64,000 bases of DNA, taken from positions 150,655 through 214,654 of the forward strand of contig JACQVQ010000005.1 in the NCBI GenBank assembly GCA_016209685.1, written 5' to 3'. Made by a program: the position numbers and the translations under genes. Every line of letters starts with the position of its first letter. Position 1 is the first letter of the stretch. Source of the stretch: Planctomycetota bacterium (GTDB taxonomy: Bacteria; Planctomycetota; Brocadiia; Brocadiales; Bathyanammoxibiaceae). This document shows positions 1 to 64,000 of the stretch, piece by piece. The notes beneath the pieces are model-generated. The model searched no databases. It was not told where the DNA came from and saw only the letters and a program-made list of their open reading frames with translations.

Positions 1-2
1 AT

Positions 3-101
3 CAAAAGGCAGACAAGGAACTAGATTTCTGCCACGCACTTGAAAAGACTATACGGGAAATCATATACCGCCAATATAAAAAGCCAGAGCAGAGCCAGTA
101 G
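3..101 (+). CDS. C-terminal fragment of an upstream ORF (truncated by window edge), ...FCHALEKTIREIIYRQYKKPEQSQ*
   Basis: Open frame from base 3; its TAG stop is the first TAG of a palindromic GTAGGGGC element. Confidence 0.4.
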   Translation, partial: QKADKELDFCHALEKTIREIIYRQYKKPEQSQ

Positions 102-135
102 GGGCACATTGTCCGCCTGAGGCGGATGCCCCTAC
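98..135. repeat. Family A palindrome with a family C palindrome nested inside
   Basis: gtaggggcacat-tgtccgcctgaggcgga-tgcccctac. Confidence 0.85.
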
Positions 136-157
136 TACTGAGGAGGGCAATTTCAAC

Positions 158-646
158 TTGAAGGCCGAGGAATTCCTGGACCTACTGGCGGCGGCGGGGT
201 ATAACTTCTTCACGGGCGTCCCCTGTTCCATCATTGGGGACCTAATACTCTTACTGGAGAAAGACCCCCGAATCCCTTACGTCCCTGCCGTTAGAGAGGA
301 CGTGGCCGTGGGGCTTGCGGCCGGGGCCTACCTGGGCGGGAAGACCCCATGCGTACTTATGCAAAATTCCGGCCTGGGCCAATGTCTTAATGCCTTGACC
401 TCTCTTAATCTTATCTATAAAATCCCTAGCCTCTTAATCGTTACCTGGAGGGGTTATAAAGACAAGGACGCACCTGAACATCTGGTTATGGGAAAGGCGT
501 GCACAAAGTTAATGGACTGTATAGGACTCCCTTACAGAGAACTCTCCACCAAAAACGTCGCTAAGTCTATTGAATGGTCCAGAGAGATGACCTCTCAGAG
601 ACAGATACCCGTTGCCCTGTTCCTGCCCAGGGGGGTGCTAGAGTGA
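158..646 (+). CDS. Sulfopyruvate/phosphonopyruvate decarboxylase alpha subunit (TPP Pyr domain)
   Basis: FFTGVPCS, AVREDVAVGLAAGAYLGG, MQNSGLGQ and WRG motifs; TTG start with AGGAGG upstream; next to beta subunit and AEP transaminase. Confidence 0.8.
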   Translation: MKAEEFLDLLAAAGYNFFTGVPCSIIGDLILLLEKDPRIPYVPAVREDVAVGLAAGAYLGGKTPCVLMQNSGLGQCLNALTSLNLIYKIPSLLIVTWRGYKDKDAPEHLVMGKACTKLMDCIGLPYRELSTKNVAKSIEWSREMTSQRQIPVALFLPRGVLE

Positions 647-668
647 AGACCACTGCCGAGGAATTTAA

Positions 669-722
669 GATTGGAAATTGGAAATTTTAAATTTGAAATT
701 TCCAATCTTCATTTTACAATTC
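669..722. repeat. Family E AT-rich inverted repeat
   Basis: attggaaattggaaattttaaatttgaaatttccaatc...ttacaattc. Confidence 0.85.
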
Positions 723-816
723 TTCCAGGAGGAATTTTTCTTTTTATAGTGTTGCCTATGTCCTTAAACTATACAAAGATGCAAGAATCTTTTGAGAGGA
801 CGGTGGGGGTACTCCA

Positions 817-1383
817 GTGAAGACCACTGCCGTATTAAAGACCATTATGGGAACACTAAGAGAAGAGTTAGTGGTGGCGGCCAACGGCAGGGTCTCCCGT
901 GAGGCCTTTACCCTTAAGGACAGGCCCCAGAATTTTTACATGATTGGCTCTATGGGCCTGGCCTCTTCCATTGCCCTGGGTCTTGCCCTCGCACGACCCC
1001 AACGTAAGGTAGTGATACTTGATGGCGACGGCAACGTACTTATGAACCTCGGGGGGCTGCCCCAGATAGGGGAACTCCTGCCACCTAACCTTGTCCACAT
1101 AGTCATTGATAATGAGACCTACGGCTCCACGGGCAGCCAGGCCACAATATCCAGGAAGATACCCCTGGAAAAGATAGCCCAGGCCTCTGGCTATCCTGTG
1201 GTAGAAAAGGTTACTGAAGAAAAAGACTTCAAGCTGACTTTAGAGAGATGCCTTGAGAAAGAAGGCCCTTCTTTTCTCCTGGTAAAGGTAGAGGCAGAGG
1301 AAGGGCCCGAAGGGCTTCCAAGGGTCAACCACAGCCCTGTCGTTATCAGGGATAGATTTATGGAGGCCATCAGAAGGAGTTAG
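817..1383 (+). CDS. Sulfopyruvate/phosphonopyruvate decarboxylase beta subunit (TPP-binding PP domain)
   Basis: GDGNVLMNLGGLPQI...IVIDNETYGSTGSQ TPP/Mg motif; GTG start. Confidence 0.8.
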   Translation: MKTTAVLKTIMGTLREELVVAANGRVSREAFTLKDRPQNFYMIGSMGLASSIALGLALARPQRKVVILDGDGNVLMNLGGLPQIGELLPPNLVHIVIDNETYGSTGSQATISRKIPLEKIAQASGYPVVEKVTEEKDFKLTLERCLEKEGPSFLLVKVEAEEGPEGLPRVNHSPVVIRDRFMEAIRRS

Positions 1384-1385
1384 AG

Positions 1386-3341
1386 ATGCAAGAGCCGTTT
1401 GAGAGGATGGTACTATTAAACCCCGGCCCGGTGGTGGTATCGGAGAAGGTCAGGAAGGCCCTCCTTCGGGGAGATATCTGTCACAGGGAGGAAGAGTTCT
1501 CCCGCATCCTTAAGAGGGTAAGGCAGATGCTCCTTGCGGCCTTTACGCCTGGAGGGGGGTACACCTCGGCGATACTTACGGGTTCCGGCACTGCCGCCAT
1601 GGAGTCCTCTATAGCCTCCTCCGTTGGGGAAGGTAAGGCCATCCTGATAATCAACAACGGTGTCTATGGCGAGAGGTTCTCCCGTATGGCCTCCATCTAC
1701 GGCCACCGCAAGTTTGAGCTAGTCTACGACTGGAGGAAGTTGCCAGACCCTGGCGACATTGAAAAGGCCCTCAGAGAGCACCCGGAGATACAGGTAGTAG
1801 CCCTTGTGCACCATGAGACCTCTACGGGCCTGATTAACCCCGTGAGGGAGATTGGCAAGATAGCCAAGAAATACGGGAAGGTCTTCCTGCTGGACTCCAT
1901 AAGCGGCCTCGGGGGAGAGGAGTTAGACCTGGAAGGATGTAACGTAGACCTCTGCGTCGGCTCGGCCAACAAATGTATACAGGGGCTCCCGGGCCTTTCC
2001 TTTGTATTGATTAAAAAAGAAGAGATGGAGAGGCTAAAGAAGATACCCCCCCGTTCCATGTACCTCCATATACCTACCCTCTGGGAGAGTCAGGAAAAGG
2101 GCACCGTCCCCTTTACCCCGTCTATCCCGATATTTTATGCCCTGGAGGCGGCCCTGGAGGAACTCCTGGAAGAAGGAGTCCAGGGCAGGATTGCCCGCTA
2201 CAGGAAGGCCGCCGAGATCCTGCGTAGCGGCTTCAGAGAGATGGGCCTCAAGCCCTATCTGCCTGAGAAGTTACTATCCAATACCATCACGACCCTTTAT
2301 CTCCCCACCGGGTTTGACTATCAGACCCTCCATGACGGGTTAAAGGAGAGTAGGTTTGTAATTTATGCCGGACAGGAACGCCTCAAGGGAGAAATCTTCA
2401 GGGTGGCCAACATGGGGGAACTTACCAGGAAGGACCTGGAAGGCTTCCTGGGCTGTCTAAGGAAGATAGTCTCCCGCCCCTCTGCCTCAAGTAAGGCCGG
2501 GAGGTCTACGGTACGTGCCATAATCCTTGCGGCAGGGGTAGGTAAGAGGCTCATGCCCATTACGGGCCAGAGGCCCAAATGCCTGATAGAAATCGGCGGG
2601 AAGACCTTGCTGGATAGATACCTGGAATCCCTGAAAGAATCTTCCATCACAGAGGTCACCTTTGTACTGGGCCACCTGAAGGAAATGATACTCCCAAGGC
2701 TCAAGGAGGCAGAAAATACGTTTAAGACCCACTACATATACAATGAAAATTACACGAGGGGCAGTATCACCTCCCTCTGGGAGGCCAGGGAAAGACTCCA
2801 GGGCGACGTCCTCATTATGGACGCCGATGTACTATTCCACCCCACCCTTTTAAAAAGACTGCTTGAGTCCCCTAAAAAGAGTTGTTTCCTGCTGGAGGAG
2901 GACTTCACGGATACGGGAGAGGAGATGAAGCTCTTCGTCCAGGGGGAGCGGGTAGCGGCCATCTCTAAGAATGCGGAATTCGGAATTCAGAATGCGGAAT
3001 CCCGCACTCGGCAATCCGCACTCCGCAATCCGCACTCCGCAATCCGCACTTTAATTGGAGAGGGGGTAGGGTTCCTGAAGCTAGCCGGGGAGTATTGCCC
3101 TCAGCTTAGAAATACCCTGGAGGATTTTATTCGGGAAGGAAGGCTGGACGCAGAATATGAGGAGGCCCTGGACAGGCTGTTATCCTGCTGTGAGGTGGGC
3201 TACGAACCCGTAGACGGCCTCCCCTGGATAGAGATAGACTTTGAGGAAGACATACAGAGGGCAGAGAAGGATATACTGCCGATGTTAGACGGCAACAAGG
3301 GTGAACTGAGCCACAAAAAGGGATTGAAAGGACGCCCATGA
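1386..3341 (+). CDS. Fused 2-aminoethylphosphonate-pyruvate transaminase / phosphonate nucleotidyltransferase (PntC-like)
   Basis: N-terminus LLNPGPVVVSEKV with PLP-lysine context SANKCIQGLPG; C-terminus VRAIILAAGVGKRLMPITGQRPKCLIEIGGKTLLDR (NTP-transferase signature). Confidence 0.82.
   Translation: MQEPFERMVLLNPGPVVVSEKVRKALLRGDICHREEEFSRILKRVRQMLLAAFTPGGGYTSAILTGSGTAAMESSIASSVGEGKAILIINNGVYGERFSRMASIYGHRKFELVYDWRKLPDPGDIEKALREHPEIQVVALVHHETSTGLINPVREIGKIAKKYGKVFLLDSISGLGGEELDLEGCNVDLCVGSANKCIQGLPGLSFVLIKKEEMERLKKIPPRSMYLHIPTLWESQEKGTVPFTPSIPIFYALEAALEELLEEGVQGRIARYRKAAEILRSGFREMGLKPYLPEKLLSNTITTLYLPTGFDYQTLHDGLKESRFVIYAGQERLKGEIFRVANMGELTRKDLEGFLGCLRKIVSRPSASSKAGRSTVRAIILAAGVGKRLMPITGQRPKCLIEIGGKTLLDRYLESLKESSITEVTFVLGHLKEMILPRLKEAENTFKTHYIYNENYTRGSITSLWEARERLQGDVLIMDADVLFHPTLLKRLLESPKKSCFLLEEDFTDTGEEMKLFVQGERVAAISKNAEFGIQNAESRTRQSALRNPHSAIRTLIGEGVGFLKLAGEYCPQLRNTLEDFIREGRLDAEYEEALDRLLSCCEVGYEPVDGLPWIEIDFEEDIQRAEKDILPMLDGNKGELSHKKGLKGRP
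2968..3051. repeat. Family D (CGGAATNCGCAATCCGCA) array in-frame in AEPT-PntC
   Basis: 27-codon insert NAEFGIQNAESRTRQSALRNPHSAIRT. Confidence 0.92.
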
Positions 3342-4654
3342 TAAGGCGGGCCATTGTCCTGGTAACGGCCCTGAGGTGGGCACTGGAAGACTGTGCAGGA
3401 TTACCCCTCTTCAAGCGTGCACTGCTGGCGGCCCAGAAAGGGGGAATAGAGGAGTTTTATATCGTTGCCAGGGAGGCCGCACAACTCCAGCCTTTGTTAC
3501 AGGACACAAGACTCAAGGCTACCTTGCGGTGGATTGAAGGGGGTCTGCCTGAAGAATTTTTTAAACCTGATACCAAGGCCGGCCCTGCCACCTCAACGGG
3601 GGTGTTGGTTATCAAAGCAGAATCGGTCTTTGATGCAAAGGTAATAGAAGGGGTACAGAACTGGGGGCTAGGGGAGGAGTCAGCCAGCCTGGCCGTCAGG
3701 AAGGGCACGGCAGAGCGGGGCACCTCTGTAAGGCTTGAGGGAGAAAAGGTTGCTGGCCTTGGGGAGGAAGAGGCAGATGCCCTGACGGCAGGGATTCTAC
3801 TGGTAAAGCCAGAGACCCTGAGGGGGATAGACCTTGGCGACCACAGGAACCCCATAACCTTTACGGAAGTAATCCGCCATCTGGCCAATAAAGGTACTGT
3901 AAGGGCGGTTAACGTTACCAAAGAGTTCTGCCAGGAAGTTACCTCTCTAGAGACCCTCAAGGGTGTAAAGAAGGCGCTGTATAAACGGTTGGGCCTCCCC
4001 ACTGATGGCCTAATGGCCATATATGTCAACAGAAAACTCTCCAGGTTTCTCACAAGGGTGTTAATAAGACTGCCAATTACCCCCAACCAGATAACCATTT
4101 GCAGTCTCCTTATTGGATTGACTGCCTGCTGGTTCTTCTGGCAGGGGGGTTACTGGTACGGCGTCTTTGCCGCATTGATATATCAGGCCTCGGTCATTGT
4201 GGATTTGAGCGACGGGGAGGTGGCCAGGCTGAAGTTTATGCAGTCCCGGTTTGGTGCCTGGCTTGATTCTGTCTGCGACAGTATAGTTTACGCAGGTATA
4301 TTCCTCGCCACTGCCCTGGCCCTCTCCAGACAAGGACATGCCAACGTCCTCTGGGCAGGCATTGTCTCTGCCACTGCCGCCCTCGTATGCCTCAACCTGG
4401 ATTCCTACTTGCTCATGCAAAAGGATACGGCAGGGGCGTCCAACACGTCAGCCCCTGTGGGGAGTGGTACTGCCACCTTTCTAGGAATGCTGTCCAACGT
4501 GGATACCTTCCAGATAATCCTCTTCCTCTTTGTATTTTCCGGACAGATGCTGTGGTTCACCTGGGGCATGGCGGTGGGATGGGGAGGTTATCTAACGGTC
4601 TCTCTTTCTAGACTCTTTCTAGGATGGATATGGAGAAGTCGTGCAGCGGCCTAA
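3338..4654 (+). CDS. CDP-alcohol phosphotransferase with N-terminal nucleotidyltransferase-like domain
   Basis: Exact CDP-alcohol phosphatidyltransferase motif D-LS-DG-EV-AR-x8-G-AWL-D-SVC-D plus TM segments; N-terminal half NTase-like but lacks LAAGxGxR. Confidence 0.8.
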   Translation: MIRRAIVLVTALRWALEDCAGLPLFKRALLAAQKGGIEEFYIVAREAAQLQPLLQDTRLKATLRWIEGGLPEEFFKPDTKAGPATSTGVLVIKAESVFDAKVIEGVQNWGLGEESASLAVRKGTAERGTSVRLEGEKVAGLGEEEADALTAGILLVKPETLRGIDLGDHRNPITFTEVIRHLANKGTVRAVNVTKEFCQEVTSLETLKGVKKALYKRLGLPTDGLMAIYVNRKLSRFLTRVLIRLPITPNQITICSLLIGLTACWFFWQGGYWYGVFAALIYQASVIVDLSDGEVARLKFMQSRFGAWLDSVCDSIVYAGIFLATALALSRQGHANVLWAGIVSATAALVCLNLDSYLLMQKDTAGASNTSAPVGSGTATFLGMLSNVDTFQIILFLFVFSGQMLWFTWGMAVGWGGYLTVSLSRLFLGWIWRSRAAA

Positions 4655-4657
4655 ACC
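4622..4657 (+). repeat. Direct repeat copy 1 at gene junction
   Basis: ggatggatatggagaagtcgtgcagcggcctaaacc; copy 2 at 4695-4730, 34/36 identical. Confidence 0.95.
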
Positions 4658-4680
4658 ACAAGTAGGGAGACATAGTCCAG

Positions 4681-6831
4681 GTGTTCCGCCACCTGGATGG
4701 ATATGGAGAAGTCGTGCATCGGCCTGAACCGCCAGGGGACGGTATAGTCCTGAGTGTCTGCCCCCACGACTGCCCGGACACCTGCAGTATCCTATCCCAC
4801 GTGAAGGGGGGCAAGCTAGTAAAAGTGAAGGGAAACCCCCAACACCACGTGACCAGGGGTTTCCTCTGTCCAAAGGTGAGGCACTATCCAGAAAGGGTCT
4901 ATAGCCCGGAACGGGTGTTATATCCCATGAAGAGGGTAGGCCCGAGAGGCTCAGGCCGCTTCCAGAGGATTTCGTGGGAAGAGGCCGTGGAGACCATTGC
5001 CTCCCGCTGGAAGGCTATTATCGCCAGGGAGGGCCCAAGGGCCATACTCCCCTATTACGGTTCTGGAACCCTGGGGATGGTGCATGGAAAACTGGCGGGG
5101 AAACGGTTCTTTAACCGCCTGGGAACGCTACAGCTTGACCGTACCATATGCACCAAGGCGGGACGGATTGGCTACCTCTACACCATGGGTACCTCGGAAG
5201 GGGCGGACCCAAGGGGCATCCCCTATTCAAGACTTGTCATAGCCTGGGGGACTAACACCTTTTCCACCAACGTACACCAACTACCCTTCCTCAGAGAGGC
5301 CAGGAGAAAGGGCGCCCTCTATGCCGTGGTGAACCCGTTTAGGGTAAAAGGGGCAGAGGTGGCGGATTTGTTCCTCCAGCCAAGGCCCGGCAGTGATGCG
5401 GCCCTGGCCCTCGGCATGATGCACATAATAATCAAGGAAGGACTCTTTGACAGGGACTTCGTCTCCCACTCCACCTCTGGTTTTGAGGAACTGCAGAGAC
5501 GGGTAGAGGAATATCCCCTGGAGCGAGTAGAGAAACTCACGGACATAGAGGCCCAAAAGATACGGGAATTTGCCAGGCTCTACGCCAGTAGTAAGCCCTC
5601 TTTTATCTATGTGGGTTCAGGCTGTCAGCATCATACTAATGGTGGCATGACCCTGCGGACGCTATCCTGTCTACCTGCCCTAGTGGGGACGTGGGGGAGG
5701 CCAGGCGGTGGTATCTTCTTCCCTACCAGCACTATATTTCCGGTGGACTGGGACTACCTGGAGGGGGAGGACCTGAGGCCCAACCCTCCGGCCTCATTTA
5801 ATATGAACAGCCTGGGCGAAATCCTCACGAATGGTAACCCCAGGATTAGCAGTCTTTATGTGTTCAATGCCAATCCTATGGCCGTACTATTTAACCAGAA
5901 CAGGTTGTTGACCGGGATTCTCAGGGAAGACCTCTTTACCGTAGTACATGAATTGTTCTTTACCGATACTGCGCATTATGCCGACATGGTTCTGCCGGCC
6001 ACTACCCAATTTGAGCAGGTAGACCTCCATGCCTCCTACTACCACCTCAGCCTCCAGCTCAACCAGCGGGCCATAGAACCCCTTGGGGAATGCAAGTCAA
6101 ATCTGGAGACCTTTAACCTCCTGGCCAGGGCAATGGGCCTTGAAGACCCCTGTTTTAAGCAAGACAGTTGGGACGTAATTGAGGAGATGCTGTCTACCAG
6201 GCACCCCGCCCTGGAAGGCATAACTCTGGAAAGACTCATTAAAGAAGGTCACGCCCCACTTAACCTTGAGATACCTTACGTGCCTTTTAAGGCTTGTAGT
6301 GAACTAGACAAATCTGACGGGCGATTTCCCACCCCTTCAGGGAAGATAGAATTTTACTCCCAAAAGATGGAAGCCGAGGGCCTTGACCCATTACCCACCC
6401 ACATACCGTTAAAGGAGGGTAGGGAGACTACGCCCTGGCTCTACGAAAGGTATCCACTCTATCTCCTCACCCCGTCAGCCCACTCCCTCTTGAACTCCAA
6501 TTTCGCCAGCGACCCCTGGCTGCACGGTAGGGGCACGTTGCAACGTGCCCCTACTATAGTTATTAACCCTGAGGAGGCCGCCTCAAGGGGTATAAAGGAT
6601 GGGGACCTCGTAAGTGTCTTTAACGACAGGGGCAGTTGCCTCCTCTGGGCCTCTGTGGAGGATAGGGTAAGGCCAGGGGTGGTGGTGAGCCTGGGCCAGT
6701 GGTGGAGCCGCCACTGCCCAGGAGGTAAGAACGCAAACCATACCACCCCGGACTTCCTCGCAGACATGGGTGGAGGCTCGGCCTTCAACACCAATCTGGT
6801 GCAGGTAGAAAAAACCCTGTGGAACGCTTAG
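4681..6831 (+). CDS. Molybdopterin-dependent oxidoreductase (DMSO reductase/formate dehydrogenase family)
   Basis: CPHDCPDTCSI...GFLCPKV Fe-S motif and C-terminal molydopterin dinucleotide-binding domain; contains an in-frame 28-bp palindrome. Confidence 0.85.
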   Translation: MFRHLDGYGEVVHRPEPPGDGIVLSVCPHDCPDTCSILSHVKGGKLVKVKGNPQHHVTRGFLCPKVRHYPERVYSPERVLYPMKRVGPRGSGRFQRISWEEAVETIASRWKAIIAREGPRAILPYYGSGTLGMVHGKLAGKRFFNRLGTLQLDRTICTKAGRIGYLYTMGTSEGADPRGIPYSRLVIAWGTNTFSTNVHQLPFLREARRKGALYAVVNPFRVKGAEVADLFLQPRPGSDAALALGMMHIIIKEGLFDRDFVSHSTSGFEELQRRVEEYPLERVEKLTDIEAQKIREFARLYASSKPSFIYVGSGCQHHTNGGMTLRTLSCLPALVGTWGRPGGGIFFPTSTIFPVDWDYLEGEDLRPNPPASFNMNSLGEILTNGNPRISSLYVFNANPMAVLFNQNRLLTGILREDLFTVVHELFFTDTAHYADMVLPATTQFEQVDLHASYYHLSLQLNQRAIEPLGECKSNLETFNLLARAMGLEDPCFKQDSWDVIEEMLSTRHPALEGITLERLIKEGHAPLNLEIPYVPFKACSELDKSDGRFPTPSGKIEFYSQKMEAEGLDPLPTHIPLKEGRETTPWLYERYPLYLLTPSAHSLLNSNFASDPWLHGRGTLQRAPTIVINPEEAASRGIKDGDLVSVFNDRGSCLLWASVEDRVRPGVVVSLGQWWSRHCPGGKNANHTTPDFLADMGGGSAFNTNLVQVEKTLWNA
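4695..4730 (+). repeat. Direct repeat copy 2 at gene junction
   Basis: ggatggatatggagaagtcgtgcatcggcctgaacc. Confidence 0.95.
6527..6554. repeat. Family A palindrome, in-frame in Mo-oxidoreductase
   Basis: gtaggggcacgttgcaacgtgcccctac, perfect 28-bp palindrome; reads RGTLQRAPT. Confidence 0.95.
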
Positions 6832-6859
6832 AATAATTATCAAGAGAGGGTAACAGCAG

Positions 6860-7306
6860 TTGAAGATATTGGAAATCGCAAGTATGGTTATCACCATTAT
6901 TGGCTTCGTTGCTACGATTATCTTCGGAATCCTCCCTCTACACGAACGCATGGACCGCATGGAAGAGGCAGTCTTATTAAAGCACTTTACAATTATTTAT
7001 CCGGTTAATAATACAATTGTGGAGTCCTCTCAAGTAATTAATGGCAGGACGCCTTTTCTAAAACTGAACCATTACATCTTATCGGCGCCGATGGAGACAA
7101 ATGACGTCTATGTCCAGGATGGGCCTCTGAAGGTCTCGGCGGGGGGCAATTGGGTGGGGGTAGCAAGGTTTGATGACGCTGGCGTAAGCAAGAAATTCCT
7201 CGTCCAGGTCGTTGCTACTAAGGCCGCACTACCACTAGGCCTTTTAACTAAACTACCCGGGGATGCGTTGTATTCTGAGGCAATAACGCTTGTCAAAAGG
7301 GAATGA
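6860..7306 (+). CDS. Small membrane-anchored protein of unknown function
   Basis: ORF with N-terminal TM segment (ASMVITIIGFVATIIFGILPL). Confidence 0.5.
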   Translation: MKILEIASMVITIIGFVATIIFGILPLHERMDRMEEAVLLKHFTIIYPVNNTIVESSQVINGRTPFLKLNHYILSAPMETNDVYVQDGPLKVSAGGNWVGVARFDDAGVSKKFLVQVVATKAALPLGLLTKLPGDALYSEAITLVKRE

Positions 7307-7352
7307 CCTGTCTACCTTAAAGTAAGAAAGGACTACCACGGATAAAACTCTC

Positions 7353-8597
7353 ATGACAACATTCAAAAAATATCTACTTCCAAAAGAGGGAGAGCCGATT
7401 ATCGTCCAGGGAAATCAGCTGAAGGTGCCGGATAATCCTATTATCCCCTACATTGAGGGGGACGGCATAGGTCCCGATATAATGGCCGTAGCCAGGCGGG
7501 TGCTGGACAAAGGGGTAGAGAGGGCCTACGGCGGGAAGAGGAAGATAGGCTGGTATGAGATATTCGCAGGCGCAAAGGCCAAAGAGCGTTTCGGGGAATT
7601 GCTACCAGAGGACACCTTTGAGGCCATAAGACAGTACCGTATCGCCCTGAAAGGGCCATTGAGCACGCCCATCGGAGGGGGGCACAGGTCCCTGAACGTT
7701 ACACTGCGTCAGGTGCTGGACCTCTATGCCTGTGTCAGACCCGTAAGGTACATCAAGGGCGCCCCCAGTCCCGTGAAGCGTCCTGAGAAGGTAGACATGG
7801 TCATCTTCAGGGAGAACACGGAGGACGTCTATGCTGGTATAGAGTGGCCCCAGGGGAGCAAGGAGGCTAAATCCATCATTGACTTCCTCAATAAAGACTA
7901 TAAGGCCAATATCCCCGCTGATTCTGGTATTGGGATAAAACCCATCTCCATTACCCGTACCAAGAGACTCATGAGGAAGGCCATAGAGTATGCCATTGCC
8001 CAAAAGAGGAGGTCTATCACCATAGTGCACAAGGGTAACATCATGAAGTACACGGAAGGGGCCTTCCGCAACTGGTGTTACGAACTAGCCAGGGAAGAAT
8101 ATGGTCACTGCACCATTACCGAGACCCAACTGACCGGGGAGTACGGAGGTAAACAGCCTGCGGACAGGATAGTGGTAAAGGACAAGCTGGCAGATGACAT
8201 GTTCAGGTTCGTACTGATGAGGCCGGAGGAGTGTGACGTACTGGCCATGCCCAATCTTAACGGCGACTACCTCTCGGACGCCTGTAATGCCCAGGTAGGT
8301 GGCATCGGCCTTGGCCCTTCGGCCAACATCGCCGACACCTGTGCCCTCTTTGAAGCGGCCCACGGCTCGGCCCCCAAATACGCCGGGCAGAACAAGGTGA
8401 ACCCCAGCGCCCTCATCCTCTCGGGGATAATGATGCTGGAGCACATGGACTGGAAGGAGACCGCCAAAAAAGTCCTTACCGCCCTGGAAAAGACCATCCT
8501 CCAGAAGAAGCTCACCTACGACCTTGCCAGACAGGTAAAGGGTGCCACGGAACTATCCACCTCCGCCTTTGGCGAAGAGGTTATCAGGAATATGTAA
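7353..8597 (+). CDS. icd: Isocitrate dehydrogenase (NADP-type)
   Basis: YIEGDGIGPDI, FRENTEDVYAGIEW and NLNGDYLSDACNAQVGGIGLGPSANI. Confidence 0.92.
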   Translation: MTTFKKYLLPKEGEPIIVQGNQLKVPDNPIIPYIEGDGIGPDIMAVARRVLDKGVERAYGGKRKIGWYEIFAGAKAKERFGELLPEDTFEAIRQYRIALKGPLSTPIGGGHRSLNVTLRQVLDLYACVRPVRYIKGAPSPVKRPEKVDMVIFRENTEDVYAGIEWPQGSKEAKSIIDFLNKDYKANIPADSGIGIKPISITRTKRLMRKAIEYAIAQKRRSITIVHKGNIMKYTEGAFRNWCYELAREEYGHCTITETQLTGEYGGKQPADRIVVKDKLADDMFRFVLMRPEECDVLAMPNLNGDYLSDACNAQVGGIGLGPSANIADTCALFEAAHGSAPKYAGQNKVNPSALILSGIMMLEHMDWKETAKKVLTALEKTILQKKLTYDLARQVKGATELSTSAFGEEVIRNM

Positions 8598-8687
8598 ACC
8601 AGGGGCCAGGGGTCAGAGGCCAGGGATCAGCAATCTTTTCCCCCAATCTCTGTTCCCTGACCCCTGTCCCCTGATTTTGGGGTGGTA

Positions 8688-8753
8688 AGCCCTGGTGGCG
8701 GAGCACCAGGGCTATAGCATTGGGGCTCTGCCCCCAATGCTCCGCCTCAGGCA
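8688..8753. repeat. Family B bipartite palindrome, intergenic
   Basis: agccctggtggcggagcaccagggctatagcattggggctctgcccccaatgct followed by a family C-like motif. Confidence 0.9.
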
Positions 8754-8873
8754 GGAATTGCCCCTACGATAGGTGTCCGAACTCGTATCCTAACATCAGA
8801 AAGAATACTTGAGTTTTGGGATATTCTCGTATATCATATTGGTTTTAAATTTTAAAAGATACAGAGGGCACTT

Positions 8874-9755
8874 TTGCAAAGCAGCACTGTAGAAAGGATA
8901 AAAGAGGCCGGTATCCTTCATAAGGGGCTGGGGCGGGTAGAGGCCTTTGATTTCGCCCGGGGAGGGCTAAGCCAGTTAAGGGGCGTACTTGACGGCTTAT
9001 ACGCCGAGGGTACCGAGAGCTTTAGCTTCCATGCCCCGGTACCCCGACCTGAGTACTTCCCTTTCTCAGGCGTAACCAGCTTCCTCCTGAACGAAGACCC
9101 TGCTAATAGACAACTCTCTTTCCGTCTCCTGGAGGATACCCTCAAGCAGGCCGGGGAATGGGGTGCAGAGTATGTGGTCTGTCACCTCACCTACAGGCTT
9201 ACCGACACCCAGGATGAGAGGATGGCTATGCGGCTGGCCGAACAGGCATGCCGCCGCCTTGCGGAGATGTCCCGCTCCCACGGTGTCCCCATCCACGCCG
9301 AGTTCACCTCTTATTCCAACGCCTTCCATAGGCCCAGCCAGTTTGTAGAAATGGTAGGGGCCCACACAGAGCTGGGTATATGCATTGACACGGGTCATGC
9401 CTTTCTGGGTGCACAGCAGCGGAATAAGAATTATCTTAAAGACATAGAGGCCCTGGCCCCCTATGCCAGGTCTATGCACCTCTGGAACGCCAGGGACTTT
9501 GAGCATTACAAGAAGCATGGACACGTCCCCTTACACCCCTCCCAGAGACCCCGTGAGGGGTGGATAGACGTAGAGAGGGTACTGGAGGTAGTGCTAGGCG
9601 CGAACAAGGAGGTTAAAATTATCTTTGAGTACCCCGTAAAGGAAGTAACCAGAGAGCTCCAAGAGGGGTTCGATTGGATAAAGGGGCTTGCGGAAAGATT
9701 TAATGGTCCAAAAGTTCAAGGACCCAAAAGTGGAAGAAATGAAGAAGGACTTTAA
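8874..9755 (+). CDS. Sugar phosphate isomerase/epimerase (AP endonuclease 2-like TIM barrel)
   Basis: HAEFTSYSNAF..., GICIDTGHAFL, SMHLWNARD; TTG start. Confidence 0.65.
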   Translation: MQSSTVERIKEAGILHKGLGRVEAFDFARGGLSQLRGVLDGLYAEGTESFSFHAPVPRPEYFPFSGVTSFLLNEDPANRQLSFRLLEDTLKQAGEWGAEYVVCHLTYRLTDTQDERMAMRLAEQACRRLAEMSRSHGVPIHAEFTSYSNAFHRPSQFVEMVGAHTELGICIDTGHAFLGAQQRNKNYLKDIEALAPYARSMHLWNARDFEHYKKHGHVPLHPSQRPREGWIDVERVLEVVLGANKEVKIIFEYPVKEVTRELQEGFDWIKGLAERFNGPKVQGPKSGRNEEGL

Positions 9756-11226
9756 AGTATTACTAATTAATTGCAACACCATGCTTGATACCCTCATTAC
9801 GGCGGGTATAGGCACCCTCTCCGCCTCCCTGAAGCAGGAGGGCATAGAAGTAAAACTCTTTGATACCACCTTTTACAAGACAAGAGATAAGACCGGAGAC
9901 GAGGTGCGGGCCTACACCCTCCAGGTAAAGAAAACAGACTTCAAAGAACTGGGCATCCTCCCCGAAGAAGGTGACGTCATTGAGGACTTCAGGAAAGAAG
10001 TGGAGTCCTACAGGCCCGACCTCATCGGACTATCCTGCATAGAGGTTACTTATTCCCTTGGCATAGAACTCCTGAAGGCCGTAAGGCACACAAAGATTCC
10101 TACCGTAGTAGGCGGGGTGTACGCCACCTTTTCTCCGGACATAGTAATTAAGGAGGATTGCGTGGACATGGTATGCATTGGGGAAGGGGAGATGGCCCTG
10201 GTGGAGCTTTGTAAGAGGATGAGGGCCAGTGAAGACGTTACACACGTACAGAACGTATGGGTCAAGCAAAATGGTATGCTGTATAAAAACCCTCTGAGAC
10301 GGACGATGGACATGAGGGAACTGCCCTTCCAGGACTGGGGCGTATACGACAAGAGGCGGTTCTGGAAGCCCATGGGGGGTAAGATCTCCGTAACAGGCAC
10401 CTTTGAAATGAACCGTGGGTGCCCATACAGTTGTTCCTTCTGCGTTAACTCAGGGTTCAATAAACTCTACAAAGGTCTGGGAGGTTACTACAGAGAGCAG
10501 GAAATCCCCAGGCTGATTGAGGAGATGCAGGAGAAAAAGGAGAAGTACAACCTGCAATTCGTTTACCTGGTAGCCGAGAGTTTCCTTACCACCAGCCGTA
10601 AGAGGATAGATGAATTTGCCAGGCTTTACCCCAGGGTAGGACTCCCCTTCTGGATAGAGGCCAGACCTGAATCCATCACAGAGGAATACGTGGAGCTACT
10701 GGCCTCCGTCGGCTGTGAGGGTATCAGTGTAGGGATAGAGAGCGGCAACTACGAGTTGAGGAAGAACGTATTGGGAAGGGACATAACGAACGAGAGGGTT
10801 ATCCAGGCCTTTGAACTGCTTGAAGGGAGCAGGATACGGGTAAGCGGCAACAACATCATCGGCTTCCCCACCGAGACCAGAGAAAAGATTTTTGATACCA
10901 TAGAACTCAACCGTCAGATAAAGGCCAAAGGGGTAATGGTAAGCTTTTTCAGCCCTTACAGAGGATGTGCCTTAAGGGAGGTATGCGAACTGGAGAAGTA
11001 TCTGAAGGAAGACGACATTGCCAACGACTACCGTCTGTCACCCACGCTAAATATGCCTCAGCTTACCAGTAGAGAATTAGCCGGGTTGCACAGGACCTTT
11101 CCCCTCTACGTCAGGTTCCCTAAGAGCGAATGGCCGCTCATAAAGATATGCGAAGGTAATGGCCCCCAGGCGGAAAGTCTTTATCAGGAATTGTCAAATA
11201 TATACACAGAGAAATTCATGAGATGA
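9739..11226 (+). CDS. B12-binding-domain radical SAM protein
   Basis: N-terminal cobalamin-like domain (LLINCNTML...IGLSCIEVTYSLG), CPYSCSFC motif; ATG at 9739 preferred over ORF start at 9688. Confidence 0.82.
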   Translation: MKKDFKVLLINCNTMLDTLITAGIGTLSASLKQEGIEVKLFDTTFYKTRDKTGDEVRAYTLQVKKTDFKELGILPEEGDVIEDFRKEVESYRPDLIGLSCIEVTYSLGIELLKAVRHTKIPTVVGGVYATFSPDIVIKEDCVDMVCIGEGEMALVELCKRMRASEDVTHVQNVWVKQNGMLYKNPLRRTMDMRELPFQDWGVYDKRRFWKPMGGKISVTGTFEMNRGCPYSCSFCVNSGFNKLYKGLGGYYREQEIPRLIEEMQEKKEKYNLQFVYLVAESFLTTSRKRIDEFARLYPRVGLPFWIEARPESITEEYVELLASVGCEGISVGIESGNYELRKNVLGRDITNERVIQAFELLEGSRIRVSGNNIIGFPTETREKIFDTIELNRQIKAKGVMVSFFSPYRGCALREVCELEKYLKEDDIANDYRLSPTLNMPQLTSRELAGLHRTFPLYVRFPKSEWPLIKICEGNGPQAESLYQELSNIYTEKFMR

Positions 11227-12233
11227 AGAGCATCCCGGCCGAAGTTAATCCCTTTCCTGCAAAAGGCTTCCAAAATTTGAAGTTGGCCCTCCTCTTGATG
11301 GGACTGGCAGGCTTTGCCTTCCTCCTATACAAGTTAGATGCCTCGGCCGTTTACGCAGATATCCGCATGTTAGGCATGTGGAAATTTCTCATAATACTAA
11401 TACCCTACACGATAGTCTTCGTCCTGGATACAATGGGATGGAGGTATGCCCTGAAAGACCTGACCCCAGACCTCAAGTTTGTTGGACTCTTTGCCGCCAG
11501 GATGGCCGGGGAATCTATAAACTGCCTCACCCCCTCCGCCTACCTGGGAGGAGAACCTCTTAAGGCCTATTTGCTAAAGACTTATAACGTCTCAACGATA
11601 GACGGTATGGCCTCAGTAGTAATCTCCCGTACGATAATGACCCTGGCCCAGGTGGTCTTCGTACTCATTGGGGTTGCCCTGGCCTTTTCCAGACTCAAAG
11701 ATACAAATTCCTTGCTGGCCATTACGGCTCTTACATTACTCCTGGGAATACCGCTTACCGGCATGATAATCGTTAGCCGGAAAAAGGGGCTTTTTACCGC
11801 CACCTTGAACCTCCTCAGGAGGTTCGGGATACACATCCGCTTCCTGGAAAAAAGGGCTGGCAGGCTCAAAGAACTGGACGACACCATAGCCGAGTTCTAC
11901 AGCACCAACAGAAGGGGATTCTACCTCTGCTTCCTCTTTTACTTCCTCGGGTGGCTGGCGGGGATGCTAGAGGTGTATCTAATACTGAACTTTCTCGGAG
12001 TACCTATAGACCTGACCAATGCGTTTATCATAGAGGCCCTCTTCACCGTGGCAAGGAGCGTATCCTCCTTCATCCCGGGAAGCCTGGGAGGACAAGAAGG
12101 GGGCGTACTGCTAGTCTTCCTGGCCCTCTCCCTCACCGCCCAGGTAAGTATGTCCTTTTGCATTATAAGAAGGATAAGAGAGGCCCTGTGGGTTGGGGCA
12201 GGGCTGGTAGTCCTGGCCAAGTGGCAGGCATGA
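11223..12233 (+). CDS. Lysylphosphatidylglycerol synthase TM/flippase-like integral membrane protein
   Basis: Multi-TM; LTPSAYLGGEPLKAYLLK and IPGSLGGQEGG motifs. Confidence 0.75.
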   Translation: MKSIPAEVNPFPAKGFQNLKLALLLMGLAGFAFLLYKLDASAVYADIRMLGMWKFLIILIPYTIVFVLDTMGWRYALKDLTPDLKFVGLFAARMAGESINCLTPSAYLGGEPLKAYLLKTYNVSTIDGMASVVISRTIMTLAQVVFVLIGVALAFSRLKDTNSLLAITALTLLLGIPLTGMIIVSRKKGLFTATLNLLRRFGIHIRFLEKRAGRLKELDDTIAEFYSTNRRGFYLCFLFYFLGWLAGMLEVYLILNFLGVPIDLTNAFIIEALFTVARSVSSFIPGSLGGQEGGVLLVFLALSLTAQVSMSFCIIRRIREALWVGAGLVVLAKWQA

Positions 12234-12359
12234 CCTAACTTCCTTTCATTTGCCGTCACAGTCTGCAATCTTCGCGTCTATATCCCCACCAGGGCTTAGG
12301 GGCTAGTAGCTCGTAGCCGGGGGGAGAAATTGCCTCGCAATGACAACACGACTATTTGC

Positions 12360-14117
12360 CTACCCAGGCTGGTTGGATATGAGGTGTATCCGCCTGTGGC
12401 CCACTGCGGCAGAGAGTAGATTGTAGACAGGAACCTTACTAGCCCCCTTCAAGGCGGCCAGTTGTGCATCCCCGATAATACAAAACACCCTCTCGCCCTT
12501 TGCTGATGGTGACCCTGCCCTGAATCGTCCCTTCTCCGCCTGAGGCGGACTCAAGGGCAGGTCTGGTTCAGGGCCAAGAAACTCTTCCAGCGCCCCCTGG
12601 TCGCTGAAGGTCTTTAACCGCCTCTTTGTATAGAACAAATAGGGCCCAATCTGGTGATACCCTATGCCGAAAATCCCTAGCGGCCTTTCTTTTACAACCC
12701 TTACGGCCTCCTGGCAAAAGGGCCTGGCAGAATTGCGGGGATTCAACTCCTTCTGGACAAAGGCGTGGTAATAGAATAATAGCAGCGAAAGGCCCACGAG
12801 GAGGGATATGAAGGCGGTCCACCGTTGGCGGAAATGGCCCTCCCGTCCGCCGTAGAGGAGTCCGAGGAAGAAAGACCCGCCCAGGAGGGTCAAGAAACTG
12901 CTGAGGGGGACAAACAGGGAGAGGTATTCGGGATATCTTTTTTTAACGAACCATAGCCCCAAGACCCCGACAAGGAGCATACACCCCGACATCACCCCTC
13001 CAGGTATCAGGACCCACCTCTTGTATGAGAGACACCCCTTGTTCAGAGTGCGGAATGTGGAATGCGGAGTGCAGAGTTCTTCCCAGAACCTCCCCACCAT
13101 CAGGGCCAGTGCGGGCATCATCGGTAAGAGGTACTTGGCCTGTTTAGCCTGGGCCAGGCTGAAGAAACAGAACATTACCACGGCCCAGGCCAGGAGGAAG
13201 TCCCTCTGAGGTCTCTCTTTCCCATTGAGAAACAGCAGATACACGGCGGATGGGAGAAACACCACCCAGGGGGAGAACTCCCAGGGCAGGTTCCAGAGGT
13301 AGTAATAAATGGGTTGCTTATGGCTCCAGGTCTCCAGGAACATCTGGAAATTGTGCTTGAGTATAAGCTCCCTGGTAAAATCAGCCCCTCCCCTACTGTA
13401 AGAGGCCAGATACCAGGGTATGGATACCACGAAGACTGCCACGATATAGAGGATTAGCCTGCGGTTAAGAAACTCTTTAATCCGCCCCTGGAGGGCAAGG
13501 AAGAGGGCGATTGTCAAGGAGGGGAGGATGATGGCCATAGGCCCTTTGGTAAGTACGCCCAGGCCCATACAGAAGGAGCCCAGGAGTAGGGGCACGTTGC
13601 AACGTGCCCCTACCGTGGGATTTGTGTAGCCATAATAAAAAAGGCTTAAAGATAGAGTAACAAAGGCACAGAGGAGCATATCCACCTGTACCCATCGTGC
13701 CTGGTGGAAATATATGGGGGTGGTAGCCAGCACCAGGGCTGAGAATAGGGCGGTCCTCCTATTACCATAAAGGGTCTTCCCCAGCCAATACGTGGCCAAT
13801 ACCCCAGCTAACCCCCCCAGGGCGGAAGGGAGTCGGGCAGTGACCTCTGTAACCTTCCCCAGGGGGAGGGATATTATTGCCACGGCCCAGTTAAAGAGGG
13901 GGGGTTTTTGGGCAGTGGGCTGGTCGTTCATCCTGGGTATTACCCAGTCGCCTGTATCAAGCATCTCCTGGGATATCTGGGCATACTCCCCTTCATCGGG
14001 GGCCCACAGGTCTCTCCCTCCCAGGTTAAAAAAGAATAGTACGATACACAGGGAGACAAGGAGGGCTATGCAGGGGCGGTCACTTTCAAATAACTCTTCT
14101 ATTGTTCCATTACCCAT
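12360..14117 (-). CDS. ArnT/PMT-like glycosyltransferase (GT83 family), paralog 1
   Basis: GGRDLWAPDEGEYAQISQEM...PPLFNWAV; carries several repeat insertions. Confidence 0.82.
   Translation of the reverse strand: MGNGTIEELFESDRPCIALLVSLCIVLFFFNLGGRDLWAPDEGEYAQISQEMLDTGDWVIPRMNDQPTAQKPPLFNWAVAIISLPLGKVTEVTARLPSALGGLAGVLATYWLGKTLYGNRRTALFSALVLATTPIYFHQARWVQVDMLLCAFVTLSLSLFYYGYTNPTVGARCNVPLLLGSFCMGLGVLTKGPMAIILPSLTIALFLALQGRIKEFLNRRLILYIVAVFVVSIPWYLASYSRGGADFTRELILKHNFQMFLETWSHKQPIYYYLWNLPWEFSPWVVFLPSAVYLLFLNGKERPQRDFLLAWAVVMFCFFSLAQAKQAKYLLPMMPALALMVGRFWEELCTPHSTFRTLNKGCLSYKRWVLIPGGVMSGCMLLVGVLGLWFVKKRYPEYLSLFVPLSSFLTLLGGSFFLGLLYGGREGHFRQRWTAFISLLVGLSLLLFYYHAFVQKELNPRNSARPFCQEAVRVVKERPLGIFGIGYHQIGPYLFYTKRRLKTFSDQGALEEFLGPEPDLPLSPPQAEKGRFRAGSPSAKGERVFCIIGDAQLAALKGASKVPVYNLLSAAVGHRRIHLISNQPG
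12513..12574. repeat. Family H element with nested family C palindrome, in-frame in GT83 paralog 1
   Basis: ccctgccctgaatcgtcccttctccgcctgaggcggactcaagggcaggtctggttcagggcc; cf. 48958-49010. Confidence 0.88.
13586..13613. repeat. Family A palindrome, in-frame in GT83 paralog 1
   Basis: Same 28-mer as 6527-6554; reads VGARCNVPL. Confidence 0.95.
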
Positions 14118-14190
14118 CCGCTACGCTCAAGATAAGTTTTAGGGCAGGTGCAAGTTGAAAAATCCGCCGTGTTTTGGGCGGGACCTGCCC

Positions 14191-14583
14191 CTACAAGGGG
14201 GTATCCCCCCGCCCAAAAGATGGCGAATTTTCAACTTTAACCCCTTGTTTCTTTTCTTTATGTATGAGTACCAGGTTACGGATATATATGAGGCTACCGC
14301 CGCTGTAGCCGAGGATAAAGATAGGGTCCTGGCGGTGGAGGGCGTAGAAGAGGAGCATGAGACTCCCCACAATACTCATGTACCAGAAGTAGACGGGTAT
14401 AATACTTTTACCCATCTTTTCTGAGGCAATCCATTGTATCACGAAACGGCCCATGAAGGTGAATTGCCCTACCAGGCCCAGCACTAGCCAAAAATCAGGC
14501 CTGAAGTTCACTATCCAGGGCCAAACGACGCTCGCAATTTCCATAGTCCCGCTTAATCCTCCTGGGAAATCAATTGTTCGCAA
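14191..14583 (-). CDS. Lipid A biosynthesis N-terminal domain (LABN-like) membrane protein
   Basis: GQFTFMGRFVIQWIASEKMGKSIIPVYFWYMSIVGS; C-terminus and stop codon come from a repeat element. Confidence 0.8.
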   Translation of the reverse strand: MRTIDFPGGLSGTMEIASVVWPWIVNFRPDFWLVLGLVGQFTFMGRFVIQWIASEKMGKSIIPVYFWYMSIVGSLMLLFYALHRQDPIFILGYSGGSLIYIRNLVLIHKEKKQGVKVENSPSFGRGDTPL

Positions 14584-14647
14584 AGATAATGTAGTAGAAG
14601 CATACAGAAAATCGTTTAAATTTCAAAAAGTTATCCGTTGCAACAGC

Positions 14648-15373
14648 TTATCTTCCTTCAACAACCAATACTTTTGTCGTCTTTTTCAATAAGCCTATTA
14701 AGATATAGGTGAACAATGCGAAAGGAAACATTACTTCCCAGGGTAAATCCAATACGAATTTACCTTGAGCAATCCTTTCTTCAATAACATCTATAAAGGT
14801 GAACACTGCAACTATTATAAAAAAGAGAGAATACTCCTTCTTGATACCAGCTTTAAGAGAGAATGGCAAACTCGGCGATTTCCAATTCTTGAATTTAGGT
14901 AAAATACAGGGGGTTTCTTCGGCCCATTCCAAAAATGTATTACCCCATTTCCCCCTTAAAAAACCTTCCTCGGTGAGCATTATCCTTTCATAACATAGCC
15001 AGTAAAGTAAAATGGTTATAAGGGTAAACCACCAGCACAGAACTGATAAAGATATTCCAAGCAAAATAAGGAAATTACCCAAGTAAAGCGGATGCCTAAC
15101 AATAGAGTACATCCCTGTGGTGTTCAAGACATCGGAAACCTGTTTTTCTGTATTCCGACTAGATGTCCTTCTGGGTGTACAGCCTATAGTATAGATGCGG
15201 ACGCCTAAGCCCAAAAGAGAGATACCTAGACAACCTATCTCCCATATATGACCGGGATACGCAAAGTTCCTCACAGCTGGGAGAAACAACATGACTAGAA
15301 GTAAAGGCACCAGAGAACCTCTATATCTAAAAAGCCAGCTCCCTTCCTTTGCAAGTTGTTCTCTTAATTCCAT
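14648..15373 (-). CDS. Isoprenylcysteine/phospholipid methyltransferase-like membrane protein
   Basis: GMYSIVRHPLYLGNFLILLG...YERIMLTEEGFLRGKWGNTFLEW. Confidence 0.75.
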   Translation of the reverse strand: MELREQLAKEGSWLFRYRGSLVPLLLVMLFLPAVRNFAYPGHIWEIGCLGISLLGLGVRIYTIGCTPRRTSSRNTEKQVSDVLNTTGMYSIVRHPLYLGNFLILLGISLSVLCWWFTLITILLYWLCYERIMLTEEGFLRGKWGNTFLEWAEETPCILPKFKNWKSPSLPFSLKAGIKKEYSLFFIIVAVFTFIDVIEERIAQGKFVLDLPWEVMFPFALFTYILIGLLKKTTKVLVVEGR

Positions 15374-15387
15374 CCCTTTAGTTTTAC

Positions 15388-17010
15388 CTATGGCAAATTT
15401 GAGACCAGTACAAACCTTGCCTTGTGAAGACCCTGGAGTTCCGCTACTTTGAATAGAGGGACCCTCCCTGTAGAGGTCAGCCCATTATAATCCGCCTCTG
15501 CCATAAGGCAATAGACCTTTTCCGGAGGGCCCAAGAAAGAAACGATTTCTTCCTCAGAAGAGATGACCTTGGGATGGGACTTAGTATAGTAGACCTGGGC
15601 GGGTCTGAAGATTCTGTACACAGCCCAGGGGGCGCCTGGTTCCATAAGCCCCTTCAATTCCTCACAATAGGCCCTCTCTGACCGATTTTCCTTCTCCCAG
15701 GGGAAGAGAAACCTGTTATAGGACATCTGGAAGCTGGAGGTGATGAGGAACGTAAAGACGAAGAGCACCTCCCACTGCTTATCCCTGAAAATCTGCCGTA
15801 CTGCAAGAGAAAGACTGAGGAACCCCACACCCATTGCCCCAATAATAAGATAAGAAAGGACTAGCTTATGGGTATGTAGTCCGAAGAATATCCAGGCAGA
15901 GAAGAGGCCAAGAAAGGGGGCCAGGCCCCAGCAGAGAGCCCCTTTAATAGACGTCCACTCCCTCAGGGCGGGGCGTCGTATGTAGCCCCCGCAAAAATGG
16001 GCCAAGATGAGGGCCACGGCAGGGTACAGGGGGAGGGTGTACCTGCTAAATTTCTGAAGGATTATAGAAAAAGTAATGAGTATCACAAAGAGCCACGTCC
16101 ATATGAAGTCCCTCTGAGGTCCTTTAGTCTGCTCCTTCCAATAGGCGTAGAAGGCAAAAGGGAGGAGGATAGACCAGGGTGAGCCATCCACAAATATCCC
16201 AGAGAAATAAAAGAGGAATTTATCAACCCCCAGGGGGGTAGTTACCTGGGAATTAAATTGCCCAAAGAGCCCCTCCATATAGGACCTTCCTACCGTTAGA
16301 TAGGCCGGGAGTAGCCACAGGGTTATGGGGGCTGCTGATAAGAAAAGTCCCAGGACGGGCCTGGTCTCCAAGAATAGTCTCAACTCCCCCCTCCTCCAGA
16401 GAAAGACCAGCACTGTAGCGCCTACCAGGATGAAGGCTATCGGGCCTTTTTCTGTAATAGCGGCCAACCCCAATAGAACCCAGCCCCAGAGGAAATAGCC
16501 CCTTTTTTTCTCTGGTTCGGAGTATCCGAAATAAAAGGCCGTTAATGCGGCCGTAATAAAGAAGGTGAAGGGGACGTTCAGCCTGGCCATACAGCTAAAG
16601 CTATGGAATTGGGGTAGCGTGGCCAGGATTGCCGCACCTAAGAAACCCGTGTCAGCGTCAAAGAGTCTCTTCCCCAGGGAGTAGGTTAGCAACATGGTCC
16701 CCAACCCGAAGAGACAGGCCGTAAGCATTGCAATAAACGGCGTAACGTCACCGTGGGGCAGGCTGAGGAGGGCCTCTGACCAGAAGTACAGGGGTGGCTC
16801 CCCATAATAGGGGGCTCCGTTAAGATGGAGGGCGAACCAATGCCCGTCCAGTAGCACCTCTCTGGCCACCTGGGCGTATTTAGGCTCGTCTGTCCCCGTA
16901 AGGTCTCTCCACCACAAGTTGGGGAGGTACAGTACTGCCCATATAGCTATCGTCAGGAGTACATAAGAACGGTTGCTTCCCGTAATAAATCTTCTCCTGT
17001 TTCCTGTCAC
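15388..17010 (-). CDS. ArnT/PMT-like glycosyltransferase (GT83), paralog 2
   Basis: WWRDLTGTDEPKYAQVAREVLL, PPLYFWSEALL. Confidence 0.82.
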   Translation of the reverse strand: MTGNRRRFITGSNRSYVLLTIAIWAVLYLPNLWWRDLTGTDEPKYAQVAREVLLDGHWFALHLNGAPYYGEPPLYFWSEALLSLPHGDVTPFIAMLTACLFGLGTMLLTYSLGKRLFDADTGFLGAAILATLPQFHSFSCMARLNVPFTFFITAALTAFYFGYSEPEKKRGYFLWGWVLLGLAAITEKGPIAFILVGATVLVFLWRRGELRLFLETRPVLGLFLSAAPITLWLLPAYLTVGRSYMEGLFGQFNSQVTTPLGVDKFLFYFSGIFVDGSPWSILLPFAFYAYWKEQTKGPQRDFIWTWLFVILITFSIILQKFSRYTLPLYPAVALILAHFCGGYIRRPALREWTSIKGALCWGLAPFLGLFSAWIFFGLHTHKLVLSYLIIGAMGVGFLSLSLAVRQIFRDKQWEVLFVFTFLITSSFQMSYNRFLFPWEKENRSERAYCEELKGLMEPGAPWAVYRIFRPAQVYYTKSHPKVISSEEEIVSFLGPPEKVYCLMAEADYNGLTSTGRVPLFKVAELQGLHKARFVLVSNLP

Positions 17011-17013
17011 CTG

Positions 17014-17790
17014 TTACCTGTCTCCTTGCTTTCGTTTCTCAACAATGCCCTTGATTATAATAGTGTGTCCTTTAACAAACCTGGACAGCAATAGGTCTTC
17101 AAGGCGTGATATTTTATACATGAAAGGGAAGATAATGTAACGGTATAATTTAAAAAAGAAAGACCTGTCTGCGTCCCGGAGGCTTGCCTGGGAGGTATAA
17201 TCCTTCTTGACTAGAAACAGCATGAGCTTTAACGCCTCCAAGAATACCTCTCCCAATAGAGTAACGGCATACCGCACCTCCACCACCCTTACGTTGTGCC
17301 TCTCTAAAAGTCCCTTTAAATCGTCTAAGGTGTAACCGTTTCTAACGTGGTACTCTGGCGAACCCTTCTCCGAGTGAAAGAGTCTGTGGAGTCGGGTACT
17401 GCTTAGCAGGCCGTCTCTGGAGGGGACGGAAATGACCAGCAAGGACTTATCCCTTGCTATCCTGCAGAGTTCACTGATTACCCTCTCGTCCTCTTCTACA
17501 TGCTCAAGGACGTCTGCCAGGAGGGCCTTCTCTATTGTATTATCCTTAATGGGGACGTCCGTAACGCTCCCGCAAATAAACGCAGCGGGCACGTTATCCC
17601 TGGCGAGGCCAAGAGAACGCCTGTCGGTATCAATCCCGCAGCACCGTGCCCCATTCTCGGCAATCCTCTCGGTAAAATAACCCGCCCCACAGCCCAGGTC
17701 CAGGATGCACTCCCCCTCTTTTGGCTCAAGCATCTCCAACAGGTGTGGCTCCCTTAATCTTGCGTATAAGGAATAGGTATGGGGGTTCAT
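17014..17790 (-). CDS. Class I SAM-dependent methyltransferase
   Basis: ILDLGCGAGYFTERIAENGARCCGID. Confidence 0.82.
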   Translation of the reverse strand: MNPHTYSLYARLREPHLLEMLEPKEGECILDLGCGAGYFTERIAENGARCCGIDTDRRSLGLARDNVPAAFICGSVTDVPIKDNTIEKALLADVLEHVEEDERVISELCRIARDKSLLVISVPSRDGLLSSTRLHRLFHSEKGSPEYHVRNGYTLDDLKGLLERHNVRVVEVRYAVTLLGEVFLEALKLMLFLVKKDYTSQASLRDADRSFFFKLYRYIIFPFMYKISRLEDLLLSRFVKGHTIIIKGIVEKRKQGDR

Positions 17791-17811
17791 CTGGTATCAC
17801 TATTGAGAAAA

Positions 17812-17862
17812 ATTGCAAATTGTAAATTTAAAATTTTAAATTTCCAATTCACAATTTACAAT
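17812..17862. repeat. Family E AT-rich inverted repeat
   Basis: ttgcaaattgtaaatttaaaattttaaatttccaattcacaatttacaatg. Confidence 0.85.
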
Positions 17863-17870
17863 GTTTTTCC

Positions 17871-19499
17871 TTAAGGCCTGTTGGAGAGGAGGAGGAGCTT
17901 ACCCCCATACTTGCCCGGCCTCTGAAACTCCTTTACCTTATAAACATTTGTCTTATTAACATCGGCCTCTGACCCCAGAGAGGGGAGGGCCTCTTCATCC
18001 GTAAGGCAATAGACCCTCTCACTGGAAGAGAAGAAGTTCAAAAGCCCCTCTCTGGAAGAGAGCTCCTTAACCCTGCCTTTCATGTACCAGACGTAATCTT
18101 GATTAAATGATTGGTAAGTGGTCAGGGAGGCGCCTGGCTCCATGACCTGTAGTATCTCCTGGCAGAGGGCCCTTTCCTGTCCAGCATGGCTCTCTCTGGG
18201 CAAGACGAGCTGGCAATAGGTGGTCTCAAAGGCCATGGCAAAGAGGAAGAGACTGCCAAAGAGCACCATGTATTGGCGGGACCAGAGGGCGAGGAGCATC
18301 AAGGCCAGGACGCATAACCCCACCAGTAACACTATCCAGCTTACGGGCAGTCCAGCATAGACTAGCCCCAGGAATGAACCCCCGCAAAAACCAAAGGCGA
18401 GGACCGTGGCCCACCTCTCCCACGTCCATAGGGGGGCGGCCCTGGATATGTAATAGTTCCACAGGGTCCCCAGCATCAAGGCCAGCGCCGGGTAGAGGGG
18501 CAGGAGGTACCGGCTCCTCTTTTCCATACTGATGGAAAAGAGGATGAAGGTGGCCAGAAACCATACCGCTGGGAATCGCAGGGGATCCCTCTCCTCTGCC
18601 TTGCTCCTCTTCCAGTAGGCATACAGGCCAATAAGTATGAGAGACCATGGGAGCGTCCCTGCCAGGACCTCCCTCGTATAAAAAACGGGTTTAAAGAGGT
18701 TGGCAGGTTTGCCTACGTGGTATTTAAAGTGCCCCACCAGGCCCCCCGTATAACTTATACCTCCATACAACTGGGCCGGGAGGAGCCAGCATAGTAAGAG
18801 GGAAACGAAGAGGAGGCCGCCAAGGAATGGCTCCATCTCCCTCCATCGGTAGAGTTCCCTTCGGCTAAGGAGGTAGAGGCCCAACACCGGAGGGATGATG
18901 AGGATACCAATGCCCTTAGTGAAGACGGATAGGGCAAGGAAGGCCCATCCCCAGAGGAAATACCATCTCTTGCCCCGTACCTTATTGGTACAGGGCTTGT
19001 GAGACGCAGAATCAAGGCCAAAATAGAAGCAGGCCAGGCTGGCAGTGACGAAGAAGGTCAAGAGCATCTCCAGTTTGGCCACACAGGCATACTTCTGGAA
19101 CTCGGGACTGCTGGCCAGGATAAGCCCCGCCAGGAAGCCTCCCCCCGCACCGATGAGTACCTCACCTAGAGAGAAGACCACAAGCACGGTACCTATGGCC
19201 GCCAGGGCAGAGGGCAATCTAAGGGTAAATTCCGTTACGTCCCCCCAGGGCTTACTTAACAGGGCTATCACCCAGAAGTACAGGGGCGGTTTGTTGAAAT
19301 ATATCTCCCCATTAAAGTGGGGCACAATCCAATTCCCCTGGAGTGTCTCCCTGGCCACCTGGGCGTAGAGGGTCTCCCTCCCTGCCCAGAGGTCCCTCCC
19401 CCCAAGATGGGGGAGATACAGGGTCAGACATATCACCACCAGTGCGAGCTTTAGCGATAGCACTCTGGAAAAACTCTCTCTAATATAGGCAAATCTCAT
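17871..19499 (-). CDS. ArnT/PMT-like glycosyltransferase (GT83), paralog 3
   Basis: GGRDLWAGRETLYAQVARETLQ, KPPLYFWVIALL. Confidence 0.82.
   Translation of the reverse strand: MRFAYIRESFSRVLSLKLALVVICLTLYLPHLGGRDLWAGRETLYAQVARETLQGNWIVPHFNGEIYFNKPPLYFWVIALLSKPWGDVTEFTLRLPSALAAIGTVLVVFSLGEVLIGAGGGFLAGLILASSPEFQKYACVAKLEMLLTFFVTASLACFYFGLDSASHKPCTNKVRGKRWYFLWGWAFLALSVFTKGIGILIIPPVLGLYLLSRRELYRWREMEPFLGGLLFVSLLLCWLLPAQLYGGISYTGGLVGHFKYHVGKPANLFKPVFYTREVLAGTLPWSLILIGLYAYWKRSKAEERDPLRFPAVWFLATFILFSISMEKRSRYLLPLYPALALMLGTLWNYYISRAAPLWTWERWATVLAFGFCGGSFLGLVYAGLPVSWIVLLVGLCVLALMLLALWSRQYMVLFGSLFLFAMAFETTYCQLVLPRESHAGQERALCQEILQVMEPGASLTTYQSFNQDYVWYMKGRVKELSSREGLLNFFSSSERVYCLTDEEALPSLGSEADVNKTNVYKVKEFQRPGKYGGKLLLLSNRP
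18970..18997. repeat. Degenerate family G palindrome in GT83 paralog 3
   Basis: tgccccgtaccttattggtacagggct. Confidence 0.65.
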
Positions 19500-19585
19500 C
19501 TCAGTTGTCAGTCTTCAGTTGTCAGTCTTCAGACAACCGACCACTGCCTACCCCCTACTCCCTACTCCCTACCCCCTACTCCCTA

Positions 19586-21187
19586 TTACGGCCTATTGGA
19601 GACAAGGACAAAAGAAGGGGGGCCTTTCTCCCTGGGATTGGGAATTTCGGCCACCTTGTAGACCGATGCCCCTAACCCCCTGTAATCTGCCTCACCCAGG
19701 AGGCAATAGACCTTCTCCCTGGAGGAGAGAAGGGCCGTGAACTGCTCTTCCATGTATATACTACCTGGAAAGGTGTGGGTGTAATAGGTAAATGAGGGAC
19801 GATAATACTTATACACGGCCCACTTAGCCCCTGGTTCCATAATACCTAGTAGCTTCTGACATAAGGGCCTGTCAGAATTGGCGTTGTTCTGTAACGGCAG
19901 GAGAAACTGGCAATAAATCGCTTGATAGACGGACAGGACGAGCAAGATGACCCCAAAGAGGAGCTTCACCTGCGAGGCCCTGTAAGCCAGGTATACGGCT
20001 ATCAGCATACCTGCAACGACTAGAGAGAGGCCCAGGGCGGGATAGGGGAGCCGTCCCCCTTCAAACAAGGCCACCGCCACACCCGTCAAGGCGGCGATTA
20101 CAAGGACAGGCAGGCACTTTTGCCAGGACCATAAAGGAGGGCTCTTTGCCCAGTAGCCCTCCCACATCTGGGCCACCATCAGTGCCCCCGCCGGATAAAT
20201 GAACAAGATATATCTGCCGTGCTTGGTGCTAAGGAGACTAAATGCAATAAGGCCGACCAGTAACCAGAGAACAGGCAACGGGGATAAAGGTTTTCCTATT
20301 CCCTGTCCCCTGTCCCCTGTCCCCTGTTCCCTGTCTCTTGTCTCCTTATAGTATGAGTACAGGACCAGTGGTATAAAGATAGACCAGGGGGCCATGCTGA
20401 CCAGGAATTGGGGGAGATAGAAGTAGAAACTCTCAACGTGGTATTCCTCCTCCTTCAGGTACCATACCCCCCAGTTAAACAGGCCATTGAGGTAAGGCCC
20501 TGCCTTAAAATAAACAGGGACTAGCCAGAGGCATATAGTGCCAAAGAACACCAAGGCTCCCAGGAGAGGGAGGGTCTCCTTCAAGCGGTGTAACTCTTTT
20601 CTGAAGACCATGTAAGAGGACAGGGTAAGGACAATAATAAGTGGATAGACGGGCCCTTTTACCAGGCAGGAGAGGGCGGCAGAAAACCAGCCCAATAGAA
20701 ATAACCACCTCCTGGAGGTAGCAAGCCCTATATAGAAGCTGGCCAGGCTCAGGGTAAAAAAGAAGGCCACTGGCACGTCTATCCTTACCATGCAAGCAGA
20801 CCTGAAGAACCCAGGGGAGCTCAGGAGTATCAGGGCGGCCAGGAGTCCCGCCCGTTCGTTCAGCAGGGCCTTGCCCAGGAAGTACACTACGATTACCGTG
20901 CCCAGTGCGGCAAGGGCTGAAGGGAGGCGGGCGGTAAATTCCGTAACATCTCCGACAGGCAGACTGGCCAGGGCCATAAGCCAAAAGTACAGGGGGGGCT
21001 TTTCATTGTAGAGACCGCCATTGAAGTGGGGTACTAACCACCCCCAAGAGGTGGAGTGGAGGGCCTCTCTGGCCACCTGGGCATATTCCGTCTCTACGGT
21101 GCCCCAGAGGTCTCTGTTCCCCAATGCAGGCAGATAAAGGACAAGGCATAGGGAGGATAACAGCAGTACCCGGTGACTATCTCTCAT
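19586..21187 (-). CDS. ArnT/PMT-like glycosyltransferase (GT83), paralog 4
   Basis: GNRDLWGTVETEYAQVAREAL, KPPLYFWLMALAS. Confidence 0.82.
   Translation of the reverse strand: MRDSHRVLLLSSLCLVLYLPALGNRDLWGTVETEYAQVAREALHSTSWGWLVPHFNGGLYNEKPPLYFWLMALASLPVGDVTEFTARLPSALAALGTVIVVYFLGKALLNERAGLLAALILLSSPGFFRSACMVRIDVPVAFFFTLSLASFYIGLATSRRWLFLLGWFSAALSCLVKGPVYPLIIVLTLSSYMVFRKELHRLKETLPLLGALVFFGTICLWLVPVYFKAGPYLNGLFNWGVWYLKEEEYHVESFYFYLPQFLVSMAPWSIFIPLVLYSYYKETRDREQGTGDRGQGIGKPLSPLPVLWLLVGLIAFSLLSTKHGRYILFIYPAGALMVAQMWEGYWAKSPPLWSWQKCLPVLVIAALTGVAVALFEGGRLPYPALGLSLVVAGMLIAVYLAYRASQVKLLFGVILLVLSVYQAIYCQFLLPLQNNANSDRPLCQKLLGIMEPGAKWAVYKYYRPSFTYYTHTFPGSIYMEEQFTALLSSREKVYCLLGEADYRGLGASVYKVAEIPNPREKGPPSFVLVSNRP
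20297..20346. repeat. CCCTGTC heptamer array in-frame in GT83 paralog 4
   Basis: ttccctgtcccctgtcccctgtcccctgttccctgtctcttgtctcc; reads ETRDREQGTGDRGQGIG. Confidence 0.9.
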
Positions 21188-21908
21188 CCAGTTCCTCTAC
21201 AACCTCGTAATCTATGCGTCTGTTCTGCATCCACTTTACGGCCAGGAGGTCTACCAGGAATTTGAAGAGGCGGTTTCTGATATTGTATTTGGACTCACCG
21301 AACTTCCTGGGGAAGTGGGAGATGGGTATCTCTATCACCTTAAAACCCTCCATCCGGCAAAGGGTGGGGTAGAAGCGGTGGAGACCTTTGAATAGTTTGA
21401 CCTTCTGTACCACCTCGCGGCGCATGACCCTGAGGGGCGAACCTGCATCCCTGGCATTATCTCCCATAATCACCTGCCTGAGGGTATTGCCGCCCCAGGA
21501 CACAAGACGCCTCAGCCACTCATCTTTTCTTTCGGCCCTCAGCCCCCAGGCCACGTCGTATTCTTTCAGTTTTTCCAGGAGGCCGGGTATATCCTTTGGG
21601 TCACTCTGGAGGTCGGCATCCATGGCCACTATCATGTCTCCCCTGGCGGCCTTAAAGCCCGCCTCCAGGGCTGCTGACTCCCCACAGTTCTTTTTGAACC
21701 GAATAACCCGCACGTGCGGGTTATTGGCACGCAGTTCTTTCATCACCCCCCAACTCCTGTCCGTACTGGCGTCGTCCACAAAGATTACCTCGTAAGGCCG
21801 ATTCAAGCCCTTGAGGACTGGCAGGAGACGAGAGAGGAGTTCTCCAAGGCTATCCGCCTCGTTATGTACAGGGAACACTACAGATAGATTTTTACGGGAG
21901 ACGTCCAT
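21177..21908 (-). CDS. GT2 family glycosyltransferase (dolichol-phosphate mannosyltransferase/ArnC-like)
   Basis: VVFPVHNEADSLGELL, VIFVDDASTDRSW, MDADLQSDPKDIPGLLEKL. Confidence 0.85.
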   Translation of the reverse strand: MDVSRKNLSVVFPVHNEADSLGELLSRLLPVLKGLNRPYEVIFVDDASTDRSWGVMKELRANNPHVRVIRFKKNCGESAALEAGFKAARGDMIVAMDADLQSDPKDIPGLLEKLKEYDVAWGLRAERKDEWLRRLVSWGGNTLRQVIMGDNARDAGSPLRVMRREVVQKVKLFKGLHRFYPTLCRMEGFKVIEIPISHFPRKFGESKYNIRNRLFKFLVDLLAVKWMQNRRIDYEVVEELDER

Positions 21909-21923
21909 TATCAGAACCTATTG

Positions 21924-22041
21924 TAGAATGCGGAGTGTGGATTGCGGATTACGGAATTCTGAGTGCAGAATTATTCCGCATTCTGCATTCCGCAATCCGC
22001 ATTTGGAATAATTCCGCACTCGGAACGCATTCCGAAATCCT
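21924..22041. repeat. Family D array, intergenic
   Basis: gaatgcggagtgtggattgcggattacggaattc...attccgcactcggaacgcattcc. Confidence 0.9.
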
Positions 22042-22108
22042 AACTCCAAATTCACCATTGTCCGCCTCAGGCGGCATGCCTGAGGCACGACAATATGCCC
22101 CTACTAAC

Positions 22109-23233
22109 CTAACTGATATGGACTCTAATGGCCTCCGCCACTGCCTCTACTTGTTCCACCCGCATCTCAGGGTAAAGGGGAAGGCTGAGTACCTTTGACG
22201 TGGCCTCCTCCGCCATGGGGAAAGTACCCTTAGGAAGGCCCAAATGGGCATAGGCCGGCTGGAGGTGGAGTGGGAGGGGATAGTGGATACCAGTCTGGAT
22301 ACCCATCTCCTTCAGTTTCTTTTTCAACCCATCCCTGTTTTCTACCTTTATGGCGTAGATATGATACACGTGCCTTACCCCGTGGAGTACCCTGGGTATG
22401 GTTACCCCTTGTACAGGGGATAGGAGTACGTCGTATTGCCTTGCCCTCTCCCTCCTCTTTTCGTTCCAGCCTTCCAGGTATTTCAGTTTAATGGACAGGA
22501 TGACCGCCTGGATGGCGTCCAATCGGCTGTTATATCCTTCAATCTCATGGATGTATTTTTCCTTCCTGCCATGGTCTCTTAGCATACGGACCTTCTCCGC
22601 TATGAGCGGGTCGTTAGTAACCACTGCCCCCCCATCCCCGTAGGCCCCCAGGTTCTTGGAGGGATAGAAACTGAAACAGGCCGCCTCGCCCAGGTTTCCT
22701 ACCCGTACTCCCTTGTATTCGGCACCGTGGGCCTGGGCGGCGTCCTCAATCAACCTCAGCCCGTAGCTCATGGCAAGCTCCTTGAAGGCATCCATATCGG
22801 CAGGTTGGCCGTACAGGTGCACCGGTATGATGGCCTTGGTCCTGGAGGTTATGGCCTTCTTGACCTTTTCCGTATCCAGGTTATATGTCTCGGGGTTAAT
22901 ATCGGCAAAGACCACCTTTGCCCCGGCAAGGCCAATGGCCTCGGCAGTAGGGGCCGCAGAGTTGGGGGCGGTAATCACCTCGTGACCCGGTCCAATCCCC
23001 ATGGCCCTGAGGGCAAGGATGAGGGCGTCCGTACCATTGGCTACCCCCACGGCGTATCTGGCCCTGCAAAAGCTGGCAAAGGACTCTTCAAACTCCTTCA
23101 CGTACTTACCGAGGATAAAGGCCCCTTCTTCAATCACCTTCCTTATGGAGGAGTGTACCTCTTCCTGGATACCCTGGTACTGGGTCTGCAGGTCTACTAG
23201 CTGTATCTTCTCCATTACTATGGTGTTCCTCAT
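22109..23233 (-). CDS. DegT/DnrJ/EryC1/StrS-family aminotransferase
   Basis: GVANGTDALILALRAMGIGPGHEVITAPNS, EDAAQAHGAEYKG, SFYPSKNLGAYGDGGAVVT. Confidence 0.9.
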   Translation of the reverse strand: MRNTIVMEKIQLVDLQTQYQGIQEEVHSSIRKVIEEGAFILGKYVKEFEESFASFCRARYAVGVANGTDALILALRAMGIGPGHEVITAPNSAAPTAEAIGLAGAKVVFADINPETYNLDTEKVKKAITSRTKAIIPVHLYGQPADMDAFKELAMSYGLRLIEDAAQAHGAEYKGVRVGNLGEAACFSFYPSKNLGAYGDGGAVVTNDPLIAEKVRMLRDHGRKEKYIHEIEGYNSRLDAIQAVILSIKLKYLEGWNEKRRERARQYDVLLSPVQGVTIPRVLHGVRHVYHIYAIKVENRDGLKKKLKEMGIQTGIHYPLPLHLQPAYAHLGLPKGTFPMAEEATSKVLSLPLYPEMRVEQVEAVAEAIRVHIS

Positions 23234-23245
23234 GGGTTCCTTCTT

Positions 23246-24286
23246 TCAGCGTGATTTACCTGCTGCGCCCGGGGTGGATAGGGCTGGCAGGGTTTGTTTT
23301 GTCCCACCCCTCTTCAGCGACGTCTGCGCCGCCTCTAGTACCCTTACTACCCTGAGGCCATTCAGGCCATCGGTACGGGGTCTCTGTCCCTTCTCTATAC
23401 ATTCCAGGAAGTGGGCACATTCCAGTAGTAACGGCTCCCCTCCTTCCAGTTGGGGGGTTATCACCTCCCCTTTTTTCTTTACGTACTTGTCTTTTTTCTG
23501 CTCAAAGCCGTCGGCGCAGAGTTCATTCCTCACGAGTTTCACCTTGCCATCGGCAGAAAGCTCATCATATATTACCATATTCTTACTGCCCACCACAGTG
23601 GTAGTCCTTATCTTCCGTGGACTGAGCCAGCTTACGTGTACCTCCGCATTGACACCGGATGGGAACCCCATGGTTAGATGCACCATGTCCTCAATCCCCT
23701 CCTGGAGGTAGCTGAACCCCTGGGCGCAGACCCATAGGGGTTCCTCCCCCAGCCAGTACAACAGGATGGAGACGTCGTGGGGGGCGATGTTCCACATGGC
23801 ATTCACGTCGGCCTTGACCGTACCCAGGTCCATCCTCTCAGAGTAAAGATAATACACCTTCCCCAACGTGCCCTGCTGGAAGTATTCCTTTACCTTAAGG
23901 ACGGCAGGGTTGTACTCAAAGACGTGTCCTACCATAAGGACAAGTTTCTTGTCCTCAGCCAGTTGTATTAAGTCCTCGCACTCCCTGGTATTAACGGCGA
24001 GGGGTTTCTCCACAAAGACGTGTCTCCCTGAGGCCAGGGCCGCCCTGGCCACCTCATGGTGGTAGGCCGGCTGGACGACTACCACTACGGCCTCCACCTC
24101 TTTGTCTTCAAGGAGGTGGGGGTAGTCCTCATAAACCCTTAGTTGCGGGTACGTCTGGGCTATCATTTCCCTTCGGGCCTTGCTCTTGTCACAGATAGCA
24201 CGGACCGATTGGGGGTCTATCCTTAGAAAGTCTCTTATAAGGTTGGGCCCCCAGTAACCCGCCCCGATTACTCCCAGTTTTACCAT
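23246..24286 (-). CDS. Gfo/Idh/MocA-family oxidoreductase
   Basis: GVIGAGYWGPNLIRDF..., GRHVFVEKPLAVN. Confidence 0.87.
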   Translation of the reverse strand: MVKLGVIGAGYWGPNLIRDFLRIDPQSVRAICDKSKARREMIAQTYPQLRVYEDYPHLLEDKEVEAVVVVVQPAYHHEVARAALASGRHVFVEKPLAVNTRECEDLIQLAEDKKLVLMVGHVFEYNPAVLKVKEYFQQGTLGKVYYLYSERMDLGTVKADVNAMWNIAPHDVSILLYWLGEEPLWVCAQGFSYLQEGIEDMVHLTMGFPSGVNAEVHVSWLSPRKIRTTTVVGSKNMVIYDELSADGKVKLVRNELCADGFEQKKDKYVKKKGEVITPQLEGGEPLLLECAHFLECIEKGQRPRTDGLNGLRVVRVLEAAQTSLKRGGTKQTLPALSTPGAAGKSR

Positions 24287-24616
24287 CTTCCTGTCAACCC
24301 TTCTTTGGGAGATAGACGTAAAGTGCTATAATAAACAGGTTATATACTATCCTGGTCAAACCCATAATGGTTCTTTCCGATGCAAGGTTAATCTAACCAA
24401 ATCAGGGTTAAAACAAAATAGAATATCCTGGCAGGGCAAAAAGTCAATCATTTTTTATTGGTAAGTTGGGCTAGGGAAAATGTCAATCCGCCTGAGACGG
24501 ACCAATGGTGAATTTGGAGTTCGGATTGTTGAAAATCCGCCTCAGGCGGGCGGAATTTAACTCTGCATTCTACATTCCGCAATGAGTCGGGGTGGGGTTA
24601 TCCCCCCCTACAGGTA

Positions 24617-24832
24617 TCAGCAGGGCACCTCTATCCTCATAAAATAGAGGTCCACTCCTTCTTTGGGATATTCTTCTGGTGGAATGGTCTTAAGATAAGA
24701 TTCCAGTGCCTTACAGAGATTATCTCTGGCCTCTTCCTGGGTGGCCCCCCTGGCCAATATCTCCGTCTCCATGCAGTGGGCTAGATAGCCCTCACCCTCT
24801 CTTCTTATAAGGACTGTGAATTGGCGTGACAT
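24617..24832 (-). CDS. HicB-like antitoxin-family protein (no adjacent HicA seen)
   Basis: EGEGYLAHCMETEILARGATQEEARDNLCKALESYL. Confidence 0.65.
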   Translation of the reverse strand: MSRQFTVLIRREGEGYLAHCMETEILARGATQEEARDNLCKALESYLKTIPPEEYPKEGVDLYFMRIEVPC

Positions 24833-24905
24833 TTCTTTCCCTCTTAAGCGTATTTTATCACCTCTCTATATCTTATGGTAGGGGTTTTTCGGGGGTATGG
24901 GGTAT

Positions 24906-25775
24906 TCAGATAAACTCTTCCAGCAATCTCTCAAGCCTGGAGCGGTCTGGTCCGCCCGCGGCAGACTTTACCAGCGGTGCCTCCCTTATGGCATGTATCT
25001 GCTCCTCCATGGTGGGCCTTTTGGGGTTGGTGTAGATAACACCAATGGGAATTTTACTGTCCCACTCCTGGGCCTTCTGGAAGGCCGCAACCCTATCTGT
25101 CGGGTCATACTTGCCGCCCTCATCCAATTTATAAACCCTCTCCTTATACCAGGCAAAGGTGTTCAGTTTGTTAAAACTGGGGCAAGGCTGGAGGACGTCC
25201 ACCAGGGCGAAGCCTTTGTGCCGCACGGCCTTCTGTATCAGGCCCACCAGGTGGTCCTTCTCACCGGTAAAGCCCCTGGCTACAAAACTGGCGTCCATGG
25301 CCGCCGCCGCCAGGACTGGGTTAAAGGGGGCAAGGATTACTCCCTCTGGCTGTATCTTGGTGGCAAAACCCGTATCGCTGGTAGGCGAGGCCTGTCCCTT
25401 TGTCAGGCCGTACACCTGATTATCATGCACTATCAGGGTTATGTCTATGTTCCTTCGTATGGCGTGGATAAAATGGTTCCCACCCTCACCGTAGCAATCC
25501 CCGTCTCCGGCGATGGCCAATACCGTCAGTTCGTGGTTGGCCAACTTTGCCCCGGTAGCAGGCGGCAAGGTACGGCCGTGGAGGCTGTTGAACGTGTTGC
25601 ATCTCAGGTAGTGAGGGAGCTTGCCTGCCTGCCCGATGCCAGAGACAAGGAGTACCTCGTGCGGCTCCTTCCCCAGGCCCACCAGGGCCTCCTGTACCGC
25701 CCTGAGGAGCATGAAATTCCCGCACCCCGGACACCAGGCCGTCGGCCCGCCTGCATAGTCTTTTAACGTAACCAT
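24906..25775 (-). CDS. korB: 2-oxoacid:ferredoxin oxidoreductase, beta subunit
   Basis: WCPGCGNFMLLRAVQEAL, GIGQAGKLPHYLRCNTFNSLHGRTLPPATGAKLAN, GDGDCYGEGGNHF. Confidence 0.88.
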   Translation of the reverse strand: MVTLKDYAGGPTAWCPGCGNFMLLRAVQEALVGLGKEPHEVLLVSGIGQAGKLPHYLRCNTFNSLHGRTLPPATGAKLANHELTVLAIAGDGDCYGEGGNHFIHAIRRNIDITLIVHDNQVYGLTKGQASPTSDTGFATKIQPEGVILAPFNPVLAAAAMDASFVARGFTGEKDHLVGLIQKAVRHKGFALVDVLQPCPSFNKLNTFAWYKERVYKLDEGGKYDPTDRVAAFQKAQEWDSKIPIGVIYTNPKRPTMEEQIHAIREAPLVKSAAGGPDRSRLERLLEEFI

Positions 25776-25799
25776 TACTATCTCCCTACTCCTTGGTTC

Positions 25800-25825
25800 C
25801 CAGGTGGCGGAGCACCTGGGCTATA
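25800..25825. repeat. Family B half element
   Basis: ccaggtggcggagcacctgggctata. Confidence 0.85.
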
Positions 25826-25844
25826 TCTCCCTACTCCCTACCCC

Positions 25845-27605
25845 CTATTTTATTCCCTCCATAACATATTCCGGACTAAAAGGAAGCCCGTCAAACTTGA
25901 GTATCTTCCCCGTAACGGCCTTACCCGTCTCCCTTCGTATAAGCCTTGCCAGTTGGCCTGTGGCGTTATTTTCCACGACAAAACATGCCCTGGCAGATTC
26001 CAGGGCCGTGGCAACCGCCCCGGACGGAAATGGCCATATCTCGCTTAGGTGCATCATGCCAACCTTCTGCCCCTGGGACTGGAGGAGGTCTACGGCCTCC
26101 CTGATTGCGCCGTAGGTGGAACCCCAGCCAATCAGTAGTACCTCAGGGTTGACCGCACCATAAAATTTGGGCGGAGAAATCTCCTGGGCCAGACCTATCT
26201 CTTTCCTCATCCTCTTGAGCATCATCCTGGTACGGAGTCCTGTGTCTTCCGTGAGGTGGCCCTCCTCGTCGTGCTCGTCGCTATCGGTAACCACGGTTAT
26301 ACCAGGATACCCCGGCAGGGCCCTGGGGGAGATACCAGAGTGTGTAATGGCATGTCGCTTGTAACCCACCAGTTTCTCCGTCTCCTCCGGCCGTATAAGC
26401 TGGCCTCTATCAATAATAATGCGGGACATGTCCAGGGTATCTATCGTCCAGTAGGAATCTGCCAGGTGCTGGTCACTCATAACGATGACCGGGGTCTGGT
26501 ATTTCTCGGCCAGGTTGAAGGCCTTGGCCATCGTGTAGAAGGCCTCTTCCGAGGTGCCTGGGGCTAAGACCGCCCTCGGGAATTCGCCATGGGAGGCATG
26601 GAGCACGAACTCAAGGTCGGACTGCTCAGTCCTGGTGGGTAGTCCAATGGCAGGCCCTGGTCTCTGGGCCTCTACCACCACGATGGGCGTCTCTGTCATC
26701 CCCGCCAGGCCCAACCCCTCCACCATGAGGCAGAAACCCCCGCCAGAGGTGGCCGTCATGGCCCGTACCCCTGCGAAGGAGGCGCCGATGGCCATGGTAA
26801 TGGCCGCTATCTCATCCTCTGCCTGCTCCACGATTATGTCCCACTCCCTGGCCTTCCCTGCCAGGTAGGTCATTATCCCCGTAGCGGGGGTCATGGGGTA
26901 GGCGCTCACAAACTTACAGCCTGCGGCAAGTGCCCCCAGGGCCAGGGCCTCACTACCAGCTATCAGCATACGCCGCCTGTCGTCCAGGGGCTTAAACTTC
27001 CAGGGGAATTGGGAGTGGCCGTTCCTTGTAGTAAAGTCATAACCGGCCCTGGCGGCCTTGACGTTATCCTCTGCCACAGTGCCTTTCTTACCGAAGACGT
27101 CCCTGAGTACCTCTGCCAGGGGCTCAAAGGCGTAACCCAGTAGGCCCAGGGCCGCCCCTGCCGCCACGGAATTGCCGTACAACCTGTTCCCGCCCTCCTG
27201 GGCCAACCTGTCCAGGGGGACACTCAAGAGGTCTTGATGGGCCTCTACCTTTATCTTCTCACCGTCGTAAATAATTACTCCCCCCTCATAGAGTTCACCC
27301 TTGTGTAGGTCTATGGTCTCCTTGTTGAGGGCGATGAGGATATTTACGCCACGGGTCATGGAAAAGACAGGAGATTCCCTTATCCTTAACTCGGAAAAGT
27401 TGTGCCCGCCACGGATGCGGGACTGGTAGTCCTGGACGCTGAACACGTGCAGTCCTCCCCTTGTGAACACGTGGGCAAGGGTGTGACTGATGGTCTGCAT
27501 CCCCTGGCCTGCCTCTCCGCCTATTTTTATCTTGAGGTCTAACACCGGCTCTTTCCCTCCTGAACAATAATCCGAGACCTCTGAAAAAGTTTTAAGAGGT
27601 CGCAC
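25845..27605 (-). CDS. korA: 2-oxoacid:ferredoxin oxidoreductase, alpha subunit with N-terminal gamma domain (likely start near 27545)
   Basis: KIGGEAGQGMQTISHTLA N-terminal domain; YPMTPATGIMTYLA, TSGGGFCLMVEGLGLAGMTETPIVV. Confidence 0.87.
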   Translation of the reverse strand: MRPLKTFSEVSDYCSGGKEPVLDLKIKIGGEAGQGMQTISHTLAHVFTRGGLHVFSVQDYQSRIRGGHNFSELRIRESPVFSMTRGVNILIALNKETIDLHKGELYEGGVIIYDGEKIKVEAHQDLLSVPLDRLAQEGGNRLYGNSVAAGAALGLLGYAFEPLAEVLRDVFGKKGTVAEDNVKAARAGYDFTTRNGHSQFPWKFKPLDDRRRMLIAGSEALALGALAAGCKFVSAYPMTPATGIMTYLAGKAREWDIIVEQAEDEIAAITMAIGASFAGVRAMTATSGGGFCLMVEGLGLAGMTETPIVVVEAQRPGPAIGLPTRTEQSDLEFVLHASHGEFPRAVLAPGTSEEAFYTMAKAFNLAEKYQTPVIVMSDQHLADSYWTIDTLDMSRIIIDRGQLIRPEETEKLVGYKRHAITHSGISPRALPGYPGITVVTDSDEHDEEGHLTEDTGLRTRMMLKRMRKEIGLAQEISPPKFYGAVNPEVLLIGWGSTYGAIREAVDLLQSQGQKVGMMHLSEIWPFPSGAVATALESARACFVVENNATGQLARLIRRETGKAVTGKILKFDGLPFSPEYVMEGIK

Positions 27606-27612
27606 CTCTTTC

Positions 27613-27885
27613 TTAATGACGAATTTCTTTTTTTACCCTCTCTATCAGGAACATCTTTAATAGAGACTGGTAGGGAACGTCCCTCTTATTGGCCAGGACC
27701 TTGAGGTGTTCAATGAGGGATTCTGGCAGTCTCAAGGAGATGGTTCTGGTAGATGGCTTCAGCTTTGGCAGTAATACCCTTTTTGCTTTGGAATAATCTA
27801 CATATTCCATTGAATCATGGGTTGCCCAGAATTCAGACTCCTCTTTTTCGCTCTTGAATTTAGGCACGTTTTTCGATTTGCTCAT
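27613..27885 (-). CDS. BrnA-like antitoxin
   Basis: ESEFWATHDSMEYVDYSKA...TISLRLPESLIEHLKVLANKRDVPYQSLLKMFL; next to BrnT-like ORF. Confidence 0.75.
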   Translation of the reverse strand: MSKSKNVPKFKSEKEESEFWATHDSMEYVDYSKAKRVLLPKLKPSTRTISLRLPESLIEHLKVLANKRDVPYQSLLKMFLIERVKKEIRH

Positions 27886-28168
27886 AGTAAATTTTCCTTT
27901 CTTTCCTGCTCATATCCCTTGCCGACACGACCCCTAGCTTGTTTTTTCTTATCGTAAAAATCACGAAAAGCAATCGCCCGCTATTGGTCTTACCCAATAC
28001 ATAATAACGGGGTTCTTCTTTGGAATGTGGCTCATCTTCCTTGACAACGAGGGGCTTGTTAAAAAATACCTCCTCACATTCTAAAAAGCCAACCCTGTGC
28101 CTTTCCCAGTTCTTTTCAATGTTACCTCTATCCCAATCAAAACCTTCAGCACGAGATAATATGTCCAT
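27860..28168 (-). CDS. BrnT-family toxin
   Basis: GFDWDRGNIEKNWERHRVGFLECEEVFFNKP...RLLFVIFTIRKNKLGVVSARDMSRKERKIYYE. Confidence 0.8.
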   Translation of the reverse strand: MDILSRAEGFDWDRGNIEKNWERHRVGFLECEEVFFNKPLVVKEDEPHSKEEPRYYVLGKTNSGRLLFVIFTIRKNKLGVVSARDMSRKERKIYYEQIEKRA

Positions 28169-28361
28169 TTAAGTACGCCTCTTTGTATATATCAAAGATA
28201 TACAAATTAGCTTGGCATGTCAAGCCCTGTGAGGGTGAGCGAGGACATTCCTTTATCCTTCCTTGACAATTCTACTTGCTATGCTAATATCTCGCTATGT
28301 CAAATTCGCCCGCCCGTAACCATGTCAAGGACAAGTCCGTCTAAGGCAAAAATGACTACCG

Positions 28362-29390
28362 ATGAAAGAGGCACTACTAGAACTAAGAGAGAAGGCACTG
28401 GAGGAGCTTAAGAGTCTCCGTTCTGCCGAGGAACTGGAACTCTTCAGGGTAAAATATCTAGGCAGGAAGGGCCTCCTCAGCGAGTACATGGCCCAACTGT
28501 CCACCCTCCCACCAGATGAAAAGCGTGTAGTAGGAAAACTGGCCAACGAGATTAAGGTGGAACTTACCAGGGGGCTTGAGGAGGCTTGTAGGGGCGTATT
28601 GCAATACGCCCCTGCGAAGGTATCGCCTGTGATTGACGTCTCCCTCCCCGGTCACATACCCCCCCGTGGGCGTACCCACCCCCTGGTCCAGACCATCCAG
28701 GAGATAAAGGAAATCTTTGGCCGTATGGGCTTTCAGGTGGTCTCCGGGCCGGAGGTGGAGCTTGAGTATTTTAATTTTGAGGCACTCAACATACCCCCTG
28801 ACCACCCCTCAAGGGACGACTTTGACACCTTCTACGTCTCCGACGACGTCCTCCTGAGGAGCCAGACCTCTACTGTCCAGATTAGGGTAATGCAGAAACA
28901 GAAACCCCCCATAAGGATAATTGCCCCAGGCAAGGTATTCAGACCCGATACGGTGGATGCCCGCCATTCCTTCATGTTCCACCAGATAGAAGGGCTGATG
29001 GTGGGCGGTAGCACCGCAGGCGAAGGGGTAAATTTTGGACACCTCAAGGGGGTGCTTTCTCTCTTTATCAAGACCTATTTTGGCCCTGATACCAGGATGC
29101 GCCTCAGGCCCTCCTTCTTCCCCTTTACCGAGCCCAGTGCCGAGGTAGAAATCTCCTGCAGTCTCTGTAAGGGAAAGGGGTGCAGTGTGTGCGGTGGCAG
29201 TGGGTGGCTGGAGATACTGGGGGCGGGCATGGTACACCCCAACGTATTCAAGGCCGTGGGCTACGACCCTGAGCAGTACACAGGCTTCGCCTTCGGCATG
29301 GGGGTGGAGAGGATAGCCATGCTCAAGTATGGCATTGATGACATAAGGCTCTTCTTTGAGAACGACGTGAGGTTCCTAGCCCAATTCTAG
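28362..29390 (+). CDS. pheS: Phenylalanyl-tRNA synthetase alpha subunit, with an in-frame palindrome insertion
   Basis: IDVSLPGHIPPRGRTHPLVQTIQEI, FMFHQIEGLMV, GAGMVHPNVFKAVGYDPEQYTGFAFGMGVERIAMLKYGIDDIR. Confidence 0.95.
   Translation: MKEALLELREKALEELKSLRSAEELELFRVKYLGRKGLLSEYMAQLSTLPPDEKRVVGKLANEIKVELTRGLEEACRGVLQYAPAKVSPVIDVSLPGHIPPRGRTHPLVQTIQEIKEIFGRMGFQVVSGPEVELEYFNFEALNIPPDHPSRDDFDTFYVSDDVLLRSQTSTVQIRVMQKQKPPIRIIAPGKVFRPDTVDARHSFMFHQIEGLMVGGSTAGEGVNFGHLKGVLSLFIKTYFGPDTRMRLRPSFFPFTEPSAEVEISCSLCKGKGCSVCGGSGWLEILGAGMVHPNVFKAVGYDPEQYTGFAFGMGVERIAMLKYGIDDIRLFFENDVRFLAQF
28588..28615. repeat. Family A palindrome, in-frame in pheS
   Basis: gtaggggcgtattgcaatacgcccctgc; reads CRGVLQYAPA. 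Confidence 0.95.
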
Positions 29391-29429
29391 TAAAACAACG
29401 CAGGCTAAAGCCTGCGGCTACAGACTAAA

Positions 29430-29457
29430 GTAGGGGCGTATTGCAATACGCCCCTGC
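29430..29457. repeat. Family A palindrome between pheS and pheT
   Basis: Identical 28-mer to 28588-28615. Confidence 0.95.
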
Positions 29458-29462
29458 GACAC

Positions 29463-31508
29463 ATGAAAGTAACGTATAACTGGTTAAAGGAATACTGTGA
29501 CTTCAAGCTCTCGCCAGAGGGGCTGGCAGAGGTACTGACCGGCGCCGGCTTCGTGGTGGCAGGTATGAGGGCAACCCCTGACGGGGACCACGTACTGGAG
29601 ATAGAGGTTACCTCCAACCGCCCTGACTGTCTGGGGGTAATCGGGATTGCCCGTGAGATGGCGGCCCTCACCAGGAACCCCCTGAAGCCCCCTCCCCTGA
29701 GGTACAATGCGGGGAAAAAGGCCGTAGAGGTAAAAGTAACGGTAGAGGAGCCGGAGCTCTGCCCCAGATATACGGCGAGGGTGCTTCGCGGGGTAAAGAT
29801 TGGACCCTCCCCCGCCTGGCTCCAGCAGAGGCTTGAGGCAGTCGGCCTGAGACCGATTAACAACGTAGTGGACGTTACCAACTACGTCCTTATGGAGTGG
29901 AGTCAACCCCTCCATGCCTTTGACCTGGACAGACTTGAGGGTAAAGAAATCATAGTAAGGCGGGCACTGTCGGGGGAGAGGCTGGTAACCATAGATGGTG
30001 CCAAACTAGACCTTAACCCTGAGGTACTCGTGATTGCCGACACCTCAAGGCCCGTAGCCCTGGCCGGGGTGATGGGAGGGAGGGATACGGAGGTACACGA
30101 GGGGACGTGCAACGTCCTCCTGGAGTCGGCCAGGTTCGGGCCTGCTACTGTAAGGAGGATGGCGAGGAGGTTCGGCCTGAAGACAGAGTCCAGTTACCGC
30201 TTTGAGCGGGGGGTGGACATAGAGGGGGTGGACCTTGCCTCCCGGCGGGCAACGGCCCTTATCCTTGAGCTGGCCGGTGGAGAGGCGGCTAAGGATTCCG
30301 TAGACGTAAGGACAGTTGTAGGGGCACGGCATGCCGTGCCCCTACGATTATCCCGCCTGAACGCCGTCCTCGGCACCAACCTGGAGGAGGAGGCGGTCAG
30401 GGATACCCTCTGCCGTCTGGGTTTTGAGATAAAGGGCGGGAAACGGGGTGTCTTAGAGGTCGCCGTGCCTAGCTTCCGTGGGGACGTTGCACAGGAGATA
30501 GACCTCATTGAGGAGACTGCCAGGGTTCACGGCTATAACAATATCCCCACCAATACAGGTCTCCCCATACACGTCAGCCCCATAGGGAGACAGGAGCGGG
30601 TGGAGGAACGGGTCAGGGGGCTACTGGCCGGGTGTGGGTTCTTTGAGGCAGTTACTTATAGTATCGTAGAGGGTAATGAGACTGGGAGGGCAGGGTTGTT
30701 TCCCGGGGGGAGTCCCCTCCGTATAAGGAACCCGATACGAGCAGGAGAGGATTGTCTGAGACAGACCCTCCTGGGTAACCTGCTTCAGGCCAAGAGACAC
30801 AATCAAGACTACGGCACACCCAGGGTGAGACTCTATGAACTCTCAAAGGTCTATCTCCCCGAAGAGGGACAGAAACTCCCTATGGAAAAGACGTGTCTTG
30901 GGATTCTTTATGAGGAAGACTTGACTGTAATCAAGGGACAGGCTGGTAAAGACCCATTTTACGCCTTGAAGGGCCTTATGGAGGGCCTGCTGTCGGCCCT
31001 GGGTGCAAAGGGGGACATTCGTTGGGAGGGCCTGGCCAATCCATTCTTTACCAGAGAGAGGTCTTGTAAGGTAAACTTAGGGGGGGAACCCCTGGCTATC
31101 CTGGGGGAAGTGAGCGAGGAGATAGTGAAGGCTTACGACCTGCGGGACACGCCCTGCCTTGCGGAGATAAATTTTGACCTATTGGTTGAGAAGGCAGACA
31201 TGACCAGCACCTTTCAGAGACTCCCCCTCTACCCCCCGATTGACAGGGACGTTGCCATCGTAGTGGACGAGGGCGTAACCTGGGCAGAGGTAGAGTCCTG
31301 TGTAAGGGAGGCAGGGGCAAAATTTCTGGAGAAGGTGGAATTCTTTGACCTCTATCGTGGCAAGCAGGTTCCTCCAGGTAAAAAGAGCGTTGCCTTCAGA
31401 ATCCACTTTCGCACCCCTGACCGCACACTGACGGGAGAGGAGGCCGATAGGGCACAGGGCCTAATAATAGAAAGTCTGAGCAAGGCCCTGGGGGCCGTAT
31501 TAAGGTAA
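29463..31508 (+). CDS. pheT: Phenylalanyl-tRNA synthetase beta subunit, with an in-frame palindrome insertion
   Basis: Adjacent to pheS; LEIEVTSNRPDCLGVIGIARE, NNVVDVTNYVLMEWSQPLHAFD, C-terminal anticodon-binding domain. Confidence 0.95.
   Translation: MKVTYNWLKEYCDFKLSPEGLAEVLTGAGFVVAGMRATPDGDHVLEIEVTSNRPDCLGVIGIAREMAALTRNPLKPPPLRYNAGKKAVEVKVTVEEPELCPRYTARVLRGVKIGPSPAWLQQRLEAVGLRPINNVVDVTNYVLMEWSQPLHAFDLDRLEGKEIIVRRALSGERLVTIDGAKLDLNPEVLVIADTSRPVALAGVMGGRDTEVHEGTCNVLLESARFGPATVRRMARRFGLKTESSYRFERGVDIEGVDLASRRATALILELAGGEAAKDSVDVRTVVGARHAVPLRLSRLNAVLGTNLEEEAVRDTLCRLGFEIKGGKRGVLEVAVPSFRGDVAQEIDLIEETARVHGYNNIPTNTGLPIHVSPIGRQERVEERVRGLLAGCGFFEAVTYSIVEGNETGRAGLFPGGSPLRIRNPIRAGEDCLRQTLLGNLLQAKRHNQDYGTPRVRLYELSKVYLPEEGQKLPMEKTCLGILYEEDLTVIKGQAGKDPFYALKGLMEGLLSALGAKGDIRWEGLANPFFTRERSCKVNLGGEPLAILGEVSEEIVKAYDLRDTPCLAEINFDLLVEKADMTSTFQRLPLYPPIDRDVAIVVDEGVTWAEVESCVREAGAKFLEKVEFFDLYRGKQVPPGKKSVAFRIHFRTPDRTLTGEEADRAQGLIIESLSKALGAVLR
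30318..30345. repeat. Family A palindrome, in-frame in pheT
   Basis: gtaggggcacggcatgccgtgcccctac; reads VGARHAVPL. Confidence 0.95.
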
Positions 31509-31519
31509 TAATATAATGC

Positions 31520-31834
31520 ATGATAAGCATTGATGACATTAGAAAGAGGGTGGGAAAGAAGGAGTATGAAATTAGCCTCCACGCTGAAAAGGAGAGATAT
31601 GTAGAGGATATAACTATCTCTGATATAGAGTCCGTCATTGACACGGGTGAGGTATTAGAATATTATCCAGGTGACCCAAGAGGAAAAAGTTGCTTAGTCC
31701 TGGGTTATTCCAGGAATCGGCCCATTCATATAGTTTGTGGCTATACTCGGCTGGGATGGGTCAGGATAATAACCGTTTACATACCAAAGGCCCCCAAATG
31801 GTTGGACGAAAGAACCAGGAGGAAAGGGAAGTAA
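31520..31834 (+). CDS. DUF4258-type putative toxin
   Basis: ISLHAEKERYVEDITISDIESVIDTGEVLEYYPGDPRGKSCLVLGYSRNRPIHIVCGY. Confidence 0.72.
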   Translation: MISIDDIRKRVGKKEYEISLHAEKERYVEDITISDIESVIDTGEVLEYYPGDPRGKSCLVLGYSRNRPIHIVCGYTRLGWVRIITVYIPKAPKWLDERTRRKGK

Positions 31835-32088
31835 TGAAGGTACACGAATATGGAGATTGCTCCTTCTGTCAAGGAGAGGTAAAGGAAGCAAGGGTGGAGC
31901 TGGATTATCGCTATAAAGGAAGACTGTACGTATTCCAGAATGTGCCCACCGGTGTGTGTCAGCAATGTGGGGAGAAATATCTTACTGCCAGAATTGCAAA
32001 AGAAATAGAAAAGAAGATTCAAAAGAAGAAATGGGCTAAGACCATTGCTGTCCCTGTGGAAGTCTTCACAGAAGAGGCTTCTGTTTAG
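31834..32088 (+). CDS. YgiT-type (MqsA-like) zinc-finger antitoxin
   Basis: CSFCQGEVKEARVELDYRYKGRLYVFQNVPTGVCQQCGEKYLTARIAKEIE; ATG overlaps upstream TAA. Confidence 0.75.
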   Translation: MKVHEYGDCSFCQGEVKEARVELDYRYKGRLYVFQNVPTGVCQQCGEKYLTARIAKEIEKKIQKKKWAKTIAVPVEVFTEEASV

Positions 32089-32090
32089 GA

Positions 32091-32214
32091 GTGCCCATTT
32101 CCCTTCCACTTTCGCTCCCTTGACCGCACACTGACGGGGGAGGAGGCAGATAGGGCACGGGGGGTAATAATTGATGGGCTGGCTAAGAGACTGGGGGCTA
32201 TCGTAAGACAGTAG
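32091..32214 (+). pseudogene. Displaced second copy of the pheT 3' end
   Basis: Translates as FHFRSLDRTLTGEEADRARGVIIDGLAKRLGAIVRQ*, homologous to the pheT C-terminus IHFRTPDRTLTGEEADRAQGLIIESLSKALGAVLR*. Confidence 0.85.
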
Positions 32215-32234
32215 TGTATAATGCCGTAAAAGCA

Positions 32235-32262
32235 GCAGGGGCACGTTGCAACGTGCCCCTAC
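32235..32262. repeat. Family A palindrome next to the C11 peptidase stop
   Basis: gcaggggcacgttgcaacgtgcccctac. Confidence 0.9.
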
Positions 32263-32263
32263 A

Positions 32264-33547
32264 TTATTTTTGGGTCTTCTCCAATCCACCCAGAGTGGAC
32301 ACCCTCTCCTCCACGAAGGCGTACCATGGGCTATTTCTGGAGAAGGGGAGGTCCTTGTAACCCTCCAGTTCTGCCCCCATTGAGAAGAGGGTCAGCCCGG
32401 CCAGGGAGAGTTTTCTCTCGGGCAGGTCTTGATGCCTTTCCTTTATTACAACCTTTTTTAGGACCTTCTGTAATTCTACAGCCTTTTTGTTTATGGCTGG
32501 GTTATCTCTGAACTTTAGTCTCAGGGCATTCAGAAAACTACCCAGGTCGTAATGCATACTGTAAGGGATGTAGCGTCCGGCGATATGGGCACTGACGGTA
32601 AAAGAATCTGTGAGCATATCCACTTCTTTAAACCTCTTCACGGCCTGAGGCGATCCGCCGAAGGCGGACTTTAAAGTTAGGGCCAACTCCCCCAGTGGTG
32701 GCATTATTTCCGTAAAGGCCGCCAGGTCTATCACGGCTACGGTCAGTATATTGTCCAGCCTGGCAGGGGAGTACGAGGTAGTGTCTATGTAGGCGTCGGC
32801 TATGCGGGAGGCGATGTGGGGTGCGGGCATGGAAGGGTCTTCCATGAAGGCCATGAGGACGTCTCCGTAGGGCCAGCCGTCCAGGGCCTCCTCGTTCTCG
32901 GAGGCTATGACGTAACTGGCATAGTCCTTGATGGAAAACAAGACCTCCACCATGGCCAGGTAGCAGGCGTCCAGCCCCAGGATGTCAATCTTGTCCTTAC
33001 CATTAACCTTCTTTATTGCCCTGACGATACTGCCGAGGGCCTCTTCCAGTTCCGGGAGGCTCAAGACGTCCACTATCCCCTGTCCATCATTTAAGTCATG
33101 AAGCATACCCATCCATCCCTCGCCGTACCCACCGAGGAGCAGGAGGTAATTCTGGGCAGGCAGGTTCTCCACGGCCCATGTGGCAAAGGTGATTAGGGTC
33201 TGGGGGGCGCCTGTATTTAGTTCCTTACCCCTCCAGGAGGGGTCTATATCCTCTACGGGTAGTTCCAGCAGGTAGCCGTTTCTGACCTCGTAGAGATGTC
33301 CTCCCTTATCCAGCTTATCTACCAGGACTACCGTGCGGACGTCATAGCTTGCCGTGCCATGGCCCTCCCTGAGTTCTTCCAGGTTCTGCTGTGTGAACCA
33401 GTCCAGGAAGTTATCTCCGGCAAGGTATACTATGCAGGTCCATTTTGGAAGGGTCTTTATCTCCTGCCCGTGGCAATAGGCAGTAGGCAACAGGCAGTAG
33501 GCAGTAGACAGTAAGCAAAAAATGGCCTGCGGCGCAAATCTTCTCAT
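32264..33547 (-). CDS. Clostripain-like (C11) cysteine peptidase, secreted
   Basis: WTCIVYLAGDNFLDWF, ILGLDACYLAMVEVLFSIKDYASYVIASE; repeat-encoded signal peptide. Confidence 0.78.
   Translation of the reverse strand: MRRFAPQAIFCLLSTAYCLLPTAYCHGQEIKTLPKWTCIVYLAGDNFLDWFTQQNLEELREGHGTASYDVRTVVLVDKLDKGGHLYEVRNGYLLELPVEDIDPSWRGKELNTGAPQTLITFATWAVENLPAQNYLLLLGGYGEGWMGMLHDLNDGQGIVDVLSLPELEEALGSIVRAIKKVNGKDKIDILGLDACYLAMVEVLFSIKDYASYVIASENEEALDGWPYGDVLMAFMEDPSMPAPHIASRIADAYIDTTSYSPARLDNILTVAVIDLAAFTEIMPPLGELALTLKSAFGGSPQAVKRFKEVDMLTDSFTVSAHIAGRYIPYSMHYDLGSFLNALRLKFRDNPAINKKAVELQKVLKKVVIKERHQDLPERKLSLAGLTLFSMGAELEGYKDLPFSRNSPWYAFVEERVSTLGGLEKTQK
33474..33516. repeat. GGCAGTA heptamer array encoding the C11 peptidase signal-peptide core
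   Basis: aataggcagtaggcaacaggcagtaggcagtagacagtaagc; reads LLSTAYCLLPTAYC. Confidence 0.88.
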
Positions 33548-33567
33548 ATATTTCTACCCCCTACCCC

Positions 33568-33620
33568 CTGCACCACGTAGGGTGCATGGCAGGCCGTGAA
33601 CCCCACGTGGTTCACGGCCT
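33568..33620. repeat. Family K double palindrome
   Basis: tgcaccacgtagggtgca ... aggccgtgaaccccacgtggttcacggcct. Confidence 0.85.
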
Positions 33621-34080
33621 ACCCCCTTTCCTTCTCCTCCTCAAGGAGGGTAGACTCTAGCGATTGGATCTTTCCCGCCAATTCGTTTATCAGTTCGTGG
33701 ACCCTTGCAATCTTTATAACTAGTTCATCTGCCTGTCTTAACCTATTGGCCAGGGCCTTCATTACTATGAGGACGCATGAGGGGATGTTGGCAAAACACT
33801 GGTCGCAGTGTTTTCTGTCCAGGGCCATCACCGTGGAGTCGGTAGTGGCACGGGCGGTGGCACTCCTCGTGCCGCCTCCTATTACGGCCACCTCTCCCAG
33901 GAACTCCCCTTGTATCAACTCCCCTAACTTTATGTTTCTATTCAGTATCCTCTTGGTTACACTGAGCCTCCCACTCTCTAAGTAGAACATCTCGTTAGCA
34001 GGGGTACCCTCGTAGAAGAGTATATCTCCCTTCTTCAGGGAGTGGGTCTTCGTGACTTTGCACGTAGGTGATAGGGGCAT
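33619..34080 (-). CDS. Cyclic nucleotide-binding domain protein (CRP/FNR-like sensor domain)
   Basis: LKKGDILFYEGTPANEMFYLESGRLSVTK...GEFLGEVAVIGGGTRSATARATTDSTVMAL. Confidence 0.75.
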   Translation of the reverse strand: MPLSPTCKVTKTHSLKKGDILFYEGTPANEMFYLESGRLSVTKRILNRNIKLGELIQGEFLGEVAVIGGGTRSATARATTDSTVMALDRKHCDQCFANIPSCVLIVMKALANRLRQADELVIKIARVHELINELAGKIQSLESTLLEEEKERG

Positions 34081-34204
34081 GCTTCTTTCCTCCTATTTGT
34101 CTCCGTAGACTGATTAGGGGTTAGGGGCCAGGGGGCAGGGACTAGAATTCAGAATACAGAATTCAGAATTCAGAATATTTTGTATTCTGTATCCTTTCTT
34201 CTCC

Positions 34205-35710
34205 CTACTCTATGCTCTTCAGTTCAATAGTCTTGACCTCTCCAAACTCGCTGAGGGGGCGGTCAAACTTGTCTTTATTCCCTACCACCAGGAGGGTGAC
34301 GTTATCGGGCTGGAGATATTTCCCGGCCACTCTTAATATGTCTTCCCTGGTGACGGCATTTACCTTAGCTACGTATGTGTCCAGGTAGTCAAGGGGGAGA
34401 CCTTGATACTCTATGTTTACCATGTGAGATGCGATGGCCGAACTGGAGGTAAAAAGGAAGACAAATTGGTTGGTAAAGGTATCCTTGGCAGTGGCCAGTT
34501 CGTCCTCCTCTACGGGCTTCTCTTTTATCTTCCGGATTTCCTCCAGGGTCAGGGATATGGCCCTGCTGGTGGATTCGGACTTGGTCTGACAGCTTACGAA
34601 AAAGAACCCCTTGTCTCTTGGGGTATGGAAGGCGCTGTAGACGCTGTAGGCCAGGCCCTCGTCACTCCTTACCTTTCCAGGGATCCTGGAGGCGAAGCTT
34701 CCCCCCCCAAGGATGAAGTTCATGAGCATGGCGGGAAAGTAGTCAGGGTTGGTCCTCTCTATGGCCACATGGCCGAGGACGACGTTAGACTGGTCAATGT
34801 CCTTGTATATGTAATTTATGGACTTATTAAATCCTTCTTTGACGTTCGGGACGGCAGGGAATGAGACCTCGGCCCTGGGCCAGTCCTTAAAGAGTTTCTC
34901 TAACTTCTCCAGCATCTCCTGGGTATTAAAGTCTCCAGCCACCCCCATCAGGACGTTGTTGGGGTGAAAGTACCTCTTGTGGAACTCTACCATGTCCTCC
35001 CTGGTTATCCTGCCCAGGGTATCGGGGTATCCCTCTACCTTCCTTCCGTAAGGATGAGGCTCGTAGATGAGCTTCCTGAACTCCCTGAACACGATACCGC
35101 CAGGGCTATCGTTCTCCCTCCGTATGCCCTCCAGTACCTCTTCCTTTCTCTTCTTTATCTTGTCTTCAGGGAAGTTAGGGTTCCTGAGGACGTCGGCGAA
35201 TATCTCCAGTGCCTTGTCCAGGTCCTTCTTCATGGTAGAAAGGCCGGCAGTACCCTCCTCTCTCCCTATGGCCGTCTCCACCGAGGCGGCCATGTATTCC
35301 AGCTCCTCATTAATCTTCTCTACACTGCGGGTGGTAGTCCCACCTGAGCGCATGACGTGGCCCGTCAGGGAGGCCAGCCCCGCCTTTTCTGCAGGTTCAT
35401 AGATGGCACCAGTCCTGATGGTGGACGTAATGTTTACGATGGGGAGGTCGTGGTCTTCAAGGAGGTACAACACCATGCCGTTAGAGAGTACCTTCCGTTG
35501 TGCCTTTGGTGGCGTAAACTCCAGGGGGTTGAAGTGTAGTTTAGAGACTATCTGTGCCCCTGGAGACTGAGGCTTTACGAAAGGCGACTCCTCTGCGGGG
35601 CGCCCGTGCTGGGCGTAGAGCGGGGCGGTAAGCAGTAGGCAGTAGGCAGTAAGCAGTAGGAAGGTAGCCGCAGGCTTTAGCCTGCGTGTAGGTAGTAAAA
35701 ATCTTTTCAT
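34205..35710 (-). CDS. M16-family peptidase, non-catalytic partner
   Basis: M16 fold motifs but no HxxEH (LASLTGHVMRSGGT); paired with active M16; repeat-encoded signal peptide. Confidence 0.8.
   Translation of the reverse strand: MKRFLLPTRRLKPAATFLLLTAYCLLLTAPLYAQHGRPAEESPFVKPQSPGAQIVSKLHFNPLEFTPPKAQRKVLSNGMVLYLLEDHDLPIVNITSTIRTGAIYEPAEKAGLASLTGHVMRSGGTTTRSVEKINEELEYMAASVETAIGREEGTAGLSTMKKDLDKALEIFADVLRNPNFPEDKIKKRKEEVLEGIRRENDSPGGIVFREFRKLIYEPHPYGRKVEGYPDTLGRITREDMVEFHKRYFHPNNVLMGVAGDFNTQEMLEKLEKLFKDWPRAEVSFPAVPNVKEGFNKSINYIYKDIDQSNVVLGHVAIERTNPDYFPAMLMNFILGGGSFASRIPGKVRSDEGLAYSVYSAFHTPRDKGFFFVSCQTKSESTSRAISLTLEEIRKIKEKPVEEDELATAKDTFTNQFVFLFTSSSAIASHMVNIEYQGLPLDYLDTYVAKVNAVTREDILRVAGKYLQPDNVTLLVVGNKDKFDRPLSEFGEVKTIELKSIE
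35629..35687. repeat. GGCAGTA array plus family F palindrome encoding the M16 signal peptide
   Basis: gtaagcagtaggcagtaggcagtaagcagtagg ... gcaggctttagcctgc. Confidence 0.85.
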
Positions 35711-35744
35711 GTCCCTTTTCTCCTTGTTTCTCAGTCCTTACTCC

Positions 35745-37382
35745 CTACTGTTTACTGCCTTCTTTAGCCTCTTCTTTTGCCACCTTGACCAGCGTGGCCA
35801 CGGTGCGGTTAGTCTTGGTTAAATACTTCCTGGCCACGCGCATAACGTCCTCAGCAGTAACGGCCTTAATCTTTTCAAGGGCGATATTTATATATTCCCA
35901 GCCGGCAATGGATTCATAGTAACCGATTTCATCTGCAAGGCCGTTGTTGGAATCCAGCCCGCGAATGAAGCCGGCCTCCAGTTGGTTTTTTATCTTTTCC
36001 AGTTCCCATTGGGAAGGAGGTTCCTTCTTCAATTTTTCTATTTCTTCGTATATGACCTGCTCCACCTCCTCGGCGGTGTGGGGGTGTCTGGGGGTCACAA
36101 AGACATAGAAGGTGTCCGGGTATCTGGAGGCCCCGGCATAGGACCTGACCATAACGGCCATCCTCTTCTCTTCTATGAGGGTCTTGTATAGTCTTGCCGT
36201 ACGTCCACTGGAAAGGAGTGACTCTACGACCTCAAGGGCATACTGGTCAGGGTGGGTTACCTGAGGTTTGTGATAAGCTATGGCCACGTTGGGGTTGGCG
36301 TCATATTCTACGTATACTCTCCTCTCACCCCTCTGCTCCGGCTCCACTGTCTCCACCTCTGGTATGGGGGGTTGGGAGGGGATGTCGCTAAAATATTTTT
36401 CTACCAGTTTTATGAACTCTTGCGTCTGGAAGTCCCCAACGGCTATTAGTACGGCATTGTTAGGGGCATAGTATCTGGTGAAGTACTCCTTGGTCCCTTC
36501 CTTAGTAAGTGCGTTTATGTCGGACCTCCAGCCTATTACCGGCCAGCTGTAGGGGTGGGCAGTAAAGGTGGCCGCCCTGAGCTGTTCAAGGAGCAGCCCG
36601 AAGGGGCTGGTCTCAGTCCTCAGCCTCCTCTCCTCCATTACCACGTCCTTTTCCGAGTAGAACTCCCTCAAGACCATGTTCTTCATCCTGTCAGACTCAA
36701 TAAGGCCCCATAGCTCCAGCTTGTTGGTAGGGAGGTCGCAGTAATAAAAGGTGGCATCTTCCCCGGTAGAGGCATTTAACCCTGTGCCGCCATGGCTCAT
36801 GTATATGGACCATAATTCGTCTTTGACCGTTACGTCCTTTAACTTCTTCCTTACCTCCTCCAGCTCGGTCTCCAGGGCCTTAATCTTCCCCTGGTCTGCC
36901 GACGCCCCTTTGTGCCTCTCCCCCTCTACGGCCACCACCAGTTCGTCCTCTCTCTTCAGTAAGGGTTCTTCTATGCTCCAGTCCTTGGTGCCGAAGAGTT
37001 TCGTACCCTTGAACATCATGTGCTCAAAGAGGTGGGATACGCCGGTAATGCCAGGCCGTTCGTTCACGGAGCCTACCTTGTACACTATTCTCAGGGAGAC
37101 GGTGGGGGACTTGTGCCTCTCCAGGGTCAATACCTTCAGCCCGTTTTTCAGCACGTGCTCCTTTACGTCTAGCTTTAGCTCCTGGGCAAGGAGGGGTAGC
37201 GGTGGGACAAGTAAGAGGCAGAACAGTAGTGTACAGATTAGGAGTCTGCCGAGGAAGGATTTGTCACCCTGAGCAGGGCGAAGGGTCTCGTGCGGAGATT
37301 CTTCGCTTCGCTCAGAATGACGGCCGTAGAATTTATTACCCATAGCTTGCCTCCTCAAGGCCTTTCGTAAGGGCGTATGCAA
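35745..37382 (-). CDS. M16-family zinc peptidase (true start probably downstream of 37382)
   Basis: GVSHLFEHMMFKGT (HxxEH); N-terminal SERSEES stretch is repeat-derived. Confidence 0.85.
   Translation of the reverse strand: MHTPLRKALRRQAMGNKFYGRHSERSEESPHETLRPAQGDKSFLGRLLICTLLFCLLLVPPLPLLAQELKLDVKEHVLKNGLKVLTLERHKSPTVSLRIVYKVGSVNERPGITGVSHLFEHMMFKGTKLFGTKDWSIEEPLLKREDELVVAVEGERHKGASADQGKIKALETELEEVRKKLKDVTVKDELWSIYMSHGGTGLNASTGEDATFYYCDLPTNKLELWGLIESDRMKNMVLREFYSEKDVVMEERRLRTETSPFGLLLEQLRAATFTAHPYSWPVIGWRSDINALTKEGTKEYFTRYYAPNNAVLIAVGDFQTQEFIKLVEKYFSDIPSQPPIPEVETVEPEQRGERRVYVEYDANPNVAIAYHKPQVTHPDQYALEVVESLLSSGRTARLYKTLIEEKRMAVMVRSYAGASRYPDTFYVFVTPRHPHTAEEVEQVIYEEIEKLKKEPPSQWELEKIKNQLEAGFIRGLDSNNGLADEIGYYESIAGWEYINIALEKIKAVTAEDVMRVARKYLTKTNRTVATLVKVAKEEAKEGSKQ
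37262..37322. repeat. SERSEES-type repeat (gtcaccctgagc...cgctcagaatgac) in the 5' region of an M16 ORF
   Basis: Inverted repeat encoding HSERSEESPHETLRPAQGDKSF. Confidence 0.85.
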
Positions 37383-37393
37383 TACGCCCCTAC
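37367..37393. repeat. Family A palindrome supplying the argJ stop
   Basis: gtaagggcgtatgcaatacgcccctac. Confidence 0.9.
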
Positions 37394-38661
37394 GTATGAT
37401 ACCTGGCGTTAATGGTCACGTACTTCTCAGAGAGGTCACAGGTCCAGACCTCGGCCTCTGCGCGGCCCAGCCCCAGTTCCAGCCGTAAATCTAGTTCTTT
37501 TCCTTGCATAATGTTTTTGAGCATTGGGGGCAGAGCCCCAATGCTATAGCCCTGGTGCTCCGCCACCAGGGCTTGGATAGGGCTGGCCACAGACGTTCCT
37601 CCCTCAAAAATTAACGACTCGCCAATATATAGCCTGAGCCTTTTTTCGTCAAGGGTAATACCCGTGGCCCCTGCCGCAGATATGATTCGGCCCCAGTTGG
37701 GGTCCTCCCCGTTTATGGCTGTCTTTACCAGGGGAGAGTTGGCAATGGCCCGTGCGATAACCCCGGCCTCTTTTTCCTTCTTAGCCCCTTTGACTATAAC
37801 CCTTACGAACTTGGTGGCCCCCTCGCCGTCCTTTACGATGGCCCTGGCCAGCACCTGGCAGAGGTGTCCAAGGGCCTCCTGGAAGGCGGTCAGGTCTCTG
37901 CCTCTAAGGCATGGCCCCCCACTGGCCCCATTTGCCATGAGGATTACCGTGTCATTGGTGCTCATGTGTCCGTCAATGGTAATCTGGTTGAAGGAGCGAC
38001 TCACTGCCCTCTGTAGACACGCCTTTGACTGTCTCCTGGTGAGCGTGGCATCGGTGGTGATAAAGGCGAGCATGGTAGCCATATTGGGGGCTATCATCCC
38101 TGCCCCCTTTGCCGCCCCTCCAAGGGTGATGGTACGGCCCCCTGTGTCTATCTTCAGCGCAAGCTCCTTGGGGCTGGTATCGGTGGTCATAATCGCCCTG
38201 GTAAACGACCTGCCGTGCTCGGGGTCCCTGCTCATCTTCTGACCGGCCTCTCTTATCCCTGCAAGTATCTTTTCCATGGGAAGCGGTTGACCTATGATGC
38301 CCGTGGAGGCCACAAGGACTTCGGAGGGGGAGAGGCCGAGTTCCCTGGCCGTGGCCTCTGCCATTGCCATGGCGTTGAGGTGGCCCTGGGCACCTGTGCA
38401 GGCGTTGGCGTTACCGCTATTTACTACCACTGCCCTGATGGGTCCCCTCTTGACGGTCTCCCTGCTCAATCTTACCGGGGCGGCCACTATCTGGTTGGTA
38501 GTAAAGAGGGCCGCCGCCCGGGCGGGGCGGTTGGATAGCAGGAGGGCCAGGTCGTAGCCCCCTTGTTTAATGCCACAGGCGCAGGCCCCGGCCAGGAAGC
38601 CAGAGGGTGCCACCACGCCACCAGAAACTTCTTGTATATTGTCTTTAGACATAGATAACAT
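37390..38661 (-). CDS. argJ: Bifunctional ornithine acetyltransferase/N-acetylglutamate synthase
   Basis: VVVNSGNANACTGAQG, GAAKGAGMIAPNMATMLAFITTDA, DPNWGRIISAAGATG. Confidence 0.92.
   Translation of the reverse strand: MLSMSKDNIQEVSGGVVAPSGFLAGACACGIKQGGYDLALLLSNRPARAAALFTTNQIVAAPVRLSRETVKRGPIRAVVVNSGNANACTGAQGHLNAMAMAEATARELGLSPSEVLVASTGIIGQPLPMEKILAGIREAGQKMSRDPEHGRSFTRAIMTTDTSPKELALKIDTGGRTITLGGAAKGAGMIAPNMATMLAFITTDATLTRRQSKACLQRAVSRSFNQITIDGHMSTNDTVILMANGASGGPCLRGRDLTAFQEALGHLCQVLARAIVKDGEGATKFVRVIVKGAKKEKEAGVIARAIANSPLVKTAINGEDPNWGRIISAAGATGITLDEKRLRLYIGESLIFEGGTSVASPIQALVAEHQGYSIGALPPMLKNIMQGKELDLRLELGLGRAEAEVWTCDLSEKYVTINARYHT
37521..37574. repeat. Family B palindrome in-frame in argJ
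   Basis: agcattgggggcagagccccaatgctatagccctggtgctccgccaccagggct; reads ALVAEHQGYSIGALPPML. Confidence 0.92.
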
Positions 38662-38752
38662 CCGCCTCGGGTGAAATAGCCAGTAGCTAGTAGCTGGTAG
38701 CTAGGGGTTGGATTTTTCTCCTAGCTACTAACTCCTAGCTACTAGTTACTGG

Positions 38753-39721
38753 CTATTCCACCAGACCCTGCACAAAATTTGGTAACGCAAAACTCCCCCA
38801 ATGGACCTTGCTATTGTAATACTTGGTGGGGAGTTTCAGGCTGTCGTATTTTTTTTGGAGAAAACCAGTTATCGGGTCATATTTCTTGGAACAGAATGCG
38901 AAACTCCATGTCCCGCTCGGATAAGTCGGTATGTGGGCCAGATACATCTTTACGATAGGGAAGATGTCTTTCAGGTTTTTGTATACCTTCTCAATCGTCT
39001 CGCCGTGGAATATCGGGGATTCTGACTGCGCAACGAATATCCCATCGGGAGATAGTGAGTCACTAATCATCTCGTAAAAGTTCTTCTGGAATAAGACCTC
39101 AGCCGGCCCGACTGGGTCTGAAGAATCACATAAAATCAGGTCGTATTTATTTTTGTTATTAACCAGGAATTTAGCCGCATCCTCAAAGAGGACTCCACCC
39201 CTGGGATTATCAAAACCACAACTAACCTCAGGGAAGAACCTCTTACAGACGTCAACCACCATCTCGTCAATCTCCACCACGAGGGCCTTTTTGACCTCCG
39301 GGTGTCTCAGGACTTCCCTGAGGGTCCCCCCATCTCCGCCCCCGATTATCAGTACCTCCTTCGGGTCAGGGTGGACGAACAAGGGGACGTGCGAAAGCAT
39401 CTCGTGGTATATAAACTCGTCCCTCTCCGTTATCATGATAGAACCGTATAGTACCAGTACCTTCCCAAATTCCTCCGTATCAAGTACGTCAATCCGTTGG
39501 AAGTCGGATTTACCACTGAACAAGACGTCCTTTATCTTAATTGTAAGGCCGACCGTCCTCTTATGTAACTCTGAGAACCAGAGGTTCCATAAGTCTCCCA
39601 TAGATTCTTCTCTGATTATCCCTGCCATCTTGTTAATTCTCTCTGGTTCTAGGTCCTGAATGTTATGGAGTCCAGTCCGCCTAAGGCGGATGTGGCTGGG
39701 AATATCCACTGACGCAGTCAA
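38753..39721 (-). CDS. speE: Spermidine synthase (likely start about 39628)
   Basis: YHEMLSHVPLFVHPDPKEVLIIGGGDGGTLREVLRHPEVKKALVVEIDEMVVDVCKRFFPE. Confidence 0.9.
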   Translation of the reverse strand: MTASVDIPSHIRLRRTGLHNIQDLEPERINKMAGIIREESMGDLWNLWFSELHKRTVGLTIKIKDVLFSGKSDFQRIDVLDTEEFGKVLVLYGSIMITERDEFIYHEMLSHVPLFVHPDPKEVLIIGGGDGGTLREVLRHPEVKKALVVEIDEMVVDVCKRFFPEVSCGFDNPRGGVLFEDAAKFLVNNKNKYDLILCDSSDPVGPAEVLFQKNFYEMISDSLSPDGIFVAQSESPIFHGETIEKVYKNLKDIFPIVKMYLAHIPTYPSGTWSFAFCSKKYDPITGFLQKKYDSLKLPTKYYNSKVHWGSFALPNFVQGLVE

Positions 39722-39736
39722 TGGACTCCAAAAAAC

Positions 39737-40855
39737 TCAGTCCACTACGACGGTGGGGGTTCTTTTATGACAGTTGAATTCTGAGGCACTGCAACTGGTA
39801 TACGCCCCCATGCTCGTTACCAGCAATAAATCCCCCATCTCTAGTTCAGGCAAGACCTTTTTAGTGGATATTACGTCAAACGAATCGCATGTCGGACCAG
39901 CCACCACGCACTGCTCCCTGTTCCTGGTCTTTTCCGAGATGATATTATAATCTGTGTTGTCGTACACCTTTCCGGAAAACGAGTTGTACAACCCATCGTC
40001 AAGGAAATACCACTGCACGTCCTTCCGCCTTGATTTGCCGATGACCTTGGTAATAAGGACGATGGCATCCCCCACCAGAAACCGCCCAGGCTCGGCAATG
40101 ATGCGGGTATCCGGGGGGAAATTGTCCAGCGCCTCATTTATGGGCTCGCAAAATTTTTCAATTGGCATGATACTGCTGGTATACGCTACGGGGAACCCAC
40201 CGCCAATATCTAACAGGTCCAGCCTAATACCTCTTGACGTCAACCTGTCGGCTATCTTCTTGCACGTCATTATCGTGTCCACGTAGGGTTGGGGATTAGC
40301 GGTCTGAGAACCCACGTGGAAGCAGAGACCCTTTACGTTGAGACCAAGAGATACGGCCTCTGAAATTAGTGGTTCAGCCTCACCAGCCTCAGCCCCAAAT
40401 TTGTAACTAAGGTTGACCACACAGTGCGGGTTGGATACCTCAAGCCTCAACAGGACGTTACCCCCTGGTGCAGATTGGGCTATCTTCCGGAGTTCCAGGC
40501 TATTGTCAAAGACGAATAAATCAATCCCCTGCCCGTGTATGAACCTTATCTCCTCCTCTTTCTTGGTGGGATTGGTGTAGATAACTCTGCCGTTACCGGT
40601 ATTAATCTGCAGCCCTTGTAACGTATTAAATTCACCTATTGAGCATATATCAAAATTACTCCCCACCTCGTTCAGTATTCTTACCACTTCAACGTACGGG
40701 TTGGCCTTCAGGGCATAATACAGGCTTACTCTTGGAAGGGCATTGGAAAGTTTACTGTACTTCTCAATGACCTTCTGTTTAGACAGCACGAGCACAGGCG
40801 TGCCGTGCTTCTTAGCAATGTCTCTTGCCTGGTCAAAATCTAAAAAACTATGCAT
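39737..40855 (-). CDS. Fold-type III PLP decarboxylase (ornithine/lysine decarboxylase)
   Basis: YYALKANPYVEVVRIL, FHVGSQTANPQPYVD, LDIGGGFPVAY, GPTCDSFDVI; adjacent to speE. Confidence 0.85.
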   Translation of the reverse strand: MHSFLDFDQARDIAKKHGTPVLVLSKQKVIEKYSKLSNALPRVSLYYALKANPYVEVVRILNEVGSNFDICSIGEFNTLQGLQINTGNGRVIYTNPTKKEEEIRFIHGQGIDLFVFDNSLELRKIAQSAPGGNVLLRLEVSNPHCVVNLSYKFGAEAGEAEPLISEAVSLGLNVKGLCFHVGSQTANPQPYVDTIMTCKKIADRLTSRGIRLDLLDIGGGFPVAYTSSIMPIEKFCEPINEALDNFPPDTRIIAEPGRFLVGDAIVLITKVIGKSRRKDVQWYFLDDGLYNSFSGKVYDNTDYNIISEKTRNREQCVVAGPTCDSFDVISTKKVLPELEMGDLLLVTSMGAYTSCSASEFNCHKRTPTVVVD

Positions 40856-41106
40856 CTAAGGAAACGTGCGGTTGCTCAGTCCTCAGTACGGAGTCTTCGG
40901 ACAACCGGCAACTATCTTACAACCTCCTTTAGTGAAAATACAGAAAGAGCAGATTTGAGATTTTTATTAAACGGGAAAATTCAGGAAAGGTCAAGTCCAT
41001 TTTTCTACTGCCCTTTTTGTTGGTCCCTACCCCCTACTCCCTAGCTTAACTATTTCCTTTACAATAAAGATATTTACCCTAAAATCTTGTAGTGTAGGAT
41101 GCAAAA

Positions 41107-42840
41107 ATGGACGATGTGATCCTGCCCAGAAGATACCTGGTGGGTTTTGATACTGCCCAACTGCCCGAACTTTTTACCGAGGTACTGGTAATTGGCAGTG
41201 GGGTGGCCGGGCTTTCAGCGGCCCTCTCAGCGGCCGAGGTGGCAGGGCCACTCCCGACTAGGGCGTCATCCGCCTCCTCAGGCGCACACCCGGCAAAGAT
41301 ACTCATAGTCTCTAAGGATAAGCTCGGGGAAAACAATACCATGCGGGCCCAGGGGGGTATCGCCGTAGTGCTCTCCCCCGGGGATAGCTTCAGGTGCCAC
41401 ATAAAAGATACCCTGGAGGCAGGACAGGGCCTGTGTGACCAAAAGGTGGTAAAAGAGGTGATACGCAACGGGCCTGTCAGGATAAAAGAGTTGATAGGAC
41501 TGGGGGCGAACTTTGACCGTGCGGTCAACTCTGTACCTCACGGCACGGGACATGGGCCACCCCCGCCTGAAGACGGCCCGCTAGCCCTGTACCGTTCTGG
41601 TACAGGGCTGGACCTGACCAAAGAAGGGGGACACAGCCGCCCCAGGGTGATACACGGCAGGGGAGATTCCACCGGGATGGTGGTAGAAGAGACCCTACTG
41701 GAGGCGGTGGAAGGCAACACCAACATAGACACCATGGACCACTGCTTTGCCATAGACCTTTTAGTGGTAGAAGGGGCCTGTCGTGGGGCGCTACTGTGGC
41801 ACAAACAGAAGGGGAGGTTCATCGTCTGGGCCGGAGAGACCATCCTGGCCACGGGGGGCTGTGGTCAGCTCTACAGGGAGACTACCAATTCTGTGGTGGC
41901 CACCGGAGACGGTACGGCAATGGCCTACCGGGCCGGGGCCACACTGCAGGACATGGAGTTCGTCCAGTTCCATCCCACTACCCTTTACATCGCAGGGGCC
42001 ACCAGGGCACTGATTACCGAGGCCATGCGGGGCGAAGGGGCCATCTTGAGGAATAAATGGGGCGAGCGCTTCATGCCCAGGTATCACCCCATGGCTGAAC
42101 TGGCCCCCAGGGACGTGGTCAGTCAGAGCATACTCCACGAGATGCAGCTCACCGAGCATACCCACGTGTACCTGGACGTAACCCATCTGCCGAGAGAGTT
42201 CCTGGGCTCCCGCTTTCCCCATATCTGCTCCACCTGCAAGTCTTTCCATATAGACATCTCAAAGGAATTAATCCCGGTGAGGCCAAGCGCCCACTACATG
42301 ATGGGGGGTATAAAGGTGGATGCCAGGACACGCACAGGTATCCCACACCTCTATGCCTGTGGAGAGACGGCCTCTACCGGGATGCATGGGGCCAACCGCC
42401 TGGGCAGTAACTCCTTATTGGAGGGACTGGTATACGGTCATAAAGCAGGCAGGGAGGCCTCTCTCTCGTCAAAGCGGCGGCATGGTAAGGTGAGGCCCTA
42501 TCCCCTGGAGGTAAGTATGGAGGCCAAGAGGCTGCGGAGGCTGGACCTGGAGGACATAAGGGACTCCTTAAAGAGCCTTATGTGGAGGTGTGCCGGGGTG
42601 GAGAGAGACGAGAAACACCTCAAGGAGGCTACGGACACCCTGGCCCAGTGGTGGGAATACGTCATGGATAAAGAGTTTCATACCCCTGAGGGCTGGGAAC
42701 TCCAGAACATGATACTCTTGGCAGGCCTCGTTATAAGGGCAACACAGGACAGAAAGGAGAGCAGGGGTGCCCATTACAGGAAGGACTATCCTCAAAGGGA
42801 CGACCGACATTGGAAGAGGCATATCACCTTTAGGGGGTAG
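41107..42840 (+). CDS. nadB: L-aspartate oxidase
   Basis: VLVIGSGVAGLSAALSAAE, NTMRAQGGIAVV, EGGHSRPRVIH, HYMMGGIKVDARTRTGIPHLYACGETASTGMHGANRLGSNSLLE. Confidence 0.88.
   Translation: MDDVILPRRYLVGFDTAQLPELFTEVLVIGSGVAGLSAALSAAEVAGPLPTRASSASSGAHPAKILIVSKDKLGENNTMRAQGGIAVVLSPGDSFRCHIKDTLEAGQGLCDQKVVKEVIRNGPVRIKELIGLGANFDRAVNSVPHGTGHGPPPPEDGPLALYRSGTGLDLTKEGGHSRPRVIHGRGDSTGMVVEETLLEAVEGNTNIDTMDHCFAIDLLVVEGACRGALLWHKQKGRFIVWAGETILATGGCGQLYRETTNSVVATGDGTAMAYRAGATLQDMEFVQFHPTTLYIAGATRALITEAMRGEGAILRNKWGERFMPRYHPMAELAPRDVVSQSILHEMQLTEHTHVYLDVTHLPREFLGSRFPHICSTCKSFHIDISKELIPVRPSAHYMMGGIKVDARTRTGIPHLYACGETASTGMHGANRLGSNSLLEGLVYGHKAGREASLSSKRRHGKVRPYPLEVSMEAKRLRRLDLEDIRDSLKSLMWRCAGVERDEKHLKEATDTLAQWWEYVMDKEFHTPEGWELQNMILLAGLVIRATQDRKESRGAHYRKDYPQRDDRHWKRHITFRG
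41583..41609. repeat. Family G palindrome in-frame in nadB
   Basis: agccctgtaccgttctggtacagggct; reads ALYRSGTGL. Confidence 0.9.
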
Positions 42841-42904
42841 AGCATAGGGGGTAGGGGCTAGCAATCTTTTACTACTCCCTACTCCCTATCCCCTACTCCC
42901 TAAT

Positions 42905-44152
42905 TTACCCCTCAAACCTGCCTGTCACCAGGCTTACGTTATGCCCGCCGAAGCCAAAGGAATTGCTCATAGCCACCTTTATAGCCATTTCCCTGGCATT
43001 GTTGGGGACGAAATCCAGATTGCCGCACTCCGGGTCCGGGTGCTCATAATTAATAGTAGGGGGCACTACGCCCCGTTGTATGGCCAGTACACAGATAATC
43101 AGCTCCACCGAGCCGGCAGCGCCCAGCAGGTGGCCCATCATGCTCTTGGTAGAACTGACAGGTACACGGGGGGCAGAGTGATTAAAGACCCTGTTAATAG
43201 CCCTGGCCTCTATCTCGTCCCCCAGGGGGGTAGAAGTGGCATGGGCATTAATATAATTAACGGCCTCGGGGTTACACCTGGCATCGGCCAGGGCACTGTT
43301 CATGGCATTAACGGCCCCTCTACCACCAGGCTCAGGGGCGGCCATGTGACTCCCATCGGCACTGAGGCCATAGCCCATCAACTCTGCATAAATAGGTGCC
43401 CCGCGCCTCCGGGCGTGTTCCATCTCCTCCAGGATTACAATACCCGCCCCCGCTGCCAGGACAAAACCATCCCTCTCCTTATCAAATGGTCTTGAGGCCC
43501 TTTGGGGCTCATTATTTCTAGTGGAGAGAGCCTTCATATTCATAAAACCTGCCACTCCTAGAGGGGTAATCACCGCCTCTGTACCTCCGGCAATGACCAC
43601 ATCGGCCTCATCCCTCTGGATGAGCCTCAGGGCCTCACCGACGGCGTGGGCACCCGTGGCACAGGCACTTACTACGCCAAGGTTAGGGCCGTGGAGTCCG
43701 TACTCTATAGCCACCATAGCAGCGGAGGCATTTATCATGAGCTTGGTAATCATAAAGGGGGAGACCCTGGAGGGCCCCCGTTCCAGGAGGGTCCTGTGTT
43801 GCTCTTCTAGTTCGTGGAGTCCCCCCATGCCAGAGCCTATAATGCACCCGGCACGCGTAGTATCAATTTTACTGAAATCCAGGCCCGAATCCTTCACGGC
43901 CATCCTGGCGGCCGCCACTGCATACTGTACAAAGGGGTCTAACCTGCGGGCCTGCTTGGGGTCAAACCATTGGTTCGGGTCAAAGCCCTGAACCTCCCCC
44001 GCAAAGTGGACGTCATGCTTACTCGTATCAAAACTCTTTATCTCTCTTATACCACTCTTGCCCTGACAGAGGGCCGACCATAGGGTTTCTTTGTCGCTCC
44101 CCAGGGGGGTAACGACTCCCAGGCCGGTAATCACTACCCTTTCTTTTCGCAC
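42905..44152 (-). CDS. fabF: Beta-ketoacyl-ACP synthase II
   Basis: [75 protein letters not shown]. Confidence 0.95.
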
Positions 44153-44388
44153 TTCCCAGCCCGCTCCTCAATGTACTTAATAGCGTCCTCTACGGTCTTG
44201 ATCTTCTCCGCATCCTCATCCGGGATATTCATATCAAAGACATCCTCAAGCTCCATGATGAGTTCCACCACATCCAGAGAGTCAGCCCCAAGGTCGTTGA
44301 TAAAGGACGTCTGCGGGGTAATCTTTCCTGCACTTATACCCATCTGTTTGCTTACGAGCTCTATGACTTTTTCTTGAACGGATGGCAC
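44134..44388 (-). CDS. acpP: Acyl carrier protein
   Basis: [44 protein letters not shown]. Confidence 0.95.
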
Positions 44389-44613
44389 GCCTTACCCTCC
44401 TTTAAAGGACCCTCAAAAGGGAAATACTTTTCTCAAAAGATGCTACTATAATAAATGCCAGGACGTATGTCAAGCAGTCTACGTTGACTTTTTGGGTTCA
44501 GGGACAAGGGGCAGGAACTAGGGGTCAGGGATTAGGGGTCAGAGGTCAGGGATTAGGGATTAGAAAAAGTTTATTTCCCTAATCCCTGGTCCCTGTTCCC
44601 TGTCCCCTAGTTC

Positions 44614-45738
44614 CTAGCTCCTGGCAAGGAACCTCAAGGCGTCAAAGAGGGGGCGTGGATGGAGCTCCCATAGATAGGAAGACTCCAGCGTCCCGGCATC
44701 GGCGCAAAGGGCACATGACTCGGCCCTCCTTATGAAATCTTTGTATCCAGCACCCCCTATTATCTCCCTCAAGCCCTTCTCCCTTACGTTAGCCATTACC
44801 CGTCCAGGACGGGTACAGTCAATGACATCCCCGTTGGTATCTACCCTGAAGACCAGCTTCTTGTAATGGCATCTGTAATGACCATTTGCATTAAATGTAG
44901 CGTACATGCCCAGGCGACGGAGCGCCTGGGCTATAGGGTTGGGGCTCTGTCCCCAACCCCCGACCAGAGCTTCGGGCCGAAGGCTTGTCTCGCACGTTTT
45001 TATAAAGGTATTTAAATACTCGTAAGAATTCAGCACAGGGAACCCCCTGTTCTTGGCGTGTCTGATAAGCTTAAAGGCACTTGACTGTCCTTCCTGAGAG
45101 GGTACTGCATCGGGGTCTATGGGCCTGGGAGAGACTGCATAGTCCAGGGTGTTTATTGCCTGAAAGATAATGGGAAGCCCCTCCTTACGACTGAACCCCA
45201 GTAGACCCTCCACCTCCTGGAGGTTCTCCCTTGTGATTACTGAGATAATTATAGGTCTTACCCCGGCAAAGTCTGCCCTGATAGACCTTATACCGTCTAC
45301 AGCCCTTCTAAAACACCCCGGCAGGCGGCGCATGGTATCATGGAATTCGTTTGGGGCGTCAAAGGATACAAGGAGGGTATCCAGATATGGCCCTATCTCC
45401 CCCACCCTTTCTGGCAGGTTGTAACCGTTGGTAATGATCGTAGTCTTTAGGCCCGCCTCCCTGGCCGAAAACAGCACCTCCCCCAGGTCCTCCCTCAACA
45501 GGGGTTCTCCACCCCAGATTACCACGCTCAGGAAGCCCGACCTCCCAGCCTGGGCATACAAATTCTTCACCTGCCCACTATCCAACTCCACTCCCTCCCC
45601 TTTCCATAGACAGAAGGGGCAGTCAGCATTACATCGGCGGGTGATGAGGTGGGAGAGTATAAAGGGCCTGCCCAGAAACCGGGCAGTCGATAGGGCCCTG
45701 GATAGTCCGGCTATATCTCTAAGTGCTTCTACCCTCAC
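44614..45738 (-). CDS. Radical SAM protein
   Basis: LITRRCNADCPFCLWKGEG, VVIWGGEPLLRED; contains in-frame repeat at 44908-44958. Confidence 0.82.
   Translation of the reverse strand: MRVEALRDIAGLSRALSTARFLGRPFILSHLITRRCNADCPFCLWKGEGVELDSGQVKNLYAQAGRSGFLSVVIWGGEPLLREDLGEVLFSAREAGLKTTIITNGYNLPERVGEIGPYLDTLLVSFDAPNEFHDTMRRLPGCFRRAVDGIRSIRADFAGVRPIIISVITRENLQEVEGLLGFSRKEGLPIIFQAINTLDYAVSPRPIDPDAVPSQEGQSSAFKLIRHAKNRGFPVLNSYEYLNTFIKTCETSLRPEALVGGWGQSPNPIAQALRRLGMYATFNANGHYRCHYKKLVFRVDTNGDVIDCTRPGRVMANVREKGLREIIGGAGYKDFIRRAESCALCADAGTLESSYLWELHPRPLFDALRFLARS
44908..44958. repeat. Family B palindrome in-frame in radical SAM
   Basis: gcccaggcgacggagcgcctgggctatagggttggggctctgtccccaacc; reads GWGQSPNPIAQALRRLG. 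Confidence 0.92.
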
Positions 45739-46126
45739 GTTTAGATAAGAAACTCTTTACCCACTCTTTTATCCGTTCTGCGGAATCTCTTGCCTTAACA
45801 GCAACTTCCTCGGTATAGCTACTGGGCCAATGTACAGGGTAACGTGTATCAACATAGAATGGGTTTAGGTAGCGACAGGGTTCCTCTATCGCTTTAATTT
45901 TTGGCTCTTTTTGCTTGCAAATCTCTAATAGTTCCAGGAGGTTATGAATAGGTCTAAATTCTAGCCGGTTGGCGATGATGAAAGCCTTAAGGTATTTCTC
46001 TGCCGATTGTTGAAAGTGGAAGCAGACCTGGGGAAAATACCCCATTTCCTTCAAGCCCAAAGAGGCAAACCCAAAGTCTTCTTCAGCCTTTTCAATCCAT
46101 TCCTTTACCACCTCATCCTGCGGCAT
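45719..46126 (-). CDS. HEPN-domain protein (HEPN/MNT module)
   Basis: WIEKAEEDFGFASLGLKEMGYFPQVCFHFQQSAEKYLKAFI. Confidence 0.82.
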   Translation of the reverse strand: MPQDEVVKEWIEKAEEDFGFASLGLKEMGYFPQVCFHFQQSAEKYLKAFIIANRLEFRPIHNLLELLEICKQKEPKIKAIEEPCRYLNPFYVDTRYPVHWPSSYTEEVAVKARDSAERIKEWVKSFLSKREGRST

Positions 46127-46442
46127 AAAGAACTTTCCCCTCTTTAAGGATACTCTTAATAAATGGGTCGCCCAATTTCACCCTCTGGCTCATCTCCTGT
46201 GGTTTATATACTATGAAATCTGTGGCAAGCTTATACTTAATCAGTGTATCTAACTGACGAATCCTATCAACCCCCAAGTCGGGAATGTCCCGTTTGATGA
46301 TAAAGAGGTCAATGTCCGTTCCTTCCCTCCTCTCACCCCGCGCCAGAGAACCAAAGAGTATAACCTTTTCAGGTTTGTATACCCTTATAAGCTGTTCTAA
46401 AATACTTCGTATTTCTTTATCAAATTTATCTTCAGCAATCAC
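46113..46442 (-). CDS. Minimal nucleotidyltransferase (MNT)
   Basis: VILFGSLARGERREGTDIDLFIIKRD; overlaps HEPN ORF. Confidence 0.85.
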   Translation of the reverse strand: MIAEDKFDKEIRSILEQLIRVYKPEKVILFGSLARGERREGTDIDLFIIKRDIPDLGVDRIRQLDTLIKYKLATDFIVYKPQEMSQRVKLGDPFIKSILKEGKVLYAAG

Positions 46443-46692
46443 CTTATGCCCCTTTCCAATGTTAAAATATTTTAGACGTATTATAACCCATCTCTATTAA
46501 CTCCACAATCACTACCCATTTGATTGATTTTTACCTGGACAGGGGTTAAGCTATGGTTTATCTTGGGAAGGGTTTCTGTTCCCACACGGCAGAGCGTGTG
46601 GGCTCTGCCCCACACGGGATAAAGAAAGTGTGTTCACGGCTACTACGAATCGGCAAGAGGTGAATCATTCCCCCTAAAGAGGGTCTTTTTTC

Positions 46693-47649
46693 ATGCAAAT
46701 GGTAATAACCGGGGGTGCTGGCTTCATAGGCTCGCACTTGTGTAAATATCTCCTTAATAAAGGACACTCCGTCGTCTGCATAGACAACCTCTGTACGGGT
46801 TCCGAGGATAACTTCCCCTCCCCCTCCGGGACCAGGGAATTTAAATTCATAAAACATGATGTTACCGAGAAAATCTATCTGGAGGGGGACATAGACTGCG
46901 TCTTGCACCTGGCCTCTCCAGCCAGCCCTGTGGATTACCACAGATTACCCATTCAGACCCTTAAGGCAGGGGCGTTAGGGACCCTGATGGCCCTGGGACT
47001 AGCCAAGCACAAAAAGGCCAGGTTCCTCCTGGCCTCCACCTCAGAGGTCTACGGCGACCCCCTGGTCCACCCCCAGGTGGAGACCTACTGGGGGAACGTC
47101 AACCCCATAGGGCCAAGGGCCGTGTACGACGAGGCCAAACGCTTTGCCGAGGCCCTTACCATGGCCTATCACAGGGTCCACGGGATAGACACACGTATAG
47201 CCCGCATCTTTAACACCTATGGCCCCGGGATGCGACTGGACGACGGCAGGGCACTGCCCACCTTCATCTCCCAGGCCCTGAAGGGAGAAGACCTCACCGT
47301 ATTCGGCTCAGGGGAACATACCAGGAGCTTCTGTTACATCTCCGATATGGTGGAGGGCCTCTACAAACTCCTTTTGTCAAAGGAGCACGAACCAGTTAAC
47401 CTGGGTAACCCTGAGGAGGTCTCTATCCTGCAATTGGCCAGGGAGGTAGCGGAACTGTCCTCCAGCAAGAGCAAGCTAATTTTCAAACCCCTTCCGGAAG
47501 ACGACCCAAAGGTGAGGAGGCCGGACATCTCCAAGGCAAAGAGGCTCCTGAACTGGGAGCCAAAGGTGGGACGTAGAGAGGGGTTCCTGGAGACCATAGA
47601 ACATTTCGCCAGGAGGCTTAGGGGTCAGGGGGTAGGGGTTAGGGAATAA
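46693..47649 (+). CDS. NAD-dependent epimerase/dehydratase (UDP-glucuronate decarboxylase-like)
   Basis: [60 protein letters not shown]. Confidence 0.88.
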
Positions 47650-47654
47650 AATAG

Positions 47655-47717
47655 TATTGCAAATTGGAAATTGCAAATTTCAAATTTAGAATTTCCAATT
47701 TTCAATTTACAATTCTT
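47655..47717. repeat. Family E AT-rich inverted repeat
   Basis: attgcaaattggaaattgcaaatttcaaatttagaatttccaattttcaatttacaattc. Confidence 0.85.
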
Positions 47718-47756
47718 TTAGTCAGTGGGGAACTCCCCCTTACGTCTAGTTTCTTA

Positions 47757-48401
47757 ATGTCTTTAAATAAAGAAACCATTATAAAGAAGAAGCTCCTCGC
47801 CATAGCAGGAAGCCCCAGGAGGGGGGGCAATACAGACCTCCTCCTTCAGGAGGCCCTGAGGGCCGCCAACCAGGCAGGGGTGGACACGCTACTGTTACGG
47901 GTGAGTGAACTAAAAATTTCCCCCTGCACTGCCTGCGGGGCCTGCTGGAAGAGCGGGGAGTGCGTCCAGCAGGACGATATGCAGACCGTTTACGCCCACC
48001 TCCTGGACTCCCATTACATAGTCATCGCCTCACCCCTCTACTTTATGGGGGTGAGCGCCCAGCTCAAGGCACTCATAGACCGTTGCCAGGCCCTCTGGGC
48101 CAGACGTTACATGTTAAAGAAGGAACTCCGCAACGATCAGGTCAGACCCGGGGGCCTGTTCATCTCCGTAGCCGCCTTGAATAAAGGGGACAAGATATTC
48201 GCAGGCTCAATCCAGACCGTAAAGGCCCTCTTCCACGTACTGGGGGTGGAGTACAAAGGGGAGATACTCTGCTGTGGACTTGAAGAAAAGGGGGCAATCC
48301 AGTCCGCCTCAGGCGGACCCGAACTCCTGGAAAAGGTCCACCAGGCCACCCTGCAACTCTTTGAGCCTTTAGCCCAACCCGCACTAACCCGTCCGTCTTA
48401 G
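47757..48401 (+). CDS. NADPH-dependent FMN reductase/flavodoxin-like protein
   Basis: LLAIAGSPRRGGNTDLLLQEAL, CTACGACWKSGECVQQDDMQ, SPLYFMGVSAQLKALIDRCQ; ATG 47757 preferred because the upstream ORF extension is AT-rich repeat. Confidence 0.82.
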   Translation: MSLNKETIIKKKLLAIAGSPRRGGNTDLLLQEALRAANQAGVDTLLLRVSELKISPCTACGACWKSGECVQQDDMQTVYAHLLDSHYIVIASPLYFMGVSAQLKALIDRCQALWARRYMLKKELRNDQVRPGGLFISVAALNKGDKIFAGSIQTVKALFHVLGVEYKGEILCCGLEEKGAIQSASGGPELLEKVHQATLQLFEPLAQPALTRPS

Positions 48402-48439
48402 GCGGATAAGCTTGCATACTACAATGCCTGTCCTGTCAA

Positions 48440-48817
48440 TTAAATATTTTGTTCCAGCAGAGAGTCTATAATGATGGAACTAGGATAGGCCCTAGGATGG
48501 CGGGCCTTGACGAATTTTAATGCCTCTTCCAGGTCCATCCCGATGGACATAAGATAGACAATGGCCGCCGAAGGGCTCCTGGACACACAGGCATCACAGG
48601 CCAGGCAGACGTTCTTACCCTCGCTTATCCACCTGTACACCGTATTCTTTATCTTTGAGACAACTTCTGCATCCCAGGGTACGTCATCATCTATTGCAAT
48701 CCTCACCCCGCGGTTTGTGGGCATCTGACTGAGGATGAGCACCTCAAAATCCTCAGGCAGTTCCTCAGCCTCCTTTCTAGTAGTCAGATATAGCCTGGAA
48801 AGGATTTGATAAATCAT
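48440..48817 (-). CDS. Dual-specificity phosphatase-like protein
   Basis: CDACVSRSPSAAIVYLMSIGMDLEEALKFVKARHP resembles the C-x5-R P-loop, but the residue before Cys is Ala rather than His. Confidence 0.65.
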   Translation of the reverse strand: MIYQILSRLYLTTRKEAEELPEDFEVLILSQMPTNRGVRIAIDDDVPWDAEVVSKIKNTVYRWISEGKNVCLACDACVSRSPSAAIVYLMSIGMDLEEALKFVKARHPRAYPSSIIIDSLLEQNI

Positions 48818-48957
48818 CTCTGCTCCTCTGCCCTAGCCTTTCTAGCTGAAAGTCCGCCTCGGGCGGGTTGATAATCCTTCTTTCCTGATGTCATTCTGAA
48901 CGGAGTGAAGAATCTAGGGTTATTAACTACTTATACACCCTTTCGCCCAATTTTGCC

Positions 48958-49010
48958 AGCCCTGAACCGTCCCTTCGCTCCGCTCCAGGGCAGGTCTGGT
49001 TTAGGGCCAG
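48958..49010. repeat. Family H element, intergenic
   Basis: agccctgaaccgtcccttcgctccgctccagggcaggtctggtttagggcc. Confidence 0.85.
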
Positions 49011-49065
49011 TGGGGGTTTGGTAGGGTTGCTTTTTGCCTAAAGGGCTTCTATTATATGGCCCGGT

Positions 49066-49929
49066 ATGCAAAAGATTAGACGCAAGTCTTTGCTTTATAA
49101 AAGCAGAGTAGAATTCGCCGACTTCTGCATCAACCACGTGGAGGGGTGTTCTCATGGATGTAGATACCCCTGTTACGCCATGATGATGAAGAAAAGGTGT
49201 GGCGTAATTTCTTCTTATGAGGATTGGTGCAGGCCAAAGATCGTTGAGAATGCCCTTGAACTGCTAGAAAGGGAGTTATCAAGATACAATGGTAAAATCA
49301 AATCAGTCCACCTGTGTTTCTCTACAGACCCGTTTATGTTCGGGTATGATGAGATAGGACAGTTAAGTCTAAGGCTAATGAGGAGGTTAAACAGCGAAAA
49401 TATCCCCTGTACCGTTCTCACAAAAGGCGTTTACCCAAAGGAGATTGCCTTGCCTGCCCTGTACCCTCATGGTACAGGGGATGAGAGGATGTCGCCAGCC
49501 CAGGTGACGGAGCACCTGGGCTATAGGGTTGGGGCTCTGCCCCCAACCCTGCCTCAGGCACGGAGGAGAAACAAGTTTGGCATAACGCTCGTCTCCTTAG
49601 ATGAGGACTTCAGGAGAGATTACGAACCTAATGCCGCCGGATTTGAGGAACGTATTAAGTCCCTTAGATACTTACATGAAAAAGGCTTCAAGACGTGGGT
49701 GAGCATGGAACCATACCCCACGCCCAATATAATAAGGCAAGACCTGCTTAAAATCCTGGAGGCGGTATCGTTTGCCGATGAGATTATCTTCGGGAGGTTA
49801 AACTACAGCCCCAGGACAAGGGTCTTTTCGCATTCAAAGACCTTCTATAATGACCAGGCAAAGGCTGTAGTAAATTTTTGCAAGAGAAATAATATTTCGT
49901 ATTATATCAAGGATGGGACTATAACTTAA
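49066..49929 (+). CDS. Radical SAM protein, spore photoproduct lyase-related, with CX3CX3C motif
   Basis: VEGCSHGCRYPCYAMMM; repeat-derived in-frame insert at 49456-49560. Confidence 0.72.
   Translation: MQKIRRKSLLYKSRVEFADFCINHVEGCSHGCRYPCYAMMMKKRCGVISSYEDWCRPKIVENALELLERELSRYNGKIKSVHLCFSTDPFMFGYDEIGQLSLRLMRRLNSENIPCTVLTKGVYPKEIALPALYPHGTGDERMSPAQVTEHLGYRVGALPPTLPQARRRNKFGITLVSLDEDFRRDYEPNAAGFEERIKSLRYLHEKGFKTWVSMEPYPTPNIIRQDLLKILEAVSFADEIIFGRLNYSPRTRVFSHSKTFYNDQAKAVVNFCKRNNISYYIKDGTIT
49456..49560. repeat. Family G + B + C-like elements in tandem, in-frame in radical SAM
   Basis: gccctgtaccctcatggtacagggg ... cccaggtgacggagcacctgggctatagggttggggctctgcccccaaccct ... gcctcaggca. Confidence 0.92.
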
Positions 49930-49934
49930 TTTAT

Positions 49935-49988
49935 AGCCCAGGTGACGGAGCACCTGGGCTATAGGGTTGGGGCTCTGCCCCCAACCCT
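49935..49988. repeat. Family B palindrome, intergenic
   Basis: agcccaggtgacggagcacctgggctatagggttggggctctgcccccaaccct. Confidence 0.95.
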
Positions 49989-50078
49989 CTCTACGTAGTT
50001 CACTACCTCTTTAAAAGTCTCATTGGTAAAGGGCAATCCCCTGTCTTACAATGGTACTTTGCATTAGTAATGTGGTTG

Positions 50079-50921
50079 CTAGCCGATGCAGTTACATCCC
50101 TGGAATGTCCAACCTAATTCCTCCCATACTTCATTAGTCTCTTTGCAAAGGGAGGGTTGGAAACCAAGCCATTCTGCTATCTTGTTATAGGCATTGACTC
50201 TTATATCCCGTAGATAACGCATCCTGCCGTCAGCGGCCTCCTTTAAGCCACAGCGAGGGGCATTTGGGGAAAAACGGTATAGCCCACGATACGGTCTCAA
50301 ACTGCTAATAGTCACCGTTTCCGGGGCAAGTTCGGCCACTCTCTGACATATCTCCTTATATGTTGTGAAAGCATCGTTTCCGTTGAGTATTATCGGGTCA
50401 AGTCTGATGCGAGTTCTCCAACCCTCTTCCTTCAATTTTGCCGCGGCTTTTAGGCGCTCTACCGGGTCAGGGGTTAAATGTTCATATTTACTCCAGGCCT
50501 CCATACTGTTTACAGAGAAAGAGACCACTACTTGTGGTGAAGGTTTATGAGCGAGCAAAGCCCCGATATTGCTACTTTTTGTAACCAGAATGAGGTATCT
50601 ATCTCTTTGAGAACTAAACCATTTTAAGGCAGGCTCAAAGTTTGGAGGTACAATGGCTAGAGAATCAGCGAGTATTCCAGTTACAAAATTGCCTTTGGGG
50701 AGGAGCGAAAGCTCTTTCTCAATCTCCTGCCACTGATTGGTAAAGAGGACGGGTTTTTTATTACCCTTAAAAGTTAGTTTGAGGTAGCAATATGAACAAT
50801 TATAGGGGCAACCGTTGGAAAGAATAAGCTCGTAGAAGTGCGGGCAGATAACTCCTTCTGGAGTCTTATCAAAGAGCCTTACGAAATTGCTTTTTCTTTC
50901 TCTGAGGAGAGGCGAATTCAC
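50079..50921 (-). CDS. Radical SAM protein, spore photoproduct lyase-like
   Basis: ILSNGCPYNCSYCYLKLTF, RTRIRLDPII. Confidence 0.8.
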   Translation of the reverse strand: MNSPLLRERKSNFVRLFDKTPEGVICPHFYELILSNGCPYNCSYCYLKLTFKGNKKPVLFTNQWQEIEKELSLLPKGNFVTGILADSLAIVPPNFEPALKWFSSQRDRYLILVTKSSNIGALLAHKPSPQVVVSFSVNSMEAWSKYEHLTPDPVERLKAAAKLKEEGWRTRIRLDPIILNGNDAFTTYKEICQRVAELAPETVTISSLRPYRGLYRFSPNAPRCGLKEAADGRMRYLRDIRVNAYNKIAEWLGFQPSLCKETNEVWEELGWTFQGCNCIG

Positions 50922-51027
50922 AAGGCCAAATTATAGCCACCCACCACCGCTACGTCAAAGGATTTTGGGGAGAGGTCTCTGAAAAAATATGAATGAATGA
51001 CGGTTTTGTCCTGAGTTTTTCAGAGGT

Positions 51028-51137
51028 CTAGTAATAAAAACATACGGTTACCCCCTCCGCCGTCTCCCCACTGTCTACGGCCGTTACCTTAAGACCGAGT
51101 TTATGGGAAAGACTGTGGGAGAGGATGTCATTCATGC
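51028..51137 (-). pseudogene. Orphan C-terminal fragment homologous to the end of ORF 52107..53225
   Basis: HSLSHKLGLKVTAVDSGETAEGVTVCFYY* vs SFAASDRLGLKVVAVDSGETAEGLGVLLGYY*. Confidence 0.82.
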
Positions 51138-51387
51138 GGGTTAATATTGACTATTCTGTACCAGAGTGCCGCTGGTGTAACTATGTGTCTTTACTTAGTT
51201 CTTTGAATTTTCTTTATTGCTTGTTTGTGTAGGCATCTCAGTACAGGGAAAAAGAATCCAAAGGCACAAAGTACTCTTATTCCTTCGGATTTGGTAAAAT
51301 CATCAGGCCAGTAATGTAGCACTAAATATATTATTAAACCTAGAACACCTGCTTTCCCGGTCAGATGGAAGGGAAACCCGTTAGTCA

Positions 51388-51693
51388 TTACTTTCCTAAA
51401 TAATGGAATAATCCAGCTAATATTCCTAGTAGACCAAGAGAGGCGTAATAAACATCGGCTTGCACAACACCGAGGATTGTGAAAGAAAGCCCGGCAATTA
51501 ACAGAAACCCGACTAGAACGACGTCTTCAGTAATTACCTGTTTGATGTTCCGGGCAGGAGGAGCTTTAGGGTAATTCTCTGAACCACAATACAAAAACCT
51601 TATAGCCTCTGAAGAATCTTCAACGCATGTGTCTTTACTTACCCAGCGGGTGTTATTACCTTGGAAGGAATATCTAGTGGCTACTGTGTACAT
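51388..51693 (-). CDS. Small membrane protein, unknown
   Basis: ORF with two C-terminal hydrophobic segments. Confidence 0.45.
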   Translation of the reverse strand: MYTVATRYSFQGNNTRWVSKDTCVEDSSEAIRFLYCGSENYPKAPPARNIKQVITEDVVLVGFLLIAGLSFTILGVVQADVYYASLGLLGILAGLFHYLGK

Positions 51694-51696
51694 CTC

Positions 51697-51951
51697 TTAT
51701 ACCTTCCTTTTTAGATTATCAGGAGAGGAAACAGCTATCACATTGCTTGACTTAACAATATACATTGGATTATCATCACTATCATATCGCCCATCTACTC
51801 TCACAATCTCTGTTACTACAAGCTTCATCTTTACAACACTACCATCTTCTAGAAGGTATTCGCTCCAATTTTCTGAAGAAGATGTTCTTTCAATGGAGGT
51901 ACCCTCAAAAACCTCATTCCCAAGCTTAATCTTAACTTTATTCCTCCCCAC
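51697..51951 (-). CDS. Small hypothetical protein
   Basis: ORF on module strand, compact head-to-tail spacing. Confidence 0.45.
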   Translation of the reverse strand: MGRNKVKIKLGNEVFEGTSIERTSSSENWSEYLLEDGSVVKMKLVVTEIVRVDGRYDSDDNPMYIVKSSNVIAVSSPDNLKRKV

Positions 51952-52106
51952 TATTTACGCTCCCCAGATATGCCATCTTTATTATATCGTATTCCAATAC
52001 CACTTATACTACATAAATGCCTATCCAACGTCAAGTGAATTTGGGCCTATCCTAAACTTGCAAAACAACCAATTTCAGATAGCCATGTACTTGCCTAAAA
52101 ACTAGT

Positions 52107-53225
52107 TTAATAATAGCCTAATAACACCCCTAGCCCCTCCGCCGTTTCCCCTGAATCCACGGCCACGACCTTGAGGCCGAGCCTGTCGCTTGCGGCGAAG
52201 GAGAGGCCAGGGGATAAAGTGGTTGACTGGTAGAGACTGCCTGCATTGAGGGTGGCTACCTTGCCGGTGGCCACACCATTCTTGAGTATCTCTATCTGGA
52301 GATTGCTTCCACTGGGGGCGCTCCTGGCAGAGAGGGTAATCTTATCAATGATAACGGCCTCGGCGAAGTAGTGGCCATCAAAGAATACGTCATTGAGTAT
52401 CGGGAAGCCCTCCAGATGGGCGGTAAGGTAGCGATGTTCCGTAACAGGGGCTTTTAAGAAGGCTCGGTAATCAGTGATGTCTGAACCCTGGACGTCCTTT
52501 ATCGTCCCTGCCCCGCCTGTGCCGTCGTCCTGAACCGTTACCATGCAGACGGGCATCTCGCCTGCTGGTAGGCTGGGGGCTACCACTGTCTCTTTTGTCT
52601 GGGCCTGTGTGCCTTCATATTTTTTTAGAAGGGCAGAGCCGTTCACCGTGAAAAGTATCTTGTTGTAGTAGTTGGCGGTGAGGGCGGAGACCTGGTATTC
52701 GCCACCTGTGCCGAGCCTGACGTTGGAGTTGCCCAGGTAGTTGACCCTGGTAGTCCCGATAAAGAAGAACCCTGGCTCTATCCAGATGGATTTATTGGCC
52801 GTGTCTTGTGGACGGGGGCGGAGGGCGTTGGTGATGCCCCTTGCAACGCCCAGGTGTTCATAGACCTTGTTCATGTCCTCTGCGTCTACAAGACTGCCCT
52901 TGCCAAAATAGATGGGCTGGACTACCTTGTCTGCGTCCGAGGAGTGGAACCAGACGTAGCCCATGACCCAGTCCACATAGAACTGACCCGCCTGGGTGGG
53001 GAGGGCCAGGTTCTCCGTGTAGCCTGAGATAGTTAGCCCTGAGTCCTTGTCGGGGAGTTCGTCCAGGCGGATACGATAGGGGCTGGAACTGGGGATGACC
53101 TTGTACTCGGTGTTGATGTACTGGAGGGTATCCCTTCGGTTGACCTCAAGAGAGGCGAAGGGGTCTTTCATCTCCTTTGTGATGGCTCGGAGGTCTAGTT
53201 TTAGGTCAATTAGGGTCGTTGGCAT
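52107..53225 (-). CDS. Phage-like structural protein (tail fibre/receptor-binding candidate)
   Basis: Beta-rich repetitive composition; in collinear structural module. Confidence 0.5.
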   Translation of the reverse strand: MPTTLIDLKLDLRAITKEMKDPFASLEVNRRDTLQYINTEYKVIPSSSPYRIRLDELPDKDSGLTISGYTENLALPTQAGQFYVDWVMGYVWFHSSDADKVVQPIYFGKGSLVDAEDMNKVYEHLGVARGITNALRPRPQDTANKSIWIEPGFFFIGTTRVNYLGNSNVRLGTGGEYQVSALTANYYNKILFTVNGSALLKKYEGTQAQTKETVVAPSLPAGEMPVCMVTVQDDGTGGAGTIKDVQGSDITDYRAFLKAPVTEHRYLTAHLEGFPILNDVFFDGHYFAEAVIIDKITLSARSAPSGSNLQIEILKNGVATGKVATLNAGSLYQSTTLSPGLSFAASDRLGLKVVAVDSGETAEGLGVLLGYY

Positions 53226-53240
53226 TTTTCGTTCCTCTTT

Positions 53241-53267
53241 GTAGGGGCGGGGTAACCCCGCCCCTAC
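53241..53267. repeat. Family A palindrome supplying the stop of ORF 53264
   Basis: gtaggggcggggtaaccccgcccctac. Confidence 0.9.
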
Positions 53268-53830
53268 TTCACGTGCAATTTAATCAAGACGTCTTTTCGG
53301 GCAGGGGTAAACCCTGCCCCTACATATCTCCCGTACATGGCCTTACCCCAGGCGGTAGAGCCGTAGACAACACTCCTGAGTAGCTCAATCTTTAGCCCAA
53401 TCATGTTCAGGCCCACGGGGGTCTGGGCGCCCTGGGGCATATTGAACTGGAAGTCTACGGTCTTTTTGGAGTTGGGCCAGAAGTCGCCGAGAGAAAGTCC
53501 CGTTGACACAGTCAGCGGACTCCATACAGAGGAGGTGGAGAGCTTTGCTTTCAGGTAGCCGTTCTGGACTATCTCCTGCCCCAGTTCATTGCTTGCCCCA
53601 TAGGTAAATGCTGACAGCCTCACTTCCTCCACCCTGTCGGCCTCCTGTCGTCTGGCGTACCAGAGGTCAAGGGACCACGTCCTGGTCTGGCCCTTCTCGT
53701 ACCAGTCTATGGGGATGGTGAGGATTTCTACATCGGTCTTGCCTGCGGGATAGAGTTCCAGGTACTCCTCCCCCAGCCTGCGATTTGCGGGGTCAAAGAT
53801 AGTCGTGAAATTAAGCGTCAGTGGGGGCAT
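53264..53830 (-). CDS. Phage-module structural protein, unknown
   Basis: Module context; C-terminus and stop are repeat-derived. Confidence 0.5.
   Translation of the reverse strand: MPPLTLNFTTIFDPANRRLGEEYLELYPAGKTDVEILTIPIDWYEKGQTRTWSLDLWYARRQEADRVEEVRLSAFTYGASNELGQEIVQNGYLKAKLSTSSVWSPLTVSTGLSLGDFWPNSKKTVDFQFNMPQGAQTPVGLNMIGLKIELLRSVVYGSTAWGKAMYGRYVGAGFTPARKDVLIKLHVK
53299..53323. repeat. Family A variant in-frame in ORF 53264
   Basis: gggcaggggtaaaccctgcccctac; reads VGAGFTPA. Confidence 0.85.
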
Positions 53831-53835
53831 TTTTC

Positions 53836-53906
53836 AAATGCGGAGTTCGGAATACGGAGTGCGGAATTGAAACAACTCCGCAATCCGCATTCTGCATTCC
53901 GCATTC
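53836..53906. repeat. Family D array
   Basis: aatgcggagttcggaatacggagtgcgg...ccgcattctgcattccgcattc. Confidence 0.9.
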
Positions 53907-53908
53907 CT

Positions 53909-54253
53909 CTAGGGTACATATTCATACATCACTCCTTGTACTGGTGGTACGGCCAAATCCCACGCATCTATCTCTGCCTGTACGTTCTCCTCATAGGCCC
54001 AGGGCTGGGGGGGCCTGACTTCTATCTCATAGCTTGCCGGCGTTCCAGAGTATTTAAAATAAGGGCTGGTGGAATCATAGGTATTGACTCCATGAGAATC
54101 TGTTACCTTTACCTTCACCGTCCCGATTGCCACCCCTGGCCCATCGCTCTTAATTGTAAACCTTACACCGTCGCTTACAGGGACGTTGGTCTGGCCGTCC
54201 TGGGGGATAGGGTATCGCATTATGTATGGGCCTGGAATTGGGTCTCTAGGCAT
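53909..54253 (-). CDS. Ig-like/Big-domain protein of phage-like module
   Basis: PQDGQTNVPVSDGVRFTIKSDGPGVAIGTVKVKVTDSHG. Confidence 0.55.
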   Translation of the reverse strand: MPRDPIPGPYIMRYPIPQDGQTNVPVSDGVRFTIKSDGPGVAIGTVKVKVTDSHGVNTYDSTSPYFKYSGTPASYEIEVRPPQPWAYEENVQAEIDAWDLAVPPVQGVMYEYVP

Positions 54254-54705
54254 TATTTGTCCTCGCCTTTTAGGGCAGGGGCGGTCTCCACCCCTACAAA
54301 TTCCAGCGTATCAGGGTTCAATCTCCACTTCCCGTCCAGCCCACAGCCTTCAGTGATTCCCCTTACCAGCCCTTCCCTCTCTGCCTGCAAGCCTGCCGTC
54401 TCTATCTGCAACGCCCTGGCCCTCTCGTTTAGCAGGGCAAGCTGTAGATTAATGTTGCTGATTGAGAGGTTCAGCCTCTCTAGCTTTAATCTGTCTAGCT
54501 CTTTGAGTTCGGGCTTGGTCTGGGGCTTATGCAATAAGCCCCTACAGTTCCCCTGACCCCTATTCCCTATTTTTTGTTCCACGAAGACCTCCTTTTCAAA
54601 TGCGGATTGCGGATTGCAGATTGCGGAGTTCAATTCCGCACTCCGCACTCCCCATTCCGCACTCGGAACGCATTCCCCATTCCCCACCCCGCATTCGTTA
54701 CGCAT
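54253..54705 (-). CDS. Coiled-coil protein of phage-like module (N-terminal part repeat-derived)
   Basis: LKELDRLKLERLNLSISNINLQLALLNERARALQIETAGLQAEREGL. Confidence 0.5.
   Translation of the reverse strand: MRNECGVGNGECVPSAEWGVRSAELNSAICNPQSAFEKEVFVEQKIGNRGQGNCRGLLHKPQTKPELKELDRLKLERLNLSISNINLQLALLNERARALQIETAGLQAEREGLVRGITEGCGLDGKWRLNPDTLEFVGVETAPALKGEDK
54596..54703. repeat. Family D array overlapping the N-terminus of ORF 54253
   Basis: aaatgcggattgcggattgcagattgcgg...cgcattcgttacgcat. Confidence 0.9.
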
Positions 54706-56431
54706 AGGCCACCTCTGCCGTTACCAATGTACCATCCGATTTTTTGATTCTGAATTTTAACTTGCCCGCCGCCTCATCAAGCCAAGCAGTAGTCTCACTA
54801 TTGGAGAGGTCGGCATCTGTGGGGGCTGAGTTCGGCACCCCAAGGCTGAGCCTGCCTGCCACGTGGGCCAGAAACTTTGGGGCAGTCGTACCAATGCCTA
54901 CCTTGCCATCGGTCAGGATGTTGAATGGTTCGCTTGTCCCGATTACCCCTATCGTAAAGCGGTCGCTCCCCCCTGAGCCATACCTGTATATACCCCAGGT
55001 AGAGCCGCCTGACCTGCCTAGACGCATGGCCACTACCCCATCGGCCTGATTATGCAGATGGAGTCTTGCACTTGGGCTGTTAGTGCCGATACCCAGATTC
55101 TTACTTGAATTGTCCCAATAAAGATACCCGTTATCCTCTGTGAACAATCCGCCTGTACCAATGAATGGCACAGAGCCAGTGGTGAGGGACGTGGCCTTGA
55201 GGCTACCAGCCGCTATGGTCGCCCAGGAATCATTTATGTTTTTCACCTGGAGCGTCTCATCAATGTTTTGGAGTAAGAGGTCTGTAACAGGAGTGGCATC
55301 CACGTCCTTGAGTCTGAATCTGCCGTTACAATATAATCGCCCTGCCCCCTGTGGCCTCATCTCTATATCTATGTCTGTGTCCGTCCCGTATGCCGCAATC
55401 CCTAAAAACCCATCACTGGCAGGGATAGCAAGACGGCCATATTTAGCAGCGTTATACTGCCCCCATTCAAGCCATCTTCTTATGCCTACATCGCCTATAT
55501 TATCTGCGCTGAATACTGTATCCGTATTGTTGGTGAATGAAAATAATGGCTGCCCGCCAGGGACGGCCTTTGTATCTTTGATACGGAAGAGTGCGCCTAA
55601 TACTGAAGTATCCCCCTCTGCGTTAACCAACCCATCTACGGTCGGCGTACCTACAGCTAATTGTGATAGTATCAATGGGGCATAGGCGGTATTGGTGGAG
55701 TTTCTGGCCCTTAGGGCACCGTCTATCACGTCAAGGAGTACATCACCAACCGGCGTAGCATCCACATCTTTAATCTTGGGACTCTGCAAGAGCTTGTTGA
55801 GGAGGGTCTGGACATCAGTAGTCCCAACAAGTGAGCCACTAACCCCATGAACGCCAGAGGAGGCCCCCAGGTGGGTATCAATTTGAGCGTGGGTGTTTGA
55901 GCCTATGTCGCTAAGGACGGTATGGGACTTGGTAGTGATGTCCGCAAGACTGGAGACGGTCTTGTCTATATACCCCCAGGGGTAGTCCCCCAATTGGGGC
56001 ACCACTGCCCCTGTCCTGCCGAAGACGGAGAGGACGGTATCAGTAGGAGTAAGGAGTTCGCTCCAATCAGCCATAGTACCAGCCGTACCGCCGTTGTGGG
56101 CGTAGGATTTATTCTGGTCGGTGCGGATGGCGATGTCGCCCTCCTGAGCGGTGAGGGCAAGTTGTGCCACCTCGGAGGCCACCGTCCATATATCCGTCAG
56201 GGCCAGGGCAGGGAGTTGGGAGGAGGGGACCTTACCCCCGCTATCCAGTTCCGCAAGGCCGTTGGGCTGTCCTGGTTCACGACCGTCTACCTTGTCGGCA
56301 TCCAGGCCAGAGCCTGCACCCTGGTTGGTCTTGGTAACGGCTAAAATGTCTATTATGTCGCCTGAGCCTAGTTTATGTTTGACTGGCATTTGTTTGTCCT
56401 TTCCGTAGGGGCGAACGGCCCTATACCACAA
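54698..56431 (-). CDS. Tail fibre-like protein
   Basis: LDSGGKVPSSQLPALALTDIWTV, SVFGRTGAVV, internal KDVDATPVxDxLLxxID repeats. Confidence 0.7.
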   Translation of the reverse strand: MWYRAVRPYGKDKQMPVKHKLGSGDIIDILAVTKTNQGAGSGLDADKVDGREPGQPNGLAELDSGGKVPSSQLPALALTDIWTVASEVAQLALTAQEGDIAIRTDQNKSYAHNGGTAGTMADWSELLTPTDTVLSVFGRTGAVVPQLGDYPWGYIDKTVSSLADITTKSHTVLSDIGSNTHAQIDTHLGASSGVHGVSGSLVGTTDVQTLLNKLLQSPKIKDVDATPVGDVLLDVIDGALRARNSTNTAYAPLILSQLAVGTPTVDGLVNAEGDTSVLGALFRIKDTKAVPGGQPLFSFTNNTDTVFSADNIGDVGIRRWLEWGQYNAAKYGRLAIPASDGFLGIAAYGTDTDIDIEMRPQGAGRLYCNGRFRLKDVDATPVTDLLLQNIDETLQVKNINDSWATIAAGSLKATSLTTGSVPFIGTGGLFTEDNGYLYWDNSSKNLGIGTNSPSARLHLHNQADGVVAMRLGRSGGSTWGIYRYGSGGSDRFTIGVIGTSEPFNILTDGKVGIGTTAPKFLAHVAGRLSLGVPNSAPTDADLSNSETTAWLDEAAGKLKFRIKKSDGTLVTAEVAYA

Positions 56432-56497
56432 GGGTACAGGGCAGGGATGCAGGGTAAGCCCTGAACCGTTTCTGGTTCAGGGGCCGTTCGCCCCTAC
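56405..56497. repeat. Composite nested palindrome
   Basis: Outer arms gtaggggcgaacggcc/ggccgttcgcccctac enclosing ccctatacc..ggtacaggg and ctgaaccgtttctggttcag. Confidence 0.85.
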
Positions 56498-56500
56498 CGG

Positions 56501-57613
56501 TCAATCAAAAAATCCCTGGTCTATATCAGCAATCAGGGTCTTTTTCATCTGTCCGTTGCCTAGCCTTTTTATCAGATAATTCTTGAGGGTGGGCTCCCAT
56601 ATACTTACTATCTCCCCCTCATTGCCCCTACTCCGTACCCATGCACCACCACCGCCAGCATAATAAGGTGGGTTGTATGCCTCGGAGATAATATCATCTG
56701 TAGCATCGTCATAATGGGCATTGCTCACGGCGACAGAAAGATTCTTATGCGTCTTGGAGAGTATCAGGGAGGCCAACTCTTGGATGATGGCCGTATAGGC
56801 TGGCGAAAGCCGGTTAAGGCTATAGGTATCCCAGGTCTTATCATAGACCCAGGGGCCTTCAAGGCTATTGGCTTTGTACTGGACAAGGTTCTCAGAATAA
56901 GGATTCCAGGGAATACCGTAGATACCACTGTCTTGCTTATAAATTACTATCTTGTAGCCATAATTAGGGTCAGAGTTATCTACATAGAGCCAACCCAGAG
57001 AATAGAAAGCCTTTTGACTATCCTGTATTGCAACCTTGACTTCCTTTGTCTCTGTCTTTTTTGTATTTAACTTTGCGTAGTAGATAGCATCGGTGAAATT
57101 ATAAGGGGCCCAGAAGAAGACATAGTCTTTAAAGAAAATAGGGTAATTGTTGGTTGTGAGAGTAATCCCCTCAAACATGTTCCCGATTGGAATCCACCCC
57201 CACCCACCACCTTCAAGGGGAACTAACCGCTTTGTGGCCTGTGCCTCCGCACTCCAGTTTTTAAGTTGAATGCTTTGTAAATAAGGGGCGTCCACCCACC
57301 CAGTATATTTATACAAAAGGTGTACCCCATCGGGGTTTGTGGTGCTGGATTTCTTAAACAGGTTGGCTACCTGGATGTTATGCTCTGTAGGGCTAAAGAC
57401 TCCCTGGTTGAACTTGTGGATATAGCTGAAGACCGTTACCAGTTCCTCCGGTGGCCTCCTGAAAATGGGCTGGTGGGCGAACCTCTGCTCGGGGAGGACC
57501 TGCTCAATGGGAACAAAGCCCTTGTCTGCCATCATGAAGTTGCCCATCCTGGTGGCATTCGGGAGGAGCCTGTATTGACCCTTATTATCTTGGTAGACGT
57601 AATCTTTTCTCAT
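56501..57613 (-). CDS. Phage-module structural protein, unknown
   Basis: Long ORF; 5' end present in two further truncated copies upstream. Confidence 0.55.
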   Translation of the reverse strand: MRKDYVYQDNKGQYRLLPNATRMGNFMMADKGFVPIEQVLPEQRFAHQPIFRRPPEELVTVFSYIHKFNQGVFSPTEHNIQVANLFKKSSTTNPDGVHLLYKYTGWVDAPYLQSIQLKNWSAEAQATKRLVPLEGGGWGWIPIGNMFEGITLTTNNYPIFFKDYVFFWAPYNFTDAIYYAKLNTKKTETKEVKVAIQDSQKAFYSLGWLYVDNSDPNYGYKIVIYKQDSGIYGIPWNPYSENLVQYKANSLEGPWVYDKTWDTYSLNRLSPAYTAIIQELASLILSKTHKNLSVAVSNAHYDDATDDIISEAYNPPYYAGGGGAWVRSRGNEGEIVSIWEPTLKNYLIKRLGNGQMKKTLIADIDQGFFD

Positions 57614-57626
57614 AGCCTAAAAACAT

Positions 57627-57666
57627 TGTAAATTGGAAATTGGAAATTTAAAATTTGAAATTTACA
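57627..57666. repeat. Family E AT-rich repeat
   Basis: tgtaaattggaaattggaaatttaaaatttgaaatttac. Confidence 0.85.
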
Positions 57667-57741
57667 GAAGCCCCCTATCCTCTCGGCGTTCTGGAGGAGC
57701 TTGTACTGGCCTTTATCTTGATAAACGTAATCTTTTTTCAT
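57667..57741 (-). pseudogene. Truncated extra copy of the 5' end of ORF 56501..57613
   Basis: MKKDYVYQDKGQYKLLQNAERIGG vs MRKDYVYQDNKGQYRLLPNATRMGN. Confidence 0.85.
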
Positions 57742-57751
57742 AAAACTCTAG

Positions 57752-57838
57752 ACCCTTCGCTACGCTCAGGGTGACACTTCGTGTCAGATTCTTCGCTCCC
57801 CCTTCGCTACGCTCAGGGCTTCGGCTCACTCAGAATGA
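57752..57838. repeat. SERSEES-type repeat
   Basis: cccttcgctacgctcagggtgac...cagattcttcgct...cactcagaatgaca. Confidence 0.85.
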
Positions 57839-57841
57839 CAA

Positions 57842-57918
57842 GGAGGGGTGGCGTTCTGGTAGGGGCGGGGTTACCCCGCCCCTACGTCTTTATCTTGATA
57901 GACGTAATCTTTTTTCAT
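57842..57918 (-). pseudogene. Second truncated extra copy of the same 5' end, interrupted by a palindrome
   Basis: MKKDYVYQDKD then GTAGGGGCGGGGTAACCCCGCCCCTAC then QNATPP. Confidence 0.8.
57859..57885. repeat. Family A palindrome
   Basis: gtaggggcggggttaccccgcccctac. Confidence 0.9.
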
Positions 57919-57930
57919 AGCCTAAAAACA

Positions 57931-57966
57931 TTGGAAATTGGAAATTTAAAATTTGAAATTTACAAT
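57931..57966. repeat. Family E AT-rich repeat
   Basis: ttggaaattggaaatttaaaatttgaaatttacaat. Confidence 0.85.
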
Positions 57967-58236
57967 TCATTCCCCTGTCTGCTGACCCCTGACTGCTGAC
58001 TGCTGATTCCTGTCTTTCTTCAACTTATCCAGCTTCTTTGCAATCTCAAACTGCTGGTGGAAGCCCAGGCGACAGAGCGCCTGGGCTATAGGGTTGGGGC
58101 TCTGCCCCCAACCCTGGGCCAGGACAAAGAAGCCCAGTATCCAGCACAGGGTCAGGGCTATAGTAACCAGGGTATCTAGCATTTTAATTCCGAATTCCGA
58201 AGTCCGAATTCCGAATTCGGGCTTCTGTCCGTACAC
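57967..58236 (-). CDS. Small TM protein largely assembled from dispersed repeats
   Basis: FGIRTSEFGIK + MLDTLVTIALTLCWILGFFVLAQ + GWGQSPNPIAQAL + NQQSAVRGQQ. Confidence 0.4.
   Translation of the reverse strand: MYGQKPEFGIRTSEFGIKMLDTLVTIALTLCWILGFFVLAQGWGQSPNPIAQALCRLGFHQQFEIAKKLDKLKKDRNQQSAVRGQQTGE
58063..58114. repeat. Family B palindrome in ORF 57967
   Basis: gcccaggcgacagagcgcctgggctatagggttggggctctgcccccaacc. Confidence 0.92.
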
Positions 58237-58342
58237 TCCTTCTTGCAGTATTCAATCTCCACCGTCTTTCCCAGGAACTTACAATAGGTCCTGGGGGTTC
58301 CGCCCTCGTCCCTATACCTCGCGGCCATTGTGCACCAGAAGG

Positions 58343-58528
58343 TCATGGTCTCTTTATCTCCGGTGGGCGGGGTAACCCCGCCCCTACGTTATAAATCCGC
58401 CAGGAGAAATGACAGCCCTCGCAGATCCATATCTGATACGAGCCGTTATCCTCCAGTAACTTTGCCACTAAACTTTTGCAACGGGGGCATTCTTCTGGCC
58501 GAACTTCTTTTGTCTCTCCCTCTCCCAT
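58343..58528 (-). CDS. Small zinc-ribbon protein with repeat-derived C-terminus
   Basis: CPRCKSLVAKLLEDNGSYQIWICEGCHFSW + VGAGLPRPPE. Confidence 0.5.
   Translation of the reverse strand: MGEGETKEVRPEECPRCKSLVAKLLEDNGSYQIWICEGCHFSWRIYNVGAGLPRPPEIKRP
58363..58387. repeat. Family A variant in-frame in zinc-ribbon ORF
   Basis: gtgggcggggtaaccccgcccctac. Confidence 0.85.
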
Positions 58529-59313
58529 TGGACCTCCTTAACTCTGGCGTTCATATCTAGCGGGGTGGATGAATGCCTCTCCGCTAGGGTGGCGTTGATT
58601 TCCTCTCTCATGTCGGGATGCTTGACCTTCAAATCTTCAACCCCTTCAATGGTATCTATGTTGGCCTTCTTCTCCCTCCTGGCCCGTCTCAAGAGCCAGG
58701 CGCTGACACCTCCGCCTGTACCGGCGGTTGCGAGGCCAATGGCCCAGGGAAGGATGTCATTGAACGTCCACTTGGCGATACCTTTCATCTGCTCTATGGC
58801 CTGAGGATAGGCCTGCATACCTATGGCCCCCTGCATACCTGCGTAGGCGAGATACTGGGCAGTGGAGGTCTCCGTGCTATCAATTCCCCTGCCTGCTATC
58901 CCGCTCACGGCCTTTGTCGTACCGTCCACTGTTCCGATTTCTCGCAGCACTTTATCTTCCAATCCCACTCTAACTATGCCCGCCACTGCATTGGCGTTGA
59001 TGTTGGTCAGGGCCTCGGGGTCCTTAGTGTTCTTTGCCGATTCGGTGGCGACGGTCTTTATGGCCTCCACCTTCGCCTGGGCAATGGGGACAGCCACCTC
59101 CTTCATGGCTGTTACCTTCTCCTTCTGTGCCTCAGCCACGGCCTTGACGGACTCAATAGAGATTTCCTTGCTGGCCTGTACCTGGTGTTCCTTTGGCCCC
59201 GGGGCCTGGACTATCGGGAAGGACATACAACCGCTGAGTAGTAGTAGTCCGCCTGAGGCGGATATGTATCTGCCCACAATTTGTAAAGACTTTTTCATAC
59301 GTTCCTCCTTCAC
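58468..59313 (-). CDS. Lipoprotein of phage-like module
   Basis: GGLLLLSGC lipobox; Ala/Lys/Glu-rich helical region. Confidence 0.55.
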   Translation of the reverse strand: MKEERMKKSLQIVGRYISASGGLLLLSGCMSFPIVQAPGPKEHQVQASKEISIESVKAVAEAQKEKVTAMKEVAVPIAQAKVEAIKTVATESAKNTKDPEALTNINANAVAGIVRVGLEDKVLREIGTVDGTTKAVSGIAGRGIDSTETSTAQYLAYAGMQGAIGMQAYPQAIEQMKGIAKWTFNDILPWAIGLATAGTGGGVSAWLLRRARREKKANIDTIEGVEDLKVKHPDMREEINATLAERHSSTPLDMNARVKEVQWERERQKKFGQKNAPVAKV

Positions 59314-59403
59314 AGGCTAAAGTCATGCCAAAGGCAGACCTGCCTCAGGCACGGCCTGCGGCTACTATTCCCTGACCCCTAAGTTCATGCCCAATCAAAC
59401 CTC

Positions 59404-59452
59404 GGTGAACCACGTGGGGTTCACCGCTATGCACCCTACGTGGTGCATAGCA
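59404..59452. repeat. Family K double palindrome, opposite order
   Basis: ggtgaaccacgtggggttcacc ... tatgcaccctacgtggtgcata. Confidence 0.85.
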
Positions 59453-59468
59453 ATCAATAGACTCCAAA

Positions 59469-60122
59469 TCATATCCAATCAAACCTCAAGGCAAAGACAG
59501 GGTTGGCGTTAAAAGGCCCCGCCCCTGCCGGGACCCTGATGGCCAGGTTAAAGTAAAGTTCCGTTGGGCCAGTCAGGGGAGTGGCTGAGAGTATCAGGCG
59601 GTTGGCGTCTGCACTGCCTGCCAGGCTCTTTGCCTCACCGCCTGCCACCCAGTCGGGATTTATGGGGCCTGCACCGGTGGTGGCTATGCCCTTGATAAAA
59701 GAATTATCGGGCGTACCACTGCCCAGGGCTTTTGAGTTTATGGTGTTGTGGTTTGAATTGTCCCAGCACTCCAGATAGACAGGCCCTGACGTAGGGCCGT
59801 CAAAGTGGACGCAGAAGGGATAGCGTGTAGCCCCGCCTGACTGCTTGCCCTGGTTCGTCCCTGCCAGGGGGACCTGCTCTATGGTGGAGCCGTTGTCTAT
59901 ATAGGTCTCGTCTACCTCCACAGAGCCAGAGTCAGGGACAACGATATTATCCCTGGTATTAGCAGGGTCACCGTCGGTTGCGGCCTGACCTGTGGGGGCA
60001 AAGAGGTGTCCTGAGGCCCCGGCGGTGATGAGTTTAAAGTTAGCGTCTTCCGCAGGGCCGGCGGTCTTAGCTACATCATTCGTACCCTGATTATAGAACC
60101 AATAGACGTTCGGTTGTGGCAT
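59469..60122 (-). CDS. Phage-module structural protein, unknown
   Basis: Beta-rich ORF ending FALRFDWI*. Confidence 0.5.
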   Translation of the reverse strand: MPQPNVYWFYNQGTNDVAKTAGPAEDANFKLITAGASGHLFAPTGQAATDGDPANTRDNIVVPDSGSVEVDETYIDNGSTIEQVPLAGTNQGKQSGGATRYPFCVHFDGPTSGPVYLECWDNSNHNTINSKALGSGTPDNSFIKGIATTGAGPINPDWVAGGEAKSLAGSADANRLILSATPLTGPTELYFNLAIRVPAGAGPFNANPVFALRFDWI

Positions 60123-60359
60123 CTAAGTTAATCCTTTCTGACCCGCATTGAGCCAGTCTTTATGTTCCTTCTTGCATCCTTTAGTGCAACATGGGTAGTG
60201 GGAACTTTTTACTAGTCGCCCTCCACAGATGACACAAGTCCTCCTGTTGGGCAGACTGGCATAAAGGGCGTCACTCAACAGCGTGGCTGAAAAGACGTCC
60301 TCTACGGCCCGTGTACCGAAATTTAAAAACCCTTCCCGTCTCCTATGGCTAGTTTTCAT
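60123..60359 (-). CDS. Small Cys-rich (zinc-finger) protein
   Basis: CVICGGRLVKSSHYPCCTKGCKKEHKDWL. Confidence 0.5.
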   Translation of the reverse strand: MKTSHRRREGFLNFGTRAVEDVFSATLLSDALYASLPNRRTCVICGGRLVKSSHYPCCTKGCKKEHKDWLNAGQKGLT

Positions 60360-60377
60360 TAGGTTTGCTCCATCTGT

Positions 60378-60482
60378 ATTCCGAGTGTGGAATGGGGAAT
60401 GCGGAATGCGGAATGCGAAGTTATTTTAATTCCGCATTCCGCAATCCGAAATCCGCATTTAAAACATTCCGCATTCCGCATT
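60378..60482. repeat. Family D array
   Basis: gaatgcggaatgcggaatgcg...attccgcattccgcatt. Confidence 0.9.
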
Positions 60483-60735
60483 ACCCGTGATGTACCCTCA
60501 GGTACCATGCCAGGAGGGTGGTGAAGGCCGCCCCGAAGAAGCCCGCCATACCCAGGACGACGTGCCACCTGGTCTTCAGGGCCACCAGGTCATTGTGGTC
60601 CCTAAGGAATACGGCTATTAGGTCCTCCAGGTGGCTGACCTTTTCTTCCAGGCGGGCTACCTTCTCCGCTACCCCTGAGGTCTGTCTTATAAGCCCCTCC
60701 AACTCTTCCAGAATACGCCCCTCGCAGTTCCTCAC
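60481..60735 (-). CDS. Small coiled-coil protein with C-terminal TM (XhlA/holin-like)
   Basis: ARLEEKVSHLEDLIAVFLRDHNDLVALKTRWHVVLGMAGFFGAAFTTLLAWYL. Confidence 0.55.
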   Translation of the reverse strand: MRNCEGRILEELEGLIRQTSGVAEKVARLEEKVSHLEDLIAVFLRDHNDLVALKTRWHVVLGMAGFFGAAFTTLLAWYLRVHHG

Positions 60736-60811
60736 CCTCTTCTCCTTTTCAATTGGTGGACTATTGACATTGGACTTTAGACTTTAGACTTTGGACTCTG
60801 GACCTTTCCTC

Positions 60812-60888
60812 TTAATGCGGATTGCAGATTGTGGATTGCGGAGTTGTTTTAACTCCACATTCCGCACTCCCCATTCCACACTCCACAT
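60812..60888. repeat. Family D array
   Basis: ttaatgcggattgcagattgtggattgcgg...cacactccacat. Confidence 0.88.
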
Positions 60889-60909
60889 GTTTAGTCCATA
60901 GTCCATAGT

Positions 60910-61113
60910 TCATACCCCACGTATCTCTCCCAGAAATAGTAGTTCATCAGCATTACCGTTCAGTGGGATAGCTACCCCCACGTTCTTGCTAAACTGGTTC
61001 AGCAGAGAGATAGAGGAGATTAGTCCTCCGGTGCCCAACCTCCCCACCAGATTACTGGCCAGTACTGGGCCTACCTCTTTTCCCCCACCTGAGACTGGTA
61101 CCATTTCTTTCAT
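60910..61113 (-). CDS. Small hypothetical protein
   Basis: ORF directly downstream of 61115..63043. Confidence 0.4.
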   Translation of the reverse strand: MKEMVPVSGGGKEVGPVLASNLVGRLGTGGLISSISLLNQFSKNVGVAIPLNGNADELLFLGEIRGV

Positions 61114-61114
61114 T

Positions 61115-63043
61115 TCAAGCCAACCTCCCCTTTACCGTGAGCCTTGTAAGGGCAGTACCCTCAAAGACGTCCTTTTCTACCTCGTAGCCCACTACTATAG
61201 GAACCGAGGCGAGGCCGGGTGAAGAAATGACCTCCATACCGTCCAGACTGGAAAAGGCAGGCATGTCTACCTGAAGCCCAAGGGCCACGTTTAATTCTCC
61301 AAAGACCTCGTAGGTGCGGACTACCTCGTCATGGCCCAGGTCTTCCTCCAGGAGCGGCAGGATAGTCTCCAGAGACTCCCAACTGGGGGTGTTCACTGCA
61401 ACCTCCAGGGCAGGGGACTCCATTGGGCCTTCACTGCCTATCCCCTTCTCGGCATAAACCTGCATCTTCCTGAACTCCACAGGAGAACCCTGCACCGCCC
61501 CCGCCTGCACTATCTGCACGTCTACACTGGTGGAGTACCTACCCTCGCGGTTCAGCCTCGTATGCTCCCGCCTGACACCGTAGGAATCCCTGCTTAGTTG
61601 ATAATAGGACACTGACTCCACACGTAGGATCTTTCGCTTGACGGTGCCATCGGGAGAGATGTCGTCCTTATTAAGAGAACTCAGTGGACTGAAGGTCTCG
61701 TCATCCTCGGTATAAACCGGCCCGGAGGTGATGGTGTACTGGGCCGCCAGCTCCCCGTGGGGGCTGTACCAGTAATAGGTAGAGGTTTCTTCCGGGACAC
61801 GGTAAAGCCCAAAGACCACCTCCCCATTGGATGGATAGAACATCGCCTGGTACAGGGTGCTCACCCGCCCCGGCCTGGCATTGAAGTCCTGTCCCACCAC
61901 GTTGCCGTACTCCCTGGGGGAGGCAAAGCTCCCGTGGGTATTTTCGTACAGAAAGGCGGTATCCTGTATGGAATACACGATGGAATGAAGGCCTGATTCC
62001 GTCTGCCTCCAGCGATGGGTAACATGGTATTCACTCAAAAGGGAGGTGACCTTACCAAAGACGTCCTTACCTCTCAATACGGAGACCACCTCCAGAGAGA
62101 AATTGTTTACTATCCCGGAATCAGGGTCCACTCCGTTTGCATCAACGTCTATGAAAGATACGCTGTCCGTCCCGGTAACGAAGCTATCCCGTGTCGTGCC
62201 GTAGCAGTAGTTGCTGGCCAGGATACTACCTGCTGGGGCTTCCACCTTCTGGAAGGGTTCGGGGCTCAGGATGCCTTTATATCGCTCAGACCTGAAACCC
62301 CCCAGGTTGCCCGTGAGGCGGAGACGGCCTGCCCTGGCTGAACTGTTCCCCCTCTTTACCTCCTCCCCCACCATCCTTACCCCCTGGAGGCCCAACGTGT
62401 TACCTGAAACGGTCCCCCTCCCCATATCCATCTCTGCTACAATAAAGACCTCTCCCTCCACACTGTAGAGAAGGGGTTTCAAAGGGGAGACCAACTCCAG
62501 GATGGCCCCCAGAAAGGTAGCGGAGGGTTTTACTGTAAATTGCTTTACCCAGTAGGCAGGTAGACCTATGCGGACATTTATCCCCAGGAGACCTGCCAGT
62601 ACCTGGATGATACTGTTGGAGTCCCATCCCCTCTCCCCAAATGCATTCCCCAGTCGTATCAGGGGCCTGAATTCCAGGCTATCCTCCTTCCCCCCATATT
62701 CCACCTGAAACTCTTCATACTCCCTGGCGGTAAGGGTGAGGAAGAGTTGGGTCTTCCCGGGGGAACGTCTGGCTTCCTTACTCAGAGAGGAGAGGAGACT
62801 GAGTTCCTGGGCCAGGCCCCCCGGGAGTAGTCTCTTGTCCAGGCCCTCCACCAGGAAGGCCCTGTCCTGTCCACCTACGGACACTGACACCTCCTGGCCG
62901 GGCTGGTAACCCCCTCCGAGGGTAGAGAGGGTAAGCGTGGCCCCCTCGACCCACTCCCCCGCCCGATGTCTGAGGTTCAGTCTGGTTATGTTCTCGTTTA
63001 TCTGCATGGTATAGATGTACCTTGTCAAAATAAAAAGGCCCAA
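61115..63043 (-). CDS. Large structural protein, possible tail/baseplate-associated protein
   Basis: GQEVSVSVGGQDRAFLVEGLDKRL N-terminus, long beta-rich ORF; assignment by context only. Confidence 0.45.
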   Translation of the reverse strand: MGLFILTRYIYTMQINENITRLNLRHRAGEWVEGATLTLSTLGGGYQPGQEVSVSVGGQDRAFLVEGLDKRLLPGGLAQELSLLSSLSKEARRSPGKTQLFLTLTAREYEEFQVEYGGKEDSLEFRPLIRLGNAFGERGWDSNSIIQVLAGLLGINVRIGLPAYWVKQFTVKPSATFLGAILELVSPLKPLLYSVEGEVFIVAEMDMGRGTVSGNTLGLQGVRMVGEEVKRGNSSARAGRLRLTGNLGGFRSERYKGILSPEPFQKVEAPAGSILASNYCYGTTRDSFVTGTDSVSFIDVDANGVDPDSGIVNNFSLEVVSVLRGKDVFGKVTSLLSEYHVTHRWRQTESGLHSIVYSIQDTAFLYENTHGSFASPREYGNVVGQDFNARPGRVSTLYQAMFYPSNGEVVFGLYRVPEETSTYYWYSPHGELAAQYTITSGPVYTEDDETFSPLSSLNKDDISPDGTVKRKILRVESVSYYQLSRDSYGVRREHTRLNREGRYSTSVDVQIVQAGAVQGSPVEFRKMQVYAEKGIGSEGPMESPALEVAVNTPSWESLETILPLLEEDLGHDEVVRTYEVFGELNVALGLQVDMPAFSSLDGMEVISSPGLASVPIVVGYEVEKDVFEGTALTRLTVKGRLA

Positions 63044-63139
63044 AGGTCTTTCTGCGTCAAAAAGACCTTCGGGCCTCTTGGAATCCTGTCCGCCTTAGGC
63101 GGATGGAACCTTCGGTTACCGTTTCTCAGGAATCAGGGA

Positions 63140-63167
63140 GTAGGGGCGGTTCGCGAACCGCCCCTAC
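63140..63167. repeat. Family A palindrome
   Basis: gtaggggcggttcgcgaaccgcccctac. Confidence 0.9.
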
Positions 63168-63348
63168 AATCTTTCTGCTGTCTGCTGACTGCTGACTACT
63201 GACTGCTGTCTCCTGTCTGCTGACCCTACACCTCTTTATATAACATATCTTTCAAAAGAGTAAATGGCTGGATTCAACAGGATGCCACCGGATTTAACAG
63301 GGGAGTCAAAAATAAGTGATATTGGGTGCGTCCAGACGCACCTTACTA

Positions 63349-63825
63349 CTAATAGGCAAACGTAAAGAACCCACCGAAACCGTTATAGATAAAGACAGTT
63401 TTAGCCAGTATATCTCTGCCAATTAGTGCAATGAGGGGTTTATCGCCTACGCCTTGTCCCTTGAGGTTTACTCCGATTGCTGAATTAAACTCAACCTCAA
63501 ACCCATGTACGGGAAATCGTAGCCTAGCAGGATAAAGACTCTGCTGAACTGGACCAGCAGCAGTCATGGTAGTGGTAGTGCCTATTGGATTAACCCCTAA
63601 TGTGGAGACGGCTTGTTCGTCTATGCAACTTCGTGTAGCACCAGTATCTATAAGCGCAAAACCAGACACTGACGGTGGGATAGAGAGATTTTGTGTTGTT
63701 AAATACTGGACAAGTGCAGAAGGAACAGCAATTTCAACTTCTAGCACAGGGCCTACGTGAGCCAACAAATTTGGATTGGGTCGGTTACTCCTTGTATCAA
63801 TATAATGACGATTATAAACGGGCAC
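63349..63825 (-). CDS. Retropepsin-like aspartic protease-domain protein
   Basis: GFALIDTGATRSCIDEQAVSTLGV (D-T-G-A), ALIGRDIL; GTG start. Confidence 0.7.
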   Translation of the reverse strand: MPVYNRHYIDTRSNRPNPNLLAHVGPVLEVEIAVPSALVQYLTTQNLSIPPSVSGFALIDTGATRSCIDEQAVSTLGVNPIGTTTTMTAAGPVQQSLYPARLRFPVHGFEVEFNSAIGVNLKGQGVGDKPLIALIGRDILAKTVFIYNGFGGFFTFAY

Positions 63826-64000
63826 CGATTAGACCCAATACAAGTGCTGGGAACCTTGAAACTTCCTCTTCTTTTGCTACCCTTTTAATCAAGAAGGGAG
63901 TATTCCCGAATTTTTGAATACCTGCTTGATAGGCTTCTTCTTCCGTCGTATAACTACCTGCGAAAGAAGTCCCCTTTATCAACACAAATTGACCCTCATA
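63812..64000 (-). CDS. Partial small protein upstream of the protease ORF (truncated by window edge)
   Basis: YEGQFVLIKGTSFAGSYTTEEEAYQAGIQKFGNTPFLIKRVAKEEEVSRFPALVLGLIGARL*. Confidence 0.6.
   Translation of the reverse strand, partial: YEGQFVLIKGTSFAGSYTTEEEAYQAGIQKFGNTPFLIKRVAKEEEVSRFPALVLGLIGARL

Follow-up and report, generated by a model that had tools for sequence, protein, structure and literature searches.

The start of a gene for a 370-aa protein is present three times in succession at 56501-57918 of the window (the whole stretch of 64,000 nucleotides that was analysed), once at the head of the intact gene and twice as truncated stumps upstream of it. On the minus strand the order is a small gene, dispersed repeat E, copy 3, a SERSEES-type repeat, copy 2, repeat E and copy 1, which is the real gene (Table 1). 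We give about an even chance to the reading that the stumps are other alleles of this phage gene, which were displaced one after the other by recombination. The mechanism of recombination, the order of the events and a process shared with toxin-antitoxin loci elsewhere in the genome are what we infer from these arrangements.

Table 1. Features of the locus, of a comparison gene in the window, and of gene-end stumps elsewhere in the genome. Positions without a contig name are those of the window.
Feature	Position	Strand	Basis, or content between gene and stump
Copy 1, intact 370-aa gene, first ~68 residues conserved	56501..57613	-	ORF; relatives G001, G002, G005, G006
Dispersed repeat E, most of copy 1 leader	57616..57666	-	family E matches; alignment of copies
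Copy 2, 25-codon stump, different allele of gene start (apparent)	57667..57741	-	
SERSEES-type dispersed repeat, copy 2 leader	57747..57838	-	family at >30 genome loci
Copy 3, gene-start stump: ~10 codons, palindrome, then QNAT	57847..57918	-	
Family A palindrome, GTAG-headed, 27 bp, inside copy 3	57859..57885	.	
Dispersed repeat E, copy 3 leader, 7-nt indel relative to E of copy 1	57921..57964	-	
Small upstream gene MLDTLVTIALTLCWILGFF..., 3' end here repeat-built	57967..58182	-	
Comparison gene, 3' end duplicated downstream	29463..31508	+	
Toxin-antitoxin-like pair: DUF4258, then MqsA-like zinc-finger below Pfam cut-off	31520..32088	+	
3' end stump of gene 29463-31508, 77/94 identical (whole arrangement: window 31402-32198)	32105..32198	+	
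3' stump	C8:307115		between: MNT and HepT-like
3' stump	C8:243938		between: repeats only
3' stump	C8:304351		between: HicB, HicA
3' stump	C9:129579		between: HicB-like, HicA, SERSEES
3' stump	C9:104848		between: MNT
3' stump	C3:182162 (= window 31508)		between: DUF4258 + sub-threshold MqsA-like protein
3' stump	C11:351369		between: MNT and HepT
5' stump	C11:352643		between: UPF0150/HicB-like
5' stump, carB-like gene (by eye)	C11:119775		between: small gene + weakly aspartyl-protease-like gene
5' stump, MiaB-like gene (by eye)	C11:161876		between: DUF4258 and DUF2283

A preliminary description of this DNA had reported that the gene start recurs at 57741 and 57918. This was borne out by local alignment to the gene start, in which copy 2 scored 60 and copy 3 scored 48, compared with a random maximum of 24 (about 3000 windows, 400 nt). 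From its start at 57741, copy 2 reads MKKDYVYQDKGQYKLLQNAERIGGF. Copy 3, with its start at 57918, has the sequence MKKDYVYQDKD that had been described, followed by a family A palindrome and QNAT; the palindrome is not a mere interruption and stands in place of about 17 nt of the copy. The SERSEES-type repeat that was said to separate copies 2 and 3 is also present, at about 57747-57838. A 78-nt direct repeat shared by copies 1 and 3 was detected independently. The segment that these two copies were said to share is real, but the common leader ('catagcctaaaaacattg'), listed there beside repeat E, is mostly E itself, and hence what is private to copies 1 and 3 is limited to a few bases just ahead of the ATG. 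The leader was therefore rejected as proof that a private leader had been duplicated. The locus consists of two stumps and one intact gene, so that a repeat terminates copies 2 and 3 but not, as had been proposed, all three copies.

The window comes from contig C3 of a metagenome-type draft genome (G000; 2.02 Mb in 14 contigs). The nearest named relative found was Planctomycetes bacterium RIFCSPHIGHO2_12_FULL_52_36 (G001), whose matching contig, MHYW01000117, is also listed among viral contigs. Scans of genome contigs and viral contigs for the locus returned this sister contig as the sole hit and no second assembly. The 370-aa gene adjoins a minor-tail-like protein in a phage tail neighbourhood. 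The protein had matches in 8 of the 59 relative genomes searched (G001, G002, G005 and G006 among them), and in distant relatives the match was confined to the first 55-75 residues or so. Searches with the protein against Pfam, PHROGs and PDB sequences gave no match, nor did the gene in phage records or the gene-start pattern in viral contigs. The small gene upstream is kept at the same position in G001, G002 and G005.

Sequence relations and possible origin of the three starts

Allele comparisons here rest on 43-75 nt and their distances have wide errors; within these limits, copies 1 and 2 are identical at 59 of 75 positions (79%), copy 2 and the G001 gene at 61 of 75, and copy 1 and the G001 or G002 gene at 60 of 75 (80-81% for alleles of these species). 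Half of the differences between copies 1 and 2 (8/16) are synonymous. Copy 1 has an extra codon after codon 9 that is absent from copy 2, as it is from the relatives, and where copy 1 has Pro, copy 2 has Gln, as do G001 and G002. Copy 2 thus looks like a remnant of another allele rather than a decayed copy of the resident start, and this allelic character of the remnant is as in sequential displacement. Because of the distance of copy 2, its synonymous share and the states that it has in common with relatives, displaced alleles appear to be the source of the stumps. No intact donor allele with the copy 2 sequence was found in the genome contigs or viral contigs; relatives carry other alleles.

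Copy 3, of which 43 nt could be compared, has a much closer segment in common with copy 1. This segment consists of E, the leader and the first ten codons; within it, E differs by a single 7-nt indel and the coding part by two mismatches in 29 bases. This closeness suggests that a more recent duplication, gene conversion or a common donor was also involved.

The displacement that we favour would begin with incoming related DNA, which was probably a version of the gene from another phage, headed by a leader of its own made of repeats. Homologous recombination inside the gene would be combined with an illegitimate join to the old sequence upstream; alternatively, a small circle bearing the 5' part of the gene would be integrated by a single crossover. 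By either route, the gene would receive a complete new leader and start, and the old leader with the first 20-25 codons would be stranded upstream. The locus would represent two rounds, with copy 3 (E leader) as the oldest, copy 2 (SERSEES leader) as the next and copy 1 (E leader) as the present one. In the main, the junction repeats would be the leaders of the individual alleles, the palindrome would have entered copy 3 separately, and the stumps would need no function.

This proposal is weakened by how nearly copies 1 and 3 agree in E, leader and ten codons, since such agreement is more easily obtained by recent local duplication or gene conversion. A local tandem duplication of the leader and start, with neutral decay and insertion of the mobile repeats SERSEES and A into the spare copies, is accordingly possible, though we think it rather unlikely. 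It would be in keeping with the palindrome, which lies clearly inside copy 3, and with the Val (GTC/GTT) that all three copies have where the relatives and a fourth start on contig C9 have Ile. However, copy 2 is too divergent for it, with too many synonymous differences, a 25-codon frame that has been kept and states absent from copy 1, and the start on C9 is left unexplained. Serial displacement fits the locus better than serial duplication. The preliminary description had favoured serial duplication; truncated starts do stand in series with a dispersed repeat at each junction, but the simple duplication of the resident start is disfavoured by the allele-like copy 2.

The frame of copy 2 (57610-57741) is open across the E repeat, and its TGA stop overlaps the ATG of copy 1, a geometry permitting translational coupling. 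The upstream starts could on this ground be putatively functional, as leader peptides or through leader-switching recombination that regulates the gene, and the direct repeats, spaced by 305 bp, could bring about loss of the intervening segment. We consider such a function very improbable, since the upstream starts are absent from all relatives and the frame of copy 3 is stopped by the palindrome.

Dispersed repeats and a fourth start on contig C9

The gene-start pattern occurs four times in the genome, three times at the locus and once on C9, and, as an exact match, once in each of G001, G002 and G005. At these counts, the gene-start sequence was ruled out as a high-copy dispersed repeat. In each of the three relatives, the single start follows the same small gene and stands behind differing repeats; in G002, a SERSEES repeat is directly upstream of the gene. 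On C9, between RtcB-like and M28-peptidase-like genes (named by eye), an E repeat precedes ATGAAAAAAGACTACATCTATCAAGATAAAGGCCAG, after which comes GCCAGG. G001 has neither E nor the start at this site, which shows that E together with the gene start arrived elsewhere too. The C9 stump can result from recombination with its anchor in E or from E-borne transport, whereas local tandem duplication cannot give rise to it.

Transport of this kind would mean that dispersed repeats move and carry the adjoining gene start with them (transduction of about 36-75 nt), some of them landing beside the parent gene. The C9 site would be readily accounted for, and E does precede copies 1 and 3, as SERSEES precedes copy 2. 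The genome also has three Y1-transposase genes, one of them with SERSEES and GTAGGG-type palindromes on either side. We nevertheless regard the transduction as unlikely. Family E has matches at >40 genome loci (other copies include ACAATGTTTTCAGG), but among the best 30 E copies an adjoining gene start was seen only at the locus and on C9. No link between E and a transposase was seen, three insertions at one target would be needed, and the toxin-antitoxin cases described below would be left unexplained. The ACC at the junction of copy 3 and SERSEES and the GCCAG at the C9 junction are candidate microhomologies, which may be due to chance.

Gene-end stumps beside toxin-antitoxin pairs

Copies of gene ends within 2.5 kb were scanned for in 1.24 Mb of this genome (1063 genes), which together with samples of G017 and G003 is the base for any generality. 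Same-orientation, terminal-anchored copies were found 11 times downstream and five times upstream, compared with none inverted and one and two for gene interiors. C3:68647, C3:99649, C11:67947 and C11:173371 were set aside as tandem paralogues or domain repeats. The stumps and what lies between them and their genes are listed in Table 1; the 5' stumps also include the 56501-57918 locus. Gene-end stumps are thus in excess in this genome, and most of them are next to toxin-antitoxin pairs. Some 40 nt from the start of ORF 4681-6831 (oxidoreductase-like) recur 76 nt farther upstream, where they overlap the 3' end of the ORF before it (window 4624-4733). This is possibly another start stump, but the pair is doubtful and was kept out of the tally.

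In the whole genome, 10 of the 34 HicA/MNT loci (L262-L295) have low-copy direct repeats of 34-107 nt on both sides, compared with 1 of 400 random windows (Fisher P = 2e-11), which is to be read as an association and not as an unbiased rate, because the families were picked from the first scan and the random windows are mostly coding. None of the repeats is inverted. Those examined are copies of the end of the neighbouring gene or tRNA, including an aspS-like gene start and a tRNA-Pro 3' end.

Several of these arrangements are shared with relatives. The insert and stump at C9:104848 are also found in G001 and G002, and the MiaB-like stump is common to G006. In G001, the stump of the carB-like gene is kept with a HicB-HicA-like pair (by eye) instead of the protease pair, and a short TVELITK tail after the pair resembles the end of the G000 protease gene. 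G002 has a related damaged pair there, and its contig ends before the stump position. At the carB-like sites of both relatives (L251, L249), a protease-like tail comes after the pair, which gives the impression that one pair took the place of another. Where G000 has MNT and HepT at C11:351369, a DUF2283-like frame (by eye, partly masked) is found in G001. A sister species thus has a different pair between gene and stump at two gene ends. The freshest example is in G017, a single contig, where a 238-nt repeat with one mismatch surrounds a DUF6883/DUF4926 insert. At the end of the gene 29463-31508, G002 has other small frames, DUF4258- and DUF2283-like by eye. The insert upstream of the carB-like gene in G000 holds a gene similar to an aspartyl-protease-like gene (Pfam Asp_protease_2) at window 63349-63825, on the edge of the phage region.

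The recurrence in relatives bears on a possible artefact of assembly, in which strain variants with different leaders would have been joined in series. The locus rests on one assembly, a metagenome-type draft, and related species do have different leaders. However, the stumps are not identical to the gene and so are not simple k-mer repeats, and stumps are also present in the independently assembled G001, G002 and G006 and in the single-contig G017. An artefact is improbable for the locus, and it is unlikely as the cause of the general signature because the signature recurs in independently assembled relatives.

When six 3' stumps were compared with the resident gene ends, 34 differences were synonymous and 20 nonsynonymous, where 22% synonymous is expected at random (P = 1e-10). 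With three further cases and the locus pooled, the counts were 48 and 37 (P = 6e-12 against 22%; P = 4e-5 against 35%, which is roughly what we would assume for a neutral stump next to a gene under constraint). The cases vary, with 9:0 at C8:243938, 6:11 at C3:182162 and frameshifts in the carB stump of G000. At C8:307115, the resident end matches those of the sister species at 96 and 94 of 98 positions and the stump at 90 and 88, and thus the stump looks like the foreign part. This would fit the single-crossover integration of a small gene-end circle from another strain better than a target-site duplication. Identity profiles were flat in the two toxin-antitoxin-associated genes that were profiled for a donor tract, and showed none with distinct borders, and at the 370-aa gene the relatives are too divergent.

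The toxin-antitoxin cases may be explained if short pieces of foreign DNA were integrated at gene ends, either one-sidedly or by a single crossover, and the locus would be a 5' case of this, repeated twice. We put forward a broader proposal only tentatively, with more doubt than the displacement at the locus itself. In this lineage of Planctomycetes, small cargo, mainly toxin-antitoxin pairs and sometimes only repeats, would travel with a copy of the neighbouring gene end (a 5' or 3' end of 34-107 nt from a protein or tRNA gene) and settle at that end in other genomes without a recombinase of its own, the gene remaining intact and a stump being left. Pairs could then be exchanged or stacked at gene ends, which would act as docking sites in general, and at the phage locus the start would have been replaced twice. 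At the locus, only E and SERSEES lie between the copies, and C8:243938 is the one other stump case with nothing but repeats; since the locus has no toxin-antitoxin pair, its link with the toxin-antitoxin loci is only one that we infer.

Taken by itself, the locus is of moderate interest; what deserves to be followed is the signature of stumps next to toxin-antitoxin pairs. This signature bears on how such pairs and other small cargo without their own recombinase spread between chromosomes. If the proposal is true, the stump on the far side of an insert is a readable scar, by which events could be counted in any genome, and which gives orientation and relative age and helps to separate import from vertical inheritance. 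The layered stumps at the locus would be a small record of the past leaders and alleles of one phage gene. No published account of gene-end stumps that surround toxin-antitoxin pairs came up in a crude word search of the literature; as an argument for novelty, this is weak.

Relation to known systems

Stepwise displacement has been proposed for the T6SS effector loci of Vibrio cholerae, with Rhs C-terminal displacement cited in the same study (PMC5361080). As proposed here, a conserved part of the gene anchors the incoming DNA, the new module takes over, the old remnant stays beside it, and layers build up. In the T6SS loci, the conserved part is 5' and the remnants (3' ends and immunity genes) are downstream, whereas here 5' starts are left upstream, with dispersed repeats between them and no effector or immunity gene.

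In E. coli, single crossovers of recircularised fragments gave gene-end duplications of 109-950 bp around inserts; homology-facilitated illegitimate recombination is marked by 3-10 bp of microhomology at the illegitimate junction (PMC3240628). The likeness is that one-sided homology or a single crossover leaves an insert beside a partial duplication of the target gene. Those were laboratory products with identical copies and large plasmid inserts, whereas the stumps here are of 34-107 nt (238 nt in G017) and often divergent, and the event would be a past one. Classical products of homology-facilitated illegitimate recombination usually have deletions, unlike the stump cases. Integrative elements at tRNA or gene 3' ends also duplicate gene ends around inserts and leave the gene whole, as in the cases here, which include one tRNA-Pro 3' end. 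Unlike these elements, the inserts are of 0.1-1.2 kb and 5' ends of genes are used too. No recombinase was visible among the listed frames of the inserts that were read.

REP palindromes tagged by GTAG, with Y1 (RAYT) transposases, are a known system (PMC3733652, PMC2817692). Family A resembles it in being GTAG-headed, palindromic and of high copy number, with 200 copies in the genome compared with none for the reversed control pattern, and this would place it with the REPs of the GTAG class; Y1 genes are present as well. The difference is that, of the three Y1 genes, a single one has related repeats on both sides, among them palindromes (GTAGGGTGCG-type) that are related but not identical to family A, and mobilisation of family A, SERSEES and E by Y1 is a candidate only. 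The flanked Y1 (RAYT-like) gene, L024 at 1387-2145, has SERSEES repeats in the same orientation on both sides. The 200 GTAGGGGC...GCCCCTAC palindromes have many different cores, many of them perfectly palindromic (e.g., window 6527-6554, 30318-30345 and 63140-63167), which looks like selection on a hairpin or one arm having been copied from the other.
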